From Haloarcula halophila (GTDB lineage: Archaea > Halobacteriota > Halobacteria > Halobacteriales > Haloarculaceae), in contig NZ_CP119559.1 in assembly GCF_029278565.1 (NCBI RefSeq), positions 62,001 through 126,000 of the forward strand: a stretch of 64,000 nt of DNA. Reading direction: 5' to 3'. A program made the position numbers and the translations under genes. Of this stretch, positions 1 through 64,000 are shown piece after piece (within the stretch, counting starts at the first letter, position 1; the number at the start of each line of letters is the position of its first letter). The notes below the pieces were generated by a model, which saw nothing but the letters and a program-made list of their open reading frames with translations, was not told the origin of the DNA and did not search any database.

Positions 1-453
1 CTCGCTCTCGCGGCCGTCCTCGATCGCGTCGAGTCGGTCCATGATCGTATGGACGACGTCACCCTCGGTGCAGGGTGCGACGTGTGAGAGTTCGGCCTCG
101 CGGTACTCGGCCAGCCCCATGACCGGGAGGACCATCGCGGTGTAGGCCTCCTCGGTGACCTCGGACTCAACGTCGGTAGTCTGGTAGAACGATTCGAGCG
201 AGACGTTGTTCGAGAGCGCCCACTGTTTGAACTCCGCGACCCGGTTCAGGATGTACTTCCCTTCCGGCGTGCGTGCGGCGGCCGACTCCGGAGCGATCTG
301 TTTGCCCCAGACGACGACGTTGTAGTCCGCGATCTCGTCCTCGCGATCGAGGCGTTCGAGGCGATCGAGTACGGCTTCCTGGCGCTCGTTTGCGCCGTCG
401 GGGAGCATCGATCGGACGAACAGTTCGACGTGGGGGAGGGTGTCCTCGGTCAT
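1..453 (-). CDS. conserved haloarchaeal protein, cut by the window edge (no stop seen)
   Basis: The reading frame starts at the ATG whose complement is at 451-453 and runs off the left edge, so 151 residues of the N-terminal part are visible. The protein begins MTEDTLPHVELFVRSMLPDG and continues with an acidic helical stretch rich in E, R and D, then a segment with VVVWGKQI. There is no signal peptide or membrane segment. The opening pattern (short beta strand, then a helical DRLERLDRED stretch) resembles a group of small haloarchaeal proteins sometimes annotated as HTH-like, but I cannot name a function. Codon use and acidity match the neighbours, so I regard it as a real chromosomal gene. 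The missing C-terminus prevents a length comparison. Confidence 0.7.
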   Translation of the reverse strand, partial: MTEDTLPHVELFVRSMLPDGANERQEAVLDRLERLDREDEIADYNVVVWGKQIAPESAAARTPEGKYILNRVAEFKQWALSNNVSLESFYQTTDVESEVTEEAYTAMVLPVMGLAEYREAELSHVAPCTEGDVVHTIMDRLDAIEDGRESE

Positions 454-631
454 GTCTGTTACGAATCATACAGACGGAGCTACAAATAGATACCGTGGGT
501 ACTGTATACACAGCACGGAACTGTATATATTCCTTTGAGCCGGCGATGTCGGGTGGTTTCGTGGATCGGTTTACCATCGTTGTGGGTACGATCCGGCTGA
601 TCTTCCAGCGGAAATTCCGGTGTCGGGTACA

Positions 632-946
632 TTATATTTCGTGACTGTCTCGACGGTGAAGCGTCTCGTGCAGGCCGACGACCAGCGCCGGAACGACCAC
701 GATGAAGATGTGTTCCTCGATCGGAATGCCAAGGAGATCCACGCCCGTCCGCAGGCGGATCGCGAAGACCCCGACTGTGAGCGTATACCAGTCCCAGACG
801 TAGGCGATCGGATAGAGAGCGACGATGGTCCGGGCCGCCATCCTGAGCGCATCCGCCCGGTATAGCAACACCAGCGCGACTGTCCCCCAGAGGAACTCGG
901 TGACGAGGTACGTGTAGGGGCCGAAAACGCCGATGTCGGGAAGCAT
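632..946 (-). CDS. lycopene cyclase domain protein, half-size (about 104 aa, three membrane segments)
   Basis: The protein starts MLPDIGVFGPYTYLVTEFLW and carries the signature IPIEEHIFIVVVPALVVGLHE near its C-terminus. That is the E-E-H-x-F motif of the CrtYc/CrtYd type of lycopene cyclase domain, which cyclises lycopene ends in the membrane. About three hydrophobic segments are visible. Full haloarchaeal CrtY proteins contain two such domains (about 230 aa), so this is a single-domain version. The start at 946 is chosen because the family begins just before the first membrane segment; a longer frame up to 1222 would overlap the upstream gene antisense and has no family match. The gene is divergent from the CBS gene at 1055. 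It could be one half of a heterodimeric cyclase or a carotenoid-related membrane protein of other function; the partner domain is not seen nearby. Confidence 0.75.
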   Translation of the reverse strand: MLPDIGVFGPYTYLVTEFLWGTVALVLLYRADALRMAARTIVALYPIAYVWDWYTLTVGVFAIRLRTGVDLLGIPIEEHIFIVVVPALVVGLHETLHRRDSHEI

Positions 947-1054
947 ATCCGATGGACGTAGCACGGGTTCTAAAACCTGTCCGAGGTTTCCTTTGCCGGG
1001 AACCAAACCAAGCTTGATAACCCTACACGTCGAACTTCCGCGGTGTGAAGCACG

Positions 1055-2197
1055 ATGGACATTGCTGACATCGCCACCAGAGAGTTTGTCGAGGTCGACG
1101 CCAACAAGCGCCTCGGGAAGGTCCGGTCGATCTTCGAGCGGGAGAATCCCAAGGGCATCATCGTCACCGAGAACGGTGAGTACGCTGGCGTCATCACGCA
1201 GAAACAGTTGGTCCAGTCCCACGTCGAGGACAACGCGAAAGCGGGGGCGATGACGAGCTCCGCGCCCAAGGTCAAGCGGACCGACGACGTGCGGAAGGTC
1301 GCCCGAGTGCTCGTCGAAGGCGGGACCAAACTCGCACCGGTCTTCGAGGGGGACTCCCTGTGGGGGATCGTCACCGAAGACGCGATCCTCGAAGCGGTCC
1401 TCGAAAACCTCGACGCGCTGACCGTCGAGCAGATCTACACGAAAGACGTCGTCACGGTCTCGGAAGATACCAACGTCGGGCAGGTCGTCAACCTCCTCCG
1501 GAAGAACGGTATCTCCCGGCTACCCGTCCTGGACGAGGACGATCAGTTGACGGGGATGGCGACCCGCCACGACATCGTCGACGTCGTCGTCCGCGATATG
1601 AACAAGGCGACCAGAGGCGACCGCTCGGGCGAGATCGAACGCATTCTCGATCTGCCAGTCTACGACGTGATGTCCAGCCCGGTCGCGACCGCCGACCTCG
1701 ACGAGTCCGTTCGGGACGCCGTCGCCCGGATGCTGGAACACGACTACGCGGGCCTCGTGGTCACCCCCGCCGACGACGACAGCAAGGTCGCAGGCATCGT
1801 CACTAAGACCGATGTCCTCCGGGCGCTGACCTTCACCGAAGAGGACCACATGGACGTCCAGATCACCAACATCAAGCTCCTGAACACGATCAGCCGCGAG
1901 GACATCCGACAGTCCATCGAGAAGGTCGCGGACAAGTATCAGGCGATGCAGGTCCAACACGCCCACGTCCGTCTCCACGAACACAAGGAGAAACTCCGGG
2001 GCACCCCGCTCATCCAGTGTCAGATCCGCCTCCGGACTAACAAGGGCCAGGCTGCCGGCTCCGGCGAGGGGTACGGCGCCGAGACGGCGTTCAACGTCGC
2101 GCTCGACAAACTCGAACGCAACGTCCTCGAACTGAAGGGCGTCCAAGCCGACGAGGAATACCGCGGACAGCTACTTCGGAAGCTCGGCGAACTGTAG
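1055..2197 (+). CDS. four CBS domains fused to an HPF/S30AE-like ribosome-binding domain (380 aa)
   Basis: The first 260 residues contain two tandem CBS pairs (Bateman modules). Repeats with the typical GIIVTENGEYAGVITQKQL, LPVLDEDDQLTGMATRHDI and AGIVTKTDVLRAL endings are visible. CBS pairs bind adenine nucleotides and sense energy state. Residues about 265-365 have no CBS character and instead read like the hibernation promoting factor / S30AE fold: VQITNIKLLNTISREDIRQS, then KYQAM..AHVRLHEHKEK, then alternating strands, a Gly-rich loop (GSGEGYGAE) and a final helix FNVALDKLERNVLELK. I infer a nucleotide-controlled ribosome-hibernation or translation regulator. CBS-bearing hibernation factors have been described in archaea (Dri, aRDF; recalled, not checked). 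The gene is divergent from the cyclase gene and convergent with the next one. Confidence 0.85.
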   Translation: MDIADIATREFVEVDANKRLGKVRSIFERENPKGIIVTENGEYAGVITQKQLVQSHVEDNAKAGAMTSSAPKVKRTDDVRKVARVLVEGGTKLAPVFEGDSLWGIVTEDAILEAVLENLDALTVEQIYTKDVVTVSEDTNVGQVVNLLRKNGISRLPVLDEDDQLTGMATRHDIVDVVVRDMNKATRGDRSGEIERILDLPVYDVMSSPVATADLDESVRDAVARMLEHDYAGLVVTPADDDSKVAGIVTKTDVLRALTFTEEDHMDVQITNIKLLNTISREDIRQSIEKVADKYQAMQVQHAHVRLHEHKEKLRGTPLIQCQIRLRTNKGQAAGSGEGYGAETAFNVALDKLERNVLELKGVQADEEYRGQLLRKLGEL

Positions 2198-2250
2198 CTC
2201 ACAGAGTACAAACGCGGTCAAACAGCCGCTGTGGGCTCGAACTCCCGTTC

Positions 2251-2637
2251 TCAGTTCCGTGCCCACTCGACGGCCGCGTCGAGGTCTTTGAAACTCTCGA
2301 TCTCCGTGTCCGGGACCGCGACCTGAGATTTCACCGCCATCGCAGTCGTCCCGTCCGAGACGAAGCCGATCTTGTCGACGTCCGTGTACTCGCCGTTGGT
2401 TGACCACTCCTCGCCCATGTACTCCTGGGTCTCCCTGGCGAGGTTGGTCCCGTCACCGAAGACAGCCAGTGTCGCGTCGATGTCGGTGCGTTTGCCCCGC
2501 TCTCTGTAGTGTTCACTGGCTGCTTCCAGGTCTTCGTCGGCGAAGCCACGCCACCCCGCCATGAACCAGATACCGACGTTGCCACGCTGTTCAAAGGTCC
2601 ATTCGTACTGCTCCGGGTCCGGAATCGTGCTGGACAT
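2251..2637 (-). CDS. small SpoIIAA/STAS-like protein (128 aa)
   Basis: The start at 2637 gives MSSTIPDPEQYEWTFEQ; upstream in-frame codons encode an implausible Arg/Ser-rich sequence, so the longer frame is rejected. The protein has the layout of the SpoIIAA-like (CRAL-TRIO/STAS-like) family: a strand with GNVGIWFMAGWRG, helix ADEDLEAASEHYRE, strand ATLAVFGDG, strand DKIGFVSDGTTAMAVKS, and an end with FKDLDAAVEWARN. The last pattern matches the D-x-x-x-A-x-x-W ending of that family. The molecular role in archaea is unknown. It is cytoplasmic, acidic and has no membrane segments. A TATA-like element lies near 2659-2670 on the minus strand. It ends 53 nt from the CBS gene, tail to tail. Confidence 0.7.
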   Translation of the reverse strand: MSSTIPDPEQYEWTFEQRGNVGIWFMAGWRGFADEDLEAASEHYRERGKRTDIDATLAVFGDGTNLARETQEYMGEEWSTNGEYTDVDKIGFVSDGTTAMAVKSQVAVPDTEIESFKDLDAAVEWARN

Positions 2638-2740
2638 ACCTGATGGTGGCCGTACACGGTAATACCAATACAACCTAACAGTGTAGGCATCTCGAAGATC
2701 GGGGAGACGAAGCGGACAGTCGCCACCGCTCGAAGCGGCG

Positions 2741-4969
2741 CTACTGGAAGCCGATACGGCCGCTGCCGCCCTGGCGCTTCTGGGGACTGGAACCGCCGCC
2801 TTTGAAGTCCTCCTGCATCTGCTCGTAGTACTCGCGGATCTCGTCGGTGACGGTCGGGCGGACGTTGTCCATCGCCTGCCGGAAGTGACGCATCTCGACC
2901 TCCTCGGCGTCGTCGGCCTCGCGCAGGGCCTCGATGGCGGCCTCGCGGGCGATCGATTCGAGGTCCGAACCGACGAACCCGTCGCTGATCTCGGCCAGCT
3001 CACGCAGGCTCACGTCCGGCGAGAGCGGCGTGTCGTCCGTGTGGATCTTGAGGATCTGTTCACGGCCCTCGATGTCGGGTTCGCCGATCATCACCAGCCG
3101 GTCGAACCGGCCCGAGCGGATCAGCGCCGGGTCGATCATGTCCGGGCGGTTGGTCGCGCCGATGACCATGACGTCTTCCATCTCTTCGAGGCCGTCGAGT
3201 TCGGTCAGCAGTTGGTTGACCACTCGCTCGGAGACGTTCGAGCCCATGTCGCCGCCGCGGCCGGGTGCGAGCGAATCCAACTCGTCGAAGAAGATCACCG
3301 TCGGTGCGACCTGCCGGGCCTTCCGGAAGGTCTGGCGGATCGCCTTCTCGCTTTCCCCGACCCACTTGCTGAGCAGTTGCGGACCGCGCACGCTGATGAA
3401 GTTGGCGTCGGTCTCGTTGGCGACGGCTTTCGCCATCAGCGTCTTCCCGGTGCCCGGTGGACCGTACAGCAGGACGCCGGACGGTGGCGTGACCCCCATC
3501 CGCTCGAACTTCTCCGGGGAGTTCATCGGCCACTCGACGGCCTCCTGGACCTCCTGTTTGGCGTCTTCCAGGCCGCCGACGCTGTCCCAGGACATCTTGG
3601 GGAGTTCCACCAGCACCTCCCGCATGGCGCTGGGACTCACCTCGTTGAGCGCACCCTTGAAGTCCTCGCGTTTGATGATCATCCGGTCGATGAGACTCGG
3701 CGGGATGTCCTCCTCGTCCAAGTCGATCTCCGGGAGGTACCGGCGCAGGGCCTTCATCGCGGCCTCCTTCGTGAGGCTCTCGATGTCGGCACCGACGAAG
3801 CCGTGGGTCTCGGTCGCCATCTTCGCGAGGTTGACGTCGTCCGAGAGCGGCATTCCGCGGGTGTGGATCTGGAGGATCTCCTCGCGGCCGACTTCGTCGG
3901 GGACGCCGATCTCGATTTCCCGGTCGAACCGGCCCGGGCGACGGAGCGCCGGATCGACGCTGTCGACACGGTTGGTCGCGGCGATGACGATGACCTGGCC
4001 CCGCGATTCGAGGCCGTCCATCATCGTCAGCAACTGGGCGACGACCCGGCGCTCGACCTCGCCGGTGACGTCCTCGCGTTTTGGCGCGATGGAGTCCAGT
4101 TCGTCGATGAAGATGATCGAGGGTGATTCTTCGCTCGCGTCCTCGAAGATCTCGCGCAACTGTTGTTCGCTCTCCCCGTAGTACTTCGAGATGATCTCCG
4201 GCCCGGCGATAGAGAAGAAACTGGCGGAGGTCTCGTTGGCGACGGCCTTCGCGAGCAAGGTCTTGCCGGTCCCGGGCGGGCCGTGTAACAGCACCCCCTG
4301 GGGTGGCTCGATGCCGAGTTTCTTGAAGATCTGGGGATGCTTCATCGGCAGTTCGACCATCTCTCGCACCCGTTGGATCTCGTTCTGGAGGCCGCCGATG
4401 TCCTCGTACGTGATCCCGCCGCCGGTCTTCTCGAAGCCGCTGATCGGCTCCTCGCGCAGCTCCACCTCGGTGTCCTCGGTGATGAGGCAGACGCCGTCGG
4501 GCTCGGTCTCGACGGCGATCAGCGGGATGGCCTGGCCCGGTGAGCGCATGAACGGATGGTTCGTCGAGGACATCACCGGGACGATGTCGCGTTCGACGAC
4601 CGGGCGCTTGAGGATCTGGCGTTTGACCATCCCCGCGGCGTCGGAGCCGAACTGGACCGACGCCTCCTCGGGCGGTGCCAACACGAGTTTGTCGGCCTTC
4701 TCGGCGTCGGCCTTCCGGATGGTCACGCGCTCGCCGATGCCCACGTCGGCGTTCTGGCGCGTGAAGCCGTCGATGCGGACGGTGTCGGTGTTCCAGTCCT
4801 GCCGGTCGGCGCGCCACACCTTGGCCGCAGTCGTGTCGCTGCCTTCGATCTCGATGATGTCACCGGGTGAGAGCTTGAGATGCAACAGCGTATCGGGGTC
4901 GAGCCGGGCGATCCCGCGCCCCGAGTCGTTCGGGTACGCTTTCGCCACTTCCAGTTGGACTTCGTTCAT
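2741..4969 (-). CDS. cdc48: Cdc48/VAT-type AAA+ ATPase (742 aa)
   Basis: This is the archaeal unfoldase-segregase that extracts and unfolds proteins, often feeding the proteasome. Residues 1-190 form the Cdc48 N-domain (double-psi barrel start [19 protein letters not shown]). The D1 AAA domain has Walker A GPPGTGKT at 230-237 and Walker [15 protein letters not shown] near 285-298. D2 has Walker A GPPGTGKT at 503-510 and Walker [16 protein letters not shown]. Both arginine-finger regions (RRPGRFDR and IRSGRFDR) are intact, so both rings should hydrolyse ATP. The length is standard. The C-terminal tail is short, Gly/Ser-rich and ends RIGFQ, so it lacks a clear HbYX proteasome-docking motif. A TATA-like stretch lies near 5010-5025 (minus strand). 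Confidence 0.97.
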
Positions 4970-5075
4970 AGTAGAGTGAAGGTAGAGAGAACTCGGGTAT
5001 CCCGGGAGATATGCTTTATGCTACCGGCGGACAGATCGCGTGGCGACGAGTTTTTATGTGGCGTGATACCACAGG

Positions 5076-5729
5076 TCAGTCGACGCGCAACGGCGTGGCG
5101 CTCTCGATCGCTTCGGCGTCGATATCCCCCCGTCGAAGCATCGTCGCTTCGCCGTCGTCGCCCGCTGCCAGCGAGAGGATCGCCGACGCACGCGTCGTCC
5201 CCTGTGGATCACCGGCCAACACGTAGTCGACAGCGTCACCGACGTGGTCGAGCGCCCGGTCGACCGTGATGAGGGTGTCGTCGTCGACGGTCCCGGACTC
5301 GTTCGCCGAGGTCATCGCCAGTGGACCGTCGACGGCCGCCGCCAAGTCACGCCACACTGGGTTCGAGAGACAGCCGATCGAGACCGTCCCGTCCATCGAG
5401 AGCCGCTCGTGCTGTCCGCTGTCGGCCTGTTCGACGACGAGATTCAGCGGGCCGGGCCAGAACGCCTCGATCAGCGCGTCGACGACTTCGGGGTCCGGAT
5501 GCGTGCCGAACGTCCGCCAGTCGTCCGGGTCGCGGACGAACAGCGTCAACGGCTTGTGTGTGGGTCGGTCCTTGATCCCGTAGACACGTTCGATCGCGTC
5601 GGCGTCGTCGGGATCGACGGTCAGCGCCATGTTCGTATCGCTCGGCGCGACGACGACACCGCCGTCCGCGATACAGGCCGCGGCAGTCTCGACGCCCTCC
5701 GCTGTTGGCTCCAGGACTGGTGCGGTCAT
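5076..5729 (-). CDS. YrdC/Sua5-family L-threonylcarbamoyladenylate synthase (217 aa)
   Basis: Proteins of this family make threonylcarbamoyl-AMP from Thr, bicarbonate and ATP for the t6A37 modification of ANN-decoding tRNAs. The visible signatures are the substrate loop with KDRPTHKPLTLFV (the K-x-R-x-x-x-x-P-L motif), the strand VVVAPSDTNMALTV near the N-terminus and the loop MTSANESGT. The protein is the short YrdC type and lacks the extra Sua5 C-terminal domain that many archaeal enzymes carry. I chose the start at 5729 (MTAPVLEPTAEG); an upstream ATG at 5783 would add a His/Arg-rich tail with no family match. The gene is divergent from the UspA gene. A second Sua5-type gene may exist elsewhere in the genome, in which case this one could be a paralogue with another role. 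Confidence 0.85.
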   Translation of the reverse strand: MTAPVLEPTAEGVETAAACIADGGVVVAPSDTNMALTVDPDDADAIERVYGIKDRPTHKPLTLFVRDPDDWRTFGTHPDPEVVDALIEAFWPGPLNLVVEQADSGQHERLSMDGTVSIGCLSNPVWRDLAAAVDGPLAMTSANESGTVDDDTLITVDRALDHVGDAVDYVLAGDPQGTTRASAILSLAAGDDGEATMLRRGDIDAEAIESATPLRVD

Positions 5730-5858
5730 ACCCCCGGTCCGAGACCGATGGTGATGTCCGTTGCGGTCGGTTGTCACGGTCACACACGGACACGTCGAAA
5801 GCCACCGACGACTGCCGCCATCGCCGTGATTGATAAGGCTGGATGCGATACCGGGGAT

Positions 5859-6275
5859 ATGGTCTTTCTAGTCCCGTTCGACGGATCGCCGCTCGCAAAG
5901 GCAGCACTCGACCGTGCGGTCACCTACGCCGCCGCCATGGACACCGACGTCGTCGCGGTCAGTTTCGTCCCCACGGGCTCGGACTACGTCGAGCGACGCC
6001 GGCGCGTCGATCCACACGAGGACTTCGCCGTCGAGAACGCCGCCAACGACCTCCAGCGAAAGATCGAGGAGACGACCGACGACGCGGAACTGCGTTACGA
6101 CGATGTGAGCGCACAGTCCGCCAGCGAGTTCTCCGAGATGGTGAAACGAGTCGCCCGTGACGTCGACGCGACCGTCGTCTTCCTGGGCAGCGACGACACC
6201 GACAACATCGTCGTCCCGGTCGGGGAAGCCGCGGCCGGCGACAGCTACGACGTACACATCGTCCGGCGTTCCTGA
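5859..6275 (+). CDS. universal stress protein UspA family (138 aa)
   Basis: The start MVFLVPFDGSPLAKAALDRA is the typical UspA opening, a first strand followed by D-G-S. The ending has a strand VFLGSDD and a final strand YDVHIVRRS. Usp proteins are small cytoplasmic alpha/beta proteins, some binding ATP; here the usual nucleotide-binding G-x2-G-x9-G-S loop near the C-terminus is not intact (GSDDTDNIVVPVGEAA), so it may be a non-ATP-binding member. The start at 5859 is chosen because the reading frame upstream is antisense to the YrdC gene. The larC gene follows after 32 nt with its own TATA-like element. Confidence 0.85.
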   Translation: MVFLVPFDGSPLAKAALDRAVTYAAAMDTDVVAVSFVPTGSDYVERRRRVDPHEDFAVENAANDLQRKIEETTDDAELRYDDVSAQSASEFSEMVKRVARDVDATVVFLGSDDTDNIVVPVGEAAAGDSYDVHIVRRS

Positions 6276-6277
6276 GG

Positions 6278-6287
6278 GCTTTTTACC
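6278..6287 (+). promoter_or_regulatory. TATA-like element of larC
   Basis: A T-rich GCTTTTTACC stretch sits 21-30 nt upstream of the larC ATG (6308), the spacing expected for a leaderless haloarchaeal transcript. It suggests larC has its own promoter despite being close behind the usp gene. Confidence 0.5.
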
Positions 6288-6307
6288 GACCGGGGTTACG
6301 TTCCGGT

Positions 6308-7537
6308 ATGCGAACACTCGCTTTCGACGGCCGGACGGGAGCCGCCGGCGACATGTTGTTGGGCGCGCTGCTCGCGACCGGTGCCGACCGGTCCGTCCTC
6401 GATCCGGTCGAGTCCACACTCTCCGTCGAGTACGCTGTCTCGACGGTCGACCGCGGGGGGATCAGCGCGACCAGCGTCGACGTCCTCCGGACCGACGGGG
6501 ACGACCACCACGACGATACCGACCACGGCCACAGCCACGCGGAGGGCCACGGCCCACACCGGAGCTATCGGGAGGTCGTCGACATCGTCCGGGGGATGGG
6601 GCTCCCGTCGGCTGTCGAGGGAGATGCGCTCGCCGTCTTCGAGATCCTCGGAGCGGCCGAGGCGGCCGTCCACGGGACCGACCTGGCCGAGACACACTTC
6701 CACGAGGTCGGTGCCGACGACGCCATCGCCGACGTGGTCGGGACCTCTCTGTTGCTCGCGGATCTCGACGTACAGCGTGTCGTGACGACGCCGGTGTCGG
6801 CCGGCGGGGGGACCGTCGAGATGAGCCACGGCACCTATCCGGTTCCGACGCCGGCGGTCGTCGAGATCGCCGAGCGGGCCGACTGGTCGCTCCAGGGCGG
6901 CCCGGTCGACGCGGAACTCCTGACGCCGACCGGTGCTGCCCTCCTCGCGCATCTCGCGGACGGTGTCGCGACGCTACCCACACTCCGGGTGGAATCGTCG
7001 GGCTACGGTGCGGGCGGACGTGCTCTCGACGACCGCCCCAACGTCCTCCGGGCGACCGTCGGCGACGACGGGGGACGACTCCGGCGGGACGAGATCACCG
7101 TCCTGGAGACCAACGTCGACGACGTGGCCCCGGAAGTGCTCGGCGATCTCCAGCGGTCGCTGACGGCGGCCGGCGCACGGGACGTCTCGATCCTGCCAAC
7201 GACGATGAAGAAGTCCCGTCCGGGGCACCTCGTGAAGGTCGTCTGCAAGCCCGAGGACGCCCAGCGGGTGGCCCGCCGTCTCGCCGAGGAGACGGGGACG
7301 CTGGGCGTCCGCGAACACGGTGCCGGCCACCGCTGGGTGGCGGACCGGGAGATCGTCACCGCGACCGTCGAGGTCGACGGCGAGGAGTACACTGTCGACG
7401 TGAAAGTCGCAAGCGACAGCGACGGCGCGGTCTACGACGTAAGCGCGGAGTTCGACGACGCCGTCGCAGTCGCCGAGGCGACCGGGCTGTCAGTCCGGGC
7501 AGTGAGCGAGCGCGCCGAGCGAGCGTTCCAGGAGTAG
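6308..7537 (+). CDS. larC: LarC, nickel-pincer cofactor nickel-insertion protein (409 aa)
   Basis: LarC inserts Ni into the pyridinium bis-thiocarboxylate mononucleotide to make the nickel-pincer nucleotide used by lactate racemase and LarA-like racemases/epimerases. The start MRTLAFDGRTGAAGDMLLGA is the family N-terminus (F-D-x-x-x-G-A-x-G-D-M). A His/Asp-rich loop spans residues 65-84 (DDHHDDTDHGHSHAEGHG) and is a likely metal-binding stretch. The conserved E-T-H-F-H-E-V-G-A-D-D-A-I-A-D segment follows. The length fits the full-size protein, without the programmed-frameshift split seen in Lactobacillus. No larA, larB or larE is seen in the window, so the client enzyme must be elsewhere. Confidence 0.93.
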   Translation: MRTLAFDGRTGAAGDMLLGALLATGADRSVLDPVESTLSVEYAVSTVDRGGISATSVDVLRTDGDDHHDDTDHGHSHAEGHGPHRSYREVVDIVRGMGLPSAVEGDALAVFEILGAAEAAVHGTDLAETHFHEVGADDAIADVVGTSLLLADLDVQRVVTTPVSAGGGTVEMSHGTYPVPTPAVVEIAERADWSLQGGPVDAELLTPTGAALLAHLADGVATLPTLRVESSGYGAGGRALDDRPNVLRATVGDDGGRLRRDEITVLETNVDDVAPEVLGDLQRSLTAAGARDVSILPTTMKKSRPGHLVKVVCKPEDAQRVARRLAEETGTLGVREHGAGHRWVADREIVTATVEVDGEEYTVDVKVASDSDGAVYDVSAEFDDAVAVAEATGLSVRAVSERAERAFQE

Positions 7538-8299
7538 TCAGGACTCGTCCTCGCGGTGTCGTTCCAGCGCTTCCTCGACGGTCAACTCGCCGACAGCGAC
7601 CCGTCGAGCGAGCGCGTCGCCGATCGCGCGGTTGGTGTCGCTCTCCTTCCGTGAGCGGTCCTTGATCCGCTGGAGTTCGCCCGCCGTCGGGTCGATGTCG
7701 CGGCTCTGGATCTCCTCGCCCTCTAGCCGAGCGATGTTGACCGCAGCCAGCACGTCACCCATCCCGCGGGCACCGGTACCGAGATACGGCGTGGTCCCCG
7801 TCTCGTCGACGAGTTCGATCGGGACGTCCTCGATATCGTCGATCAGCCGCGAGCCCACGAGCCGCGCGCCGTCCCCGATACGGACTACGGGTTCGACGGC
7901 GTCTTCGACCTCCCGAGCGACGACCTCGGCCGCTTTCGCGGCGGGGACCTGGAACGCTGCGACGACCGTCTCGCCGTGGAGGACGGCGACACCGGGCCGC
8001 TCGCCGGGGTCGATCCCGACGACCGTCCGCCCGCCTTCCCCGCGGAGCGTCGCCATGACCGCCTCGACCGCTCGCCGTGGCTCCTCGGGGTCCGCCTGGA
8101 CGACCGGAACCCCGTCGGGGAGTTCGACGTGTTCGCCGGCTGCGATGACCGCGACCGCGGCGTCCTCGGGCCACTCGTCGCCGGGCTCGATAGTCGTGAA
8201 CTCGGTCCCACGGTCCCGAAGCTCGTTGACGACGCCGTGGTACACCTCGAAGTCCGCGGTCGCGACGACGATCACGACCGTAGTTGGCCGGCGACTCAC
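7538..8299 (-). CDS. conserved haloarchaeal protein with RNase H/resolvase-like core (253 aa)
   Basis: The start codon is GTG (complement at 8297-8299), giving MSRRPTTVVIVVATADFEVY. A first alpha/beta segment (about 1-85) is followed by GGRTVVGIDPGERPGVAVLHGETVV near residues 88-112. The pattern hydrophobic-G-I-D-P-G-x-R-x-G-hydrophobic is the first strand of the RNase H-like fold used by YqgF/RuvC-like nucleases. The C-terminus is helical and charged and has RIKDRSRKESD. No clear full set of acidic catalytic residues can be assigned by eye, so nuclease activity is only a suggestion. The gene is convergent with larC (stop codons adjacent) and divergent from the membrane protein at 8409. It is cytoplasmic with no signal. 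Confidence 0.75.
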   Translation of the reverse strand: MSRRPTTVVIVVATADFEVYHGVVNELRDRGTEFTTIEPGDEWPEDAAVAVIAAGEHVELPDGVPVVQADPEEPRRAVEAVMATLRGEGGRTVVGIDPGERPGVAVLHGETVVAAFQVPAAKAAEVVAREVEDAVEPVVRIGDGARLVGSRLIDDIEDVPIELVDETGTTPYLGTGARGMGDVLAAVNIARLEGEEIQSRDIDPTAGELQRIKDRSRKESDTNRAIGDALARRVAVGELTVEEALERHREDES

Positions 8300-8377
8300 T
8301 TACGCGTGCCGGCGTCCGGGGGCGACCGTCCCCGAGGGCTCGACCGTCGGTTCTGGACCGCCGAACCAGTCGACCGA

Positions 8378-8388
8378 TTTTTATATCT
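8378..8388 (+). promoter_or_regulatory. TATA box for the membrane protein gene at 8409
   Basis: The sequence TTTTTATATC lies 21-31 nt upstream of the ATG at 8409. The spacing fits a leaderless transcript and supports the chosen start against the longer upstream frame. Confidence 0.65.
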
Positions 8389-8408
8389 ATTGTGAGTGGT
8401 TCCCGGCA

Positions 8409-9248
8409 ATGTCGACGATCGCGGCCCAGCGGGCCGATCGCAGTACCGACGGCACGTTCGCCTTCGCCGTGGGGCTGTATCTCGCGTTGCTTGCCGTCGC
8501 ACCAGTGGTTACGGCGACCGCTGTCTGGGGCGGTGTCGGTGACGACGCAGCCCTCTACGTCGTCGCGCTCCTGGCGATCGCTGTCGTCACCGGTCTCGGC
8601 TGGCTCGCGACGTGGCGCCGGACCGGCCTCGCGGTCGCGTTGGGCGGTTCACGCGCCCGCTGGCTCCCGCCGCTGTTGGCGGGCGGCTACGCGCTCGGCT
8701 CGCTCCTCTTCGCCCCCGAGTTCGGCGTGCTCGCGCTCGTGGGATTCTTCTTCGGGCTACTCGCTGCGGTCGTCCCGGGCCTGGCGATGGGCTTCGTCGC
8801 CCGCTCGCGCTACACCGAGACGCTCCTGGCCGGTGCGAGCGAGTACGAGTCGTTCACCGCCGGTTGGCCCGACCGTGCGCGGAACCGACTGCTCCTGGCG
8901 ATGCTCCCGGTGTTCGCGCTCGGTTGTGTGAGCATGGCTGCGGTGTTCTGGTTCGAACACGGCACGTGGCTCTGGTCGGTGGGCCAGTTCCTGCTCCCGG
9001 TGGCGACGATGCCGTTCAACAGAACGCAGGCCCACACCTACACGCTCAGCGACGCCGGCATCGAGCGGTCGATCCCGTTCGGGAAGACGGTCGCTACCTG
9101 GGACCGCTTCGACGGCTACAGCAGCACCGACGGGGGTATCGTACTCCGCCGCCGCTGGGATCTCGACATGCGGTTCGCGCGCGAACAACTTGACGACCCC
9201 GAGGCCGTCGTCGAAACCATCGACCGGTTTCTCCCTCGGCGGGACTGA
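8409..9248 (+). CDS. polytopic membrane protein of unknown function (279 aa)
   Basis: The frame starts MSTIAAQRADRSTDGTFAFA. About six hydrophobic segments are visible: roughly 17-40, 48-68, 80-97, 97-120, 155-175 and 180-195. A soluble C-terminal domain of about 75 residues follows. That tail reads TYTLSDAGIERSIPFGKTV, then a strand-rich stretch ending FLPRRD, which looks like a bacterial-PH/YcxB-like domain, but the match is by impression only. The gene is expressed from the TATA box just upstream and ends directly before radB. No transport or catalytic motif is seen. It looks like a lineage-specific haloarchaeal protein. Confidence 0.75.
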   Translation: MSTIAAQRADRSTDGTFAFAVGLYLALLAVAPVVTATAVWGGVGDDAALYVVALLAIAVVTGLGWLATWRRTGLAVALGGSRARWLPPLLAGGYALGSLLFAPEFGVLALVGFFFGLLAAVVPGLAMGFVARSRYTETLLAGASEYESFTAGWPDRARNRLLLAMLPVFALGCVSMAAVFWFEHGTWLWSVGQFLLPVATMPFNRTQAHTYTLSDAGIERSIPFGKTVATWDRFDGYSSTDGGIVLRRRWDLDMRFAREQLDDPEAVVETIDRFLPRRD

Positions 9249-9259
9249 GTGTTGCGAGC

Positions 9260-9269
9260 GTTTTTATCG
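9260..9269 (+). promoter_or_regulatory. TATA box that decides the radB start
   Basis: GTTTTTATCG is 22-31 nt upstream of the GTG at 9291. An open frame exists from 9249, but the element lies inside it. Translation from 9249 is therefore unlikely and the GTG at 9291 is preferred. Confidence 0.65.
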
Positions 9270-9290
9270 GGACGCGACCAACGGACGGGC

Positions 9291-10007
9291 GTGAGCGACC
9301 ACGTCTCGACCGGCTGTGCGCCGGTCGACGAGTTACTGGATGGGGGGTTAGAGCGGGGTGCCGTCACGCAGGTGTACGGTCCGTCGGCCGCCGGGAAGAC
9401 GAACCTCGGGCTGTCGGCCGCGCTGGAGGTCGCTGCCGGCGGTGACGTCGCGCTGTACATCGACACCGAGGGGCTGTCGGCCGACCGGATGGAACAGATC
9501 GCGGCCGGCAGGTCCAGCGGAACCGACCAGACCGTCGACGACCTGGCCGGGCGACTGATCGTCTCCGAAGCGCTCGACTACGACGAGCAAAGCGAGGCGG
9601 TCCAGGACGCCGCCGAGTTCGCCGACGAGGTCGAACTGATCGTCCTCGACAGCGCGACGGGCTTCTATCGGCTCCGACGGGACGACGAGGACGGCGGGGA
9701 GACGCTCCGGGACGTCGCCCGCCAGATCACACACCTCCTCTCGCTGGCCCGCAAACACGACCTCGCGGTGCTGTTTACGAACCAGGTCTTTACCGACCCC
9801 GACAGCGACCGCACGACGGCGCTTGGTGGCCACACGCTGAACCACTGGTCCGGTGCGATCGTCCGACTCGAACGGTTCCGTGGTGGGAACCGCCGGGCGA
9901 CCCTGGAGAAACACCGGGCCAAGCCCGCCGGCGAGACGGCGCAGTTCCGCATCACCGACGCGGGACTGGTCGGAACCGACGATGCGACTCCGGAGTCGCT
10001 GCGGTAG
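9291..10007 (+). CDS. radB: RadB, RecA/RadA paralogue (238 aa)
   Basis: RadB is the archaeal single-domain RecA-family paralogue that assists RadA in homologous recombination. The protein starts (GTG) VSDHVSTGCAPVDELLDGGL. Walker A is GPSAAGKT at residues 30-37 and Walker B is VELIVLDSATG. As in other RadB proteins the N-terminal helix-hairpin-helix DNA-binding domain of RadA is absent. The length matches the family only if the GTG at 9291 is used, and the TATA box at 9260-9269 supports this. The stop is followed immediately by the convergent cetZ gene, whose stop codon is adjacent. Confidence 0.93.
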   Translation: MSDHVSTGCAPVDELLDGGLERGAVTQVYGPSAAGKTNLGLSAALEVAAGGDVALYIDTEGLSADRMEQIAAGRSSGTDQTVDDLAGRLIVSEALDYDEQSEAVQDAAEFADEVELIVLDSATGFYRLRRDDEDGGETLRDVARQITHLLSLARKHDLAVLFTNQVFTDPDSDRTTALGGHTLNHWSGAIVRLERFRGGNRRATLEKHRAKPAGETAQFRITDAGLVGTDDATPESLR

Positions 10008-11081
10008 TTATATCAGGCTATCCAGGTCGTCGGTGGCGTACTCCTCGATGTCGGTGGTGTTTGCCTCCTGCGAGGCCGCCTCGTCGGCCCGATCCATGAA
10101 CTCGTCGACGCGGGAGGACCGCTCGACGCCCGAGACGAGCACGAGCGCCGCGATCTTCTCGGAGTCCATCGGGAAGTCCCCACCGCGGACTTCCATGCTA
10201 CCGGTCTCGTCTTCGACCCAGCGGCGCGCGCGCTCGACGCCCTTCCGGGTGAGTCGGTCGGGGTCGCCGGCGATCACTACCAGTGCCGATTCGGCCGCGA
10301 CGGCGTCGGGCAGACTCATGCTCGTCAGCAGCGCAGAGCGGGTGACGCTCGTGATCGTGTTGACGTTCGCGGTCGTCTCCTCGCTGGCCGGCGCGCTGGC
10401 GTAGCCGAGTGCGGAGATACCGCCGCCACGGAGCGTGTTGATGATCTCCGAGGAGTCGACGACGCTCTCCCCGACGCCTTCGACGGCCTCGCCGGCCGCC
10501 AGTAGTATGCCGACCCGCTGGGCGATCGCGTCGTTGATGCGCTCGTAGCCTGCGGCGACGCTGTCGCCGCTGGCCCGCCAGGCGTCGTTGTCCACGAGTA
10601 GGAGGGAGTCGGCCTCCCGGACAGCGGTCTTCAGGGAGCGGCCGGCGTTGGCCTGGTAGAGCCCGCCCTCGTCCTGGCCGGGGAGGACGCCGAGGACGTA
10701 GACGGGGATGTCGTAGATGCGTTTGAGTTCGCGGGCGAGCATCGGTGCGCCGCCGGAACCAGTACCGCCACCCAGGCCGGCGACGATCATGATCGCCTCC
10801 GCCTCGGTCGTCAGGCGGCCGCCGAGGTCGTCCATGACCTCGGTCGCGTTCTCCTGCATGATCTGTGCGCCGAGTTCGTTGTCTCCGCCGACGCCGTGGC
10901 CTTTCACGCGGTCCTGGCCGATCAACATCGTGTCGATGTCGAGGTTCTGGAGGTCGGCACGCGCAGTGTTGACCGCGAGCGCGCCACAGACGGCGTCGAA
11001 TCCCATCTGGTGGTCGAATTCGGCGAGGGCCTGGCTGAGTTTCCCGCCGGCCTGGCCGACGCCTATCAGGGCGACTTTCAT
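10008..11081 (-). CDS. cetZ: CetZ-family tubulin/FtsZ-like GTPase (357 aa)
   Basis: CetZ proteins are cytoskeletal GTPases of haloarchaea that control cell shape and motility. The protein begins MKVALIGVGQAGGKLSQALA. It has the tubulin signature GLGGGTGSGG at residues 102-111, the T4 loop of the superfamily. The sequence RVKGHGVGGDNELGAQI and the ending of the core, RWVEDETGSMEVRGGDFP, are typical of CetZ rather than FtsZ. The acidic C-terminal tail (TDIEEYATDDLDSLI) is short. A small wHTH gene lies 44 nt upstream on the same strand, so the two are probably cotranscribed. Which CetZ subgroup (CetZ1, CetZ2 or other) this is cannot be decided by eye. Confidence 0.93.
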   Translation of the reverse strand: MKVALIGVGQAGGKLSQALAEFDHQMGFDAVCGALAVNTARADLQNLDIDTMLIGQDRVKGHGVGGDNELGAQIMQENATEVMDDLGGRLTTEAEAIMIVAGLGGGTGSGGAPMLARELKRIYDIPVYVLGVLPGQDEGGLYQANAGRSLKTAVREADSLLLVDNDAWRASGDSVAAGYERINDAIAQRVGILLAAGEAVEGVGESVVDSSEIINTLRGGGISALGYASAPASEETTANVNTITSVTRSALLTSMSLPDAVAAESALVVIAGDPDRLTRKGVERARRWVEDETGSMEVRGGDFPMDSEKIAALVLVSGVERSSRVDEFMDRADEAASQEANTTDIEEYATDDLDSLI

Positions 11082-11125
11082 ACGCGACTAGTCGGCAGGC
11101 CAACTAATCAACGTTGTCCATCCGC

Positions 11126-11401
11126 TCACTCGAACGCGAGCGTGTAGATGCGTTTGCGGGCGTCCGAGAAGGAGAACCGCGAGTGGACGACGCCGGCGTC
11201 TTCGAGCCGGTTGAGCGCGTACCTGACCGTCCGGGGCGGCAGCATCGTCTCCTCGGCGACTTGACTCTGGGTCAGCGTCCCGTTGTACTCCAAGACCTTC
11301 GCGACGAGCTTCGCGCTCGGCGGAAGATCACTGACGGCGTCCCAGCCTGCCTGTTCGGTCTCTTCGGCGACCTCTACCTGTGTAGCGTCTGGTGCACTCA
11401 T
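11126..11401 (-). CDS. small winged-helix transcription regulator (91 aa)
   Basis: The whole protein is a winged helix-turn-helix. The segment LTQSQVAEETMLPPRTVRYA is the helix-turn-helix, followed by the wing LEDAGVVHSRFSFSDARKRI. This layout is common among haloarchaeal MarR/TrmB-like mini-regulators. An acidic N-terminal arm of about 25 residues precedes it. The ATG complement is at 11399-11401 and a TATA-like AAATATTA lies near 11430-11440 on the minus strand. The cetZ gene follows 44 nt downstream, so it may regulate, or be coexpressed with, the cytoskeletal gene. The ligand and target are unknown. Confidence 0.85.
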   Translation of the reverse strand: MSAPDATQVEVAEETEQAGWDAVSDLPPSAKLVAKVLEYNGTLTQSQVAEETMLPPRTVRYALNRLEDAGVVHSRFSFSDARKRIYTLAFE

Positions 11402-11543
11402 GATACCGTCCCTATCGGATACAAGATGATAATATTTACTGTTCCAGTTTATGCCTCACAAGAATCTACCGGCAATATAATCTCCAAAGCAGCGAGCCGA
11501 AGCCCCCCGAAAGTTTACGAGCGAGAGCCTCGCTGTATATGGT

Positions 11544-12074
11544 GTGGACGAAGTCGAGGTCAGCACGGTCGTCTACGTGCCGGCGGAGGAGATCTACGAG
11601 TTCCTCCTGGACTTTCCGGGCTACGCACGGTACTCGGAGTACATCGACCGCGTCGAGCAGGACGGCGACGGGACCCCGGGCACGCAATACGACCTCGTGT
11701 TCTCGTGGTGGAAACTCTCCTACACCGCCCGCTCGGAGGTGACCGGTGTCGAGCGACCGACCCGTATCGACTGGCGCATCGTCAAAGACATCGACGCCGA
11801 CGGCTACTGGGCGGTCGATCCCGACCCCGAAGACGCGCCGGCGGACGTCGAGGACGCATCCCGCGTCGTCCTCCGGATCGCGTTCGACCCGGACTCGGCG
11901 TCCTCGGACGCCGTCGACCTGCCACGGCTGGTGTCGATGGAGTGGGTCATCGAGAAGGTGAAACCGCTCATCGAGAACGAGGCACAGCGGATCGTCGAAC
12001 GTGTCGTCGCGGATATCGAAGGACAGCGCCGGGACGTGGAGCTGGAGATCCACACCGGACCGAGTTCGGTCTGA
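11544..12074 (+). CDS. SRPBCC (START/coenzyme Q-binding-like) protein (176 aa)
   Basis: The start is a GTG at 11544, about 28 nt after a TATA-like AAGTTTACG near 11508-11517. The protein opens DEVEVSTVVYVPAEEIYEFL followed by LDFPGYARYSEYIDRVEQDG, the classic N-terminal strand, helix and x-D-F-x-x-Y-x-x-Y pattern of the polyketide cyclase/COQ10-like SRPBCC fold, which encloses a hydrophobic ligand pocket. The centre is strand-rich (RIDWRIVKDIDADGYWAV) and a long C-terminal helix with VEWVIEKVKPLIENEAQRIV closes the pocket. The ligand is unknown. It is cytoplasmic. It is convergent with the halocyanin gene, with stop codons adjacent. Confidence 0.85.
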   Translation: MDEVEVSTVVYVPAEEIYEFLLDFPGYARYSEYIDRVEQDGDGTPGTQYDLVFSWWKLSYTARSEVTGVERPTRIDWRIVKDIDADGYWAVDPDPEDAPADVEDASRVVLRIAFDPDSASSDAVDLPRLVSMEWVIEKVKPLIENEAQRIVERVVADIEGQRRDVELEIHTGPSSV

Positions 12075-12734
12075 CTACTCCGGGGTCTCGTAGTTCCCGC
12101 CGTAGCGCATGAAGATGTACGCCATCCCGAGCGTCGCGACCAGCACCGACGAGGTGGCGACACCGAGCATCTTCGCGCTGCCGGGGACCTCCGGCGGTCC
12201 GGAGGAACCGCCGCCACCGCCGGTGCTCTGGGTCGGGTAGTCCGTCCCGACGACGACGGCACCTTTCATCTGCAGGGACTGGTGTGGGACACAGATGTAC
12301 GGGTAGATGCCGTCCTCCTCGAAGGTGTACTCGTAGTTGACGCCGCTCTGGGCAACTGCAGAGCCGGAGTCGAGCGGGCCACCCTCGGCGGAGACGACGT
12401 TGTGTCCGCCGCCGTTGCCGGTCCACTCCCACTGGACGGTCGCGCCGTTGTCGACGTGGATCGCCGCCGGGCCGAAGCCGTACGCGCCACCGTTGGCTTC
12501 GACGCCGACCTCGACTGTCGCCGAATCCTGCCCGGTCGCGTCGGTGACCGACCCGTCGAAGTTCCCGACCTGGTCGAGGAAGCCGCCGAAGTCCGGCGGC
12601 CCGCCGCCGCCACCGCCGCTGTCGGTTCCCTCTTCCTGTGCCACAGCGGTGCCTGCAGCGGCCGACACTGTCGTCGCCCCTGCGGCCGTCTGCAGGAAGG
12701 CCCGGCGGGACACGTCTGCACTACCGTCTGTCAT
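12075..12734 (-). CDS. halocyanin-like blue copper protein, Tat-exported, with C-terminal membrane anchor (219 aa)
   Basis: A twin-arginine signal SRRAFLQTAAGATTVSAAAG occupies residues 9-28. The cupredoxin domain (about 70-165) has the type 1 copper ligands H111, C148, H151 and M156, visible in GGGHNVV and ICVPHQSLQMKG. Halocyanins carry electrons on the outer face of the membrane. After a Gly/Pro-rich linker, a C-terminal hydrophobic helix (KMLGVATSSVLVATLGMAYI) anchors the protein, with a short charged tail. A Gly-rich spacer also follows the signal. The C-terminal anchor differs from the lipobox anchoring of Natronomonas halocyanin. Redox partners are not encoded nearby. Confidence 0.93.
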   Translation of the reverse strand: MTDGSADVSRRAFLQTAAGATTVSAAAGTAVAQEEGTDSGGGGGGPPDFGGFLDQVGNFDGSVTDATGQDSATVEVGVEANGGAYGFGPAAIHVDNGATVQWEWTGNGGGHNVVSAEGGPLDSGSAVAQSGVNYEYTFEEDGIYPYICVPHQSLQMKGAVVVGTDYPTQSTGGGGGSSGPPEVPGSAKMLGVATSSVLVATLGMAYIFMRYGGNYETPE

Positions 12735-12837
12735 ACGCGGACTGTTAGGGGGTCCCCGTCCTGAATATGTCGGTTTCGAGTCGCTCCCGCCGGCCGGTTT
12801 CGCAACTGTTTTTCAGGGCCATCGCATAACTGTGGTG

Positions 12838-13677
12838 ATGACTCAGCAGGACCACACAACCGACACAGCAGTGCGCTCAGAGGAGATGCCGATGCTCGGA
12901 CTGGGAACCTGGCAGAACGACGACCCCAGTCAGTGCGCCGACAGCATCAGGACCGCTCTCGACGTGGGATACCGACACGTCGACACTGCACAGGCCTACG
13001 GGAACGAGGCCGCCGTCGGCGACGGGATCGCCGCGGCCGACGTCGACCGGGAGGACGTCTTCCTCGCGACGAAGGTCTGGATCACGAACCTCGCCTACGA
13101 CGACGTGCTCTCGACGGTCGAGGAGAGTCTCGACGACCTGGGTGTCGAGAGCGTCGATCTGCTCTACGTCCACTGGCCCGCGAACACGTACGATCCCGAG
13201 TCGACGCTGGCCGCGTTCGACGAACTCCACGACCGCGGCGCGATCGATCGGGTGGGCGTCTCGAACTTCGAACCCAACCACGTCGAGACGGCGATGGACC
13301 ACCTGGATGCCCCGGTGTTCGCGAACCAGGTCGAGATGCATCCGTTCCTCCAGCAAGAGGAACTCCGCGCGCACGCCGACGAACACGGCTACGAAATGGT
13401 CGCTTACTCGCCGCTGGCCCGCGGGGAGGTGTTCGGCCACGACGTACTCGCCGACATCGCAGCCGCTCACGACGCCAGCGAGGCCCAGGTCAGCCTCGCC
13501 TGGCTCCGCGAGAAGGGCGTGACCGCGATCCCGAAAGCCACGGGTCGGGACCACATCGTGGACAACTTCGGGAGCCTCGGGCTGACGTTGACCGACGCGG
13601 AGATCGACCGGATCGACGACATCGAGGTGACCGACCGGCGGATCAACCCGGATTTCAGCCCGGACGCCTGGAACTAA
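12838..13677 (+). CDS. aldo/keto reductase (279 aa)
   Basis: This NAD(P)H-dependent oxidoreductase of the AKR superfamily has the catalytic tetrad in place: D49 and Y54 in RHVDTAQAYGNE, K79 in FLATKVWI and H112 in LLYVHWP. The cofactor-binding end with AIPKATGRDHIVDNF is present. The ATG at 12838 fits the family (MTQQDHTTDTAVRSEEMPML then GLGTW); the open frame further upstream is antisense to halocyanin and is rejected. The closest well-known relatives are the 2,5-diketo-gluconate reductase/glyoxal reductase type, but the substrate cannot be told. A T-rich ACTGTTTTTCAGG near 12805-12817 could be part of the promoter. Confidence 0.92.
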   Translation: MTQQDHTTDTAVRSEEMPMLGLGTWQNDDPSQCADSIRTALDVGYRHVDTAQAYGNEAAVGDGIAAADVDREDVFLATKVWITNLAYDDVLSTVEESLDDLGVESVDLLYVHWPANTYDPESTLAAFDELHDRGAIDRVGVSNFEPNHVETAMDHLDAPVFANQVEMHPFLQQEELRAHADEHGYEMVAYSPLARGEVFGHDVLADIAAAHDASEAQVSLAWLREKGVTAIPKATGRDHIVDNFGSLGLTLTDAEIDRIDDIEVTDRRINPDFSPDAWN

Positions 13678-13729
13678 AACCGGAACGAACCGACCGTCTG
13701 TCGGCCGTCTAACCGGAGACGCGGGGCCT

Positions 13730-13765
13730 CAAAACTTTAACCACGGTGGAGCGAAACCACCGCGT
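13730..13765 (+). promoter_or_regulatory. promoter with inverted repeat before the membrane protein gene at 13766
   Basis: AAAACTTTAA (13731-13740) is a TATA-like element 26-35 nt before the ATG. Between it and the ATG lies an inverted repeat CGGTGG (13744-13749) / CCACCG (13757-13762) with a 7-nt spacer. A palindrome over the transcription start is where an archaeal repressor would bind, so this may be an operator; that part is inference. Confidence 0.4.
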
Positions 13766-14509
13766 ATGTCCGTCGGGAGTCAGGGGGTCGTCGGGGGCAT
13801 CCGTATCGATCTGAAACGGTTACACGAGACGTGGATGGAGCTGCTCTACCCGCGACAGCGCGACGCTGGCGATACGGTGCTCGGTACCTGGACCCCCGAT
13901 TCGCAGTTCGGGATGGTGTTGTACCGGCTCTGGTCGGGACTGGGTGTCCCGGTCATCGCACTGGTGTATCCGCTGGTGCTGTTCGGCGTCGTCGTCCGCT
14001 ATCAGGCCCGGCGGATCGACGGGACCGCGACCCGCATCGGCCTCGTCGGCGTCGTCCTCCTCTCGGTCCTCGCCTGGGGCGGGTTGACGGCGTTGGCCCG
14101 GTTCCAGTTCGAACTCTCGGCCGGCGAACTGGCTGCCGTCGCGGCTGCCGGCGGTGTGGCGACCGTCTCGGCCGCGCTCGCCGTGGGTACCCGCTCGGTC
14201 GGTGGTCGAGTGACGACGGTCCTGTTCTCCTACCCGTTCGCGGTGACGGCTATCTTTCTTCCGCCGGTCGTCGCGGCGCTGTACTCGACGGCCGCCCCAC
14301 AGGTCGCACTCTCTGCCAGTGATACGCTCTCGCGGTGGCTCCTGTTCGACGTGCTGGGTCGGCAACACACAGTCTCGCAGTTCTTCATCGAGAACTTCGA
14401 GCGCCAGGGCCTGGCCTACGTCCTCATCTGGCTGGGTATCTCGGTCCCGCTGGGGTGGCTACTGGGACTGTTGGTGACGCTCGCGGATCTGGTCCGACCG
14501 AAGGACTGA
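13766..14509 (+). CDS. polytopic membrane protein, unknown function (247 aa)
   Basis: After an amphipathic N-terminus (GIRIDLKRLHETWMELLYPR) about five hydrophobic segments are visible: near residues 58-76, 90-108, 124-142, 155-175 and 218-238. The loop LDSxRQRDAGDTVLGTW-like region (about 30-50) is soluble. No transport signature, metal motif or catalytic residues are evident. The start at 13766 follows a TATA-like element at the leaderless distance. It is a haloarchaeal protein I do not recognise. A second tiny membrane protein gene follows 59 nt downstream on the same strand. Confidence 0.8.
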   Translation: MSVGSQGVVGGIRIDLKRLHETWMELLYPRQRDAGDTVLGTWTPDSQFGMVLYRLWSGLGVPVIALVYPLVLFGVVVRYQARRIDGTATRIGLVGVVLLSVLAWGGLTALARFQFELSAGELAAVAAAGGVATVSAALAVGTRSVGGRVTTVLFSYPFAVTAIFLPPVVAALYSTAAPQVALSASDTLSRWLLFDVLGRQHTVSQFFIENFERQGLAYVLIWLGISVPLGWLLGLLVTLADLVRPKD

Positions 14510-14568
14510 ACCCGAACAGGGGACCGACCACGACAGTTACGGGTCTGTGGACCTAACCGCCGCCTGTC

Positions 14569-14754
14569 ATGCAATTCGACTTCACGCGCTCGGTGGTTCC
14601 ACTCGTCGTGATCGTCGCCGTCGCGACTGTCGCTCTCACGACCGTGATGACCCCCACAACAGTCTTTATGATGGTCCTGCCCTCGATGATCGTCTTCTCG
14701 GTCGTCGCGTTCTTCCTCGGGATGAAAAACGGCGAGTTCCGCGCTTCACACTGA
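14569..14754 (+). CDS. small two-helix membrane protein (61 aa)
   Basis: The protein MQFDFTRSVVPLVVIVAVAT and onward has two hydrophobic segments (about 9-28 and 32-52), then a short polar tail GMKNGEFRASH. Such short membrane proteins (DUF7333-like, from memory) are widespread in haloarchaea and have no known role. Its last 9 nt overlap the 3' end of the convergent AMP-binding gene (14746-14754). Its codon use and acid balance differ little from the neighbours. Confidence 0.75.
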   Translation: MQFDFTRSVVPLVVIVAVATVALTTVMTPTTVFMMVLPSMIVFSVVAFFLGMKNGEFRASH

Positions 14755-15501
14755 GACGTCGGCGGGCCGAATCACGCGTTCTTCCGGGACCGACTCGTCG
14801 ACAGCGACGGCCACGTCCGCGACCTCGTCGCTGTCCCGCCCCAGCATGACCGTTCCGCCGGCCCGCATCGGCGCGAGCACGCCGGCGACGAGCGCGCCCG
14901 CGGTCGTGATCGGCGCCCGCAGCGCGACCGTCGTCCCCTCGTCGATGTCGGAGTCGGCCGCGACGCGTTCGCTGGCCGCGAGCAACGCTCCGTGGGTGTA
15001 GGTCTCGTCGGCTGCCAGCACCGGATCGTCGGGGGCTAACTCGGCTGGCGGGGCCAACGGGTTCTCGCTCCACAACTCCCGCTCGAACTGGGCGACTGTC
15101 GGGTCGTCGCTGGGGCCGCCGTACGCCAGCGCCTTCGTTCCCGGGCCGAGTTCGTAGCGGTCGAGCCACGCCGCCGGTGCGACGAGCGCGGTCGCGTCGA
15201 CGGCACCGGGCGGGTCCACGTCGACGACGGCACCGTCCAGCGCCGCGGCGAGAAACGCCAACACGGCGTCGGGGGCCTCCCGGAGATAGCCGGGTTCGTC
15301 CCCCTCGGTCGGGTTCTTGGGTCCCACGACGACGGCCACCCGCATCCCCTCGCGGACACCGTAGTGGCGAAGGAGGTTCCCGCCCTTCCAGACGTTCGTC
15401 CCGAAGTCGGTGTAGCTGTAGGGAGCACTCCGCTCGGGAGCAGTGAACAGGACGCCCTCGCGTTCGCGGGCCGCGGCGACGAGGTCTCCGAGTGTCTGCA
15501 T
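14746..15501 (-). CDS. orphan AMP-binding (acyl-CoA synthetase-like) N-terminal-type domain (251 aa)
   Basis: The sequence QTLGDLVAAAREREGVLFTA, then PYSYTDFGTNVWKGGNLLRH and YGVREGMRVAVVVGPKN, follows the N-terminal subdomain of adenylate-forming enzymes (the Y-T-x-x-E/D-L-x-x-x-x-x-x-A/x-x-L region and G-V-x-x-G-D-x-V-x-x pattern). The chain stops at 251 aa and lacks the P-loop T-S-G-T-T-G-x-P-K-G and the Y-G-x-T-E and R-D-R motifs of the family, so it cannot be a complete ligase. It might be a regulatory or carrier partner of a full-length synthetase. The start at 15501 is chosen because residues upstream of it do not fit. It is divergent from the MazG-like gene by 78 nt. Confidence 0.7.
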   Translation of the reverse strand: MQTLGDLVAAAREREGVLFTAPERSAPYSYTDFGTNVWKGGNLLRHYGVREGMRVAVVVGPKNPTEGDEPGYLREAPDAVLAFLAAALDGAVVDVDPPGAVDATALVAPAAWLDRYELGPGTKALAYGGPSDDPTVAQFERELWSENPLAPPAELAPDDPVLAADETYTHGALLAASERVAADSDIDEGTTVALRAPITTAGALVAGVLAPMRAGGTVMLGRDSDEVADVAVAVDESVPEERVIRPADVSV

Positions 15502-15579
15502 GGATTCGGGTAGGAACCGCTCGGCCAAAAACCGGCCGGAAACCGCAACGCCGATAGGACAGCCCCGATCCGTTCCGCT

Positions 15580-15885
15580 ATGGACGAACAGGACCGAGTC
15601 GCCGCCTTCGTCGACGACCACGACCTCTCGGCACCGCCAGCTTACCGACTGCTCGATCTGGCCTCGGAACTGGGCGAGGTCGCCAAGGAACTCAACGAGT
15701 CGACGGCCTACGGGAGCGACCCCGGACGCGCGACCGCCGCCGAAGACGAACTCGGGGACACGCTGTTCGCGCTGCTTGCGCTGTGTTCGGAACTGGACGT
15801 CGACGCCGGCGAGGCGTTGGAGACGGCGCTGGCGAAATACGAATCGCGCCTCGACGACGCGGAGACGCCGGCCAGCGGAGAGTAA
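15580..15885 (+). CDS. MazG-like nucleotide pyrophosphohydrolase (101 aa)
   Basis: This short all-alpha NTP-PPase-type protein has the motif pair LASELGEVAKEL (E-x-x-E) and EDELGDTLFALLAL (E-x-x-D), which in MazG/dCTPase folds coordinate Mg2+. Such enzymes remove pyrophosphate from non-canonical or surplus nucleotides. It is a single MazG-like domain, as in many haloarchaea. The ATG at 15580 begins MDEQDRVAAFVDDHDLSAPP. It is convergent with dnaJ, 28 nt apart. Substrate specificity cannot be read. Confidence 0.85.
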   Translation: MDEQDRVAAFVDDHDLSAPPAYRLLDLASELGEVAKELNESTAYGSDPGRATAAEDELGDTLFALLALCSELDVDAGEALETALAKYESRLDDAETPASGE

Positions 15886-15913
15886 CCGAGACAGGACCTG
15901 ACCTGCCAGAGCG

Positions 15914-17071
15914 CTACAGTGAGTTCTTCAGTTTCTCGAAGAACCCTTCCTCGACCTCGACCTCCTCGCCGCCGGCCTCGGCGAACTGTTCGAGGGCCTC
16001 CCTCTGTTCGCCGTTGAGCGAATCCGGGGTGACGACCTGGACCTGGACGTAGAGGTCACCCTGGCCCCGTCGGCGCAGACGGGGCATCCCCTTGCCCTCC
16101 AGACGGAACACCTCGCCGCTCTGGGTCCCGCTGGGAACGTCGACCTCGACCTCGCCGTCCAGCGTCGGCACCGTGATCGTGTCCCCGAAGACAGCCTGGG
16201 GGAACGAGATCGGGTGTTGATACGAGAGGTCGTCGCCATCGCGTTCGAAGTCGGGGTGGTCGCGGACGGTGACCTCGATGAGCAGATCGCCGTTGGGACC
16301 GCCGCGTTCGCCCGGCGCGCCCTCTCGTTCCATCCGCATCGTCTGGCCGTCGGCGATCCCTGCCGGGATCTCGACTTCCAGACTGGCCTCGTTGTTGACG
16401 ACGCCGTTGCCGCCACAGGTCGAACACGTCTCGTCGTACAGCGTGCCGTCGCCCTCACAGCGCCGGCAGGTCGCCGTCTGCTGGACCCGTCCCATCGGGG
16501 TCTGCTGGACGCGCGTGGTCTGGCCCTGGCCGTTACACTCCGGACAGGTCTCCGAGTCAGTCCCTGGGGGGTGTCCGTTCCCGTTGCAGTCCTCACACTG
16601 CTCGGGCCGGGTGACGGTCAGTTGCTTCGTCGCGCCCTCGTAGGCCTCTTCGAGGTCGATCTCCATGCGCGTCTGGAGGTCCTGGCCCTGGCGCGGGCGG
16701 TTCCCGCCGCCGCGGCCGCCACCGCCGCCGAAGAACTGATCGAAGATGTCCTGCATGTCGAAGCCGCCGGCACCGCCGAACGGGTCCCCGCCCATCCCGC
16801 CGCGGCCGCCGGCCCCACCGGCGCCGCCGGCACCGCCGCGCTTTTCGGCCTGCTCGAAGCGTTCGTGACCCATCTGGTCGTACATCTGGCGTTTCTCCTC
16901 GTCGGTCAGGACCTCCTTTGCCTTCTTGGCCTGCTTGAACTTCTCCTCGGCGTTGGGGTCGTCGCTGACATCCGGATGGTACTCTCTGGCTTTCTCCCGA
17001 TACGCCTCCTTGATCTCGTCTTCAGAGGCGTCCTGCGAGACGCCCAGTATCTCGTAGAAGTCCTGGCTCAT
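15914..17071 (-). CDS. dnaJ: DnaJ (Hsp40) type I co-chaperone (385 aa)
   Basis: The J domain starts MSQDFYEILGVSQDASEDEI and has HPD at residues 32-34, the DnaK-stimulating motif. A Gly/Phe-rich linker follows (GGAGGAGGAGGRGGMGGDPF, about residues 84-103). Four C-x-x-C-x-G-x-G zinc-finger repeats lie between about residues 150 and 220 (CEDCNGNG, CPECNGQG, CRRCEGDG, CSTCGGNG). Two C-terminal beta domains and a dimerisation tail follow. The protein therefore is a complete type I DnaJ. It starts at 17071; the frame further upstream is antisense to the exported protein gene. dnaK and grpE are upstream on the same strand but separated by two genes. Confidence 0.96.
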   Translation of the reverse strand: MSQDFYEILGVSQDASEDEIKEAYREKAREYHPDVSDDPNAEEKFKQAKKAKEVLTDEEKRQMYDQMGHERFEQAEKRGGAGGAGGAGGRGGMGGDPFGGAGGFDMQDIFDQFFGGGGGRGGGNRPRQGQDLQTRMEIDLEEAYEGATKQLTVTRPEQCEDCNGNGHPPGTDSETCPECNGQGQTTRVQQTPMGRVQQTATCRRCEGDGTLYDETCSTCGGNGVVNNEASLEVEIPAGIADGQTMRMEREGAPGERGGPNGDLLIEVTVRDHPDFERDGDDLSYQHPISFPQAVFGDTITVPTLDGEVEVDVPSGTQSGEVFRLEGKGMPRLRRRGQGDLYVQVQVVTPDSLNGEQREALEQFAEAGGEEVEVEEGFFEKLKNSL

Positions 17072-17130
17072 TCGTTGTTGTGGGATATACGGTTGACGTA
17101 CTTGAAAAGAACGGGTCCGGGACGGACCGT

Positions 17131-17934
17131 CTACCCCGTTCTGACTCGGAACTCGTCGAACGCCGCGGCGACGTCCGGACCGGTTGTCGTCGTCTTCGTC
17201 CGCAACTGGAGTTGAACGGGCCGGTCCGTCCAGTCGGCCGTCGTCTCGTACGTCCCGGTCGCGCCGTCGACGGTCGCAGTCACCACCTCCGCCGACACGG
17301 ACAGAGTTAGCGACGACCAGTCGGTCCCGACCGTCCGGGGGAGGGACGTCCACCCGGTCACTGACCCGCTCTCTCCGACCCACTCCTGTATCTTGACGGC
17401 GTTTCCCGACTGCATCGGTCCGACCGCGACCTTCGCGAAGGAGTCGGGATCGACCAACGCCAGGCTAAAACTCGCTCCGCCACCGCCTTCGATGACGTAC
17501 CGGCCAGCCACTGACGCCGATACCTCCCCGCAGAACCGCGCCCGCGACCGGAGTACCGACTCGAAGTCACTACTCCGTGCGCGTAGCAAGACGCCGTAGT
17601 CGCCGGAACGGGCCTGTTCCGTCGTCCGTTCGACGCTGTATCCGGACGACTGGAACCGATCGTCGAGGGGCCGCTCGAAGCCCGATTCGAACGCGGACAG
17701 ACAGCCGCCCGATCCCGTGGTCCCCGCCCCTCCGCCGTCGGTCGGCGCGGGAGTCACGGGTGTCCCCTGTGGGGCCGGTGTCGGGGTCCGGCCTACCGAG
17801 TCCGGCGTGTCGCCCAGCGGCCAGTCGAACTCTACGTCGCTTCTCGGGTTCGAGACGGACTCGGCGACCCCGGCGAGGGCAAGCCCGCCGATACCCGCCA
17901 ACACCGCACGTCTCGTCCGTTCGCCCCCGACCAT
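17131..17934 (-). CDS. Tat-type exported protein with beta-sandwich (LamG-like) domain (267 aa)
   Basis: The start at 17934 gives MVGGERTRRAVLAGIGGLAL, a twin-arginine-like leader (R-T-R-R-A-V-L) followed by a hydrophobic stretch. A GTG at 17958 would add eight residues. A Pro/Thr-rich low-complexity linker (TPTPAPQGTPVTPAPTDGGG) precedes a strand-rich domain from about residue 80 to the end. That domain (FESGFERPLDDRFQSSGYSV, RSGDYGVLLRAR, ITVxAxVDG-like VTATVDGATGTYE) reads like a concanavalin/LamG-type fold. I assign no enzymatic role. It is probably a cell-surface protein. It sits between dnaJ and the pilin-like gene. Confidence 0.65.
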   Translation of the reverse strand: MVGGERTRRAVLAGIGGLALAGVAESVSNPRSDVEFDWPLGDTPDSVGRTPTPAPQGTPVTPAPTDGGGAGTTGSGGCLSAFESGFERPLDDRFQSSGYSVERTTEQARSGDYGVLLRARSSDFESVLRSRARFCGEVSASVAGRYVIEGGGGASFSLALVDPDSFAKVAVGPMQSGNAVKIQEWVGESGSVTGWTSLPRTVGTDWSSLTLSVSAEVVTATVDGATGTYETTADWTDRPVQLQLRTKTTTTGPDVAAAFDEFRVRTG

Positions 17935-18021
17935 ACCGGCCCGTCTCGACCCAGTCACCTAAGTGTCACGTCGCCTCCTGGGACCGCGGGGCTTATTTCG
18001 GAGCCTGCGGAGTACCGAACG

Positions 18022-18534
18022 ATGACACGGCGACCGTCGGCTGACCGGGGTGGGATCACTGCTGAGCGGCTGGCCATCTGGACGCTGGCGGGACTGGCCA
18101 TCGCTGGCCTCGCCGTATTGGCCGTCGGTCCCGGCGCCGACCTCCGGACCTCGGCGCCCGATATCACCGTCGAAACCGCGTTCGACGCCGAGTCCGGATC
18201 GGTGACGCTCACTCACGCCGGCGGCGACCGGTTGACCGGGACCAGTACCCACAGGCTCGCTGTCGTCGTGGCTGACGCCGACAGAAACGCCACGACGACC
18301 GTGGTCTGGGCCGACGACTCCCAGCTACCGGTCGAACAAGGGGATTCGTTCACCGTCGACGACCCACGTGTCGACAGCGACGGGGACGGTGACTACCTCG
18401 ACGGTGACGCCTCTGTCGGATTCTACCTCGAAGCCGGTGACACTGTCGCCGTAGTCTGGACCGGTCGGCCACTCGGTGCTCCCGACGCGCGATCCGTCAC
18501 CGTCGGCGAGGTGACGCTGACCGACGACGGCTGA
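18022..18534 (+). CDS. archaeal type IV pilin-like / DUF1628-type secreted protein (170 aa)
   Basis: After a short basic N-terminus, a hydrophobic segment ERLAIWTLAGLAIAGLAVLA (about residues 15-34) is followed by a soluble domain. In that domain the phrase AESGSVTLTHAGGDRLTG is the hallmark of archaeal type IV pilin N-terminal-domain proteins and their relatives. The rest is strand-rich and acidic with two DGDGDYLDGD-like stretches. A typical class III prepilin peptidase site is not obvious, so it may be a membrane-anchored paralogue rather than an assembled pilin. A TATA-like GCTTATTTCG (17991-18000) sits 22-31 nt before the ATG. It is divergent from the Tat-exported gene. Confidence 0.65.
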   Translation: MTRRPSADRGGITAERLAIWTLAGLAIAGLAVLAVGPGADLRTSAPDITVETAFDAESGSVTLTHAGGDRLTGTSTHRLAVVVADADRNATTTVVWADDSQLPVEQGDSFTVDDPRVDSDGDGDYLDGDASVGFYLEAGDTVAVVWTGRPLGAPDARSVTVGEVTLTDDG

Positions 18535-18779
18535 CCCCCCGTCAGCTCACTGGAGTGGAATCAGCGACCCTCTCTCCCGGCGTATCGTCGACCCGCGCAT
18601 GTCCAGCCGAACGCTGCCGGCATGTCTCCCGCTAACCGATCCGGTATCCGCCGGCTATCGGAGCAGCCTCCGCTTTCGGCTCGGCTCCTCGGCAGGTTCG
18701 GCTTCGCGAACAGAACGACGGCGAGAACGAACAGCACTGCGTCCGATGGGCTGTTGCACCGGACGACGGGGAGTGTCAG

Positions 18780-20693
18780 TTACTCCTCGTCGTCTTCGTC
18801 GACGTCCTCGAAGTCGGCGTCGACGTACTCCTCGCCCTGGCCGGCCGCACCGCCTGCTGCACCGCCAGGACCCGCGCCGCCGGGACCGGCAGCGCCGCCC
18901 GGCCCTGCCCCAGCGGCACCGCCTGCCGCACCGCCGGCGGCCTGCTGGGCCTGGCCTTCGTACATCTGCTTGCCGATCTCCTGGAGTTCCTCGGAGAGTT
19001 CCTCGGTGACCTCCTCGTAGTCCTCCTTCGTGGCGTCCTCGTCTTCGAGGACCTCCTGGACGTCCTCGATCTTCTCCTCGATGTCGCTCTGGAGGTCCTC
19101 GTCGATCTCTTCCTCGTTCTCCTCGATGAGGGTCTCGGCGCGGCGGATCGACGCCTCGGCTTCGTTGCGGGCCTCGATGCGCTCGCGGCGCTGCTGGTCC
19201 TCTTCCTGGTGCTCTTCGGCTTCTTCCTGCATCTCTTCGATCTGCTCGTCCGAGAGGCCGGCACCGCCTTCGATGGTGATGTCCTCGCGGTTGCCCGAGC
19301 CCTTGTCCTCGGCTTCGACGTTGACGATGCCGTTCTCGTCGATGTTGAACGTCACTTCGATCTGCGGGGTGCCGGCGGGGGCCGGCGGGATGCCCTGCAG
19401 CGAGAACGCGCCGAGCAGTTCGTTCTCCTCGGCGATCTCACGTTCGCCCTGGAAGACGCGGATCTGGACCTGCGTCTGGTTGTCCTGGGCGGTCGTGAAG
19501 ATCTTGGACTCCTCGGTCGGGATCGTCGTGTTCTTGTCGATGAGTCGCTCGAAGAGGCCACCCTTGACCTCGACACCGAGCGAGAGCGGCGTCACGTCGA
19601 GCAGGACGATATCGTCGACGTCGCCCGAGAGGACACCACCCTGGATCGCCGCGCCCAGCGAGACGGCCTCGTCCGGGTTGACGTTCTTCTTCGGGGACTG
19701 GCCGGTCATCTCCTCGACTTTCTCCTGGACCTGTGGCATCCGGGTGGAGCCACCGACGAGGATGACCTCGTCGATGTCGCCCTTGTCGTAGCCGGCGTCG
19801 GAAAGCGCCTGCTCCGTCGGGCCGACGGTCCGCTGGATGAGGTCCTCGGTCAGGGACTCGAACTTCGCACGGCTGAGCTTGCTCTCCAGGTCGAGCGGGC
19901 CGTCGTCGGTCGTCGCGATGAACGGCTCGTTGATCCGGGTCTCCTTGCGCGAGGAGAGTTCGATCTTGGCCTCCTCGGCGGCCTCGGTCAGCCGCTGGAG
20001 GGCCTGACGGTCCTCACGGAGGTCGATCCCGTGTTCGTCTTCGAACTCGTCGGCCAGGTAGTCGATGATCGCCTCGTCCCAGTCGTCGCCGCCGAGGCTG
20101 TTGTCCCCGTTCGTGGCGACGACCTCGTAGACGCCGCCGCCGAGATCGAGGATAGAGACGTCGAAGGTCCCCCCACCGAGGTCGTAGACCAGCACCGTCT
20201 GGTCTGACTCGTCGTCGAGCCCGTAGGCCATCGCCGCGGCCGTGGGCTCGTTGACGATGCGCTCGACCTCGAAGCCGGCGATCTCGCCGGCGTCCTTGGT
20301 CGCCTGCCGCTGTCGATCGTTGAAGTAGGCGGGGACCGTGATGACCGCCTTCTCGATCTCGTCGCCGAGATACTCCTCGGCGTCCCGTTTGATCTTCTGG
20401 AGGATCATCGCCGAGACCTGCTCGGGCGTGTACTCCTCGCCGTCGAGCGTGACCGTGTAGTCGTCCTCGCCCATGTGGCGCTTGATCGACTGGATGGTCT
20501 GCTCGGGGTTCTTGACCGCCTGGTTCTTCGCGGGCTTGCCGACAAGCCGCTCGCCGTCGTCGAACGCGACGACGGAGGGTGTCGTGCGTTCGCCCTCGGC
20601 GTTGACGATAATTTCGGGGTCGTTACCTTCCATGACCGCGAACGCGCTGTTCGTGGTCCCGAGGTCGATACCCAGAATCTTGTTGCTCGCCAT
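18780..20693 (-). CDS. dnaK: DnaK (Hsp70) chaperone (637 aa)
   Basis: The protein starts [20 protein letters not shown] with the phosphate-1 loop. It has the ATPase motifs [16 protein letters not shown] and [12 protein letters not shown], the interdomain linker [17 protein letters not shown], and a substrate domain followed by a long acidic helical lid. The C-terminus is low-complexity Gly/Ala/Pro ([20 protein letters not shown]) and ends in EDVDEDDEE, typical of haloarchaeal Hsp70. It works with DnaJ and GrpE to fold and refold proteins in the cytoplasm. A TATA-like element on the minus strand (20720-20730) is 27-37 nt from the ATG. grpE is upstream on the same strand but separated by 249 nt. 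Confidence 0.98.
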
Positions 20694-20717
20694 CTTACCC
20701 TCTTCTACCGGATTGGG

Positions 20718-20731
20718 CCGGTTAAAAGTTG
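20718..20731 (-). promoter_or_regulatory. TATA-like element of dnaK
   Basis: Read on the minus strand, the sequence around AACTTTTAACC is 25-38 nt upstream of the dnaK ATG at 20693. It implies dnaK has its own promoter, separate from grpE. Confidence 0.55.
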
Positions 20732-20942
20732 CTAGATGGGTCGGTCAGAGAACGCCGCGGAGTACCCTTCTGTGTACAGAATTCGAGGAGTCGTCGAGTA
20801 GCGACCGGAGCGTATAACACGTACCGCAATTCGACTGGTTCCCGCTCGGCACGAACGCGGATCGGCGTCCCGCTGCCGCCGCCTCGCAGTCCCACGGTCA
20901 CCGCTCGGCTGTCCGGAGACGGTGCCCGAAGGGAACCGTCAC

Positions 20943-21626
20943 CTACTCTTCACTGACGGTAACCTGCGCCTCTCGCAACACCTTCTCGGCCATCTCGTAC
21001 CCCGGCCGATGGACCTCGGCGATCGTGCCGGCGGCCTCGTCGCTCTCGACACGGGCGAGTACTTGATGCTGTGTCGGGTCGACATCCTGTCCCGGGTCAG
21101 GCTCGATCACGTCGACGCCTTCCGCGTCGAAGGCGTCGTCGAGCTGGCGCAGCGTCGCCTCGACGCCGTCGCGGATGTCGGCGTCCTCGTCCTGTTCGAG
21201 CGCCCGCTTGAGGTTGTCCCGGACGCCGAACAGGCGGGTGACGAGATCCTCGGTGGCCCGTTGTTTCTCCTCTTCCTGGCGCTTCTCCATCCGCTTTTTG
21301 AAGTTCTGGAAGTCCGCTTGCTTGCGCTTGAGCTTCGACTCCAGTTCGTCTCGTTCCGCTTCCAACGAATCGCGATCGGCTTCGAGCTGTTCTGTCCGAG
21401 CACGCAGAGCAGCCAGTTCGCGGGCGATATCGTCCGCGCCGGCCGTTTCGACACGCTCGCGGAGGTCGTCGTCGACTTCGAACTCCCCGTCCTCGCCGAC
21501 GACGTCGGTCAGGTCGATCTCGTCCGTATCGACACCCTCGGGGGCCTCTTCGAGGTCGCCAGCGGGCGCGTCACCCGATCCGTCCTCGGGTTCCGTCTCG
21601 TCCTCGGCAGCGTCCTGCTCGGTCAT
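20943..21626 (-). CDS. grpE: GrpE nucleotide exchange factor (227 aa)
   Basis: GrpE releases ADP from DnaK. The N-terminal 70 residues are an extremely acidic, disordered tail (EQDAAEDETEPEDGSGDAPA). A long coiled-coil region follows: ARELAALRARTEQLEADRDS and ELESKLKRKQADFQNFKKRM. Then come a four-helix bundle (VTRLFGVRDNLKRAL) and the compact beta domain ending HRPGYEMAEKVLREAQVTVS, which carries the family signature G-Y-x-x-x-x-x-x-L-R-x-A-x-V-x-V. All parts expected of GrpE are present. The start at 21626 gives MTEQDAAED. It lies upstream of dnaK on the same strand. Confidence 0.95.
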   Translation of the reverse strand: MTEQDAAEDETEPEDGSGDAPAGDLEEAPEGVDTDEIDLTDVVGEDGEFEVDDDLRERVETAGADDIARELAALRARTEQLEADRDSLEAERDELESKLKRKQADFQNFKKRMEKRQEEEKQRATEDLVTRLFGVRDNLKRALEQDEDADIRDGVEATLRQLDDAFDAEGVDVIEPDPGQDVDPTQHQVLARVESDEAAGTIAEVHRPGYEMAEKVLREAQVTVSEE

Positions 21627-21786
21627 GGACGATCCAACGGCACGAGCGGGTAAAAGGATTCAGAAACACGACCAGTCGCGCCACGGGGAACTATATATCG
21701 AGGGGGTGACAGACGAGATATATGCAGCCTCCGTCGGCCGGTTCCGTGATCCCGGACTGTCGTGGCTCGGCGAGCGAGGGATCCCG

Positions 21787-22689
21787 ATGAGCGACGACGC
21801 GATCTACGTCGAGCGCCGTGTCGACGGGTCACTGGACGCGGTCTGGGAGCGGACACAGGAGCCGGACGAACACGAGCGGTGGGACCTGCGGTTCTCTGAG
21901 ATCGATTACCTTCCCCGCGAGGAAGGCGACCCACAGCGGTTCACCTATCGGACGGGGATCGGTTTCGGACTCGCCGTCGAGGGGACCGGCGAGTCAGTCG
22001 CCACGAACGAGGACGGCGAAGAGACCACCTCGGTCCTCTCCTTTGCCAGCGAGCAGGCTCGCTCGCTCATCACCGAGGGACGGGGGTTCTGGCGGTACGT
22101 CGAGACCGACGACGGAGTTCGGTTTCTGACGGAGTACAACTACGACACTCGCTGGGGAGCACTCGGCCGTCTGGTCGACCGGGTCGCGTTCCGCCCGCTG
22201 TTGGGGTGGGCCACTGCGCTCAGTTTCGACGTGCTGGCCCGCTGGGTCGAAGACGGGACGCCGCCGGAGACCAGCTATCGGGCGCTGCTCGCCCACGCAG
22301 TCGCTCGCGTGGGACTCGTACTGATCTGGGGCTACCAGGGTCTCGTCCCGAAACTGCTCGTCGGACACCCGGCCGAACTCGCTCCCTTCCGTCGGCTGGG
22401 CCTCGGGGCGATGGCCCAGGAGGCCGTCATCGCACTGGGCGTCCTCGAACTGGCCGTCGGGGTCGCGCTGCTGTGGCGCTGGCGCTCGGCGTGGCTGGCG
22501 TATCTCGCCGGTCTCGCCCCGGTCGGCCTGACCGCCGGAGCAGTTATCGCGGACCCAGCGGTCGCGCTCGGCCCGTACAACCCCGTCGTGACGACCATCG
22601 GGATGGCCGCGCTCGGGGTCGTCGCCGGCTCGCTCGCGGGCGATCTCCCCACGGCGCGGAACTGCCTGCGGACGCCTCCGGAGGAGTGA
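21787..22689 (+). CDS. SRPBCC domain fused to a DoxX/DUF-like membrane domain (300 aa)
   Basis: The first 145 residues look like an SRPBCC ligand-binding domain: YVERRVDGSLDAVWERTQEP, then HERWDLRFSEIDYLPREEGD, with the strand-rich middle LAVEGTGESVATNEDGEETT. From about residue 165 a membrane part of four hydrophobic helices begins (HAVARVGLVLIWGYQGLVPK, EAVIALGVLELAVGVALLW, WLAYLAGLAPVGLTAGAVIA, VTTIGMAALGVVAGSLAG). The helix pattern W-x-Y-Q-G-L-V-P-K is characteristic of the DoxX-like/DUF4166-type membrane partners of YndJ. It is immediately followed, 5 nt later, by the YndJ-like gene, so the two form an operon and probably a complex. The function is unknown. Confidence 0.8.
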   Translation: MSDDAIYVERRVDGSLDAVWERTQEPDEHERWDLRFSEIDYLPREEGDPQRFTYRTGIGFGLAVEGTGESVATNEDGEETTSVLSFASEQARSLITEGRGFWRYVETDDGVRFLTEYNYDTRWGALGRLVDRVAFRPLLGWATALSFDVLARWVEDGTPPETSYRALLAHAVARVGLVLIWGYQGLVPKLLVGHPAELAPFRRLGLGAMAQEAVIALGVLELAVGVALLWRWRSAWLAYLAGLAPVGLTAGAVIADPAVALGPYNPVVTTIGMAALGVVAGSLAGDLPTARNCLRTPPEE

Positions 22690-22694
22690 CCGGG

Positions 22695-24461
22695 ATGGGG
22701 GTCCCGGAGCGTGATCGGCTCCCAGCGCTGGCCGACGCCAGTGCCGTTTTCGGGGCAGCCGGCTGGCTCGCGGTCGTGCTCGCCGGCGTGTTCGGCCCGA
22801 TCCGCGATATCGTCGCACTGGCGATGCTCGTTCTCGTTCCGCTCGCGCTTCGACTCGCAGACACGCCGCGACGCGACGGGACCCGGTCGGGCTGGTACCG
22901 GGCAGCCGTGGTCGGCCAGCCGGTGGCGGCCGTCGCCGGCGTGGTCTCGCTGACGCTCCCGGCGGGGACGACGGCGACGCTCGTGGCGGTGCCCTGGGCG
23001 CTTGCGACCGTGCTCGTCGCGGGCTTTGGCGCCTGGCGACTCCTCGGACGCGGCCCCTGGCCGGTCGAAGAACTGGCGGTCGACGCCGGCTTGCTCTACA
23101 TCGTCGTCGGAGGCGTCGCGTTGCTGTTCGACCGCTCGGGGACCGCGCTCGTCTTCGAGCCACTCATCGTCACGCTGACCATCGTCCACTTCCACTACGC
23201 CGGCTCCGCCCTGCCGGTGCTGGCGGGGCTTGCCGGCCGGGACGCTCCCGGTGGATACCGCGGTCGGCTGCTCCGGGCGACGACCGGTATCGTCGTGATC
23301 GGCCCGGGTATCATCGGCATCGGGATCACTGCGGCCGCGCTCGATCTCCCGTTCGCGGCCGTCGTGGAGTTCGCTGGTGTCGCCGCTTTTACCGTCGCTG
23401 TCGCCGTGTTCTCGCTCTCGGTTCTCGTCGGTGTGGTTCCTCGCCGGGAGAACGGCGCTCAGCGACTGCTACTCGGTGTGGCCTCCGTCGCAGTGACGGT
23501 CTCGATGGGGTTTGCGGTCCTCTACGGGCTCGCGCGGGCGACGGGCGGGACCTACCTCGGTATCAACGCCGCGTCGTTCGACCTGATGGTCACCTACCAC
23601 GGCCAGCTCAACGCCTACGCGTTCGCCCTCCCGGCGTTGGTGGGCTGGCGACTGGCGATCCCCGGCACTCGCTCCCGCCAGCCCGGCGTCGCGTTCAGTC
23701 GCCTCCACGGTGGCTGGCGTATCGGCCCGGAGTTCCTGGACCGCAGGGGAATGACGACAGACGCGGCCGTGACTGGGATGGTCACGACCGTCGACGAGTA
23801 CGCACGTGCCGGGTTCGATCCCGATGCGGTGGCACCGGCGGTCACACGCTTCTACGAGCACTCCGGGAGCTACGAACTCTCCGTCGACCCGGCCTGGGAC
23901 ACGCCGTGGCGAACGCTCGCAGCGCTCTACCGGCCGCTCGCGGTCCGGGTGGGACAGCTCTCGGTGCCACGGCAGGCCATCGGCGGCGACGCGGTCCTCC
24001 GGGGCCGTGTCGTCGGGGTCGACACCGGCGAGGGACGGGCCGATCAGCGGGCGTGGATACGATCGAACGCCGACCGTGTCGACGACGCCCGGCGGATGAC
24101 CTACGTCGGCGTCTACGATCGCTCTGTCGCCGACGACACGGCGTTTCTCCGCGTGGCGTTTCCGCTCCCGGGCGGGAACCTGACCGGACTCCTCCGCCTC
24201 GAAAACGGCGGCAGCGACGGCGACGGACTGGTGCTCTCGTCGTTCCCAACGCCGGGAAACGCCGACGACGCGGGGCTGTATCTCGTCGTCGGCGGGGTCG
24301 GCCTGCGGCTCCCGCTCAACGAACGGCTCGTCGTCGTCCCCGACGGCGACGGCGTCCACGCGACACACCGTGTCGAAGCCCTCGGTCTCAGGCTGTTCAC
24401 GCTGACCTACGGTATCCAGCCGACCGACGAATCACTGATGCTGGGACCCACGGCACAGTAG
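22695..24461 (+). CDS. YndJ-family membrane protein (588 aa)
   Basis: The first two thirds consist of about ten hydrophobic helices, including the characteristic IVHFHYAGSALPVLAGLAG and TYHGQLNAYAFALPALVGW patches with membrane-embedded His residues, as in the Bacillus YndJ family. The last third is soluble: GGWRIGPEFLDRRGMTTDAA, then a Phe/Tyr-rich stretch with YEHSGSYELSVDPAWDTPW, ending TYGIQPTDESLMLG. That domain is typical of the companion DUF in YndJ proteins. It has no known function; the His residues might bind a metal or heme, which is inference. The start at 22695 is 5 nt after the stop of the SRPBCC-membrane gene, so translational coupling is likely. Confidence 0.8.
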   Translation: MGVPERDRLPALADASAVFGAAGWLAVVLAGVFGPIRDIVALAMLVLVPLALRLADTPRRDGTRSGWYRAAVVGQPVAAVAGVVSLTLPAGTTATLVAVPWALATVLVAGFGAWRLLGRGPWPVEELAVDAGLLYIVVGGVALLFDRSGTALVFEPLIVTLTIVHFHYAGSALPVLAGLAGRDAPGGYRGRLLRATTGIVVIGPGIIGIGITAAALDLPFAAVVEFAGVAAFTVAVAVFSLSVLVGVVPRRENGAQRLLLGVASVAVTVSMGFAVLYGLARATGGTYLGINAASFDLMVTYHGQLNAYAFALPALVGWRLAIPGTRSRQPGVAFSRLHGGWRIGPEFLDRRGMTTDAAVTGMVTTVDEYARAGFDPDAVAPAVTRFYEHSGSYELSVDPAWDTPWRTLAALYRPLAVRVGQLSVPRQAIGGDAVLRGRVVGVDTGEGRADQRAWIRSNADRVDDARRMTYVGVYDRSVADDTAFLRVAFPLPGGNLTGLLRLENGGSDGDGLVLSSFPTPGNADDAGLYLVVGGVGLRLPLNERLVVVPDGDGVHATHRVEALGLRLFTLTYGIQPTDESLMLGPTAQ

Positions 24462-24472
24462 CAGGGCCACGT

Positions 24473-25093
24473 TCACGGTCTGAACCCGAAGGCGTCGGTG
24501 TCGTATCGCAGTTGCGCGCGGTAGTCGTCCCACTCGTCGAGTTCTCGCAGGCGATATCTGGCGAACGGGGGGTTCCGGACGAGTTCTAGTTCGACGAGCC
24601 GCTGCCGCACCGGTTCGTAGAGTTCGTCCCAGTCGAGCGATCGGACCTGTTCTTCGGGCTCGCTGTCGTCTGCGACGAAGGTAACGCCGTCGTCGGTGCG
24701 TTCGATCACTCCGTACTGGAAGCGGGACCAGACGGTGTACTCCTCGAACGGGATCGACTCTGTCGGCGGACCGACCCGCCGATACTGTGCCTGGAATCGC
24801 TGGTTCGTGTCGGGACCGCCCCAGAGAACGCCTCTCGAGAGGAGTTTGATCCGTCGCTCGACGTCGACACCACCGTTGTAGACCACTCGGGCATCGGTGT
24901 ACGCTCGACGCTGAAACTGCTCGCGCAGTTCCTCGCCGTGGTGGACGTCCTCTTCGTACTGATACGGTAGCGGCGTCTTCCGCGCGCGCTGGAGGATCGA
25001 GAAGCACTCGCTTCCGCCCCGTGCCGGCCCATCGGTGGCTCGCCCCCGCCAGGTCTCCGGGTCGGTCTCGTCGGGATCGACCCATCGTGCCAT
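24473..25093 (-). CDS. conserved hypothetical haloarchaeal protein (206 aa)
   Basis: The frame starts MARWVDPDETDPETWRGRAT and encodes a soluble, Arg/Glu-rich protein with WSRFQYGVIERTDDGVTF and LELVRNPPFARYRLRELDEW. There are no membrane segments, signal peptide or recognised catalytic motifs. The charge pattern and codon use fit the neighbouring genes, so it is likely real. It is convergent with the YndJ gene (11 nt between stops) and divergent from the XPB-like gene at 25187. I do not recognise it. Confidence 0.65.
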   Translation of the reverse strand: MARWVDPDETDPETWRGRATDGPARGGSECFSILQRARKTPLPYQYEEDVHHGEELREQFQRRAYTDARVVYNGGVDVERRIKLLSRGVLWGGPDTNQRFQAQYRRVGPPTESIPFEEYTVWSRFQYGVIERTDDGVTFVADDSEPEEQVRSLDWDELYEPVRQRLVELELVRNPPFARYRLRELDEWDDYRAQLRYDTDAFGFRP

Positions 25094-25186
25094 GCTAGCA
25101 GTTACCTATGGACGTAGATACGTGTTACTCTCCCAACAGCCGTCGGTGCCGCAGCGTTCAAGCCGCCGCCTCACGGAGTCCCCGAC

Positions 25187-26524
25187 GTGTCGTTGACGCT
25201 CAGTTACGACAGCGGGACCGTCCGTCTGCAGGGTGACTATCCGGCCGATCTCCCTGGCGTACAGGCCGACGAGCGGTCGAAAAGTGGGCGTGCCCCCGCC
25301 TACCGGTACGCCGACCTGCGACAGGCACTCGACGAGGCCGGAGTCACGTACACGGATCGAGTGCTGTCGCTCCCCGATCTGTCGCTCTCGACGACCTACG
25401 ACCTCCGAGCGTACCAGCGGACGGCACTGGACGCCTGGCACGACGCCGGCGACAGGGGGTGTCTCGAACTCCCGACCGGCAGTGGGAAGACAGTCGTCGG
25501 TATCGCCGCGGCGGTCGCCCTGGGGACGCCGACGCTCGTGGTCGTCCCGACGATCGATCTCCTGGACCAGTGGGAGCGGGAACTCGACCGGGAGTTCGAC
25601 GTACCGATCGGTCGACTGGGCGGGGGCGAGCAACGCCTCGAACCCGTCACGGTCGCGACCTACGACTCTGCCTATCTCAGGGCCGACGAGATCGGCGACC
25701 AGTTCGGTCTCGTCGTCTTCGACGAAGTCCACCACCTCGGCGGTGAGGGGTACCGCGACATCGCGCGGCTCCTGGCGGCCCCGGCCAGACTGGGATTGAC
25801 AGCGACCTTCGAACGACCCGACGGCGCACACGAGGTGATCGAGGATCTCGTCGGGCCGGTCGTCCACCGCATCGGCGTCGACGACCTGGCGGGCGAGCAC
25901 CTCGCCGACTACGACATCAAACGGATCGAAGTGTCGTTGACACCTGCGGAACGGGAGCGCTACGAGGCCGCTCAATCGACGTTTACCGACTACCTCGCAC
26001 AGTCGAATATCCGTATGGAGTCGGGGAGCGACTACCAGGAACTCGTCAAGCGGTCGGGAACCGACCCGCGCGCTCGGGAGGCGCTGCTGGCCAAGCAGCG
26101 GGCACGCGAGGTGATGATGAACGCCCAGCGGAAGGTCGATCGGCTCGGGACGCTCCTCGACCGCCACCGGGAGGACCGGATCATCGTCTTCACCGCCTAC
26201 ACCGATCTGGTCTATCGGCTCTCCGAGCGGTTCCTGCTGCCGGCGATCACCCACGAGACGAGCGCCGGCGAGCGCCGCGAGATCCTCGATCGGTTCCGGG
26301 AGGGCGACTACTCCCGGGTCGTCACCGCGAACGTCCTCGACGAGGGAGTGGACGTGCCCGACGCGAACGTCGCGGTGGTGCTCTCGGGGAGCGGCTCCGA
26401 ACGGGAGTTCACTCAACGGCTCGGGCGGATCCTCAGACCGACCGACGACGGCTCGCGCGCACTGCTGTACGAACTGGTCACCGAGGAGACCGCCGAGGAG
26501 AACGTCGCCGCACGCCGGCGGTGA
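25187..26524 (+). CDS. XPB/Rad25-type superfamily 2 helicase (445 aa)
   Basis: This archaeal XPB is an ATP-dependent DNA translocase. It has Walker A LPTGSGKT at residues 95-102, the DE-x-H box in VVFDEVHHLGGEG, the TATFER segment (motif III) and a C-terminal helicase domain with TANVLDEGVDVPDANVAVV and FTQRLGRILRPTDDG. The first 70 residues form the damage-recognition-like domain. The GTG at 25187 is the likely start. The next gene encodes the Bax1 nuclease, the established partner of archaeal XPB in a helicase-nuclease complex thought to act in DNA damage processing. Confidence 0.9.
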   Translation: MSLTLSYDSGTVRLQGDYPADLPGVQADERSKSGRAPAYRYADLRQALDEAGVTYTDRVLSLPDLSLSTTYDLRAYQRTALDAWHDAGDRGCLELPTGSGKTVVGIAAAVALGTPTLVVVPTIDLLDQWERELDREFDVPIGRLGGGEQRLEPVTVATYDSAYLRADEIGDQFGLVVFDEVHHLGGEGYRDIARLLAAPARLGLTATFERPDGAHEVIEDLVGPVVHRIGVDDLAGEHLADYDIKRIEVSLTPAERERYEAAQSTFTDYLAQSNIRMESGSDYQELVKRSGTDPRAREALLAKQRAREVMMNAQRKVDRLGTLLDRHREDRIIVFTAYTDLVYRLSERFLLPAITHETSAGERREILDRFREGDYSRVVTANVLDEGVDVPDANVAVVLSGSGSEREFTQRLGRILRPTDDGSRALLYELVTEETAEENVAARRR

Positions 26525-26584
26525 CGCGGTGGAGCGCCCCGGATCGACGGAGCTGATTTGTATCGCCGGGCCGTCTCCCCCGGC

Positions 26585-28132
26585 GTGCTGACGAAGGAAC
26601 TGCTCCGGGTCTCCCGGGCTGGCGGTGGCTACCACCCGCAGTTCGTCGACGCGGGGGTCGACGACCTGGCTGCACGTGTTCTCGGGGTGTATCAGGGTCA
26701 CGTCGGCGAGAGGCGGGCGGCCCTCGACGCGGCGCTCACCGACCTGGAGCGGGACGCCGACGACTTCAAACTGGTTCGCGGGTTCGCGAAGCTACTGGAG
26801 CGGGACGCGACCTTCGAGACGCAGTCGCCGGTCGAACCGCGGCGGGTCCGCCGCCGTGTCTTCGAGGCCGCCGAATCCGTCGGGGTCGTCGACGACTCGG
26901 AGCGACAGACCGCCCTGGAGAGGGCCGGCGACCACTTCGGCGTCGCCCCGTCGGTCCTCGAAGACGCCCTCTATGCCGACCGTGACAGTCGGCAGGTCAT
27001 GGCGGCGTTCGATCCCCGGTGGAGTCCGTCGGAACTACGGACGCAGTACAACCTCTCGCTGGCCCAGACGGCGCTGTTCGACGCCACGGAGGTCCGGGTC
27101 CGCTCCTCGGAGCCGGCGACGCTCGTCTCGGCGGTCAAACGGCTCCAGTTGCTGTACGAGATCGTCTCGACGCCGTCCGGCCGTGAGGTCGTCGTCACCG
27201 GCCCCGACGCGCTGTTCTCGAACACGCGACGCTACGGGACGCGGTTCGCCCGGCTCCTCCGGACGGTCGCAGCGACCGCGGAGTGGGAACTGACGGCGAC
27301 TATCGACGACCGCGGGACCGAGCGGGAGCTCCACCTCTCGGCGGCCGACGTGACCGTTCCCGGGGTCGAGCCGGTCAGCGAGGTGACCTACGACAGCGGT
27401 GTCGAGGCCGACTTCGCGGCCCGGTTCGAGGCGCTGGAGCTGGACTGGGAACTGATCCGCGAGCCGGAGCCACTGGAGGCCGGCGAACACGTCGTCGTCC
27501 CCGACTTCGCGTTCGACTGGCGACCCGGCCACGAGGGCGGCGTCCGGAAGACGGCACCCGACGAGTCGGCGTTTCGTGTCTACTTCGAGATCATGGGGTT
27601 CTGGACGCCTGAGTACGTCCGGAAGAAGCTGTCGCGCCTCGCCGCGCTCGAAGACGTCGAACTGCTCGTGGCGGTCGACGACTCGCTGGGGGTCGGCGAC
27701 GCCATCGACGCACAGGCCCACCGTGCGATCCCTTACAGCGGGAGCGTCCGCGTGAAAGACGTCAGGGATGCCCTCCGGCCGTTCGAGGCGGAGTTGGTCG
27801 CCGAGAGCGCCGACTCACTCCCGGACTCGCTGGAACCCGACGCGGACGTGGTCTCGCTCGCTGCCCTGGCGGACGAACGCGGTGTCAGCGAGGACGCTAT
27901 CGAGGACAAATCGTTCCCGGCCCACGAACTAGTCGGCCGGACGCTCGTCCGGCCGGCCGTCCTGGACAGAGTCGACGAGCGGATCGAGGCCGGGCAGACC
28001 CTCGCCGAGGTCCAGGCGATACTGGACGACCACGGCATCGACGACGACAGCGCCGTCCTCTCGCGACTGGGATACCGGGTCGAGTGGGACGGACTCAGTG
28101 GCGGGACGGTCCGGGAGCGGGAGACGGACTGA
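26585..28132 (+). CDS. Bax1/DUF790-type nuclease, XPB partner (515 aa)
   Basis: Bax1 is a structure-specific nuclease that binds and modulates XPB. The start is a GTG at 26585 giving MLTKELLRVSRAGGGYHPQF, the family N-terminus. The PD-(D/E)xK-like core lies near residues 300-400: VVVPDFAFDWR is the D-bearing strand, and AFRVYFEIMGFWTPEYVRKK is the E-x-x-G-F-W-T-P-E-Y signature of DUF790. The domain ends with LLVAVDDSLGV. It is 60 nt after the XPB stop, on the same strand, and a weak TATA-like GATTTGTATC lies near 26552-26562. The two genes therefore form the classic XPB-Bax1 pair. Confidence 0.88.
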   Translation: MLTKELLRVSRAGGGYHPQFVDAGVDDLAARVLGVYQGHVGERRAALDAALTDLERDADDFKLVRGFAKLLERDATFETQSPVEPRRVRRRVFEAAESVGVVDDSERQTALERAGDHFGVAPSVLEDALYADRDSRQVMAAFDPRWSPSELRTQYNLSLAQTALFDATEVRVRSSEPATLVSAVKRLQLLYEIVSTPSGREVVVTGPDALFSNTRRYGTRFARLLRTVAATAEWELTATIDDRGTERELHLSAADVTVPGVEPVSEVTYDSGVEADFAARFEALELDWELIREPEPLEAGEHVVVPDFAFDWRPGHEGGVRKTAPDESAFRVYFEIMGFWTPEYVRKKLSRLAALEDVELLVAVDDSLGVGDAIDAQAHRAIPYSGSVRVKDVRDALRPFEAELVAESADSLPDSLEPDADVVSLAALADERGVSEDAIEDKSFPAHELVGRTLVRPAVLDRVDERIEAGQTLAEVQAILDDHGIDDDSAVLSRLGYRVEWDGLSGGTVRERETD

Positions 28133-28192
28133 CCGGTCTCCGGGACGTTCACGGTGGCGGGGGAGCGATTCCAGCCCCGGAGACGGCCCCGC

Positions 28193-28693
28193 TCAGAGGT
28201 CCCGCCGCCGCCCTTTCGGGACCTGCGAGCGGAGTTCGCCGTAGACGTAGAGCCCGACACCGACCGGTTCGGACTCGCCGGCCAGGTCGTGCGTGACGAT
28301 CAGGTAGCCCCAGTCGCCGTCCCAGTCCAGTTCCTGATCGTCACCGGCGACGAACGTCGCCGCCTGCGCCCGGTCGAGGTGGACGACGTTCTCCGTGGCG
28401 CGGCCGCCGAACCGCTGGACCGCCTCCAGCGTCGGCTTCCAGTGTTCCTGGCGGGTCCGCAGGAACGTCATCCCCAGCCCCTCGATATCGACCGGCGACG
28501 GCGGTTCGCCACGGTAGAGCCAGATCTTCCCGGCCCCCCGTTCCCAGAACGTGTGATCGGCGAAGGCCGCCGCGGGGACGCCGAAGCGGTCGGTCCAGAA
28601 CTCGACGACCGCCTCCCGGGTGGCCCGCTCGGGGTCGTCTCGCTCGGCGTCGGTCGCCGGCAGCCGTGTGAACTTCGTGCTGTCGTTGCTCAT
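28193..28693 (-). CDS. separate NOL1/NOP2-type C-terminal (DUF7122/PUA-like) companion domain (166 aa)
   Basis: The protein starts MSNDSTKFTRLPATDAERDD and has a single compact domain with FWTDRFGVPAAAFADHTFWE, RGAGKIWLYRGE and VTHDLAGESEPVGVGLYVYG. The shape (F-x-x-x-R-F-G-V then a kinked strand near a W-E-R-G motif, ending with a basic K-G-R-R-R-D-L tail) resembles the PUA-like domain attached to the C-terminus of RNA m5C methyltransferases such as RsmF. Its ATG overlaps the stop of the upstream methyltransferase by 4 nt (ATGA), implying coupled translation. I infer that it supplies the RNA-binding part missing from that enzyme. It could be an independent RNA-binding protein. Confidence 0.75.
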   Translation of the reverse strand: MSNDSTKFTRLPATDAERDDPERATREAVVEFWTDRFGVPAAAFADHTFWERGAGKIWLYRGEPPSPVDIEGLGMTFLRTRQEHWKPTLEAVQRFGGRATENVVHLDRAQAATFVAGDDQELDWDGDWGYLIVTHDLAGESEPVGVGLYVYGELRSQVPKGRRRDL

Positions 28694-29598
28694 CCAGTCA
28701 CCTCCAGTTTCGCACAGAAGAACCCGCCCGTGTCGTTGTGGTGGGGGTAGATCCGCTTGGCCCGAGTGACGGAGGAGTCGAACGACGCCCCGTCCCACTC
28801 GGTGATCCCGTCACGGTGTGTCAGCGGGAGATCGTAGTCGACGAGTTCGCAGTCCTCCACCTCCAACACGTGGTCTACGACGGCCTCGTTCTCCTCGGGG
28901 GCGAACGTACAGGTCGAGTAGACGACGGTCCCCCCGGGCTCGGTCACCTGGACGGCACGGGTGAGGATCCCCTTCTGGACGCCGGCGACGCCCTCGACGT
29001 GGGAGAGCGACCAGTCTTCGAGCGCGTCGGGGTTCTTCCGGATCGTCCCCTCACAGGAGCAGGGCACGTCGACGAGCGCCCGGTCGTAGCCGGCGTCGCC
29101 GAAGGGCTTCAGCGAGTGGTTTCGGCCGTCCTCGTGGGTGACAGCCACGTTCGTCACACCCAGGCGCTCGGTGTTGGTCCGCAGCGCCGAGATCCGTCCG
29201 AGGTTGTTGTCGGTCGCGACGATCTCGCCGCGGTCGTCCATCAGCGCCGCTAGCTGTGTGGTCTTGCTCCCCGGGGCCGCACAGGCGTCCCAGACCCGCT
29301 CCCCCGGCTGTGGGTCCAGTACCGTCGCCGGGATCGCCGAGACCTCCTCCTGGCCGTGGGTCCAGCCGTGGAAGTACGGCCAGTTACCGCCGGCAGACGC
29401 CTCCGGGAGAACGAACAGGCGGTCGTGCCAGTCGACCGGGTCGGCGGCGATCCCCGCCGCCTCCAGCGCGGCGGTGACCCGATCGACGGTCGCTTTGATC
29501 GTGTTGACCCTGATCGCCGACGGGAGCGGCCGCTCGCAGGCCGCCCGGAACGCGTCGAAGTCGTCGACGATCGGGCGATACCGTCCCAGTGGTTCCAT
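28690..29598 (-). CDS. NSUN/RsmB-type m5C RNA methyltransferase (302 aa)
   Basis: This S-adenosylmethionine-dependent enzyme methylates cytosine-5 in tRNA or rRNA. The first 75 residues form the ferredoxin-like N-domain (PLPSAIRVNTIKATVDRVTA). The Rossmann fold starts VLDPQPGERVWDACAAPGSK (SAM motif I). The two catalytic cysteines are visible: C180 in VDVPCSCEGT and C230 in VYSTCTF, the latter being the nucleophile in this family. There is no C-terminal PUA domain. That part is encoded by the next gene, which overlaps by 4 nt. The start at 29598 gives MEPLGRYRPIVDDF. The gene is divergent from the PAC2 gene at 29686. Confidence 0.93.
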   Translation of the reverse strand: MEPLGRYRPIVDDFDAFRAACERPLPSAIRVNTIKATVDRVTAALEAAGIAADPVDWHDRLFVLPEASAGGNWPYFHGWTHGQEEVSAIPATVLDPQPGERVWDACAAPGSKTTQLAALMDDRGEIVATDNNLGRISALRTNTERLGVTNVAVTHEDGRNHSLKPFGDAGYDRALVDVPCSCEGTIRKNPDALEDWSLSHVEGVAGVQKGILTRAVQVTEPGGTVVYSTCTFAPEENEAVVDHVLEVEDCELVDYDLPLTHRDGITEWDGASFDSSVTRAKRIYPHHNDTGGFFCAKLEVTG

Positions 29599-29685
29599 TG
29601 CCCCCCGGTTCGCCGGCGGGTCGCTTGTGGGTTTCGAAGGGCGGTAGCCCCGGCTTTCAAGCCGACGGCAGCCGATAACTCGGGT

Positions 29686-30426
29686 ATGGCACATATCCAG
29701 GTCCACCGGGACGATATCGACCTCGACGAGCCGACACTGGTCGAGGGACTTCCCGGGCTCGGCCTCGTCGGAAAGATCGCTGCCGACCATCTCGTCGACG
29801 TCTACGATATGGAGTACTACGCAGCCTGTCACTGCGACGGGCTCCCGGAGATCGCTGTCTACGCGGAGGGAGATCCGACCGTCAGGCCGCCCGTCCGCAT
29901 CTATGCCGACGCCGACGAGGACCTGCTGGTCCTCCAGAGCGACGCGCCCGTCTCGCCGTCGGGTGCCACCGAGTTCGCCGGCTGTCTCGTCAGTTGGTTC
30001 GACGCCAACGACGTGACGCCGCTGTTTCTCAGTGGGATGGCCGCCGAACAGGACGGGGAACCACCCGCTGTCTACGGGATCTCGACCGGTGACGGGGCGA
30101 GCATGCTGACCGACGCGGACATCGAGCATCCCAGTCAAGCCGGTGCCATCACTGGGCCGACCGGTGCGCTCATCCACGAGGCCCAGCGGACCGGTCTGAC
30201 GGGTGTCGGTCTCGTCGTCGAGGCCGACCGGCAGTTCCCGGACCCCGCTGCGGCGCGGGCGGTCCTCCAGACGGCTATCGGCCCGCTCGGCGACTTCCAG
30301 GTCGATACGGAGGCGCTCGTCGAACAGGCGGACCAGATCGCGGAAGCCAAACAGCGGCTGGCCGAACAGCTCGAGGCCTCCGAGGACGACAGCACGAGCG
30401 CGCGGCCGCTGGGGATGTACCAGTAA
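29686..30426 (+). CDS. PAC2-family protein, proteasome assembly chaperone-like (246 aa)
   Basis: The protein begins MAHIQVHRDDIDLDEPTLVE and GLPGLGLVGKIAADHLVDVY, the G-L-P-G-x-G-x-V-G/K signature of archaeal PAC2. In eukaryotes the homologue promotes assembly of 20S alpha rings. The C-terminus is helical (EQADQIAEAKQRLAEQLEAS) and ends GMYQ, near a hydrophobic-Tyr-x ending reminiscent of the HbYX proteasome motif of other PAC2 proteins; this is only suggestive. The next gene sppA overlaps its stop by 1 nt, so the two are coupled. The window also holds Cdc48, but no proteasome genes. Confidence 0.85.
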   Translation: MAHIQVHRDDIDLDEPTLVEGLPGLGLVGKIAADHLVDVYDMEYYAACHCDGLPEIAVYAEGDPTVRPPVRIYADADEDLLVLQSDAPVSPSGATEFAGCLVSWFDANDVTPLFLSGMAAEQDGEPPAVYGISTGDGASMLTDADIEHPSQAGAITGPTGALIHEAQRTGLTGVGLVVEADRQFPDPAAARAVLQTAIGPLGDFQVDTEALVEQADQIAEAKQRLAEQLEASEDDSTSARPLGMYQ

Positions 30427-31427
30427 TGGTCTCGACGTCTGGGCTCGCGCGGCTCGGGATCGCACTCGTCGCGGCCCTCGTCGCTGCCGTCCTGGGCTGG
30501 CTCCTGTTCGTCCGGTTCTCGGCGGACGTGGCCGATCTACTCGGCATCTTGTTGGTCATCGCGACGGTACTCGGCGCGCTCAAACTCGCGGGCAACGTCG
30601 GCGAGACGCTGTTCCCGTCGTACAACGTCGCCGAAGTCGCCGTCGAGGGGCCGATCACTCGTGATGGAGGTGGCGGGATCACGACGCCGCCGACCGGCGC
30701 CAGCGCCGACGACATCGTCGAACAGATCGAACAGGCCGACGAGGCCAAGGGTGCCGAGGCGCTGCTGTTGAAGCTCAACACGCCCGGCGGCCAGATCGTC
30801 CCCAGCGAGGATATCCGGCTGGCGGCCGAACGCTTCGACGGGCCGACGGTCGCCTACGCGACGGACGTCTGTGCCAGCGGCGGCTACGACATCGCGGCCG
30901 GCTGTGACGAACTGTGGGCTCGCGAGGGGTCGATCGTCGGCTCGATCGGCGTCATCGGCTCGCGTGTCAACGCCAAGGAACTGGCCGACCGCGTGGGACT
31001 GTCCTACGAACAGTTCACCGCCGGCGAGTACAAGGACGCCGGGACGCCGCTGAAAGAACTGAGCGAGGACGACCGGGAGTACCTCCAGGGAATCGTCGAC
31101 GACTACTACGACCAGTTCGTCGAGACCGTCGCCGAGGGCCGCGAGATGGACAGCGAGACGCTCCGGGAGACGGAGGCACGCATCTTCCTCGGCGAGGAGG
31201 CCGCAGACCGCGGACTCGTCGACGAGATCGGGACCAGGCAAGCAGTCGAGGCTGCGCTGGGGGACCGACTCGGCGAGGAGGCGGCCGTCCGCGAGTTCAC
31301 GCCCGAACAGGGGTTGGCCGGGCGGCTCCGTGGCGGTGCCCAGCGTGTCGCCTTCTCGCTCGGGGCCGGCGTCGCGAGCGCGTTCGACGACACGGGCGAC
31401 ATCGACGGCGTCTCGTTCCGTCGGTGA
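30426..31427 (+). CDS. sppA: SppA-type S49 membrane protease (333 aa)
   Basis: The N-terminus has two hydrophobic helices (LGIALVAALVAAVLGWLLFV and LLGILLVIATVLGALKLAG). A single S49 protease domain follows, with the strand VAEVAVEGPI, the nucleophile Ser region VCASGGYDIAAGC, the G-S-I-G-V-I-G segment, and EYKDAGTPLKELSEDDREYL with the conserved E-Y-K-D-A-G. S49 proteases use a Ser-Lys dyad; the Ser is seen in A-S-G-G-Y and the Lys candidate is in SRVNAKELADRVG. It cuts signal peptides or membrane remnants. Its ATG overlaps the TAA of the PAC2 gene (TAATG), a tight coupling. The length is that of a single-domain archaeal SppA. Confidence 0.9.
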   Translation: MVSTSGLARLGIALVAALVAAVLGWLLFVRFSADVADLLGILLVIATVLGALKLAGNVGETLFPSYNVAEVAVEGPITRDGGGGITTPPTGASADDIVEQIEQADEAKGAEALLLKLNTPGGQIVPSEDIRLAAERFDGPTVAYATDVCASGGYDIAAGCDELWAREGSIVGSIGVIGSRVNAKELADRVGLSYEQFTAGEYKDAGTPLKELSEDDREYLQGIVDDYYDQFVETVAEGREMDSETLRETEARIFLGEEAADRGLVDEIGTRQAVEAALGDRLGEEAAVREFTPEQGLAGRLRGGAQRVAFSLGAGVASAFDDTGDIDGVSFRR

Positions 31428-31435
31428 CCGCGAGG

Positions 31436-31446
31436 GTTTTTTATTT
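31436..31446 (+). promoter_or_regulatory. TATA box of the DUF373 gene
   Basis: A run of T with TTTTTTATTT lies 22-32 nt upstream of the GTG start at 31468 and supports that GTG against an earlier in-frame start. Confidence 0.6.
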
Positions 31447-31467
31447 CACGGGTGCGTCTGGCAGTTT

Positions 31468-32592
31468 GTGACAACGCTGGTGGTGTGTATCGACCGGGAT
31501 AGTCCCGTCTCGACGGAGTACCCGGTCGTCGGCCGGTCGTCTGTCGAGCCACTCATCACCGAAACCGGCGTCGAGGACCCGGAAGACAGTCGCGTCAACT
31601 GCCTGCTCGAGGGGGTGCGCGTCGCCGACGAACTCGAAGCCGAGGGGAGCGAGCCGCTGCTTGTCGTCGTCGGCGGCGGGACAGATACCGTCGGCACCGA
31701 CCGACACATCGCCACACAGGTCGAGGATCTCGTCGAGACGTACGGCCCCGACTCCGCGATCGTCGTCGTGGACAGCGCCGACGACGAGCAACTCGTCCCC
31801 ATCATCGAGAGCCGGGTCCAGGTCGACGCCGTCGACCGGGTCGTGGTCCGACAGGCCAGGGACATCGAGTCGACGTACTACCTGCTCAAGCAGTTCCTGG
31901 CCGACGAGGAACTCCGGAAGACGGTGCTGGTCCCGCTCGGGCTGGCGATGGTCGCCTTCCCGATCCTGCTGATCGTCGCCAACAGCACGACCATCGCTAT
32001 CGGTGCGATCGCCGCCGCCGCCGGCGTATTTCTCATCTACAAGGGACTGGGGATCGACACGTACCTCTCGCGACTTCCCGGCGAGATCCGCGAGGCGCTG
32101 TACTCGGGCCAGGTGTCGCTGGTGACCTACGTCGTCGCCGTCGGCCTCTCGCTCGTGGGGCTGTTTGCCGGCGCCCTCGGCGTCTCGGACATCGAAGACC
32201 CGGCGACGTTCGTGTTGGTCAACCGCTTTGCCTTCGACAGCGTCCCCTGGCTCACCGCGGCCGCCCTGGCGGCCTCGCTGGGTCGACTGCTGGACGAACT
32301 CATCCAGCGAGAGGGGGTCCGTAGCGCCTACGTCAACCTTCCTTTCGGTGCCGTCGCTGTCGGCCTCGTCGTCCGCGGGTTCTCCGCGTACTTCCTCGAA
32401 CGGGGCGGAGTCTTCGACGCGTTTCGTGTCACGCGGACCGATCTCGGGATCGTCGTCGTTCAGGGGTTCACGATGGAGGCCGGGACCCGACTGGCGGTGT
32501 TCATCCTCGCGGGTATCCTCATCAGCCTGCTCGGCGTGCGGGTCGCTACCTACGTCAGTCGGACCGACATCGAGAGCGAACTGGCCGAATAG
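31468..32592 (+). CDS. DUF373 family membrane protein (374 aa)
   Basis: The GTG start gives VTTLVVCIDRDSPVSTEYPV, the I-D-x-D opening of DUF373. The first 145 residues are a Rossmann-like soluble domain: LLVVVGGGTDTVGTDRHIAT, then SAIVVVDSADDEQLVPII and VVRQARDIESTYYLLKQFL. The remaining part has about six hydrophobic helices, for example LGLAMVAFPILLIVANSTTI and VTYVVAVGLSLVGLFAGALG. DUF373 proteins are widespread in archaea and their function is unknown; the acidic first loop may bind a divalent metal, which is inference. The dph6-like gene follows 35 nt later on the same strand. Confidence 0.88.
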   Translation: MTTLVVCIDRDSPVSTEYPVVGRSSVEPLITETGVEDPEDSRVNCLLEGVRVADELEAEGSEPLLVVVGGGTDTVGTDRHIATQVEDLVETYGPDSAIVVVDSADDEQLVPIIESRVQVDAVDRVVVRQARDIESTYYLLKQFLADEELRKTVLVPLGLAMVAFPILLIVANSTTIAIGAIAAAAGVFLIYKGLGIDTYLSRLPGEIREALYSGQVSLVTYVVAVGLSLVGLFAGALGVSDIEDPATFVLVNRFAFDSVPWLTAAALAASLGRLLDELIQREGVRSAYVNLPFGAVAVGLVVRGFSAYFLERGGVFDAFRVTRTDLGIVVVQGFTMEAGTRLAVFILAGILISLLGVRVATYVSRTDIESELAE

Positions 32593-32627
32593 ACAGCGAT
32601 TTACCCCGTCGACGGCTACCCGTTCCC

Positions 32628-33347
32628 ATGACAGACGGCGCGTGGGTCTCGCTGTTCTCCGGCGGCAAGGACTCCTCGTGGGCGCTCTACCGGGCGCTCG
32701 AACGCGGCTACCCGGTCGAACGGCTCGTGACGGTCCACCCCGAGGGGGACTCGTACATGTATCACGTCCCGGCGACACAGTTGGCAACTCTCGCCGCCGA
32801 GAGCGTGGGGATTCCACTCTTGGAGGTCGAGCCGGAGGACTTCGGTGCCGACGACGTCCCCGACGCCGGCGTTCAGGGCGACGAGGAACTCGAACCGCTG
32901 GAGGCAGCACTCCGAGAGCTCGATTCGGAACTCGATGGGGGGATTACCGGTGTGACCGCCGGTGCTGTCGAGAGCGAGTACCAGACCACGCGGATCGAGG
33001 CGATGGCCGAACGCCTAGAAGCGCAGGTGTTCGCCCCGCTGTGGCAGGAAGACCCCCGAACGCTCGCCGAGGCGATGCTCGACGCCGGCTTCGAGATCCG
33101 TCTCATCCGCGTGGCCGCCTACGGCTTGGACGAGTCCTGGCTCGGCCGGACGCTGGACGCCGACGCGCTGGACGACCTCGAAGCCCTCAACGACGAGTAC
33201 GGCGTCCATATCCTCGGTGAAGGCGGCGAGTTCGAGACGCTGGTGACGGACGGCCCGCACATGGACCGTCGGATCGAACTGGAATACGAGACGGAATGGG
33301 ACGGCACTCGCGGGACGCTCCGGATCGAGGACGCGTGGCTGGAATGA
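32628..33347 (+). CDS. Dph6-type diphthine-ammonia ligase / ATP-PPase (239 aa)
   Basis: The P-loop SGGKDS at residues 11-16 marks an N-type ATP pyrophosphatase; the segment MTDGAWVSLFSGGKDSSWAL opens the protein. The later segment ITGVTAGAVESEYQTTRIEA and the ending LGEGGEFETLVTDGPH and RTLRIEDAWLE-like G-T-L-R-I-E-D-A-W-L-E fit the DUF71/Dph6 family, which amidates diphthine on elongation factor 2 with ammonia and ATP. The length of a single Dph6 domain is complete. The last 42 codons (33222-33347) are repeated downstream at 33475-33600 with only synonymous changes; see the separate entry. A hairpin and T-run follow the stop. Confidence 0.88.
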   Translation: MTDGAWVSLFSGGKDSSWALYRALERGYPVERLVTVHPEGDSYMYHVPATQLATLAAESVGIPLLEVEPEDFGADDVPDAGVQGDEELEPLEAALRELDSELDGGITGVTAGAVESEYQTTRIEAMAERLEAQVFAPLWQEDPRTLAEAMLDAGFEIRLIRVAAYGLDESWLGRTLDADALDDLEALNDEYGVHILGEGGEFETLVTDGPHMDRRIELEYETEWDGTRGTLRIEDAWLE

Positions 33348-33356
33348 GTTCACTCA

Positions 33357-33398
33357 CCGGTCACGAGTGAGTGTCACGAACGAGTGACCGGCTTTTTA
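33357..33398 (+). terminator. putative hairpin-plus-T-run terminator after the dph6-like gene
   Basis: CCGGTCAC (33357-33364) pairs perfectly with GTGACCGG (33384-33391), with a 19-nt loop. The T-rich CTTTTTAG follows at 33392-33399. It lies between the intact gene and the duplicated fragment. Confidence 0.5.
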
Positions 33399-33429
33399 GC
33401 GTAGATTTTTCGAGGAGCGGTTCCCGCAG

Positions 33430-33446
33430 TGCGCTCGTCGAGCGCA
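33430..33446. repeat. 17-nt perfect palindrome in the interval before the duplicated fragment
   Basis: TGCGCTCG-T-CGAGCGCA is an 8+1+8 perfect inverted repeat in a short GC-rich stretch. It lies between the intact dph6-like gene and the fragment, and could mark an insertion or recombination point; function is not known. Confidence 0.4.
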
Positions 33447-33474
33447 CGAGGACACCCGACGACGAAAAAGGTAC

Positions 33475-33600
33475 GGTGGGGAGTTCGAGACGCTGGTGAC
33501 GGACGGCCCGCACATGGACCGTCGGATCGAACTGGAATACGAGACGGAGTGGGACGGCACCCGCGGGACGCTCCGGATCGAGGACGCGTGGCTGGAATGA
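33475..33600 (+). pseudogene. duplicated 3' fragment of the dph6-like gene (last 42 codons)
   Basis: The frame from GGT at 33475 through TGA at 33598-33600 encodes the same 41 residues as the end of the intact gene at 33222-33347 (G-G-E-F-E-T-L-V at the start, D-A-W-L-E at the end). The two copies differ at four positions that I can see: GGC/GGT, GGC/GGG, GAA/GAG and ACT/ACC, all synonymous. Upstream of 33475 there is no further similarity, so no start codon or P-loop remains and the piece cannot make a functional enzyme. The offset is 253 nt. Synonymous-only divergence suggests that the fragment came from a separately evolved intact allele rather than from decay of a recent tandem copy. Confidence 0.85.
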
Positions 33601-33682
33601 GATAGCAGCGTCGGAGACGCTGGTCGCGTGTGATCGAGCGGTCACCGCGTCGTTTATCCGCCTCGGCGGGCACCACCAACGT

Positions 33683-34411
33683 ATGACAGAGGACGACGGG
33701 ACCTCAGGAAGCGGTGGGTTCACGATCAACTGGGACGAGGTCGACGAGGAGACGCGCGAGGAACTGGAGTCGATGGAGGTCCCCGAACAGACGGAGACCG
33801 ATGTCGACATCGCCGACAAGATCAACGAACAGAACGTCAAGGGTCGGATCGACCGGCTGGAAGCCTCTTACGACGATGTCCCCGTCACCGAGGAGACGTT
33901 CGAACTCTCGCCCGAGGAGTACAGTGAGGTCTACTCGGCGACGAAAGGGACCGGATACGACGGCAACAGCGTCGTCTTCGTCACCCGCGACGGTGATTCG
34001 CTGCCCGGCCTGAGCGAGAATATTCCGGAACAGGCCGCCCACGATACCCGCGACCGGGTCCTGATGGTGCTGGGTCGCGGTGCGGACCTGTGGGCGCTGC
34101 CGGGTGACGGCAACGGTGGACAGTACGAGTCCCTCCAGGAAGCGGCAGTCCGGCGCGTCCACGAACAGACCGGTGTCCGGTGTACGATCACCGGTGTCGA
34201 GGAGGTCTTCCACCGCAAGTACTACCCGGATAGTGACGCCGACGGTTCGGTCCATACGCTGGACGTCTACTTTCAGGCCGAGTACAGGAAGGGATCGCTG
34301 GACGTCGACGAGTCGGAACTCACCGGCGCCGCTTGGTTTGCCGAGCCCCCGAAGCAGTTGACCGAAGGGGCCGAACAGATCTGGCAGCGGTTCGTCGACG
34401 GCGGCGAGTAG
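33683..34411 (+). CDS. Nudix-fold protein with degenerate Nudix box (242 aa)
   Basis: An acidic N-terminal half (about 1-120) with no recognised domain is followed by a Nudix fold (RVLMVLGRGADLWALPGDGN). The Nudix box at 143-165 has the frame G-x5-E-x7-R-E-U-x-E-E-x-G-U, but the key acids are altered: the segment reads RRVHEQTGV, so R replaces the first E and Q replaces the last E. Only E161 of the three metal-binding acids remains. It may therefore be inactive or regulatory, or use other residues. The ending (DVDESELTGAAWFAEPPKQL) is typical for Nudix proteins. A TATA-like CGTTTATCCG lies near 33649-33660. Confidence 0.8.
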   Translation: MTEDDGTSGSGGFTINWDEVDEETREELESMEVPEQTETDVDIADKINEQNVKGRIDRLEASYDDVPVTEETFELSPEEYSEVYSATKGTGYDGNSVVFVTRDGDSLPGLSENIPEQAAHDTRDRVLMVLGRGADLWALPGDGNGGQYESLQEAAVRRVHEQTGVRCTITGVEEVFHRKYYPDSDADGSVHTLDVYFQAEYRKGSLDVDESELTGAAWFAEPPKQLTEGAEQIWQRFVDGGE

Positions 34412-34564
34412 TACAGTAACAATTTAAACGACGTACACCGATCACATTCCAGTCGTGCGATCGGGTGTGTAGTGGTGTTCAATGGCTCCTCTCGTCGTGT
34501 ACAGTCCATACCGGGGCTTACGTAGCATAAGGAATCGTTTTGCCCCCACTCCGTCTGTACGTTT

Positions 34565-34984
34565 ATGACAGCTACACACGAAGTTTCACTGATGAACCCT
34601 CGTACAATTACCCTTGGACTGGGCACTGCTCTCAGTACGTTCCTGCTGGCAGGTGCTACGACGATCGAACTGTTGGGAGCCGGTGAAGCCCCTGGAATCG
34701 GTATCCTCGGTGTCCTCGTCGGCTTCATCGCCGGTCTGCTTGCAGGTGGGGTTGTCAGTGTGTCTGCCGACCGAATCTCCGGGATTGCTGCATTGGGCCT
34801 CGTCGCCTACGCAACTTTCGGTGTCGCGTTCGTCACAATCGCGGGGATTCGATACGTCAACGTACCGTTTGCTGATGACGTATTCACGTTCGCCGTTCAG
34901 ATCAGTGTGAGTGTCGCCCTCGCAGTTCTTGTCGCTTTATTGATGGCAAGTAAGGGGTCCGGAAAACTGACCGAATCTGCTTGA
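34565..34984 (+). CDS. small membrane protein, unknown function (139 aa)
   Basis: The protein MTATHEVSLMNPRTITLGLG and onward has about four hydrophobic helices (near residues 14-35, 45-66, 73-93 and 109-130) connected by very short loops, and a polar tail SKGSGKLTESA. It has no recognisable motif. By eye the base composition here is clearly less G+C-rich than in the rest of the window, and several A/T-ending codons are used, which suggests a recently acquired or poorly adapted gene. The ATG at 34565 directly follows the T-rich TACGTTTATG. It lies in an A/T-richer stretch (about 34412-35215). Confidence 0.65.
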   Translation: MTATHEVSLMNPRTITLGLGTALSTFLLAGATTIELLGAGEAPGIGILGVLVGFIAGLLAGGVVSVSADRISGIAALGLVAYATFGVAFVTIAGIRYVNVPFADDVFTFAVQISVSVALAVLVALLMASKGSGKLTESA

Positions 34985-35217
34985 GTATGTTCCCGAACGA
35001 TCGTCACCGTTGATAATCCACCGCACACCCGGTCGCACGACAGCAGCCCGATAGGTATCACTCGTGGCAAGAGGTACGATAGGTGCAAAGCAACACCCGG
35101 TGGACCGTTCTGTAACGGACGCATCGTGATTGTCAGTAGTCAATTATGTTCCTGGATCACGCCGACGCTTGAGGTGGCGCGTATCGGCACAGGGCTACGA
35201 CAATCAGCTTCGGGCCG
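34985..35217. other. A/T-richer intergenic stretch, no gene seen
   Basis: This stretch has no convincing coding frame on either strand. It contains irregular sequence with less G+C than the flanks and no clear hairpin, insertion-sequence end or tRNA. I regard it as non-coding spacer or eroded sequence. Confidence 0.4.
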
Positions 35218-35607
35218 TTAGTGTTGGACGAACTCGACGAGGACGCCGCCGGTCGTCCCGGGGTGGAGGAAGGCTACGTCGTGGCCCCACGCACCCGGTC
35301 GTGGCTCCTCGTCGATCGGGTCGATACCTTTTTCGACCGCGGCTGCGATCGCCGCCTCGATGTCGTCGGTCGCTAGTGCGACGTGGTGGATTCCGGGTCC
35401 GTTACGGTCGAGGTACTGCGGGATCGCGCCCTCGGCGTCCGGCAGGGGTTCTAAGAGTTCGAAGTAGCCGTTCCCGAGGTCGAGAAACGTCACTGACAGC
35501 CCGTCGAACGTCTCTTCGTGGGCGATGGGTGCGTCGAAAGCAGCGGCATACAACTCGGCGAGTGTGGCGGCGTCGTCGGTTGCGACACCGGCGTGATCGA
35601 AGCGCAT
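35218..35607 (-). CDS. mce: methylmalonyl-CoA epimerase (129 aa)
   Basis: This VOC-fold enzyme interconverts (R)- and (S)-methylmalonyl-CoA. The N-terminal MRFDHAGVATDDAATLAELY and central NGPGIHHVALATDDIEAAIA carry the two metal-binding His-bearing strands of the glyoxalase fold, and the final GTTGGVLVEFVQH has the terminal metal-binding Glu. The length is that of the standard epimerase. It lies downstream of the mutase large subunit on the same strand, with a 214-nt spacer, so the two enzymes of propionyl-CoA / 3-hydroxypropionate-type metabolism are neighbours. Confidence 0.92.
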   Translation of the reverse strand: MRFDHAGVATDDAATLAELYAAAFDAPIAHEETFDGLSVTFLDLGNGYFELLEPLPDAEGAIPQYLDRNGPGIHHVALATDDIEAAIAAAVEKGIDPIDEEPRPGAWGHDVAFLHPGTTGGVLVEFVQH

Positions 35608-35821
35608 GGTCGGCGTTCTCCCGGGCGGTACTTAGTTCCGGCTGGCGCGTCACTCCTCGCGGAGCCGGTCCAGTCGGCGACCGCTCGTCGTCACTGTCGA
35701 CCGCCCTCGTTGAAACCCCGTCCGTGATCGTACGGCGGCCTCGTTCGATGGGATTCTCGTTCAGACACCGAAGTGAACACGGAACGATATCGGCTGAATC
35801 GAGCGTCCGCGGGCCGACTCC

Positions 35822-37504
35822 TCACATCGACGAACCGGGCTGGTACTCGCCGAAGACGTCCCGCAGCACGTCACAGACCTCGCCGGTCGTGGCGTAGGCT
35901 TTGACGGCGTCGACGAGGTACGGCATCAGGTTCTCCTCGCCCTGTGCGGCCTCCTCCAGTGCCGTCAGTGCCGCCTCGACGGCCTCGTCGTCGCGGTCCG
36001 CCCGCAGTTGGGCGACGTTCTCCTTCTGTGCCCCCTCCAGTGCCTCGTCGACCTCTTCGATGTCCTGGTCGCCCTCCTCTTCGACTCTGTACTCGTTGAC
36101 GCCGACGATGATCCGGTCGCCGGCCTCCTGTTCCTGCTGGCGCTCGAAGGCAACGTCCTGGATCTGTCGCTGGACCCACTGGCTCTCGATGGCCTCCCGC
36201 ATCCCGCCGCGCTCGTCGACCTCCGCGAGCAGTTCGCGAGCATCGGCCTCCAGTTCGTCGGTCAACGACTCGACGTAGTAGCTGCCAGCCAGTGGATCGA
36301 TGGTGTCGGCGGCCCCGGATTCGTGAGCGAGGATCTGCTGGGTCCGCAGCGCAGTCCGCACGGATTTCTCGGTCGGCAGGCCGATCGCCTCGTCTTTCCC
36401 GTTGGTATGGAGGCTCTGGGTCCCGCCCAGGACCGCCGCCAGCGCCTGGTAAGCGACGCGGACCACGTTGTTCTCGATCTGCTGGGCGGTCAGCGTCGAG
36501 CCGGCGGTCTGGGTGTGGAACTTCAGCTGTTTCGATTTCGGATTGTCGGCGTCGAACCGTTCGTCCATCAGCGAGGCCCACAGCCGCCGAGCGGCTCGGA
36601 ACTTCGCGACTTCCTCGAAGATGTTGTTGTAGGAGGCGAAGAAAAAGGAGAGCTGTGGCGCGAACTCGTCGACGTCCAGCCCGGCCTCGATGGCCGCTTC
36701 GACGTACTCCAGGCCGTTGCCCAGCGTGAACGCGATCTCCTGGGCGGCCGTCGAGCCGGCCTCACGGATGTGATAGCCGGAGATCGAGATGGTGTTGAAG
36801 TTCGGGACTTCCGTGGCGCAGAACTCGAAGATATCGGTGATGAGCCGCATCGACGGCTCGGGCGGATAGATGAACGTGTTCCGGGCGATGTACTCCTTGA
36901 GAACGTCGTTCTGGATGGTTCCCCGCAACTGTTCGCGGTCGACGCCCTGCCGGTCGCCGACGGCGATGTACATCGCCAGCAGGACCGACGCGGGCGCGTT
37001 GATCGTCATAGAGGTCGAAACCTCGTCCAGCGGGATGCCGTCGAAGACCGTCTCCATGTCACGCAGGGAGTCGATGGCGACGCCGGTCTTCCCGACCTCC
37101 CCGGCGGCCATCGCGTTGTCGGAGTCGTACCCCATCTGGGTCGGAAGGTCGAAGGCCATCGAGAGTCCGGTCTGGCCCTGATCGAGGAGATAGTTGAATC
37201 GCTCGTTGGTCTCGCGGGCGGTCCCCATTCCGGCGTACTGTCGCATCGTCCACAGCCGGCCACGATAGCCAGTGGAGTAGACACCCCGGGTGTAGGGCTC
37301 CTGACCTGGGAACCCCAGGTCTGACTCGTAGTCAAGGTCGGCGACGTCAGCGGGCGTGTACAGTCGGTCTACCTCGTGCCCCTCTGTGTCTGTGGTGAAC
37401 GTTTCTTTGCGTTCGCCGAACCGGTCGACGGTCGGCTGGACTTCGCTGTCTTCCCACTCGGCTTTCGCCTCGCGGATACGGTCCAGCTCTTCGGGGTCAA
37501 ACAT
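35822..37504 (-). CDS. methylmalonyl-CoA mutase large (catalytic) subunit (560 aa)
   Basis: The TIM-barrel catalytic part of the adenosylcobalamin enzyme that isomerises methylmalonyl-CoA and succinyl-CoA is complete: the CoA-binding Y-T-R-G-V segment ([19 protein letters not shown]), Y-x-G-M-G-T-A ([16 protein letters not shown]) and [20 protein letters not shown] are visible, and [14 protein letters not shown] is at the barrel. The C-terminal cobalamin-binding domain (D-x-H-x-x-G) is absent. That domain is normally a separate small subunit in haloarchaea and is not seen in the window. The start at 37504 gives [20 protein letters not shown]. The epimerase gene follows on the same strand. Confidence 0.95.
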
Positions 37505-37620
37505 GCTCAGGCTGTTGGACGGCGCGGGCTTAAGGGTTCGCGATCATACTAGTCTCTCGCTGTTTGCCGACAACGGAAACCGGAACCTGACAACCTTCGC
37601 TATCGTCGAACGACAGCCGA

Positions 37621-38214
37621 TCAGCCGCTCGGGAACTCCTTGAACACGGACTCGAAATCGTCGAACTCCTCGACGGACCTGTTGGCCTCTTCCCGGAGGT
37701 TCTCGACGCGCTGGCTCACCTCGTGGTACTCCTCGTGGGCGTCGAGTTCCGCCGGATTCCGCTCGGATTCGAGGGTCGCTTTCTTCGAGGCCGCGGCGAA
37801 GAACTCCTGGATCTGTTCGTCGTACGCGGTTCGCGTGAGCATTTCCTCGACTGTCCCTTCGAGTTCCTCGCGTGTGACGGGTTTCGTGAGGTAGTCGTCG
37901 AACGGCATCTCGACGATATCGAAGTCGGGATCGACGGCGGTGACCATCACGACACGGCAGTCGATACCGCGCTCGTCGATACGATCCAACACTTCGTCGC
38001 CGGATTTGCCAGGCATCTGGCGGTCGAGGAGGACGACATCGACCTCTTCGTCGATCCGGTCGAGCGCTCCGTCTCCATCGTAGGCTGTCCGGACGTCGTA
38101 TTCGATCGAGAGCCAGGTCGTGTACAGGTCTGCAATGTCCTGTTCGTCGTCGACCACGACGACACTGACAGTCTCTGCGTAACCGTCCGTCTGCACTGTG
38201 TCTCTATCCAACAT
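37621..38214 (-). CDS. HalX-type response regulator (197 aa)
   Basis: A receiver domain (about 15-130) has the acid pair D22-D23, the phosphoacceptor D64 in VVLLDRQMPGKSG and K111 in YLTKPV. A C-terminal HalX-type domain, helical and charged, follows (FFAAASKKATLESERNPAEL and SQRVENLREEANRSVEEFDD). I chose the start at 38214 (MLDRDTVQTD) because a TATA-like sequence (38251-38260, minus strand) lies inside the longer frame that begins at 38268 (MAGIYTTVRQ). The partner kinase is not next door. The HalX domain has no DNA-binding helix-turn-helix that I can see, so output may be through protein contacts. Confidence 0.85.
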   Translation of the reverse strand: MLDRDTVQTDGYAETVSVVVVDDEQDIADLYTTWLSIEYDVRTAYDGDGALDRIDEEVDVVLLDRQMPGKSGDEVLDRIDERGIDCRVVMVTAVDPDFDIVEMPFDDYLTKPVTREELEGTVEEMLTRTAYDEQIQEFFAAASKKATLESERNPAELDAHEEYHEVSQRVENLREEANRSVEEFDDFESVFKEFPSG

Positions 38215-38250
38215 CGGAGCGAGCAGTTTGTCGAACAACTGTCTGACGGT

Positions 38251-38260
38251 AGTATAAATC
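38251..38260 (-). promoter_or_regulatory. TATA-like element that decides the HalX gene start
   Basis: On the minus strand this reads GATTTATACT and is 37-46 nt upstream of the ATG at 38214. It is inside the frame if 38268 is used as the start, which argues for 38214. Confidence 0.5.
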
Positions 38261-38341
38261 CCTGCCATTCATTATCACGTTTGAATACTTCACTCGACAA
38301 GACACGGCCCGTTATGTGGTTCGACGCCGTACGGACGCCCG

Positions 38342-38755
38342 ATGACTGACGATCCGTCGGTGATCTCGTCGCTCGCGATCCACGCCGAAGATCTGGTCGC
38401 AGCAGCAGAGACGACTGTGCGCGAGGAGAAGCGCGCGGTGTTACGTGTGACCCCACCGTTCAGTGGCCGGATGCGTGCCCGTCTGCACGTCGTCCAGACC
38501 GACCCCGAACCGGAGCCGATCCATCTCGACCCCTGGACACTGCTGGCCGACGATGCACCGTCGGTCCCGACACCCGACGGGACGGAAGACGAACTTCGTG
38601 GGGACCCGGATCGGACGTACTCGGTCGAACGTCACCGCGAGTACCACGAACAACGGGTCGAAGACTGGCGTGGCTCGATCCTCGACCACGTTCGGGACAC
38701 CACTGTCCTCCCCGGTACGGAGACGGAGGTCTCACTGGTCATACTCGGCCGGTAG
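38342..38755 (+). CDS. conserved haloarchaeal hypothetical protein (137 aa)
   Basis: The frame starts MTDDPSVISSLAIHAEDLVA and encodes an acidic protein with a central stretch FSGRMRARLHVVQTDPEPEP and SVERHREYHEQRVEDWRGSI, ending TEVSLVILGR. It has no membrane segment and no motif I recognise. The spacing to the divergent HalX gene (127 nt from the chosen start at 38214) could hold promoters for both. Codon use is normal for the neighbourhood, so I count it as real. Confidence 0.7.
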   Translation: MTDDPSVISSLAIHAEDLVAAAETTVREEKRAVLRVTPPFSGRMRARLHVVQTDPEPEPIHLDPWTLLADDAPSVPTPDGTEDELRGDPDRTYSVERHREYHEQRVEDWRGSILDHVRDTTVLPGTETEVSLVILGR

Positions 38756-38893
38756 TTGCCACTGTCGAATCTCACCAATACCCGCTGAGAGCACTCGATA
38801 AAACGTTTAAGAATCGCTGCGATCTTCGTGAAACGTCGTCTGACGGCACGCGAACGCGTAAAACGATTCAAAAACCCTCGAACTCTCTCGCGG

Positions 38894-38901
38894 TTATATG
38901 C
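38894..38901 (+). promoter_or_regulatory. TATA box of the 38932 gene
   Basis: GGTTATATGC lies 31-38 nt before the ATG at 38932. It supports this start over the earlier TTG at 38911. Confidence 0.5.
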
Positions 38902-38931
38902 AATCCCCCGTTGTATACAGGTACAGGTCCC

Positions 38932-39174
38932 ATGTCGAACTCATCGACGAACGAATGGCTCGCCCTCCCCGAAGCATCGCTTACGGACATCCGTGAGTCG
39001 ATCCTGACGCCCGTTCGCGGACTGGCTTTTTGGACCGCGATCACACTTCCGTTCCTCTATCTTCCGCTGCTCGCGTACGGTCTGGAGTCACCAGCAACCC
39101 GTCTGGCCTTCCTGGCCCTCATCACCTGTAACGCGGTCGCGCTGCTCATCGGCCACTCCTACTCCCGGTCCTGA
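38932..39174 (+). CDS. small membrane protein, two helices (80 aa)
   Basis: The protein begins MSNSSTNEWLALPEASLTDI, then has two hydrophobic helices (RGLAFWTAITLPFLYLPLLA and RLAFLALITCNAVALLIGH) and ends SYSRS. It has no motif and no close functional parallel I can name. The start at 38932 is supported by the TATA box at 38894. It precedes the tRNA-Leu repeat array, but there is no sign that the two are functionally linked. Confidence 0.7.
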   Translation: MSNSSTNEWLALPEASLTDIRESILTPVRGLAFWTAITLPFLYLPLLAYGLESPATRLAFLALITCNAVALLIGHSYSRS

Positions 39175-39261
39175 ACTCCCGCTTCTGTGTGTCACACACC
39201 GCTGACGTACTCTCTACCGTCGGCCAGCGATACCACTCTTTACGTTCGTTTGGAGATGGTA

Positions 39262-39330
39262 TGCGCGGGACCGGATTTGAACCGGAGGAAGACTCGCGGT
39301 GCTCGTCTTCCAGGGTTCAGAATCCGTCGG
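39262..39330. repeat. tRNA-Leu 3'-end copy A with hairpin
   Basis: The first 24 nt (39262-39285) equal, base for base, the complement-strand 3' end of the tRNA-Leu gene (T-arm plus acceptor). They are followed by GGAAGAC (39287-39293), a loop, and GTCTTCC (39305-39311), a perfect 7-bp stem, and then by AGGGTTCAGAATCCGTCGGCC, an imperfect inverted copy of the T-arm sequence. The unit therefore is an imperfect hairpin with a tRNA-like end on each side. It lies 209 nt from the same point in the real tRNA. Confidence 0.8.
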
Positions 39331-39368
39331 CCACAAAACACGACGCTCACGTCCGTTCGAGTCGGTGA

Positions 39369-39445
39369 TGCGCGGGACCGGATTTGAACCGGAGGGAGAC
39401 GTTCTCACTACGTTGCGCGCGACTCCCAGGGTTCAAATCGGTCCT
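39369..39445. repeat. tRNA-Leu 3'-end copy B with hairpin
   Basis: The first 24 nt (39369-39392) are identical to copy A and to the tRNA 3' end. GGGAG (39394-39398) pairs with CTCCC (39423-39427), and the sequence after it, GGGTTCAAATCGGTCC, is an inverted near-copy of the T-arm (GGACCGGATTTGAACC), missing one base. The unit is thus a long near-perfect inverted repeat of about 22 nt per arm. It is 107 nt from copy A and 102 nt from the tRNA end. Confidence 0.8.
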
Positions 39446-39470
39446 GCTCTTCGCTCACTTCGTTCGCTCA

Positions 39471-39554
39471 TGCGCGGGACCGGATTTGAACCGGCGGACC
39501 CCTACGGGATAGCGTCCTAAGCGCTACGCCTTTTCCTAGCTCGGCAACCCGCGC
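39471..39554 (-). tRNA. tRNA-Leu (anticodon UAG)
   Basis: Read on the minus strand, this 84-nt gene folds fully. The acceptor GCGCGGG pairs with CCCGCGC and has an A discriminator base. The D arm is GCC...GGC, and the anticodon stem TAGCG/CGCTA holds the loop CTTAGGA with anticodon TAG at 34-36. A long class II variable arm (CCC...GGG) is present, and the T-arm GCCGG-TTCAAAT-CCGGT closes. CCA is not encoded. There is no intron. A TATA-like GGCTTGATACTCC lies upstream near 39580-39592 on the minus strand. Two copies of its 3' end lie downstream. Confidence 0.93.
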
Positions 39555-39644
39555 GCACCAGGTGCTATCGCCGAGTGGAGTATCAAGCCTTCGTTTGCGA
39601 TCCGGGATACGACGGTTTAGGTACGTCGGGGGCAAACAGCAGGT

Positions 39645-39953
39645 ATGTATCGAGCGAGCGATCGTGTCGAACACGAGCAGTGGCTCTCGGAGATCGAGAC
39701 CGTCGCCGACCGGCTCGGGCTCGGAACCCAGGCACGCTCACACGCTGTCGATCTGTTTCTCTCCGCGCTGCCCGACCAGGAGCGGTCGAAACGGGCGACG
39801 ATGGCCACGAGCATCTACGTCGGCGCGCTGGTCGCCGGCCAGGAGCGGTCCCAGACCGTCGTCGCGGAGGCGACCGACGTCTCCCGGTTGACGATCCAAC
39901 AGCGCTGGAAAGACGTCCTCGAACGGGCGGGACTGGACGCCCCCTCCTGGTAA
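39645..39953 (+). CDS. mini-TFB: single cyclin-like repeat of transcription factor B (102 aa)
   Basis: Residues about 20-98 match one cyclin repeat of the TFIIB/TFB core. The segment SHAVDLFLSALPDQERSKRA is followed by MATSIYVGALVAGQERSQTV and VAEATDVSRLTIQQRWKDVL, the last being the helix-turn-helix-bearing part. Normal TFB has a zinc ribbon, B-finger and two such repeats. All of these except one repeat are missing here, and there is no Cys. It may compete with TFB or serve another promoter-linked role; this is inference. The start at 39645 gives MYRASDRVEHEQWLSEIET. It is convergent with coaD with a 1-nt gap between stops. Confidence 0.8.
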   Translation: MYRASDRVEHEQWLSEIETVADRLGLGTQARSHAVDLFLSALPDQERSKRATMATSIYVGALVAGQERSQTVVAEATDVSRLTIQQRWKDVLERAGLDAPSW

Positions 39954-39954
39954 G

Positions 39955-40437
39955 TTACGAGGGTCGCCCGTCGCGTTCGGGGGTCGGGTTTCCGTGTTCG
40001 TCGATCTCCCCGCGGACGATCCGCGTCGAGGAGATCACCTCGCCGTCATCGGCGTAGACGTGGGGAACGACTTCTATTTCGAGTGGGTCGTGCCCGCGGT
40101 CCCGGCGAATCTCGTTGATCCGTTTCCCGCCAGTCTCCGTCTCCGGGGAGACGACGAGCACGTCGAACTGTGGTTCGGTCGCGATTCCCGTGGGTTCGGC
40201 CAGTTCACGGATGGCCCAGTCTCGATCGTGCTCGGCGGCGAGTGCCGCGAGTTCCGTCTCCAGCGCCGCTCTCCGCTCCTCGTAGGAGCGGATGTGGCGC
40301 TCGTCGTGTCGGGTCTTCGGTGCGAGATCGTCGCTGGTGAGTCCGACAGTGACATCCCCGAGCTCGAACGCGCGTTCGAACAGTGCGCGGTGCCCGTCGT
40401 GGATGGGGTCGAACGTCCCTCCCAGCGCGACATTCAT
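39955..40437 (-). CDS. coaD: CoaD, archaeal phosphopantetheine adenylyltransferase (160 aa)
   Basis: This enzyme joins 4'-phosphopantetheine and ATP to make dephospho-CoA. The nucleotidyltransferase signature GGTFDPIHDGHRALFERAF (H-x-G-H) opens the protein, and ISSTRIVRGEIDEHGN near the C-terminus is the second signature (I-S-S-T-R/x-I). The short 160-aa size is that of the archaeal class, which is distinct from the bacterial CoaD. The start at 40437 gives MNVALGGTFD. The next gene on the plus side is the mini-TFB, with only 1 nt between stops. Confidence 0.92.
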   Translation of the reverse strand: MNVALGGTFDPIHDGHRALFERAFELGDVTVGLTSDDLAPKTRHDERHIRSYEERRAALETELAALAAEHDRDWAIRELAEPTGIATEPQFDVLVVSPETETGGKRINEIRRDRGHDPLEIEVVPHVYADDGEVISSTRIVRGEIDEHGNPTPERDGRPS

Positions 40438-40500
40438 ACCGACGAGGACGGCGTGGCTCGGTTTAGTCGTGTCGACTTTCCCCCTCCGAGTGGATACGTC

Positions 40501-41055
40501 TCAGGGCGTCGCTTCGTCGTCGTCGTCCGAATCGTCGTCCTCGTCGTCGTCCGGGTCCGCGTCCTCGACCGAGATCGTCACCGGATCGGAACTATCCGCT
40601 GACCCTGTGTCCGGCAGTGGTCCACCGTCCCGATCGAGATAGTCGTCCAGGTTGAAGACTGTATTGAGCCTCGATTGGACGTCCTCGACAGCTGTGTTGA
40701 CCAGTTCGCTCGGTGCGATTGCACTGTACTCATAGGGGTTGTTCCCCGCGCCGTCGCTCTCGCGTTTCTCCCGGGTCACGATGTCCTCGTCGTGGAGCGC
40801 AGCCAGCGCTTCCCGAACCGTACTCGGGTAGAGCCCGGTCCCGTCGGCTACCTCGTCGCTCGTACTCCCCGGGTTCTTCCGGAGGTTGACGTAGATCCGC
40901 GAACGCGTCTCCGTATCGAGTAGCCAGGAGAGTAAGTCGACGAGCCCTTCGTCGAACTGTTCGACAGCACGGTCGGCCTCCTGTTCGATCCGGTTTCGTA
41001 CTTCGTCGTCGGTTTCTTCGTCTCGCTCGTCCGGTGTTTCGTCGTCGATTGTCAT
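40501..41055 (-). CDS. winged-helix transcription regulator (184 aa)
   Basis: An acidic arm and a helical stretch (LVDLLSWLLDTETRSRIYVN) precede a winged HTH in the middle: LRKNPGSTSDEVADGTGLYP, then STVREALAALHDEDIVTREK. A C-terminal helical part (TAVEDVQSRLNTVFNLDDYL) may dimerise. The last 30 residues are an extremely acidic tail (EDADPDDDEDDDSDDDDEAT). The layout is that of many haloarchaeal regulators; the effector is unknown. The 395-nt interval upstream holds a TATA-like element and a hairpin that may belong to it. No target can be named. Confidence 0.8.
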   Translation of the reverse strand: MTIDDETPDERDEETDDEVRNRIEQEADRAVEQFDEGLVDLLSWLLDTETRSRIYVNLRKNPGSTSDEVADGTGLYPSTVREALAALHDEDIVTREKRESDGAGNNPYEYSAIAPSELVNTAVEDVQSRLNTVFNLDDYLDRDGGPLPDTGSADSSDPVTISVEDADPDDDEDDDSDDDDEATP

Positions 41056-41450
41056 GCGTTGCCTCTACGAGGACAAAAGGTGCCGCCGATGAAAAACCCT
41101 CTCCCTCTCAGTCGGGCCGTCCCGACCGAACTGGTCGGCCCGTCCCGCTCACCTCATACCCACCAGTAATCTCACATATAAATAGCGGCATTTTCCCCGG
41201 CTGGCTATCGGCGCTGAGAGTCTCCCTGTGGTATTTTACTGTCTTGGTCAATAGTACAGGGTGTCGCATGGCACGCTGGTCGTCCTGACGACAGGCACCG
41301 TCCTGCGCCGTATCGGAACCGGTGCAGAGACGGTCCGCAGTGAGTGCCACTGTGACAGTGGACCGGCACACAGGGCTGGTGGAGCGAACGACCGACGGAA
41401 CGTCACTGGGGGGTGACTGGCATCCGTCTCACGTCCGAGATGCCGGTGTT
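41056..41450. other. 395-nt interval without a gene
   Basis: No open frame here has codon use like a haloarchaeal gene. It contains a TATA-like CATATAAATAG (41174-41184) that could serve the minus-strand regulator with a leader of about 100 nt, or a plus-strand transcript. It also holds a 6-bp hairpin CCGACC-GAACT-GGTCGG (41122-41138). A tiny plus-strand frame near 41267 is too short to support. I see no insertion-sequence ends. Confidence 0.4.
41122..41138. repeat. hairpin in the leader of the regulator gene at 40501
   Basis: CCGACC (41122-41127) pairs with GGTCGG (41133-41138) across a 5-nt loop. The flanking GGGCCGTCCCG / GGCCCGTCCCG repeats are similar, so the element is a small perfect hairpin within two near-repeats. 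It could be a terminator or operator; this is not decided. Confidence 0.35.
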
Positions 41451-42533
41451 CTACTGTTCGTCCAGACGAAGCGAGTGGCACAACTCGACGACACTGTCCG
41501 ACCGGAGCCGTCGCTGCTGACTCGCACCGCTCTCCGCGTCTACGAGCCGACGGAGGCCGTCGACGCCGAGGCGGTCAGACTCACGCTGGACGAGTGTCTC
41601 GACTGCTTGTGGGTCTTCCTCGTCCGGCACCAGTAGCTCGGCGTCTCGGCCGTGCCTGATCGCCCGCCACTTGCTCTCGTCTAACAGTTCTCGGCCCATC
41701 GCGGTCCCGGACTCGCCGTCCTCGTAGCGAGCACCGAGGTCCGCGACCAGGGCGTGCGTGTACTCGACGAAGGCCATCACCCGATCCGGATCGGCCTGTC
41801 CGTCGGGCGCACGGACCTCGACCGTCCCGAGTCCCGAGTGGGGCCGAACGTCGAACCAGAGTTCTCCCCGGTCGTCGATGCTTCCGGTCTCGATCATCCG
41901 TCGCTCGTAGCGCTCGAACGCCTCGTAATCCTCGAAGGCCGTCGGCATCCCGGTGTTTGGTAACCCCTCGAAGATCTTCGCCCGCGCCGACTGGAGCCCG
42001 GTGTCGAAGCCGTTCCAGTACGGTGAGTTCGCCGACAGCGCGAGCATCAGCGGGAGGTGCCAGCGGAGTTCGTTGGCGATCCAGACGGCCTTGTCGGCGT
42101 CGTCGACGCCGACGTGGATGTGGAGCCCGGCCGTGGTGTTCCGGTGTTGTGGGTACTTGATCCGGTCTAACTGGGCTCTGTAGCGTGGCTTCTCCGCGTG
42201 TTCGAGTTCGCGCCACTTCGCCAGCGGATGCAGCCCCGCCGCGGCGATCCCGAAGCCGTGATCGCTGGCGTGGTCGACCAGTGCGTCACGGACCGTCGAG
42301 AGGTGTTCGCGCGCCCGACCCGGATCGTCGATGCGGGGCGTCTGTGTTTCGATGACGCACTTGAACAGCTCGTGGTCCAGGCGGTCTTCGAGAACCGCCG
42401 GCGGCTCGGACTCGTAGACGAGTTCGTCCGTCCCCGAGGTCGGACGGCCGTACTCGTCGACGACGTAGAACTCCTCTTCGATGCCAAGCGTCCCCTCGTG
42501 GGTGAACGTCTCGCGCGACCCCGTCTCGTCCAT
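41451..42533 (-). CDS. gshA: GshA, glutamate-cysteine ligase (gamma-glutamylcysteine synthetase) (360 aa)
   Basis: This ATP-dependent ligase joins Glu and Cys; in haloarchaea gamma-glutamylcysteine is the main low-molecular thiol, so the pathway stops here. The protein starts [20 protein letters not shown] and [20 protein letters not shown], the GCS2 family N-terminus. Typical HHIHVGV-like [20 protein letters not shown] and [20 protein letters not shown] follow. The start at 42533 is chosen because a TATA-like element on the minus strand (42560-42567) lies inside the longer frame starting at 42575. Fibrillarin is upstream on the same strand, 52 nt away. Confidence 0.93.
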
Positions 42534-42559
42534 CGCCTCGACAATCGGAACCGACGCGC

Positions 42560-42567
42560 TAAAGTTT
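42560..42567 (-). promoter_or_regulatory. TATA-like element that decides the gshA start
   Basis: On the minus strand this reads AACTTTAG and is 27-34 nt upstream of the ATG at 42533. The alternative start at 42575 would place it within the coding sequence. Confidence 0.5.
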
Positions 42568-42585
42568 TCCGTCACTGGACGACCG

Positions 42586-43212
42586 CTATCGGGGCTGTGC
42601 GACGACGCCGAGGTGGTCCTCGTGGTACGGCGTGAGTCGGTCGGTCTCCAGTATCTCGTAGTGGTCGTCGAGTTCGGCTACTACGTCCTCGAACACCGCT
42701 TCGGGGGCCGCGGTGACATCCTCGCTCCGGGCCTTGATGGCCGCCAGGAGGCGGCCGTCCTCGGTCAGGAACTGCCGGTTGAGTGCGGCGACCCGTGCCT
42801 GTCCGCGGGTCGCCACGTCCTGGACGAGTACGTCGACCGGTTCGACGACGTGGGCGTAGGTCTCCGGCCGGCGAGCGTCTTTCAACAGCGGAAACAGGTG
42901 GTCTCTGTCCTCGGCGGCCGACAGCAACTCCCGGAGCGGCCGTGGTGCGAACTCGACGGCGTAGGTCGGCCCGGCGAAGTCCGCGACGTGGCTGACCGTG
43001 GTCCCGGCGGCGGCCCCGAGATACAGCACCGTCTCGTCACCGTCCAGCCCGGTGTCCATCCCCAGTTCCAGCATCGCACCGAGTTTCGAGCGGTGTGGGT
43101 CCCACCGGCGCCACTCGCCGTCGGTCGGCTCGCCGTAGACTGGCGAACCGCGCGTCGCCAGTCCCGTCTCGCCGTCGAAGTCGTGTCGTTCGATACCGGC
43201 GGGGAGTGTCAC
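42586..43212 (-). CDS. flpA: fibrillarin, rRNA/tRNA 2'-O-methyltransferase (208 aa)
   Basis: Fibrillarin is the SAM-dependent methyltransferase of the archaeal C/D box RNP. SAM motif I is [20 protein letters not shown], and the following [20 protein letters not shown] and [15 protein letters not shown] are typical. The GTG start at 43212 overlaps the nop5 TGA by 4 nt, so the two are translated together. The N-terminal domain ([20 protein letters not shown]) is short, as in haloarchaea. Together with Nop5 and L7Ae (not in this window) it methylates targets selected by guide RNAs. Confidence 0.94.
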
Positions 43213-44054
43213 TGGTCCTCACCCCGTCGGCCGCGAATCCGTTCGATCCGTTCGTCCAGTTCGTCCTGTAGGAAGGGCCGCCGGTCGCCGCTGTAGTGGT
43301 CGATCCGCGCGGCGATCGAGAGCTTCCCCGCCAGCGCCCGCGCGGCCGACCCTCGTTCCTCGGGATGGGTCCCACGAACGTACTCGTGGGTGAAGATCAC
43401 CCCGTGTTTGGGCGACGGGGCCGAGCCCGTGAGGTGGGCAAAGAGTGCGTCCTCGGCACCGAGTACCTGGACGGTGCCGCTTGGTTGTTTGGCGAGTGCT
43501 TCGAGCCCGCCGGCCAGCGAGAGTAGTCGTGCGGCCAACACCGGTCCGGCCAACATCGAGAGGTTCGGGGCGACGGCGGGAGCGGCCCGTTCGATGAACG
43601 CTCGCAACGAGTCGGCTTCCTCGGTCAGTTCGACGGTCCGTTCGGCCAGCGAGACGAGGGCGCGGTCGGTCCCGTCGTCGGGGGTCCGAGCCGCGACCTC
43701 GCGGGCGTAGTCGATCCCGGTTCCGCTCTCCCCGTAGCGGCTCCCGCCCCACTCGCTGACCCGCTCTGTGAGTTCGTTGGCGGTCCGCTCGCAGTCGGCC
43801 ATCGCTCTGACGGCGTGGACGAGCTGCTGATCGTCCGCACCTTCGCGCTCGCGGACGGCCTCGCTGGCGGCGGCCGTCGTCGCCGCCTGCAGCCGCTCGT
43901 AATACTCCTCGCGGTCCGTGGCGAACCCCGATTCGACGGCCAGGGACGGCCAGTCGGCGGTGGTCTCGGCCCCGCCCTCCCTGATTCGTGTGACGGCGCC
44001 CCGCTCGTCGTCGGGGTCCAGCCCGGCGAACCAGCCGTCAGTGTCCTCTGTCAT
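43209..44054 (-). CDS. nop5: Nop5/Nop56-58 core protein of the C/D box RNP (281 aa)
   Basis: Nop5 bridges L7Ae, the guide RNA and fibrillarin. The C-terminal Nop domain has AAPAVAPNLSMLAGPVLAAR and GGLEALAKQPSGTVQVLGAE, then the signature KHGVIFTHEYVRGTHPEERG-like H-x-x-x-x-x-x-P region, ending AARIDHYSGDRRPF. A coiled-coil-like region (CERTANELTERVSEWGGSRY) precedes. The start at 44054 (MTEDTDGWFAGLD) is supported by a minus-strand TATA near 44076-44086. The haloarchaeal version is shorter than the Pyrococcus protein. flpA overlaps its stop. Confidence 0.93.
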   Translation of the reverse strand: MTEDTDGWFAGLDPDDERGAVTRIREGGAETTADWPSLAVESGFATDREEYYERLQAATTAAASEAVREREGADDQQLVHAVRAMADCERTANELTERVSEWGGSRYGESGTGIDYAREVAARTPDDGTDRALVSLAERTVELTEEADSLRAFIERAAPAVAPNLSMLAGPVLAARLLSLAGGLEALAKQPSGTVQVLGAEDALFAHLTGSAPSPKHGVIFTHEYVRGTHPEERGSAARALAGKLSIAARIDHYSGDRRPFLQDELDERIERIRGRRGEDQ

Positions 44055-44206
44055 ACGTAACGTCTGGACACACCGGCGTATAGGTGTCATCCTTTCGGCC
44101 CGTCGAGGCCGTTTTGGCTACACTCCGATCTTCGAGAGATCCGACAGAGCGCGCTGCTATCACGTGTTACTGCGACTTTATCTCCTCGAATCCCCTCTGT
44201 ACTGCC

Positions 44207-44605
44207 ATGGAACCACGATACAACTCCTTCGAGAACATGGACCGATTCGTCGACCAGATGCGCCACAGTATGTTCGGTGGGGACCGAGGCGTCGGACGCG
44301 GCTTTGGCGACAGTGTCCGGGTCGAACGCACCGACGAGGCGATCGTCGTCTTTGCCGACGTGCCCGGCTTCGAACCGGACGAGATCGGGGTTCGACTCCA
44401 CGACGACCGACTCCACATCACTGCCGACCACGAGGCTGGCGACGGACACACCGCGCGGCACCGGTCGCTACGCGAGACGGTCTCCTTGGGGGCGGCTGTC
44501 GACCCCGAAAACACTTCGGCGACCTACCGCAACGGTGTCCTCGAAGTCCGACTCCTCCTCGAACGCGATTCCCACGAAGGAACCAAGATCGAAATCGGCG
44601 AGTGA
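44207..44605 (+). CDS. Hsp20-family small heat shock protein (132 aa)
   Basis: The alpha-crystallin domain runs from about residue 35 to the end. VRVERTDEAIVVFADVPGFE opens it, and TYRNGVLEVRLLLERD carries the A/x-x-x-N-G-V-L motif of sHSPs. Such proteins hold unfolding proteins in a refoldable state. The ATG at 44207 is 26-35 nt downstream of a TATA-like GACTTTATCT (44174-44183), as expected for a leaderless gene. The N-terminal arm (about 30 residues, MEPRYNSFENMDRFVDQMRH) is short. The C-terminal extension lacks an obvious I-x-I/V motif other than TKIEIGE. Confidence 0.9.
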   Translation: MEPRYNSFENMDRFVDQMRHSMFGGDRGVGRGFGDSVRVERTDEAIVVFADVPGFEPDEIGVRLHDDRLHITADHEAGDGHTARHRSLRETVSLGAAVDPENTSATYRNGVLEVRLLLERDSHEGTKIEIGE

Positions 44606-44644
44606 TCGAGAAACGTTCGACAACCGGGGAACCGTGAAATCCCC

Positions 44645-44654
44645 GTATATATTT
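44645..44654 (+). promoter_or_regulatory. TATA box of the acyl-CoA synthetase gene
   Basis: GTATATATTT is 26-35 nt before the ATG at 44680. It fits a leaderless start there; an upstream in-frame ATG at 44653 lies within the promoter and is not used. Confidence 0.6.
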
Positions 44655-44679
44655 GTCTGTTCCCATAGAATTACGGGGT

Positions 44680-46659
44680 ATGGTAGGCCCCGAGTCGACG
44701 CCAGGGTGGCGGACGGCGGAGACCGAGTACACGGACGAAGTTATCGGCGACGACACGCTCGGTGAGATGTTCGCTGCGACCGCCCAGCGCAACGCCGACG
44801 ACAACGCGCAACTGTACAAAGGCGGCGCGTACGACCGATCACTCACTGAGGCGGTCATCCCTTCGGCGCCGAGCGGCGAATACGCAGCCATCAGTTACGA
44901 GCGGATGCACGATATCGTCAAGCACGTCGCAACGGGCTTGCGGGATATCGGCGTGAGAGACGACACTCGTGTCGGACTGTTCTCTTCGACCCGGATGGAG
45001 TGGGCACTCGCTGACTTCGCAGTGCTCTCTGCGGGCGGCGTAATCACGACGGTCTACACCGAATCGTCGGCCAAGCAGGTCGAATACCTACTCGACGACC
45101 CTGACGCCGAGTTCGTCATCGTCGAGAACGCCGACCTCCTCGACCGGGTGCTCGAAGTGGAATCGAATCTTTCTCTCGAAGGTATCGTTCTGATCGACGA
45201 CTACGAGTCCGATCGAGACGACATCTATACGCTCAGAGATCTCTACGACCGTGGGGTCGCCACCTTCGAGGAGTCCACCTACCGCTCCTGGCTCGCCGAT
45301 CGTGATCCGAGTGATCTGGCCAGTCTGATCTACACGTCGGGGACGACCGGACAGCCGAAAGGCGTCCAACTCACCCACCGGAACTTCCGTTCGAACGTCA
45401 ACCAATCGCGGAAACGGCTCGCTCCCAGACCGGACAAACACCCCGACGTCCCGGCGATCGGCTCCGACTCGACGTCGATCTCTTTTCTCCCGCTCGCACA
45501 CGTTTTCGAACGGCTCGCGGGGCATTTCTTCATGTTCGCTTCCGGCGCGACAGTCGGGTACGTCGAGCACCCGGACACCCTCGCCGACGACCTCCAACTG
45601 ATCCAGCCGACGACCGGCGCAAGCGTTCCGCGGGTCTACGAGCGGATCTTCGACCGGATGAGCGAACAGGCCAGCGAGTCACCGATCAAACAACGGATCT
45701 TCGACTGGGCGGTCGATGTCGCCAGAGAGTACGCTCGGACTGAGGACCCAGGTATCGTCCTCGAAGCGAAACACGGCCTCGCGGATACGCTCGTCTACAA
45801 CACGGTCAAGGAGAAGATGGGGGGCAACATCGAGTTCATGGTCAGCGGCGGCGGGAGCCTCTCGAAGACCCTCTGTGAGACGTTCGTCGGGATGGAACTG
45901 ACGATCCTGGAGGGGTACGGGCTCACGGAGACGTCGCCGGTCATCACGACCAACCCCCCGGAGGATATCCGACCGGGCACACTGGGCGTCCCAGTGGCAG
46001 ATGTCGAGGTACGTATCGACACTGGAGTGGTCGACGCCAGCCAGTTCGACGACGTGACCGGCGAACTCGGGGAGTTGCTCGTCCGCGGTCCGAACGTCAC
46101 CAACGGCTACTGGAACCAACCCGGTCCCAGTGAGCGTGCGTTCACCGAGATCGACGGCAAGCGGTGGTTCCGTACGGGAGATATCATCGAACGGACGGAC
46201 GACGACTATCTGATCTATCACGACCGGATCAAGGAGATCATCGTCCTCTCGACCGGGAAGAACGTGGCACCACAGCCTATCGAGGATCTGTTCGTGACGA
46301 GCGACCGCGTCGACCAGGTGATGGTGGTCGGCGACGACCAGAAGTTCGTCGGGGCGCTCATCGTGCCGAACTTCGAGGAACTCCAGCGGTGGGCCGACGC
46401 CGAAGGGATCGACCTCCCCGACGACCTCTACGAGCGCTGCGACGACGACCGAGTCAGGGAGTGGGTCCAGGTCGCCGTCGACGAGTGTAACGCCGATTTG
46501 GAGAAAGTCGAGCGGATCAAACAGTTCGAACTGGTTCCCAGGGAGTGGACCGCCGAGAACGATCTGCTCACGCCATCGATGAAAAAGAAACGCCGGAACA
46601 TCAGGACGGAGTTCGAGGCCAAACTCCGGGAGATCTACGGCGACGACTACAGCGAGTGA
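44680..46659 (+). CDS. AMP-forming long-chain acyl-CoA synthetase (659 aa)
   Basis: This enzyme activates a fatty acid with ATP and CoA. It has the P-loop IYTSGTTGQPKGVQLTH, the Y-G-L-T-E-T motif in ILEGYGLTETSPVITT, the RTGDI region and the catalytic YHDRIKEIIVLSTGKNVAPQ with PIEDLF. The start is MVGPESTPGW at 44680. The layout and length match the long-chain (FadD15-like) type with the insertion near residues 240-330. It is acidic and has no signal. It has a strong own promoter and no linked metabolic genes except YjbQ convergent downstream. Confidence 0.94.
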   Translation: MVGPESTPGWRTAETEYTDEVIGDDTLGEMFAATAQRNADDNAQLYKGGAYDRSLTEAVIPSAPSGEYAAISYERMHDIVKHVATGLRDIGVRDDTRVGLFSSTRMEWALADFAVLSAGGVITTVYTESSAKQVEYLLDDPDAEFVIVENADLLDRVLEVESNLSLEGIVLIDDYESDRDDIYTLRDLYDRGVATFEESTYRSWLADRDPSDLASLIYTSGTTGQPKGVQLTHRNFRSNVNQSRKRLAPRPDKHPDVPAIGSDSTSISFLPLAHVFERLAGHFFMFASGATVGYVEHPDTLADDLQLIQPTTGASVPRVYERIFDRMSEQASESPIKQRIFDWAVDVAREYARTEDPGIVLEAKHGLADTLVYNTVKEKMGGNIEFMVSGGGSLSKTLCETFVGMELTILEGYGLTETSPVITTNPPEDIRPGTLGVPVADVEVRIDTGVVDASQFDDVTGELGELLVRGPNVTNGYWNQPGPSERAFTEIDGKRWFRTGDIIERTDDDYLIYHDRIKEIIVLSTGKNVAPQPIEDLFVTSDRVDQVMVVGDDQKFVGALIVPNFEELQRWADAEGIDLPDDLYERCDDDRVREWVQVAVDECNADLEKVERIKQFELVPREWTAENDLLTPSMKKKRRNIRTEFEAKLREIYGDDYSE

Positions 46660-46669
46660 GGCCGCTCGG

Positions 46670-47056
46670 TCAGTACCGCACGTCCACCGCCCGCTCGCGT
46701 GGGCCGTCACACTCGGCGAGCAGGACCGACTGCCACGTCCCGAGATCCAGCGACCCCTCGGTGACGGGGACCGTCACGTCCGGCCCGACGAGCATCGCTC
46801 GGACGTGTGCGTCTGCGTTTCCGTCGAGGGCATCGTGTTTCCAGCCGTCGTCGTCGATCAACCCGACCAGTGACTCCGCGAGGTCACCCAACAGACGTGA
46901 TTCGGCCTCGTTGACCGTGACACCGACGGTGGTGTGTCTGACGAAGACGGTACAGGTCCCGTCCGCCTCTGGTGGTATCGCGTCCGCGACGTGGTCTGTG
47001 ATGTCAACCACGGTCGTCCGCTCGTCGGTCTCGACGGTGAACCGTTCGCGTCCCAT
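46670..47056 (-). CDS. YjbQ/UPF0047 family protein (128 aa)
   Basis: The family signature is complete: TCTVFVRHTTVGVTVNEAES, HDALDGNADAHVRAMLVGPD (D-G-N-A-x-A-H) and the ending LGTWQSVLLAECDGPRERAV (G-T-W-Q-x-x-x-x-x-E-x-D-G-P-R). The protein is a small trimeric beta fold; some members have thiamine phosphate synthase-like activity, though this is not settled. I chose the start MGRERFTVETDERTT at 47056, since residues upstream have no match. It is convergent with the acyl-CoA synthetase gene (10 nt between stops). Confidence 0.88.
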   Translation of the reverse strand: MGRERFTVETDERTTVVDITDHVADAIPPEADGTCTVFVRHTTVGVTVNEAESRLLGDLAESLVGLIDDDGWKHDALDGNADAHVRAMLVGPDVTVPVTEGSLDLGTWQSVLLAECDGPRERAVDVRY

Positions 47057-47119
47057 ATCGACTGTTGGGACCGCTCCCGTGAGTAGCTTTGCCACGGAAA
47101 CCGACACGGACGAACTGAC

Positions 47120-50100
47120 TCAGGCCAGCCAGTCGTCGGGTTTCGTGTCGTAGTCGATGTCGGTCGCGGTGAGGTGCTCGACCTCCGACCAGTCGGTCGT
47201 CTCGACGGTGACCGCCTCGCCGTCGTAGCGGATGCGCTTGCCCACCGGTTCGGGCTCCGGTTCACGGTCCCGGCGTTTCGCGACTTCCACGTCGTGGTCG
47301 TCGAACTCCTTGACGATCGTCAGGAGGTTCACCGGGTAGCCCCAGAGTTCGAACACCCGTTTGAGCACGTCGCTGGCTTGCTCGATGTCGAGCATGACGC
47401 CGTTGTACTGGTGGGCCAACAGCAGTTCGTTGCGGTTGCGGTAGTTGCCGTCCTCGACGACTATGGTCGGCTTGCCGAAGTTGGTGAACTGCAACATCAG
47501 CTTCTTCTTGACGTCCTCGTGGTCGGTCGAGGTGACCCGGTAATCGCCCGAGGCGTGGGTGTACTCGTAGGTGAAGTAGTCGTTGCTGTCGACGAACTCC
47601 TGGGTCAGGAACGCGTCGAGGAAGGTCACGTCGTTGTGGCTCTCGCGGACCTCCCGCATGCGGTCCCAGCCGCTCGTGTAGTCGACGTCTGCCAGCGCGG
47701 CCTCGATATCGTCGTAGCGGTCCTGTTCGAACAGATACCGCGAGACCCGTTCCAGTTCCTCCTGGCCGACGTTCGAGACGAACCCGCGGTTCTGGGGCCG
47801 GATCAGGGAGTAGTGGCGTTCACAGAGTCCCTCGTAGGTCAGCACCTTCCAGGGGTAGGTCCCGACGTCGAACTCGTCGTCCCGAGCGGCCGCCAGTCCG
47901 TCGGCGTCGACGCGGTGGTCTTCGGGGTCCAGTTCAGCTATGTGGCCCGGCACGTCGGTCAACCAGGCTGGGGGTTCGAGCTGCTCCTGGACCGCCGTGA
48001 AGTCGACCACGTCGTGGAAGTTCCGCCAGGTGACACCCTCGGTTCGGAGGAGCCGTTCGATCACTTCCCGGCGGTTCTCCGTGTTCTCGACGTACTGCCA
48101 GATCGCCAGCCCGAGGCTGTAGGGGTTGAGCCCGCCCGACCCCAGCACCTTCGACATGTGGTCGGCGTAGAGGACGAACTCGTCGTCGCCGGCGAAGTTC
48201 TCGTCGGTCATCATCACCGACTCCCAGTACGAATTGTGGTTGACGAATCCGCTTGCTGCGTAGCGGTGGGTGGTTTCCACGGAGATATCGTAGACATCTC
48301 CGATTCCCGTTTCCACGGCCGTCACTTCGTCCGTCCAGGATTCCGATTCGAACCACTCGAGATCGTCGAGATACTGTTCGAGGGCATCGGATTTCGCGCG
48401 GTAGCCGAACCCAATTTCCTCGGCAAACGTCGAGGCGGACTCGCCGGTGAGATGGATATGATAACAGCCGTCTGTCTGTTTCCGGCGTCGAGACAGTATA
48501 TCGAAGTTCGCGAGCAACAACTGTACAGTTTTCGACAGTTGATCACTTTTCGTCGAGAGAATCACGCCTTGCTCGCCAGCGTAGCCATCCGCGTCGAACA
48601 ACCCACGGAGGAACTCGGCGACGACTGGTTTGGGCGACTGGAGTACCTGTTCCGGAATCCGCTTTTCCGCAGCCGCGACGCCGGTCGGTAGTCCAAATGT
48701 CTCGGTGAGCAATTCCCGAAGGTGTAGCGAGTACGCATAGACACGCCAGCGACCGTCCTGTTCTTCCACGGTCGCCTCGATACCGAACAGCTCCGAGCAG
48801 AGGCCAGCAAACTCCTCGGCGTTGGCTTCCTTGCCTGATGTGAACCCGACGTGGCGGGAATCAGATGGGACGTGACCGTCGCCGACCAAGAGACCGAGGA
48901 ACCGTCCGAACTGCTCGGTAACTGTCTCCGGGACACGGATCGGTTGACGCTGGTTGATTTCGGCGTCGGCGGTCTCGTCGTATCCACTCAATGCCGCATC
49001 GATGGCATCCGCTCGTTCGGCAGAGCCAGTCTTCCGGTACCGCATCACCGTCCAGACTGATACGCCGGCTTCGTCTGCGACATCTTCGAGTGTGGTGTAC
49101 TCTCTGGAGGTCCACTCGATAGACTTGTACTCGTCGGGCCAGAGCCCGTTTCCGGCACTGACTTCGATTTTATCGCCGGCGGCTAATTCGTCGAGACGGA
49201 CCCATTCTCCGTCTGGCCGACGGACTCTATGGTTGTTCGACCCAGTCACCTCGAATCCCCGACGTGTTTCGATCGTCACCGTGTCGTGGTTCCGGATAAC
49301 GTTTGAATCGTACACAGATCTGGTCGTCTCCCCGTCGGAGACATCGGGATGCCTGTCGACGACATCACGCATCGTGACGAGACCGTCTTCGGTGAACACG
49401 CGGGTGTCCGGGGCGACACAGGCCCACCCTTCATTCATAACCTTTGTCATCTTCTGCGGCGCGAAGTAGTACGCCTCTCGACGGAGCAACTCCAACAGGT
49501 CCCGCTGCCAGTCGGTGAACTCCGTCGCCTTCTCGGTGTCCTCGTCGTAGCGGTTGCCGTGTTTACGCAGGAACCCGAGAATGTCCTTCTCCGGTTCGGC
49601 GGGGAAGGAGACGCCGTCCTCGTCGCCGTTCTGTGCGTCGAGCCACTCGTCGTCGAAGACCTGCCGTTTGACCTCGTCCGAGAGGTCCAGTTCGTCGAGT
49701 TGGTCGGCGACGTCGACGCCCTCCAGTTCCTCGAACTCCTCGGGCCCGGTCTCGACCGGCGCGTACGGCTCGTGTTGGTCGATGTTGTCCTCCAGACAGA
49801 GGACGTGGTCGATGAACCGCTCGACCGCCGCGCGCTCGATCTCGGGGTCTTGCATGTACTCCCGGATGGTATCGGCGTGCCGGGAGAGCATCTCCGCGGC
49901 CTCGGGGCTGCGGACTCGCCGCTCGCCCTCGCGACCGCTCGTGATCCCGTCGGCGAACATCCGGAACCACTCGTTGTTCGCGAAGAAATCAGCGTGTGCT
50001 TCGACGTGGGTGATGACCGCCTTTTGGTCGGCCAGCGTGTTCGATTCCTGGAGGAAGGCGTGGGCCGGGTCGTCGTTGTTGACGATCTCGAAGGCCTTCC

Positions 50101-50341
50101 CGCCGAGGAACTGGGTCTGTTTCTGCTGGCGGTCGTACTGCATCCCCCAGCGCCAGTGTGGGTACCGCTGTTGGAAGCCGCCGTAGGCGATGAGTTCGTT
50201 CATCTCGTCGTAGTCGACGACCCAGTAGTTGACCGGGTACGGCGAGAGCCCGAGCTTCTCGGCCAGGTTGCTGGCCTCCTCGACGTGTGCTTTGAGGTCG
50301 GCGGCGATGCGCTGTTTCGTGATCCTGTCGTCGGTGCTCAT
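47120..50341 (-). CDS. spoVR: SpoVR-family protein, interrupted by an intein (1073 aa precursor; 677 aa after splicing)
   Basis: The extein parts match Spo[22 protein letters not shown] and [20 protein letters not shown] at the N-terminus, [16 protein letters not shown] centrally, and [20 protein letters not shown] then HYDD-like [20 protein letters not shown] later. The conserved family motif M-N-E-G-W-A-S-Y-W is split after NEGWA (residue 307) by an intein whose last residue is N703, and S704 continues as SYWES. SpoVR is in a stress-related operon with PrkA kinase and YeaH in many bacteria; its biochemical role is not known. The ATG overlaps the yeaH stop by 4 nt. The downstream stop is at 47120. 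Splicing is needed to restore the central motif. Confidence 0.95.
48233..49420 (-). mobile_element. intein with LAGLIDADG homing endonuclease inside spoVR (396 aa)
   Basis: The intein is residues 308-703 of the SpoVR precursor. Block A starts with C308 ([20 protein letters not shown]). Block B has [13 protein letters not shown] with H371, with Ser-x-x-His in place of the usual Thr-x-x-His. The two dodecapeptide endonuclease motifs are [10 protein letters not shown] (481-490) and [11 protein letters not shown] (578-588), with the acids D488 and D585. The terminal block F is [20 protein letters not shown] then N703, with H702-N703 before S704. A helix-turn-helix-like insert ([20 protein letters not shown]) lies between the splicing and endonuclease parts. 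By eye its composition is less G+C-rich than the flanking extein. Confidence 0.93.
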
Positions 50342-51651
50342 TCGTCTTCCTCCGTGCTGAGTATCTCGTAGATCGCGTCGACCACGTCCTCCGGCGAGGA
50401 GACGTACGCGACAGCGACGTTGTCGGCGTCCCGGAAGCTCCGTTCGACCTCCTCGGCGTGGGTGGCGTTGATCGCGTTGCCGCTCGGTTGGGTCTCCACG
50501 TAGGCGTGGAGGTTCGCGGGGATCTCCCGCATGAGCGGGATCACCTTCTCCTCGGTGTCGTTGCTGGAGTTCTCGCTGTCGCCGGCGGCGAAGACGTAGC
50601 GGTTCCACTCGCTCCAGGGATACTCCTCCTCTAAGACGGCCGCGGCCAGCTCGTAGGCACTGGAGATGCGGGTCCCGCCGCCCGATCGGATGCCGAAGAA
50701 CTCCTCGCGGTCGACCTCCCAGGCGTCGGCGTCGTGGGCGATGTAGACGAACTCGGCGTTGTCGTATTTCCCCTGGAGATACCAGTCCAGCGGCGTAAAC
50801 GTCCGCTCGACGAGTTCCCGTTTCTGCTGGCGCATCGAGCCCGACACGTCACGGATGTTGACCACGACGACGTTTTTCTCCCGTTCCTCGACGATTTCGG
50901 GGTAGCGGTACCGCTCGTCCTCCCGACGGAAGGGGACTTCGTCGACGCCGTCCCGGCGGATTCGCTGGGCGGTCGTGACCTGGTCGACCGCCGTTTCCAT
51001 CTCCTCGATGGAGTCCCACCGGCTCTTCTCGTCGCTGGAGAGCTCCCCGTAGGCGTCCTCGATCCAGGCTTTCGAGACGGGGATGTTGTTCTCGCGTGCC
51101 CACTCGAAGACGGACTGTGGCCCCCAGCCCTCGACTTTCAGGGCCTCGCGGACGTAGTCCTCGTCGAACTCCATCGCCAGCTTGCGCTTGAGCCCTTTCT
51201 TGAACAGCCGCTCGAAGTCGAGCGTCGAGGACGGCCCCGTCCGGGTCATGTCGGTGAAGTCGCCCTCCTTCTCCTCGATGACCTTCTTGCCTTTCGGCTC
51301 CAGGTCGAGGCCGAGTTGTTCGTCTAACTCCTGGGCGAACTCCTCGGGGTCCATCTCGTAGTACTCGTGGTCGCCGCCCTCCTCGCCGGGGTCGCCGTCC
51401 TCGTCGCCGTCGCCGGGCTGGGGCTGTGGCTGCCCGACGGGGTCGCCGGGCTGGGCACCCTCACCTTGTCCGACGCCGCCTTTGTCCCGCTGGTCGTACT
51501 CGAACGTCGGGAGGTCGACGATCTTGATCGGGATGCGGACCTCGTCGTCCCGTGACTGACCGAGGTCACCGTACTGGATGAACTCGGCGAGGTCCTGTCG
51601 GCGCTGCTCGCCCACTTCGCGGTACCGTTCGAGGTCGTCTCTCAATCCCAT
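50338..51651 (-). CDS. YeaH/DUF444 von Willebrand A-domain protein (437 aa)
   Basis: The protein starts [20 protein letters not shown]. It has a Pro/Gln/Gly/Asp-rich linker (about 60-95: [20 protein letters not shown]) and a C-terminal vWA domain with the MIDAS D-x-S-x-S motif at D268 to S272 in [20 protein letters not shown] and later [20 protein letters not shown] (T at the metal site). YeaH proteins are partners of PrkA kinase (YeaG) and SpoVR in bacteria under nitrogen limitation or sporulation-type stress. The gene lies between prkA2 (10-nt overlap of its start with the prkA2 stop) and spoVR (4-nt overlap). It is cytoplasmic. Confidence 0.93.
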
Positions 51652-53924
51652 CTGTAGCTCACCTGGTTCATCACGTGTCGGCTCGTCAGTTCGGCCGACG
51701 CCTCGCTGTAGTCGTGTAGCTCGACCATGTTGGCGATCGTCTGCGCTTTCAGTCGGGCCGTCTCGGTCCCCGAGGGTGGGGCGTCCCACTGCCGCGGGTC
51801 GAAATCCTCGAAGGTCCGCTTGACGTCGTCCCAGTCGTGGCGCCCGAGGACGGTGTTGATGACGGGGATCTCCGTCGGCGAGACGTCGCCGACCTGGAAC
51901 TCCTCGTCCCGGCGCTGCCACGCGTGGCGGTTCAGCGCCGTGATGATCTTGTCGGTGCGGAACGTCTTGACGGCCTCGTCGGGCTCGTTGCCGGCGTAGT
52001 TCTTCTCGTCGAACCGGCCCAGATGCTCGATCTCGAAGACTTTCATCTCCAGGGGGTCCGGGTCGACGTACTCGCCCCGGTCGTTGACGATCTGTTCGTC
52101 GGATTCCCAGGCGTAGACCTGCTCGATGTATGCCTCGACTGTCGCCTCGTCGACGCGCTTGTCCCGCATCATCGCGTCCAGTACGTCCTGTTCCTGCCGG
52201 CCGAAGACGTAGTTCTTGACCGTCACGACTCGCTCCTCGTACTCGCTGGCCTCGTTGACCGAGAACACCGGCGCCTCGCGCATCCCCTCGGCGACGGCGT
52301 TGAGCACGTCACGGGGCATGACCACGTGTTCGACGGGGAGGTCGGGGTGGTGGCGGTCCTGTGTCTCGTGGAGCAGGTCCGCGACCACGTCCCGGACGTA
52401 GGTGACCGGAATCCCGTGGTCGCCGTCCCTGGCGGTCGTCTCCAGGTCGTAGTCGTCGATCTCGACCCGTTCGTCGCCCTCCATCAGATAGCCACGGTCG
52501 AACAACAGCGCCTTGTCCACCAGGTCGAGCCCGTCCGGGACCGAGTGGTCGTCGAGCCGCGAGACGACGGCGTACAGCGCCGCCGCCTCGACCGTGTGAG
52601 GGGCGAGTTCCTTCTCGGTCACGCCGGCGAGTTCGTCCCGGACCGAGACGGTCAGTGGCTCCTGTATCCAGCGCTCCAGTTGCTCCCAGGAGTCGGGGTC
52701 CCAGACGCTCGTCTCGTCGGTCAACTCCCGCCGGAGCAACTGGGCCTCGAGCGAGAGGTTCGTCAGGTAGGTAAACTCCCGTTTGTCCAGCCGTCGTTTG
52801 AGCGCCTTCAGCGGGTCCTGGCCCTCACGGTCGGCGTGTTGGTTCAGCTGTGCCTCTAGGTCGGGGTTCGAGATGATGATGAGTTGCGTGTCGATGTCCA
52901 TCCCGATCCCCTTGTCCAGTTTGACGTGACTCTCGTCGGGGACGTTCAGCAGTTTCTGGAGCAGGTCGGCGTGCTGGCCGGCGTCCTCGACGACGGTCAG
53001 CAGTCCGTTGCCCTGCGAGAGGACGCCGTCGTAGCTAAACGCCTGTGGGTTCTTCCGACCGCGGGAGTCCAGTTCGCGGAGCATCCCGTGCATCCAGGAC
53101 CCGACGAGCCGTTCCTTCGGCGTCCCCTCGTCCTCGGAGTGGAGAACACCGATGCCCCGTCCCACGTCGACGACGAAGTTCTTGACCCGGAGGTGGGCCG
53201 GCGCCGTCACCGCCGAGAACAGGTCCGCCGTCCCGCTTCGGCGGTACTGCTCTTCGAGGTAGTCGTACGCTTCCCGGGAGAACGGGTCCAGGTCGCCCTC
53301 GACGCGGATCGGGATGTGGTCGTCGAGCCGCTCGTTCAGCGTCGAAAGCAGGTCCTGACGGACGTCCTCGGGGAACACCGTCAGCGGGTGGACCTGGACG
53401 GGGCTCTCGTACCAGTCGTCCTCGTCGGCGATGGGCTGGTCGCCGTAGGTCAGCGCCGAGTCGGTGCCCCCCGCACCGGCGACGTTCCACTCGAGGGTGT
53501 AGCGCCGGCCCGCCGGCGTCTTCGAGTACTCGCGTAGGCCGTTGATGAGACACCGCTTGAGCTCCGATTTCCCGGTCGCCGTGGGGCCTTCGAGCCAGAT
53601 GATCTTCTCGTCTTTGCCCCGGCCGGCCGCGATCGACCGCAGGTCGTCGACGAAGGCGTTGAGCACGTCGGTGTTGCCCAAGATCGCGTGCTCACCGTCG
53701 TTGTGGGGGTCGTCGAAGAAGCGGTACCGCTCTTTCTCCTCACCCTCCTCGATGACGGTGCGTGTCCCGGCCGCCTCGATGGCGTCGAGCAGGTACTTCG
53801 AGGCGTGAGCGGCCAGTTCCGGACGTTCGAGGAGTTGGTCGACGTACTCGGCCAGGCTCATCGGGGCCTCGTAGGCCCGATCCAGTGAGTCGTCCGCCCG
53901 ACCGATGTACTCCTCGCCTGTCAT
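51642..53924 (-). CDS. prkA: PrkA-like serine kinase/AAA+ protein, paralogue 2 (760 aa)
   Basis: This large paralogue has the PrkA AAA core. Walker A is GPTATGKS at 113-120 ([19 protein letters not shown]), and the region [20 protein letters not shown] with [20 protein letters not shown] is found in PrkA proteins. The kinase-related C-terminal part ([40 protein letters not shown]) follows. It is longer than PrkA1 and only distantly similar to it. It lies between prkA1 and yeaH, with its ATG overlapping the prkA1 TGA by 1 nt. Whether it phosphorylates protein or uses ATP for remodelling is not known. The start at 53924 is chosen for this coupling. Confidence 0.93.
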
Positions 53925-55996
53925 CACTCCTCCATTTCGCTCTTTGCGACCTCGGCGCCGGCGAACTCCAGGACCTCCTTGGCGCCTTCCTCGGAGTAGC
54001 CCTGCTCGATGAGGGCGTCGATCCACTGGTTGCGGTCGTCGTCGTCCATCTCGCCGCTGGAGACCAGCGCCGAGAAGTTGATGTTGTGTTTCTTGTCCTC
54101 CCAGAGTTTGCGTTCCAGCGCACGGCGCAGGCGGTCGTTGTCCTGCGGGTGGAAGGTGTCTCCCTCGCGTGCGCGCCGGGAGACCCAGTTCGACACTTCC
54201 TGGCGGAAGTCGTCCTTGCGGTCCTCGGGGAGGTTGAGTTTCTCCTCGACCGAGCGCAGGAACTGCTCGTCGGGTTCCTGCTGGCGCCCGGTGAGTTCGT
54301 CCTCGACGGTGTCGTCGTCGATGTAGGCCATCACGTGGTCCATGTACTTCTCGCCCTGGCGCTGGATCTCGTCCATGTCGTAGGCCAGCGCGTGGCGGAC
54401 GTCTTCGATGGCCCGCTCCTTGTACTCCTCGCGGACGAGTTCGAGGTAGCGGTAGTACTCCTCGAAGTTCTCCTCGGCGATCGAGCCGTGGTTCTCGAGG
54501 TTCCCCTCTAAGTGGTTGAACGTCGTCAGCGGCGAGAGGAACTGCCGATCGCGGTGCATCGAGTCCATGATCGCCTCGGCGATCTCGTCGCCGATGAACC
54601 GTGGGGAGACCCCGTCCATCCCCTCGCCGATGTCGGCGGTCTTCTCGGCCTCGTCGCGGAGCTTCTTGACGTCGATGTCGTCGGCCTCGTCGATCTCGCC
54701 GTTGTAGGCCTTGGCCTTCTGGACCAGGTCGATCGAGGAGGTATCGGGTTCCTCGATGCGTGTCAACACGCCGAACAGCCCCGCCATCTCCAGGGTGTGG
54801 GGTTCGACCTGGATGTCCGGGAGGTCGGCGTTCCGGAGCATCTTCCGGTAGATCTTCGATTCCTCCTCGTACTGGAGGACGTACGGGAAGTCGATGCGCT
54901 TGGTCCGGTCGTTGAACGCCTCCATCTTCTCGTCGCCTTTCTTGTCCCGGTACTCGGGCATGTTCGTCCGGCCGACGATCACCTGGTCGATGTCGATCCG
55001 GGGGTTGTTCTTGGGCTTGATCGTCTGCTCCTGGGAGGCGTGCAGGAAATCGTAGAGGAACTCCCGCTGGAGTTTCAGCAGTTCTTCGCCGGAGAAGATG
55101 CCGCGGTTGGCGTTACAGAATGCCCCGGAGTAGTCGAACGCCCGGGGGTCAGATTCCCCGTAGATCGCGATCTTCGAGTAGTTGACGTCGCCCGTGAGTT
55201 CTGTCTCGTCCTGGTTCTTCTTGTCCTTGGGCTCGAAGGTCTCGATCCCGCGTCGCCGGTTCTCGTCGGCGACGAAGCGGATGATCTCCACGTGGTTCTC
55301 CAGGACCTGTTGGAGATCGTCGTCGTAGTACGCGAGCAGTTCGTCCATGTAGAACTCGCTTGCCGGGTCCAGCGCCTGCTCGTTGCGGATCGTGTAGGGG
55401 GCGTCTAGTTCCTCGTTGATGTCCTCGATGACTCTGTCGCGTTGCTCCTGGGGGAGCAAGACCAGCGGGTCCTGGTTCATCGGCGAACGAACGATGTCGT
55501 CGGCCGGGTCCTGGTCGTCGACGACGTCACAGAGGTTCGTCCACCGGAAGGTGTACATCCGGCCGTCGTCACGGCGGGTGTAGTTCTCGAAGTACCGCCG
55601 TAGCTGGCGGTCGAAGTCGGACTTCCCCGACCCGACCGGTCCCAACAGGAGCTTGATCCGTTTCTGTGGACCCAGTCCGCGGGCACCGGACTTGACTTTG
55701 TTGACGAACTCGTGGATCGCCTCGTGGACGACCCGGCCGTAGAACGTGTTCTCGCCGTCGTTCAGCGGGTCATGGCTGGCGAGTTCGTATTCGACGACGC
55801 CGGCTTCCTCGTCGTACTCGGTCCCGTAGTAGTCGAACATGTCCGCCACCCGCTGGTGAGCGTTCCGGGCGATCCGGGGTTCGTCGTACAGCTGCTCTAA
55901 GTACCAATCGAACGATTTCGACTGCCGGAGGTCGGCTGGTATCGTGTCCCGGTACTCCTCGCTCAGCGCTTCCAGTGTCTCTTTGTTCTTGCTCAT
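53924..55996 (-). CDS. prkA: PrkA serine kinase/AAA+ protein, paralogue 1 (690 aa)
   Basis: This is the closer match to bacterial PrkA (YeaG). Residues 105-230 form the AAA core with Walker A GPVGSGKS at 119-126 (KLLLGPVGSGKSDFDRQLRR). PMNQDPLVLLPQEQRDRVIE and FSGEELLKLQREFLYDFLHA are typical PrkA sequences, and the C-terminal PrkA domain with EAIMDSMHRDRQFLSPLTTF follows. PrkA senses stress and phosphorylates serine in unidentified targets. The gene begins the operon (prkA1, prkA2, yeaH, spoVR), and the promoter must lie in the 435-nt interval upstream. The start is MSKNKETLEALSEEYRDT. Confidence 0.96.
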   Translation of the reverse strand: MSKNKETLEALSEEYRDTIPADLRQSKSFDWYLEQLYDEPRIARNAHQRVADMFDYYGTEYDEEAGVVEYELASHDPLNDGENTFYGRVVHEAIHEFVNKVKSGARGLGPQKRIKLLLGPVGSGKSDFDRQLRRYFENYTRRDDGRMYTFRWTNLCDVVDDQDPADDIVRSPMNQDPLVLLPQEQRDRVIEDINEELDAPYTIRNEQALDPASEFYMDELLAYYDDDLQQVLENHVEIIRFVADENRRRGIETFEPKDKKNQDETELTGDVNYSKIAIYGESDPRAFDYSGAFCNANRGIFSGEELLKLQREFLYDFLHASQEQTIKPKNNPRIDIDQVIVGRTNMPEYRDKKGDEKMEAFNDRTKRIDFPYVLQYEEESKIYRKMLRNADLPDIQVEPHTLEMAGLFGVLTRIEEPDTSSIDLVQKAKAYNGEIDEADDIDVKKLRDEAEKTADIGEGMDGVSPRFIGDEIAEAIMDSMHRDRQFLSPLTTFNHLEGNLENHGSIAEENFEEYYRYLELVREEYKERAIEDVRHALAYDMDEIQRQGEKYMDHVMAYIDDDTVEDELTGRQQEPDEQFLRSVEEKLNLPEDRKDDFRQEVSNWVSRRAREGDTFHPQDNDRLRRALERKLWEDKKHNINFSALVSSGEMDDDDRNQWIDALIEQGYSEEGAKEVLEFAGAEVAKSEMEE

Positions 55997-56431
55997 GCTA
56001 TCACAGTGTCCGTCTCGCGGTCAGTACCACCGGACTCCGCAGGGGTGGCCCGCAGTACCGTGTCGGTAACACGGGGCTCGCCACACTCGGCTTCCGTGCG
56101 AGCGGGCGGCACTCGGCCAGTCGGCACGGGCCAGTCGTTGTACCATGACATAGTTTGTCGTCAACGGGGGGAGACAGGGCCGGCTCCACCCGATCTGTGA
56201 ACGGATGACAGTGCGTGACTGTTTCCGATACTATTTATTGTATGAGTGATTCACACGTAAAAGGTTGTCTCCGTAACCCATAAAACACCGCATCTTTACA
56301 CCTCGATATCGGGCCTAATACGGAGACTGCGAAGAGGGGTCGTGGTACCACACGGCACGTTCGTTCGTCGGGGTTTAAATACCCACCCCGTCGACCACTG
56401 GATTATTGACTGTCGGACCGTTTTTCCGAGC
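55997..56431. other. 435-nt divergent intergenic interval before the PrkA operon
   Basis: I see no coding frame here that looks real. It contains a minus-strand TATA-like CAATAAATAG (56231-56240) that would give the prkA operon a leader of about 200 nt, and a plus-strand TATA-like TTTAAATACC (56374-56383) for the DUF5820-like gene. A/T-rich pieces are scattered through 56220-56300. The long leader is unusual for haloarchaea and could hold regulation. Confidence 0.45.
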
Positions 56432-56809
56432 ATGGGATTCGCGGACCTCGACGACGAGTGGACTGTCTGGAACGAGACCGACGAGAAGGTGGTCCTGGTC
56501 TACCGCCCCGACGTCTTCGACAGCCACGACTTCCCCGCACCCTGCCTGCCGACGATCTACCTCACGCGCGGGAGGCGGACCCGCCGACCGGGCGCTCAGC
56601 GCGCCGGCGAGGCCTGGTACGTCACCCTCTATCTGGAGCCGGAAGTCGAGAGAGACCCCGACAGCTACGACGACCGCGAGAGCGCAGTCGCCGGTGCCGT
56701 CGACTTGGCCAACCGGTTCGCGAACGGCGAGGTCGACTATCGGTCGCTGTATCAGCTCCCCCGCGAGGAGTACCTGGCCGAGCTCGACGACCGGACCGGC
56801 CGTTCCTGA
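56432..56809 (+). CDS. DUF5820-like small haloarchaeal protein (125 aa)
   Basis: The start MGFADLDDEWTVWNETDEKV at 56432 matches from memory a haloarchaeal family (DUF5820) whose members continue VLVYRPDVFDSHDFPAPCLP and TIYLTRGRRTRRPG. Sequence after that is acidic with DPDSYDDRESAVAGAVDLAN. The chosen start is about 50 nt from the TATA-like element at 56374. It is cytoplasmic, with a single Cys. The role is unknown. It is followed by the UPF0179 gene on the same strand after 32 nt. Confidence 0.7.
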   Translation: MGFADLDDEWTVWNETDEKVVLVYRPDVFDSHDFPAPCLPTIYLTRGRRTRRPGAQRAGEAWYVTLYLEPEVERDPDSYDDRESAVAGAVDLANRFANGEVDYRSLYQLPREEYLAELDDRTGRS

Positions 56810-56841
56810 CGTTTAACTCTCCTGGTGGTCTACAAGTCCCT

Positions 56842-57294
56842 ATGAGTACGGTAACGCTCGTCGGCACTCGGCTCGCGTCCGTCGGCGAGGAGTTCGTCTA
56901 TCACGGCGAAGCGAGCGGGTGTGAGGGGTGTCCGTACCGGGACCAGTGTCTCAACCTCACCGAGGGTCGCCGGTACCGCATCACCGACCTCCGACAGAGC
57001 GGCCAGACCCTGGACTGTGCGGTCCACGACGACGGGGTACGTGCCGTCGAGGTCGAGCCGGCCCCGGTCAAAGCGAACGTCCCGACGAAAGGTGCCTACG
57101 CCGGCAGCGCCGCGACGCTGGCCGGCCCGTGTCCCCACACTGAATGTCCGAGCCACCGGTACTGCGAGCCCGCCGGAGCGGACTTCGACGAGGAGTACCG
57201 GATCGACTCGATCGTCGGCGACCCGCCACACGACTTCTGTCTGCTGGACCGGGACCTCACGCTGGTGGAGTTCGAACCGCCCGACGACGCCTGA
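56842..57294 (+). CDS. UPF0179 family protein (150 aa)
   Basis: The protein MSTVTLVGTRLASVGEEFVY is the UPF0179 N-terminus. Two Cys clusters, CEGCPYRDQCLN and GPCPHTECPSHRYCEP, are conserved in this archaeal family. They could bind Zn or an Fe-S cluster, which is inference. No catalytic motif can be named. It is a conserved euryarchaeal protein of unknown function, and lies between the DUF5820-like gene and the convergent menD gene. Confidence 0.85.
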   Translation: MSTVTLVGTRLASVGEEFVYHGEASGCEGCPYRDQCLNLTEGRRYRITDLRQSGQTLDCAVHDDGVRAVEVEPAPVKANVPTKGAYAGSAATLAGPCPHTECPSHRYCEPAGADFDEEYRIDSIVGDPPHDFCLLDRDLTLVEFEPPDDA

Positions 57295-57311
57295 GACGAC
57301 AGCAGGTCGTC

Positions 57312-59081
57312 TCAGTCCAGTCGACTGCCCACGGCCGCTTCGAGCTCGTCCCGGACTGCGTGACTGCTCCCGGCGTCGAAGGGGACTTCGATGACCCGCG
57401 TCCCCGTCGATCCAACCGAATCCTCCAGCGCCGCGACGAACGACGCCCGGTCGGGGACCCGCTCGAACGAGAGGTCGTAGAGGGCACCGGTCGGCGAGAA
57501 CTCCAACCCGTGTGGGGTCCTGAACTGCGACTCGAAGGTCTCGTGCTCGGCGATCGGGAGCATGTGGAAGATCCCGCCCCCGTCGTTGTTCACGAGGACG
57601 ATGGTCGCGTCGACCCCACACCGACCCAGCGCCAGCAACCCGTTCATGTCGTGGTAGTACGCCAGGTCCCCAGTCACCAGGACCAGCGGGTCCTCGGTGG
57701 CGCTGCCGGCCCCCAGCGCCGTCGAGGTGATGCCGTCGATGCCGCTCGCCCCACGATTACCGAGCACCGTCAGGTCCGCCCGCCGCGGCCGGCCGAACCG
57801 ATCCATATCACGGATCGGCATACTGTTGGAGACGAACACCGTCGCCGGGTCCGGTGCCGTGGCGGTCACGTCCGCCAGCACGCCACCCTCCCAGTAGGTA
57901 TCGGCCAGGGCGTCCTCGACGACGCTCCAGTGGATCGCCTCGGCGTCGGCGAACCGCTCCGTCCATCCCTCGGCGGGGCGGGTCTCCACGTCCTCGGCGA
58001 CCGCCCGTCCCGTCGCGTCCTCGTCGGCGATCAGGAGGTCCGTCGCCGTGAACTCGGCTTCCGTCCAGGTACCTGCCGGGTCGACGACGAACTGCCGACA
58101 GTCCGCGTCCCGGAGGTAGTGTCGCAGCGGCTTGGAGGTCGGCGAGGCCCCGAAGCGGACGACGACCTCCGGGTCGGGCCACTCGCGGGCCGCACCGCTG
58201 CCGAGGTACGCGTCGTAGCCGCCACACACCGGCGCTTCGATGGCCTCGACGTGGGGGCCAAAGCGCAGGTTCGAGAGGGGATCGGCCAGTACCGGGAAGC
58301 CAGTGGCGTCGGCCAGTGCTCTCAACCCCTCGGCCGAGAGGCCGTCGTGGGCGGGGCCGGCGACGAGTAGACCCCGGTCAGCCGCAGCCAGGCGTTCGGA
58401 GAGGTGCCGCTGATCCGACTCGTCGAGCGTCGGAACGCCGTGGCCCGTCGTGACGAACGGTCCGTCCCGACCCCCAGCGGCGAGTCCATGCTCGTCCCAG
58501 TCGTCGGGGACGCCCGCCGGATCGTCGGCCGCGACCGGCGTCGGTTCCAGCGGTTTCCGGAACCGGCAGTTGAGGTGGACCGGCCCGCTATCGGCGGCGG
58601 TCGCTGCGGCCAGCCCCCGCGCCGCGGTGGTCCTGAGCATCCTGACTTTGCGTGGTTCGGCCTCCGGTTCGGGCATGTCGCGGTACCACCGGACTGCGTC
58701 GCCGTACAGCTTCTCCTGGTCGACGGTCTGGTTGGCGCCGCTGTCGATGAGTTCCGGGGGACGGTCGGCCGTCAACACGAGCATCGGGACGCCGGCCTGG
58801 TCGGCCTCGATCACCGCCGGGTGGAAGTTCGCTGCCGCGGTGCCGGAAGTACAGACCAGCGGCGTCGGTCGGCCGGTTCGGCGTGCCCGTCCAAGCGCGA
58901 AAAACGCGGACGAACGCTCGTCGAGATGTGAGAAGACGGTGATATCGGGGTGTTCGGCGAACGCTACCGTCAGCGGCGTCGACCGGCTCCCCGGCGAGAC
59001 ACAGACGGCCTCGACGCCGCCGGCGACCAGCTCTGCGACGAGCGTCTCCGCCCAGAGCGCGTTGACGTTCGGGTGACTCAT
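57312..59081 (-). CDS. menD: MenD, SEPHCHC synthase (589 aa)
   Basis: This ThDP-dependent enzyme of menaquinone synthesis joins isochorismate and 2-oxoglutarate. The start MSHPNVNALWAETLVAELVA is followed by GGVEAVCVSPGSRSTPLTVA, the family signature. The C-terminal ThDP site reads LVTGDLAYYHDMNGLLALGR (G-D-x-x-x-x-x-D) with VNNDGGGIFHMLPIAEHETF. The start at 59081 overlaps the menF stop by 4 nt. Haloarchaea use menaquinones as membrane electron carriers. The length is normal, with all three ThDP enzyme domains. Confidence 0.95.
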   Translation of the reverse strand: MSHPNVNALWAETLVAELVAGGVEAVCVSPGSRSTPLTVAFAEHPDITVFSHLDERSSAFFALGRARRTGRPTPLVCTSGTAAANFHPAVIEADQAGVPMLVLTADRPPELIDSGANQTVDQEKLYGDAVRWYRDMPEPEAEPRKVRMLRTTAARGLAAATAADSGPVHLNCRFRKPLEPTPVAADDPAGVPDDWDEHGLAAGGRDGPFVTTGHGVPTLDESDQRHLSERLAAADRGLLVAGPAHDGLSAEGLRALADATGFPVLADPLSNLRFGPHVEAIEAPVCGGYDAYLGSGAAREWPDPEVVVRFGASPTSKPLRHYLRDADCRQFVVDPAGTWTEAEFTATDLLIADEDATGRAVAEDVETRPAEGWTERFADAEAIHWSVVEDALADTYWEGGVLADVTATAPDPATVFVSNSMPIRDMDRFGRPRRADLTVLGNRGASGIDGITSTALGAGSATEDPLVLVTGDLAYYHDMNGLLALGRCGVDATIVLVNNDGGGIFHMLPIAEHETFESQFRTPHGLEFSPTGALYDLSFERVPDRASFVAALEDSVGSTGTRVIEVPFDAGSSHAVRDELEAAVGSRLD

Positions 59082-60412
59082 TCGAGTTCGTCGAGCATCG
59101 GCCGGTACTTCAGTTGGACCTCGTCCCACTCGCGGTCGGGGTCGCTGTCGGAGACGATCCCGGCCCCGGCAAACAGGGTCGCGATCCGGTCCCGGGCGAC
59201 CGCAGAACGGATTCCCACGGCGAAGGTCCCGTTGCCGCTGCCGTCGAGCCAGCCGATCGGTGCGGCGTACCATCCCCGGTCGAACGCCTCGGTATCGCGG
59301 ATCGTCCGCAGCGCGGCGTCGGGTGGAAGCCCGCCGACGGCGGGTGTCGGGTGTAACGCCTCGACGAGGTCGAGGACGTGTTCGTCGTCGCCGAGTTCGG
59401 CGGTGATCGAGGTCCGGAGGTGCTGGACCGTCGCGAGCCGTCGGACGGTCCGTTCGCCGGTCCGGATCGAGGTCGCGAACGGCGCCAACTGTTCGCGGAT
59501 CGCGTCGGCAACCAGTTGGTGCTCGTGGCGGTCCTTCTCGCTTTCGAGGAGTTCCTTCGCCAGCCACTCGTCTTCGGCCGGCGTCTCACCCCGGCCGGTC
59601 GAGCCCGCCAGTGCCTCGGTTCTGACTGTCCGTCCCCGGACCGAGACCAACCGCTCGGGGGTCGCGCCGAAGAACGTCCCCGCCCCGGCCGGGGAGAACA
59701 TGAACCGGTAGCAGTCCGGGTAGGTCTCGGCCAGCCGGGCGAGTACGTCCGGGACCGAGAGCTCCGCGTCGAGCGAGACCCGAAGCGCCTGTGCGAGGAC
59801 CACCTTCCGGAGGTCCCCCCGGTCGACCTTCTCGATGGCCGCCCGGACCTGCCGACGCCAGTCCGACTGGGACGGGGTCCGTTCGCGCCCGGCGATTCCC
59901 GGCGGTTCGGACTGCGGCCCGTCGGCGAGTGTCGACAGTTCCGTTCGCCACTCGGCGAGCCGCTCGTCGGCCGTCCGGTCGGCTTCCGGCCCCGTCGCAG
60001 AGACGGTCAGCCAGGCGTCGCCGTCACGGACAGTCAGTTGGACCGCCGGAAGGAAGAAGCCTGCACCGGGAAACCCATCCCAGGGTGACTCCCCGTCGTG
60101 ATCACCGTCGTGGAAGGCGAACCCGCCGAACAGTCGCGGTCGGGCGACGCTCGGGAGCGTCTCCGGGACGTCGTGATCGTCGAACAACCTACGAGCGGCT
60201 GTCCGCACGTCGCCAAACCGTGACCCGCCGCTGCCGGTGATCGTCGCAGCCGCACCCCTGGCCGCGACCGTTTCAGTTCCTGTCGCCCACGCGAACCGAG
60301 GTCGGGTGTCCGTATCGAGGACCGTTCGCACCGGTGCGTGGTCGACGGGACACCCACGTGTGGTGACTGTCGTCTCGGCAACCGTCACTTCCTCACCACG
60401 CAGTGGTTCCAT
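59078..60412 (-). CDS. menF: MenF, isochorismate synthase (444 aa)
   Basis: This chorismate-binding enzyme feeds menaquinone synthesis. The C-terminal domain has the family patterns KVVLAQALRVSLDAELSVPD, GATPERLVSVRGRTVRTEAL and ALHPTPAVGGLPPDAALRTI, and ends WDEVQLKYRPMLDELE. A Glu/Asp-rich Mg site is placed in LLESEKDRHEHQLV. The ATG at 60412 begins MEPLRGEEVTVAETTVTTRG. A minus-strand TATA-like stretch lies near 60445-60455. menD overlaps its stop, so menF-menD form an operon; no other men genes are in the window. Confidence 0.94.
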   Translation of the reverse strand: MEPLRGEEVTVAETTVTTRGCPVDHAPVRTVLDTDTRPRFAWATGTETVAARGAAATITGSGGSRFGDVRTAARRLFDDHDVPETLPSVARPRLFGGFAFHDGDHDGESPWDGFPGAGFFLPAVQLTVRDGDAWLTVSATGPEADRTADERLAEWRTELSTLADGPQSEPPGIAGRERTPSQSDWRRQVRAAIEKVDRGDLRKVVLAQALRVSLDAELSVPDVLARLAETYPDCYRFMFSPAGAGTFFGATPERLVSVRGRTVRTEALAGSTGRGETPAEDEWLAKELLESEKDRHEHQLVADAIREQLAPFATSIRTGERTVRRLATVQHLRTSITAELGDDEHVLDLVEALHPTPAVGGLPPDAALRTIRDTEAFDRGWYAAPIGWLDGSGNGTFAVGIRSAVARDRIATLFAGAGIVSDSDPDREWDEVQLKYRPMLDELE

Positions 60413-60606
60413 CGACCACGGATTAGGGTTCCGTACCTTTGAGCCTAACTATACCCACCCCGTCTGGACGGATTCAGCCCGGTGAACGGGCCGTCCACAG
60501 CTGCCCGCAGCCGATACTGTTTTCGAAAACTCTCGGTTATTGACTGAAAACAATAGTTTCGGTTCGTGGATAGAGTCTGGGCGTTTCCGAAACATACCCC
60601 CGTCAG

Positions 60607-60616
60607 GTTTAAATAT
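60607..60616 (+). promoter_or_regulatory. TATA box of the CopG/RHH-like gene
   Basis: GTTTAAATAT lies 28-37 nt before the ATG at 60644. It supports that start over the earlier in-frame ATG at 60566. Confidence 0.6.
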
Positions 60617-60643
60617 GGCTTGCTCGAACCAGCGTACAGAGCG

Positions 60644-60859
60644 ATGCCAAAGGTAGAGATCACGATCCCGGAGCATCTGGAGATGCAGATCGCTCAACTC
60701 GTCGACCAGGGTGAGTTCCTCAACCGCGAGGAGGCAATCGAAGACTTGCTGTCGACCGGGTTGAAAGCGTACAAGACGTCCGGGCCACAGGACGAGGAGG
60801 AGGAACCGGGTTTCGAAGAGGACGGGATGATGGGACACGACGACGAGTACGTCTTCTGA
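60644..60859 (+). CDS. small CopG/ribbon-helix-helix-like protein (71 aa)
   Basis: The protein begins MPKVEITIPEHLEMQIAQLV followed by DQGEFLNREEAIEDLLSTGL. The pattern strand V-x-I-T-I-P, then helix, turn with F-x-N-R-E-E-A-I, then helix is that of ribbon-helix-helix regulators of the CopG type. The acidic tail (QDEEEEPGFEEDGMMGHDDE) is typical for haloarchaea. The start is set by the TATA box at 60607. A UPF0058 gene follows 71 nt on with its own TATA. The target is unknown. Confidence 0.8.
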   Translation: MPKVEITIPEHLEMQIAQLVDQGEFLNREEAIEDLLSTGLKAYKTSGPQDEEEEPGFEEDGMMGHDDEYVF

Positions 60860-60892
60860 ACGGACGTGACACTCTGTCAGCTCTTCCCAAGT

Positions 60893-60904
60893 AATTCTTA
60901 TACG
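60893..60904 (+). promoter_or_regulatory. TATA box of the UPF0058 gene
   Basis: ATTCTTATACG lies 27-38 nt before the ATG at 60931, in the expected place for a leaderless gene. Confidence 0.55.
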
Positions 60905-60930
60905 CGTCCCGTCACATAGAGCAGACAACG

Positions 60931-61212
60931 ATGCACAAAGACGAGCTTCTGGAGTTACACGAGCAGATGGTCACGATCATGCAGTACTTCCGCGACGAGA
61001 TGGATTCGGTCGATCCGAGCCTCTTCGATCAGTACGACGAACTCGACGTCAGTCCGTCGGACGTCCACAAATCCAAGAGCGAGCACAAGCACGCCGTGTT
61101 CGTCCTCGGGAACGGGCTCGCCACCGCGATGAGCGAAGACGAGTTCTCCGACGCCGGCCGTGTCGGCAAGCGCATGAAGGAACTCGCCGAGGACGCCGAG
61201 CGGAAACTGTAG
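60931..61212 (+). CDS. UPF0058 family protein (93 aa)
   Basis: The protein MHKDELLELHEQMVTIMQYF matches the UPF0058 family, and has the signature KSKSEHKHAVFVLGNGLATA near the middle. It is helical and acidic, and has a metal-candidate H-K-H. The family is euryarchaeal, is often near metabolic genes and has no known function. It has its own TATA box. It is convergent with the Lrp-like gene (37 nt). Confidence 0.85.
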   Translation: MHKDELLELHEQMVTIMQYFRDEMDSVDPSLFDQYDELDVSPSDVHKSKSEHKHAVFVLGNGLATAMSEDEFSDAGRVGKRMKELAEDAERKL

Positions 61213-61249
61213 TCCGTCCGCGTGCGGTCTTCTACTTCTGTGCGCTCTT

Positions 61250-61762
61250 CTACTCTGCGGTCAACTCGGTGAACAGCTCCGGATCGGTCCGGAACTTCAG
61301 GACGTTGTGGACGACGGAGTTGCGGACGTTCTGGACGACGTTGCCGTGTCGCTTGTAGAACTCGTGGATCCACTTCGACTCGGCCTGACGGCTGGGAAAC
61401 ATCATCACCGATTTCCACTGGTAGGCCCCGTCCGAGAGGAAATAGAAGAGGGTGTGTCGGTCGTCGCGGATGTAGACCATCGCGTCGTGCCAGGCGTCGG
61501 CGAAGTGCTCCGGATTGAACTTGAACTCGAACAGCGCGAAGTTGAACAGCGACTCGTTGGGGACGATCGCCTCCCTGAACACCCCTGCGTCACGCATCTC
61601 CCGGATCGATTCGCTGACGGTCACGTGTGAGACGTCGATCCCGTACTGTTCGTCCAGAATGTCGGCCAACTCACGCGACGATCGCTGTGGGTCCGCCGCG
61701 AGTTCTCGGAGGATGTAGACGTCTCGCTCCTTGAACTCCCTGTCAGGCATCTCGGAGGTCAT
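61250..61762 (-). CDS. Lrp/AsnC-type winged-helix regulator (170 aa)
   Basis: The N-terminal HTH reads FKERDVYILRELAADPQRSS, then RELADILDEQYGIDVSHVTV and SESIREMRDAGVFREAIVPN, with the A-D-I-L...V-S-x-x-T-V-S recognition pattern of the AsnC family. The C-terminal part (FNFALFEFKFNPEHFADAWH, LFYFLSDGAYQWKSVMMFPS) is a strand-rich ligand/oligomerisation domain unlike the classical RAM domain at first sight. It ends with ELFTELTAE. The start at 61762 is the ATG complement at 61760-61762; an inner Met at 61750 is possible. The target is unknown. Confidence 0.85.
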   Translation of the reverse strand: MTSEMPDREFKERDVYILRELAADPQRSSRELADILDEQYGIDVSHVTVSESIREMRDAGVFREAIVPNESLFNFALFEFKFNPEHFADAWHDAMVYIRDDRHTLFYFLSDGAYQWKSVMMFPSRQAESKWIHEFYKRHGNVVQNVRNSVVHNVLKFRTDPELFTELTAE

Positions 61763-61834
61763 ACGGTATCTGCAGTGGGAAGGCTCCTGATAGTTACGCC
61801 CGCTGGGGAACCGCTGTCTGAAACCCTTGTGGGG

Positions 61835-62629
61835 TCAGCGACCCTCGAACTCGGGGTCACGTTGCTCCATGAACGCGGTCGCTCCCTCTTCGTGATCGTC
61901 GGTCGTGAAAGCGATCCCCTGTGCAGTGACCTCGCGGTCCAGCGCCTGCTCGAACGACAGTTCGGTCCCTCGATCCAGTAGCCGCTTGGCCTGTGTCAAC
62001 GCGACCGTCGGCCCGGCCGCGATGTCGGCGACCACGTTGTCGACGCCCTCCTCGAACGCGTCGGCCTCGAACAGCCGCGTGAAGATGCCGAGTTCACGGG
62101 CCGTGTCGGCGTCCAGCAGTTCGCCCGTGAACACCAGCTCTTTGGCCTTGTTCGGCCCGACGAGACGGGGCAGGAAGTACGAGACGCCCGAGTCAATCGC
62201 CAGGCCGACCCGCCGGAACCCGAAGCCGATCTTCGCGTCGGGACTGGCCAGTTGTACGTCACAGGCCAGTGCCAGCCCGGCACCGGCACCGTAGGCCGCT
62301 CCGTCGATGGCCGCGACTACCGGCAAGCGACAGTCGTGGACGGCCTCGATGGCCCCGTTGATCGCCGAACGAATGAGTTCGATCCGTTCGGTCACCGGGT
62401 GGTCGCCGGCGACACCCTCGATCATCGCTTCGATGTCGCCACCGGCACAGAACGCCTCGCCCGCTCCCTCGACGACGACACAGCGGGCGTCGCTGTCCTC
62501 GATCTCCCCGAAGGCATCCGCCAGCGCGACTGCCGTGTCTTCGGCGAGTGCGTTGCGAACGTCCGGCCGGTTCAGCGTGACGGTGGCGACCCCGTCGTCG
62601 ATCGAGCGGAGCACTGGGTCGGTCGACAT
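61835..62629 (-). CDS. enoyl-CoA hydratase/isomerase, PaaG-like (264 aa)
   Basis: Crotonase-fold protein with oxyanion-hole motifs CVVVEGAGEAFCAGGDIEAM and AAIDGAAYGAGAGLALACDV. The later catalytic region reads FGFRRVGLAIDSGVSYFLPR; the I-D-S-G arrangement, with Asp in place of the hydratase Glu, is that of PaaG-type 1,2-epoxyphenylacetyl-CoA or enoyl-CoA isomerases rather than of a true hydratase. The start at 62629 gives MSTDPVLRSIDDGVATVTLN, the family opening. It is divergent from the photolyase gene. Whether it serves aromatic or fatty acid breakdown cannot be read. Confidence 0.9.
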   Translation of the reverse strand: MSTDPVLRSIDDGVATVTLNRPDVRNALAEDTAVALADAFGEIEDSDARCVVVEGAGEAFCAGGDIEAMIEGVAGDHPVTERIELIRSAINGAIEAVHDCRLPVVAAIDGAAYGAGAGLALACDVQLASPDAKIGFGFRRVGLAIDSGVSYFLPRLVGPNKAKELVFTGELLDADTARELGIFTRLFEADAFEEGVDNVVADIAAGPTVALTQAKRLLDRGTELSFEQALDREVTAQGIAFTTDDHEEGATAFMEQRDPEFEGR

Positions 62630-62719
62630 ACTCCTGTGGAATCCCGGACCGGGCAAAACGTTGGTGTCCCCACAGTGGTTTGGTAGTACCTTTTGAAGGG
62701 CCGGGGACCAGTGGTCTGT

Positions 62720-64000
62720 ATGCGCCTTCACTGGCATCGGCGTGATCTGCGGGCGGCCGACAACGCGGGGCTCGCTCGTGCGAACGCGGACGACCCCGTC
62801 GTCCCCGTGTTCGTCTTCGACGAGGACGTGCTGGATCACGGAGCGCCGCCCCGCGTGGCGTTCATGCTCGACGCACTCGACAGCCTGCGACAGTGGTACC
62901 GCGAGCGGGACAGCGACCTGGTCGTCGCTCGCGGTGACCCACGCGAGGTCCTGCCCGATCTGGCCCGGGAGTACGGTGCCGAGTCCGTCACCTGGGGGAA
63001 AGACTACACTGGCCTCGCGCGCGAGCGGGACGCGGCCGTCCGGCGCGCACTCGACGACGCCGGCGTCGAACGCGCGGCGGTCCAGAACGCCGTCCTCCAC
63101 GAACCGGGGGAGATCACGACCAACGACGGCGACCCCTACAGCGTGTTCACCTACTTCGGGCGCAAGTGGCACGACCGCGAGAAGGCCGATCCGTACGATC
63201 CGCCGACCCCGGACGCGTTGGCGCCCGTCGAGAGCGACCCGCTCCCCTCCCTCTCCGACCTGGGCTTCCAGGCCCCGGAGGCCGACATTCCACCGGCGGG
63301 GACCGAACACGCCCGGGACCTACTGACGACGTTTCTCGACGACGACGTCTACCGCTACGACGACCGCCGGGACTACCCCGCCGACGAGTGTACCTCCCGA
63401 CTCTCCGCACATCTGAAGTTCGGTACTATTGGTATCCGAGAGGTGTACGCGGAGACTCAGACTGCCAGACAAGCGGTCGAACCCGGTAGCGACCGCGAGG
63501 AGTCCGTCGAGGAGTTCCTCTCACAACTCGCCTGGCGGGAGTTCTACACACAGGTCCTGTTCGACCGCCCCGACGTGGTGACGGCCAACTACAAGGAGTA
63601 CGACCACCCCATCGAGTGGGACCACGACGAGGACCACCTCCAGGCCTGGAAGGACGGCGAGACGGGCTACCCCATCGTCGACGCCGGGATGCGTCAACTC
63701 CGCGAGGAGGCGTACATGCACAACCGCGTCCGGATGATCGTCGCCTCCTTCCTGACGAAGGACTTGCTCATCGACTGGCGACACGGCTACGACTGGTTCC
63801 GGCGGAAACTCGTCGACCACGACACCGCAAACGACAACGGCGGCTGGCAGTGGGCGGCCTCGACGGGGACCGACGCCCAGCCGTACTTCCGGATCTTCAA
63901 CCCGATGACACAGGGTGAACGGTACGACCCGGACGCCGAGTACATCACACGCTACGTCCCCGAACTCGCGGACGCCGGTCCGGAGATCATCCACGAGTGG
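62720..64000 (+). CDS. class I CPD photolyase / cryptochrome family, cut by the window end (427 aa visible)
   Basis: The frame opens with ATG at 62720 (MRLHWHRRDLRAADNAGLAR) and has no stop before the window ends. The N-terminal antenna-binding alpha/beta domain is followed by the FAD domain. TSRLSAHLKFGTIGIREVYA, EEFLSQLAWREFYTQVLF and KDGETGYPIVDAGMRQLREE are the classic photolyase motifs, and DTANDNGGWQWAASTGTDAQ with PYFRIFNPMTQGERYDPDAE is the FAD/DNA pocket. These are the marks of light-driven cyclobutane-dimer repair in class I photolyase. The last 50 or so residues are missing, so length cannot be compared. The gene begins 90 nt from the divergent isomerase gene. Confidence 0.92.
   Translation, partial: MRLHWHRRDLRAADNAGLARANADDPVVPVFVFDEDVLDHGAPPRVAFMLDALDSLRQWYRERDSDLVVARGDPREVLPDLAREYGAESVTWGKDYTGLARERDAAVRRALDDAGVERAAVQNAVLHEPGEITTNDGDPYSVFTYFGRKWHDREKADPYDPPTPDALAPVESDPLPSLSDLGFQAPEADIPPAGTEHARDLLTTFLDDDVYRYDDRRDYPADECTSRLSAHLKFGTIGIREVYAETQTARQAVEPGSDREESVEEFLSQLAWREFYTQVLFDRPDVVTANYKEYDHPIEWDHDEDHLQAWKDGETGYPIVDAGMRQLREEAYMHNRVRMIVASFLTKDLLIDWRHGYDWFRRKLVDHDTANDNGGWQWAASTGTDAQPYFRIFNPMTQGERYDPDAEYITRYVPELADAGPEIIHEW

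Follow-up and report, generated by a model that had tools for sequence, protein, structure and literature searches.

In the window examined here, a stretch of 64,000 nt from Haloarcula halophila (NZ_CP119559.1, positions 62,001 to 126,000), an intact dph6 gene is followed by a second copy of its own 3' end, which raises the question of how such a duplicate arises and which of the two ends is native. The gene is the archaeal dph6, recognized by the NCBIfam model TIGR03679 with 266.7 bits (cut-off 197.3) and also by Pfam PF01902. A repeat search of the window identified a 127-nt direct repeat (33222-33348 and 33475-33601) with 97% identity and a spacing of 253 nt; a self-BLAST of the window listed three direct repeats that are at least 20 nt long and separated by at most 800 nt, and this one, the most significant of them, is thus not a product of chance. 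The two copies, A1 within the gene and A' downstream, comprise 126 nt each and differ only at nucleotides 3, 6, 75 and 87 (GGC/GGT, GGC/GGG, GAA/GAG and ACT/ACC). All four changes are silent, and both copies translate as GGEFETLVTDGPHMDRRIELEYETEWDGTRGTLRIEDAWLE*, the final 41 residues of dph6 and the stop. A first-pass annotation of the DNA had described this repetition of the last 42 codons, 253 nt downstream and with four silent changes, and it was confirmed by repeat search and translation. The elements of the locus are as follows:

32628..33347, + strand: dph6 (diphthine--ammonia ligase), intact; TIGR03679 equivalog, PF01902
33222..33347, + strand: A1, the dph6 3' end, 42 codons including the stop, with a second copy downstream (repeat search)
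33349..33391, + strand: hp1, a 3'UTR hairpin with arms CCGGTCAC (33357-33364) and GTGACCGG (33384-33391) (sequence)
33393..33397, + strand: first T5 tract (sequence)
33401..33474, + strand: core of element B, a hairpin with GTA/TAC closing, TTTTTC on both strands and a sharp right end (fold, copy counts)
33429..33447, no strand assigned: perfect inverted repeat GTGCGCTCG-T-CGAGCGCAC within B (sequence)
33475..33600, + strand: A', the displaced dph6 3' end, which begins at the right end of B; presumed untranslated remnant (repeat, downstream comparison)
33602..33682, no strand assigned: native dph6 downstream sequence, like that of the B-less genome G020 (comparison with G020)
33683..34411, + strand: NUDIX-domain gene (PF00293), the neighbour of dph6 in B-less G020 as well

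The 127-nt spacer between A1 and A' consists of hairpins and T tracts only, and its inspection revealed no endonuclease ORF. The terminator-like hairpin noted earlier in this interval is real: the minimum free energy RNA fold of 33401-33474 (-30 kcal/mol, z -3.3) contains the closing GUA/UAC pair. The perfect palindrome reported within it also exists, but measures 19 nt rather than 17, with 9-nt arms and one central base. What did not hold is the treatment of the hairpin as incidental, since it is a recurrent element, referred to here as B, that marks the junction.

The flanks of the window locus were compared with those of other genomes. For the sequence that follows A', B-less G020 scores highest (52, against 14.5 for the next genome), and that which follows the A1 stop resembles B-bearing G029 (64.5) and G001 (55), B-less relatives reaching only 12. 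The copies themselves are 97% alike, against at most 90% between either of them and the other genomes compared (25, one of which had no data for this part); at this level of likeness, the comparison with the dph6 genes of relatives that had been proposed earlier, once performed, left the four silent sites impossible to assign to a donor or a native allele. The body of both copies comes from one lineage or from two very close ones, the UTR and B being the only parts clearly shared with other species. The earlier interpretation, in which homologous recombination brought in a new gene end and the old one stayed behind, is partly supported: it is right in kind, being well supported for the class of loci described below (mfnA, dph6, citrate synthase), and the flanks of the window copy fit it, but for that copy a donor from a different strain is only presumptive. 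Its argument from purely silent changes is weak on its own, two of the four lying in the first 6 nt after B, a zone in which changes cluster elsewhere. Of greater interest than this single copy is the terminator cassette that recurs across loci.

Anatomy and distribution of element B

The core of B measures approximately 55-95 nt, mostly 68-76, and is preceded by a variable UTR hairpin and a T5 tract; alignment of 120 copies with MAFFT places hairpins similar to hp1 ahead of other copies as well. From left to right, the core is composed of NNA, 1-3 nt, TTTTT, a conserved arm (CGAGGAGnGGTnCCCGCAG), a variable hairpin, the second arm (CGAGGAnACCCGACGAnG), AAAAA, GG and TNN, and the inverted-repeat part is the most variable among copies in both length and sequence. 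The outer trinucleotides NNA and TNN are complementary in 112 of the 120 copies found by BLAST, the left motif having been sought by complementarity within a 50-nt region, 1-3 nt before the T run, and the closing pairs are of six kinds (GTA/TAC, CCA/TGG, CGA/TCG, GGA/TCC, GAA/TTC and GCA/TGC). This is the only independent count of pairing, since the scan behind a later count on 215 copies imposed the three closing base pairs; RNAalifold on the MAFFT alignment recovered only the middle of the hairpin, with the closing trinucleotides misaligned, and pairing was counted directly instead.

T5 tracts are carried on the + strand by 208 of the 215 copies and on the - strand by 210, and the TTTTTC motif is present in 128 and 158 of them, respectively, the window copy having both. 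In Haloferax volcanii, a T5C insert is described as causing 95% termination (PMC7237163). B is most simply, and probably, a bidirectional transcription terminator, which would stop transcription on both strands by means of its T5C tracts. It shares TTTTTC downstream of genes with the T5C terminators of H. volcanii, as these are presented in PMC7237163, but unlike them it forms a dispersed homologous family with a T5 per strand in a single covarying hairpin. Rfam gave no match up to E 10 for window positions 33300-33640, and no published description of B was recognized in the literature searched, which covered subscription journals thinly. The complementary trinucleotides that close the hairpin, the T5 tracts on both strands and the junction scar described below are new facts.

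B is a family spread across the whole order. A 389-nt region used as query against 60 related genomes returned dph6 orthologs together with many matches to the spacer only, several per genome. The spacer as query detected B in 68 of 98 genomes (26 of 46 genera), and with B variants as queries it was detected in 114 of the 194 genomes that represented the order (39 of 64 genera) and in 116 of 146 genomes of the family, covering all 22 of its 22 genera. A pattern scan of named genomes yielded 32 stretches, in Haloarcula, Halosimplex, Halovenus, Halapricum, Halomicrobium, Haladaptatus, Halorubrum, Natronomonas and others. The sole bacterial record, from a Planctomycete (L219), has no right arm and was rejected as a chance match.

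Gene ends displaced to the right of B

In a first set of 120 copies, 27 are followed by a repeat of upstream sequence, mostly starting within a few nucleotides of the right end of B. The larger set of 215 counts one copy (L188) more than once because of its alternative right ends; in 70 of its members, or 44 gene/junction lineages as defined by a simple identity cluster, part of the upstream gene reappears, displaced, directly at the right end. The null distribution of displaced-piece scores had a 99th percentile of 17, with five of 645 values at 20 or above and a maximum of 46, the high values probably coming from pairs of orthologous loci. The duplicated piece, 25 to about 150 nt long, in most cases represents the 3' end of a gene, and it often extends no further than the stop codon, which would follow if homology between alleles ended there. 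It is a gene 5' end in L102, where the start regions of the two copies differ (translated by eye), and in L036. A protein-level search for decayed A' in the remaining copies was too noisy, with spurious GC-rich frames giving nulls up to 86. On the left no conserved end could be recognized after A1, the sequence differing between loci and only the hp1-T5 arrangement being alike in type.

Where no displaced piece was detected, the right end of B often abuts the end of a converging gene: a convergent stop codon falls -2 to +5 nt from it in 83 of 140 such copies vs 18 of 420 control positions, and in an earlier set the figures were 67 of 91 and 15 of 273. Convergent tRNA-like 3' ends, identified by eye, abut four more copies (L048, L134, L176 and L179). 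Such a flush fit is unexpected given the 3'UTR lengths of Haloferax volcanii, for which a median of 97 nt is given (PMC7237163), and a homologous-recombination model leaves it unexplained.

Relatives indicate which of the two ends is native. At a gene that is presumably mfnA, judging from its sequence, and for whose tail no Pfam match was found, the end behind B in G002, along with the sequence downstream of it, matches that of the B-less sister G010, and the end of the intact gene differs. The mfnA junctions are different in G000, in the group of G004, G005, G009, G015 and G016, in G002 and in G013, and are decayed in G014 and G020. At dph6, one junction is common to G000, G001, G002, G004 and G029, and G016 has another; the last copy in G029 ends in WLAE*, as in B-less relatives, with the upstream copies ending in WLE*; the native stop and downstream sequence are retained by the displaced copies of G004 and G016. 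The citrate synthase genes of G004, G009 and G015 have an imported end, UTR and B in common across species, and each A' displays the variant, stop and downstream sequence of its own genome. In L118, at a gene presumably GatB-like by name, 14 of 56 nt are changed between the copies, mostly silently, and the last residues and the stops that follow them are different. For this class of loci, the sequence comparisons make an old 3' end left by homologous recombination a well supported reading.

Sequence after A' matches B-less gene ends at mfnA of G005, G009 and G016, citrate synthase of G010, the gene of L080 in G004, G006 and G015, and dph6 of G000, G001 and G016; the match is absent or weak at mfnA of G000, G004 and G013, at dph6 of G002 and G029, and at most citrate synthase loci, for which there are few B-less relatives. 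This scoring of flanks recognized B by a strict pattern only, so that loci whose B has decayed or been split were in some cases counted as B-less, examples being mfnA of G002, G014, G015, G017 and G020 and dph6 of G004. At several genes, as in the window, A' is thus followed by native sequence and A1 by sequence that is shared. No A' was found at the B-bearing citrate synthase genes of G003, G005, G006, G016, G018 and G019 or at the B-bearing gene of L080 in G002.

Some loci depart from the common arrangement. Short gene-end remnants lie right behind the stop, with no B, at mfnA of G012 (L232) and G006 (L226) and at the gene of L117 in G010 (L265) and G002 (L267); these may have lost their B. 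Behind B at mfnA of G004 (L225) there are three successive decayed mfnA 3' ends, a stack that suggests repeated rounds of replacement. In the mfnA UTRs of G009 (L237) and G015 (L227), an extra insert, CACCGAAAGACTCGC...TTCGAGCCTTGCTTCG, splits the T5-NNN part of B; it also occurs near the citrate synthase gene of G015, and is perhaps another small repeat that targets B.

The pattern of change between A1 and A' carries the signature of selection. Synonymous changes account for 78 of the 118 pooled differences, against 33.7 if change were random (p 3e-17), and third codon positions hold 76 of the 118; the pooled test comprised 33 of the 44 lineages, the other 11 having no clear frame, excluded the first 9 nt of A', and kept L032 even if its frame is probably wrong. 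The excess also exceeds that of a post-duplication model with a synonymous fraction of 0.45 (p 3e-6), a value that is our own estimate for one copy constrained and one free after duplication. Since the excess surpasses both models, most displaced ends must have diverged as the ends of working genes.

The junction itself bears a scar. In 19 of 43 lineages, one of the 44 having been dropped because it lay at the edge of its stretch, 1-2 extra nucleotides are present exactly after the third base of A', and 24 of the 43, like the window junction, have no insertion at +4. Within positions 1-30 of A', other insertions are rare, and the first nine positions are richer in mismatches. By eye, C is frequent as the inserted base, G predominates at the third position and a purine generally comes next; likewise by eye, no motif is evident to the left of the junction, and no microhomology was seen between the end of B and the bases to the left. 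Translation of A' was rejected as the cause of the extra nucleotide, given that in the alignments the inserted base lies in different codon phases depending on the gene. Template switching by a nascent strand with its end folded into the B hairpin, joining at a staggered break and one-ended strand transfer are candidate origins of the scar.

Origin of the junctions

The reading that we prefer, with a probability of roughly 0.7, is that a cassette composed of the dph6 end, the 3'UTR hairpin and B was inserted within dph6 and displaced the resident end, B being a dispersed bidirectional terminator cassette. It would have entered at the GGE codons, after 33221, where the incoming end A1 would keep dph6 intact and the resident end A' would now lie further downstream, a fossil that is no longer translated but remains attached to the native sequence behind it. 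Across loci, the observations suggest that gene tails have been swapped and the old ones left as fossils. Spread between strains and species would require no more than ordinary homologous recombination: the upstream gene would serve as the left arm of homology and the fossil A' beside B as the right arm, so that the block from the end of A1 through the UTR to B could be recombined into the corresponding position of an allele that lacks B. Such two-arm recombination would account for what is observed, namely the same junction in several species and copies that are often identical in the middle, older near B and divergent after the stop. As to how B first became linked to a gene, the sharp base of the hairpin, the scar and the lack of an evident motif on the left point to a DNA end defined by the hairpin, which template switching or end joining would have connected to the gene.

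More tentatively, and with the odds against it, B-cassettes could constitute a new non-coding mobile unit, a self-structured bidirectional terminator that invades gene ends, displaces the resident end each time and employs this fossil as a homing arm between strains and species. The hairpin base would here define a DNA or RNA end, which would be joined with a fixed scar of three target bases and 1-2 untemplated nucleotides.

A close known parallel is found in the mORF gene hybrids of fungal mitochondria, reported for atp6 of Allomyces macrogynus and for atp6, atp9, cox2 and nad3 of Glomus, in which an endonuclease gene drives replacement and the native C-terminal end is displaced (PMC3630166). 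Those hybrids, as described there, and the B loci alike have a foreign C-terminal end that completes the gene and a native end downstream that matches close relatives, and in both the DNA differences can be all synonymous; mORFs, however, carry a LAGLIDADG or GIY-YIG endonuclease gene, whereas the insert at B loci is a non-coding hairpin of ~75 nt with a UTR. Also unlike mORFs, B loci are located on archaeal chromosomes and involve dozens of genes, including gene 5' ends (L036, L102). The PATE and SMR elements of Haloquadratum walsbyi, transposase-free mobile repeats described with no target duplication (PMC3119063), resemble B in being short, multicopy, palindromic and non-coding; in contrast to that description, B is tied to gene ends, bears T tracts on both strands and in many copies (70 of 215) borders a displaced, duplicated gene end. 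No sharing of ends with IS605-type elements was seen at the 37 tnpB/tnpA loci covered in six B-bearing or related genomes, apart from one weak partial match. B is here assigned to neither of these families.

Integrative elements that target the 3' ends of tRNA or protein genes leave an attL/attR direct repeat and restore the gene. B loci likewise display a directly repeated gene 3' end and a restored gene, but have no integrase or cargo, and it is the repeat length and the gene that vary and the hairpin that is constant. It is of note that, behind the tRNA-Leu gene of the window (39471-39554, - strand), its 3' end, CCGGTTCAAATCCGGTCCCGCGCAT, recurs twice, near 39367-39392 and 39262-39287; this region (39261-39554, - strand) harbors stacked att-like or displaced tRNA ends, with no B.

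Five lineages (L036, L098, L175, L298 and L338) have identical or nearly identical copies, which also fit intragenomic duplication. In L036 (G014:C1:1319201-1319800), four head-to-tail copies of B with a 170-nt period each carry the same gene 5'-end piece, and tandem arrays of B also occur in G013, G029, G067 and G077. The best surviving rival, which we nonetheless regard as improbable, builds on such cases: a transposable hairpin of the MITE or PATE type would have inserted at a gene end with a long and variable tandem or target-site duplication, and later differences would be silent because one copy is a real gene under selection. It draws on the identical copies, on the tandem [A-B]n arrays of G014, G013, G029 and G067 and on the sharp right end of B. 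Against it stand the synonymous excess of 78/118 over the 0.45 model (p 3e-6), displaced ends that match those of B-less sisters, downstream sequence included, as A1 does not, and a left end that is not conserved after A1. Nor does the duplicated piece, which often runs to the stop codon, resemble a transposon target-site duplication, identical and of fixed length; here it spans 25-150 nt, with copies diverged as orthologs at several loci. The haloarchaeal PATE/SMR repeats, moreover, are described with no target duplication (PMC3119063).

Less probable still is homing driven by RNA or a nuclease, in which B or a trans-acting enzyme would cut B-less alleles at the junction and repair would copy the cassette in. 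Reuse of the same gene and junction across species (dph6 in five genomes, citrate synthase, mfnA), an architecture like that of the mORF hybrids (PMC3630166), and the changes and insertions at nucleotides 3-6 of A' in many lineages, which could be repair scars or escape changes, speak for it. Against it are the lack of an ORF in the insert, the absence by eye of a motif left of the junction and the lack of B at the 37 tnpB/tnpA loci of six genomes, save for one weak 33-nt partial match; a guide-RNA role of the omegaRNA type for B, with no left motif and no tnpB link, was set aside and kept only as part of this rival. A Y1 transposase was rejected as a requirement, as B-bearing G004, G014 and G079, three of the six genomes, have no detectable Y1 domain. 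Ordinary homologous gene replacement next to an irrelevant terminator, as the first-pass annotation read the locus, is compatible with displaced native ends and with the well-known mating and recombination of haloarchaea (PMC10085750, PMC4500145), but is very improbable, since random events would be expected neither to use the same hairpin base as right boundary in 44 lineages nor to leave the same 3-nt+1 scar.

If the insertion and displacement of gene ends by a B cassette is right, it accounts for a recurrent haloarchaeal oddity, fossil gene ends behind intact genes, and provides polarized scars of between-species gene exchange at many core genes. It also suggests that a terminator hairpin of ~75 nt could spread with and through gene ends and with no gene of its own, and the fixed +3 scar makes the joining enzyme or process both searchable and testable. 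Should B prove to be a mobile unit in its own right, it would represent a protein-free and splicing-free counterpart of homing introns and mORFs.

Follow-up and report, generated by a model that had tools for sequence, protein, structure and literature searches.

The window, a 64,000-nt stretch of the Haloarcula halophila genome, contains a tRNA-Leu(UAG) gene followed by two units which, with a probability of roughly 0.6, form an array of haloarchaeal small, non-coding, non-autonomous insertion elements targeting the tRNA T-arm at the universally conserved GG/TTCRAATC (the slash marks the boundary between tRNA positions 53 and 54). The elements, about 60-180 nt long, combine four parts: a first hairpin, which is variable, the target T-arm in inverted copy, an inner stem whose loop varies, and a right end that is constant, usually reads TCCGG and abuts T54. 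They keep a fixed position and orientation, are precisely present or absent, carry arms matched to the tRNA on bodies common to different tRNAs, and exchange modules. The units are mostly about 93-126 nt long and span 92-178 nt.

The original prediction had described two further exact 24-nt copies of the tRNA 3' end, about 102-107 nt apart and each closing a hairpin with an inverted, slightly altered T-arm. The coordinates of the copies were confirmed, with spacings of 102 and 107 nt, and a folding run recovered both hairpins. The locus is composed of the following features:

39471-39554, minus strand: tRNA-Leu(UAG) gene, 84 nt, no encoded CCA, the host gene and head of the array (ARAGORN and Rfam RF00005, 50 bits)
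39369-39470, minus strand: unit 1, 102 nt, a spacer with the first hairpin, then the T-arm hairpin closing on the tRNA 3'-end copy (direct repeat, fold)
39445-39470, minus strand: spacer of unit 1, module 1, TGAGCGAACGAAGTGAGCGAAGAGCA (module table)
39430-39444, minus strand: inverted T-arm of unit 1, GGACCGATTTGAACC, with the tRNA-end copy as its partner (fold, sequence)
39394-39427, minus strand: inner stem of unit 1 (GGGAG/CTCCC) and variable loop (fold; compensatory changes in the family)
39369-39392, minus strand: unit 1 copy of the last 24 nt of the tRNA, 24/24 exact (direct repeat)
39262-39368, minus strand: unit 2, 107 nt, spacer, T-arm hairpin and tRNA 3'-end copy (direct repeat)
39314-39326, minus strand: inverted T-arm of unit 2, CGGATTCTGAACC, with one bulged C (fold)
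39286-39311, minus strand: inner stem of unit 2, GGAAGAC/GTCTTCC, with loop (fold)
39262-39285, minus strand: unit 2 copy of the tRNA 3' end, 24 nt, 24/24 exact (direct repeat)

Read in the tRNA sense, a unit runs through the spacer, inverted T-arm, CU, inner stem, variable loop, inner stem, UCC and GG to the segment from T54 to the discriminator, and forms an imperfect palindrome with unpaired internal loops. In unit 1, the inner stem is flanked by the CU/UCC internal loop (39428-39429 and 39391-39393) and the element boundary GG/TTC lies at 39389/39388; position 53/54 of the tRNA-Leu(UAG) gene itself is the boundary used by the hairpin family. Each unit folded into one long hairpin on either strand, which was rarely or never equalled by shuffled sequences, the dinucleotide-shuffle z on the tRNA-sense strand being -3.6 both for unit 1 and for the unit 2 hairpin. 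R1, a covariance model of the T-arm hairpin that was built from these hairpins and gives rough E-values, scored 70.7 bits in unit 1 (39377-39446) and 55.1 bits in unit 2 (39270-39330). In Rfam, the tRNA model was the only one to match at E up to 1. The ORFs of the 34-46 kb part of the window included no recognisable integrase, in agreement with the original prediction, and the ten of them that were run through Pfam gave metabolic or regulatory genes or no match. The motif CGAAC-N-GTGAG, with tandem G-A pairs round a short loop, recurs in the first hairpins and terminal loops of most units, including 39445-39470; it resembles very stable DNA mini-hairpins.

The same anatomy is located behind many tRNAs in nearly all haloarchaea, so the possibility that the repeats are present nowhere else clearly fails. 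Of the 41 chromosomal tRNAs of the source genome, 15 were followed within 250 nt downstream by a copy (at least 18/24) of their own 3' end, versus 0/41 in upstream and 0/41 in far-downstream control windows, in which no tRNA reached 17 (far-downstream maximum 16). A BLAST comparison of both units with their own genome gave matches 3' of the Leu(GAG), Val, Thr, Gly, Lys, Phe and Met tRNAs and more, and each matched locus carried the 3' end of its own tRNA. In the same genome, an exact copy of the 3' end of tRNA-Leu(CAA) was located at +206 (L084) together with a different hairpin devoid of the usual inverted arm and a second repeat, GGAAGACTGCAACGGAGCGGTCTTCC; this hairpin perhaps represents a divergent subtype of the family. 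A body-like hairpin, GGAAGACGAGCATCGCGAGTCTTCC, with no tRNA nearby, was also noticed on contig C3 at 152997-153021 (L007).

The search of other haloarchaeal genomes proposed with the original prediction was performed with R1 on a class-wide sample, scoring 20 candidates per genome, and revealed matches in 238 of 242 Halobacteria genomes and 70 of 73 genera. Only four genomes (G045, G051, G083 and G152) had no R1 match; they gave few first-look candidates and thus may differ in base composition rather than be family-free. A separate phylum-wide search with the same model matched 18 of 19 Halobacteria and none of 101 genomes from other classes of the phylum. The number of R1 matches varied from 4 to 37 per Haloarcula genome, and one complete genome of another genus of the same family had 22. 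Tandem runs of four equally spaced units were seen in two genomes: G019 (C1, 588410-588875, 129 bp apart), where they score nearly alike, and G016 (C1, 78957-79401, about 122 bp apart), which has 37 units in 3.3 Mb.

Units were also found, by a pattern search, in named genomes of Halorubrum, Halorientalis, Halosimplex, Halobacterium, Natronomonas, Halococcus, Halorussus and others. A same-strand tRNA was located upstream of 89 of these units, and the end of the local tRNA was repeated in nearly all of them. The body family was present at more than 16 tRNA types. In a set of 147 units, 116 had an intact same-strand tRNA at most 260 nt upstream, with a median gap of 53.5 nt to the inverted arm; the remaining ones were mostly distal array members, lay at contig edges or were split off by integrated elements. 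Apparent orphan units that were traced singly were likewise accounted for by contig edges, by 3' parts of tRNAs missed by ARAGORN or by integrated elements in between.

The inverted arms followed the local tRNA. The base facing tRNA position 57 agreed with the local tRNA in 78 of 81 clean units (Fisher p = 9e-18), with 52 A-T pairs, 26 G-C pairs and 3 exceptions, and beyond the universal loop the inverted arm and the local T-stem shared 285 matches, the shuffled mean being 233 and the maximum 275. This matching could come partly from selection on pairing or from gene conversion. The bodies did not track the tRNA type, as their mean similarity was 0.37 at the same tRNA and 0.32 at different tRNAs, and a near-identical long body was detected at the tRNA-Glu and tRNA-Arg genes of one genome with arms local to each. 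The left boundary of the copy was constant, mostly TCC before GGTTC, whatever the local tRNA has there. Pairing of the inner stem, which is not tRNA-derived, was kept by double changes in 123 cells versus 45 after shuffling (maximum 59). RNAalifold on the raw alignment returned four pairs only, a low count because the insert lengths differ; the family pairs were then named by hand and counted.

The tRNA-Leu(UAG) locus, which was compared in relatives as had been proposed, carried 0 to 3 clear units in varying combinations across 30 Haloarcula genomes, and the bodies turned over rapidly there. Two close Haloarcula genomes differed by a clean 112-bp presence or absence adjoining the tRNA: G001 has unit A, unit D and a tail, and G006 has unit D and the tail, with near-identical flanks. 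The tRNA-Leu(UAG) gene itself kept 7/7 acceptor pairs in 30/30 genomes; the distal copies were decayed, with one or two acceptor pairs lost in 12/36. First-hairpin types and body types occurred in many combinations, which shows that exchangeable modules make up the units, and module 1 of unit 1 was found in the module table joined to different bodies in sister genomes. Of the two origins offered by the original prediction, a tRNA-derived mobile or structural element amplifying beside its parent is supported by these data, since the arrays change in length in both directions and different tRNAs have bodies in common. It should be noted, as an argument against movement, that unequal homologous recombination across the 22-24 bp repeats would be enough for an array to grow at one tRNA.

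Virus-like tRNA arrays were found to contain insertions at exactly the 53/54 position. One such array, of about 24 tRNA genes, lies on plasmid contig C3 of the source genome (G000), a 363-kb replicon; there, a 69-nt family element separates G53 from T54 of tRNA-Cys(GCA) (240146-240288, minus strand; L093, 4155-4224). The tRNA-Cys gene is uninterrupted in the sister arrays of G022, G001 and G003. The same exact insertion was found in tRNA-Glu (G001), tRNA-Ile (G022), tRNA-Trp (G022) and tRNA-Cys (G379, G386, G190 and G399). None of the insertions in these arrays was accompanied by a target duplication, and the scan for 53/54 insertions gave a single control-strand case, besides two weak sense-strand cases outside the family. 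Such exact viral insertions indicate that the chromosomal element sits at the same GG/TTC boundary, in the distal copy. A search of 2.9 million viral contigs of IMG/VR with two strict unit patterns gave no match.

In seven of seven tested split tRNAs, the 5/5 T-stem and 7/7 acceptor pairs were kept. The split tRNA-Cys genes differed at pair 27-43 (C-G versus T-A, G000 versus G379), with 69-nt inserts identical at 53/69 positions without gaps, and at pair 49-65 (A-T versus G-C, G386 and G190 versus G399), with 66-nt inserts identical at 53/66 positions without gaps. Judged by these alignments, the inserts of the compensated lineages look inherited. The tRNA-Cys inserts of G386, G190 and G399 have the first hairpin and a GTGAGCA-type loop in common but fall short of the R1 cut-off, which makes them likely, not proven, members of the family. 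In the metagenome-assembled genome (MAG) QS_4_69_31 (L180, minus strand, 7579-7667), tRNA-Asp is split at 53/54 by a hairpin without a spare T-arm. This incomplete MAG has 35 tRNAs with no other Asp among the candidates read, and the split gene is possibly its only tRNA-Asp. The insert lies within a structurally whole tRNA in the virus-like arrays and in L180, and the tRNA of the window is uninterrupted.

Serial integration remnants were the other origin considered in the original prediction, and the scars of integrative elements using tRNA-Leu as their attachment site are now a very improbable and largely refuted explanation. Direct repeats of a tRNA 3' end are the classic form of such sites. 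Integrase-bearing elements of the HSTV-2 type were found at tRNA-Leu(UAG) itself in G027, G007 and G016, and in G003 (L041) such an element is integrated at the tRNA-end copy of a unit, not at the tRNA. Integrated elements also separate a unit from its tRNA in L228, L237, L239 and L144, where their far border is marked by a 12-19 nt tRNA end; those in L237 (around 4000) and L144 are about 2 kb long, with an integrase-like ORF in L237. However, the attP sites of the HSTV-2 virus and of a Halomicrobium plasmid, whose integrases use tRNA-Leu(UAG) (L267 and L268), gave no hairpin match, the bodies belong to one family distributed over the many tRNA types mentioned above, and scars would leave the inverted arms, matched to the local tRNA, unexplained. 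Chance or repair debris at a single locus has a practically negligible probability in view of the controls in the source genome (15/41 versus 0/41), the class-wide matches and their confinement to the class (0/101 outside it).

The remaining alternatives involve RNA. A 53/54 insert might be removed from the tRNA precursor as an intron-like element, with the inverted arm as an internal guide pairing with the 5' site in the proximal T-loop and the 3' site in the distal T-loop; chromosomal units would then be introns with a spare T-arm and acceptor strand. The intact stems of all seven tested split tRNAs, the inserts kept while tRNA-Cys changes by compensation at 27-43 and 49-65, and the guide-like arm with two possible partners are consistent with this, yet the explanation is unlikely, as no bulge-helix-bulge (BHB) motif was present at the junctions of the seven split tRNAs (best central helix 2-3/4 pairs), and at chromosomal loci the proximal 3' end was always intact and the distal copies decayed, which means that splicing to the distal copy is not needed there. 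A structured RNA with a host role 3' of the tRNA, such as a trailer, a processing or termination signal or a stable small RNA with its fold under selection, would fit the conserved hairpin with compensatory changes and the strand, which was that of the tRNA in every assigned case. The near-universal presence of the family could likewise reflect a host function instead of mobility. A slight excess of G.U over A.C pairs (39 versus 19) favoured the tRNA-sense strand; the asymmetry of this count is due to position 57, and the bias fades when that position is set apart. Against a host role, which appears quite improbable, about two thirds of the tRNAs of the source genome have no unit, the per-genome number spans 4 to 37 within one genus, and a single locus shows rapid turnover of bodies. 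T-runs behind tRNAs that have units did not differ from those behind tRNAs that lack them (means 2.7 and 2.5), a result neutral as to termination before the unit.

For the preferred reading, insertion elements directed to the T-arm, we infer movement between tRNAs. Spread would proceed by DNA-level recombination at GG/TTC. In virus-like arrays the element simply splits the tRNA; in host chromosomes its left end also carries T54-73, so that the chromosomal tRNA stays whole and one exact extra copy of the tRNA 3' end is left downstream per element. We favour a DNA-level step for two reasons: the distal copy is not required by chromosomal tRNAs, and recombination of integrating elements appears to fall within the same 24 bp, as in G003. 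The probable agent would be a recombinase that is directed to tRNAs and works in trans on the element in its folded form; alternatively, the universal T-loop could supply the homology for entry, and fold-back copying of the local tRNA would rewrite the inverted arm. No enzyme could be connected with the family, and neither circular nor free forms were observed. A bolder version is tentative and on the whole doubtful: the family may be a new class of mobile element that homes class-wide to one tRNA nucleotide position and re-templates its arms on the tRNA entered, possibly via an RNA-spliced, intron-like stage with an internal guide aligning two GG/TTC sites.

A repeat family located at roughly a third of the tRNA genes of the source genome and in nearly all sampled haloarchaea seems to be undescribed. 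If the elements move, targeting by the universal T-loop could be studied in them as a compact natural system, and they would account for partial tRNA copies and odd "MRGTGFEPA"-type ORFs in haloarchaeal sequence. Should the split viral tRNAs be functional, they would point to a type of tRNA intron without the bulge-helix-bulge motif.

Mobile DNA lands most commonly in tRNA genes, and tRNA-like t-elements, cleaved by RNase P and tRNase Z, occur in Haloferax volcanii. The rtT repeats of the E. coli tyrT operon are tandem repeats 3' of a tRNA gene, each with the end of that tRNA. The window units are likewise tandem repeats 3' of a tRNA carrying its 3' end, but in contrast to rtT they have no Rfam match of their own, their copies are closed into hairpins by an inverted T-arm, and the units, mostly about 93-126 nt long, occur at many tRNAs across a whole class. 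Compared with miniature inverted-repeat transposable elements (MITEs), no terminal inverted repeats were seen, and direct repeats of 22-24 nt are present in chromosomes and absent from split viral tRNAs. Archaeal BHB tRNA introns also lie inside a tRNA gene with intact stems, as do the inserts of the virus-like arrays and L180; unlike them, the family has no BHB motif and leaves the chromosomal tRNA uninterrupted. Attachment sites of the HSTV-2 and SNJ2 type (PMC8371274) share the tRNA 3'-end repeat and use the same tRNA, but are cores of about 13-54 nt beside an integrase gene, with no hairpin.

In the open-access literature searched, no description of the hairpin family was found, including PMC3119063, PMC8371274, PMC9897764, PMC2841640, PMC2584109, PMC8651126 and PMC4946936. 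Since no known relative agrees with the family both in all tested defining features and in its target, the elements are assigned to the broad kind of non-autonomous palindromic insertion elements, within which their tRNA target and arm behaviour were not found described. According to passages of PMC3119063, the SMR and PATE elements of Haloquadratum are transposase-free palindromic repeats of about 100 bp with strain-specific insertions, which target IS605-type elements and other sites; the units described here target tRNAs and have tRNA-matched arms, none being described for SMR/PATE in those passages. Unlike integrons, the arrays have a tRNA as their first site, a core of GG/TTCRAA rather than the GTTRRRY of attC, no gene in the units (at 92-178 nt there is no room for a usual one) and no integrase beside them. 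They resemble integron cassettes in being arrayed behind a fixed first site and in keeping structure more than sequence, and they resemble attC in forming an imperfect palindrome with outer arms, an unpaired internal loop, inner arms and a variable terminal loop.
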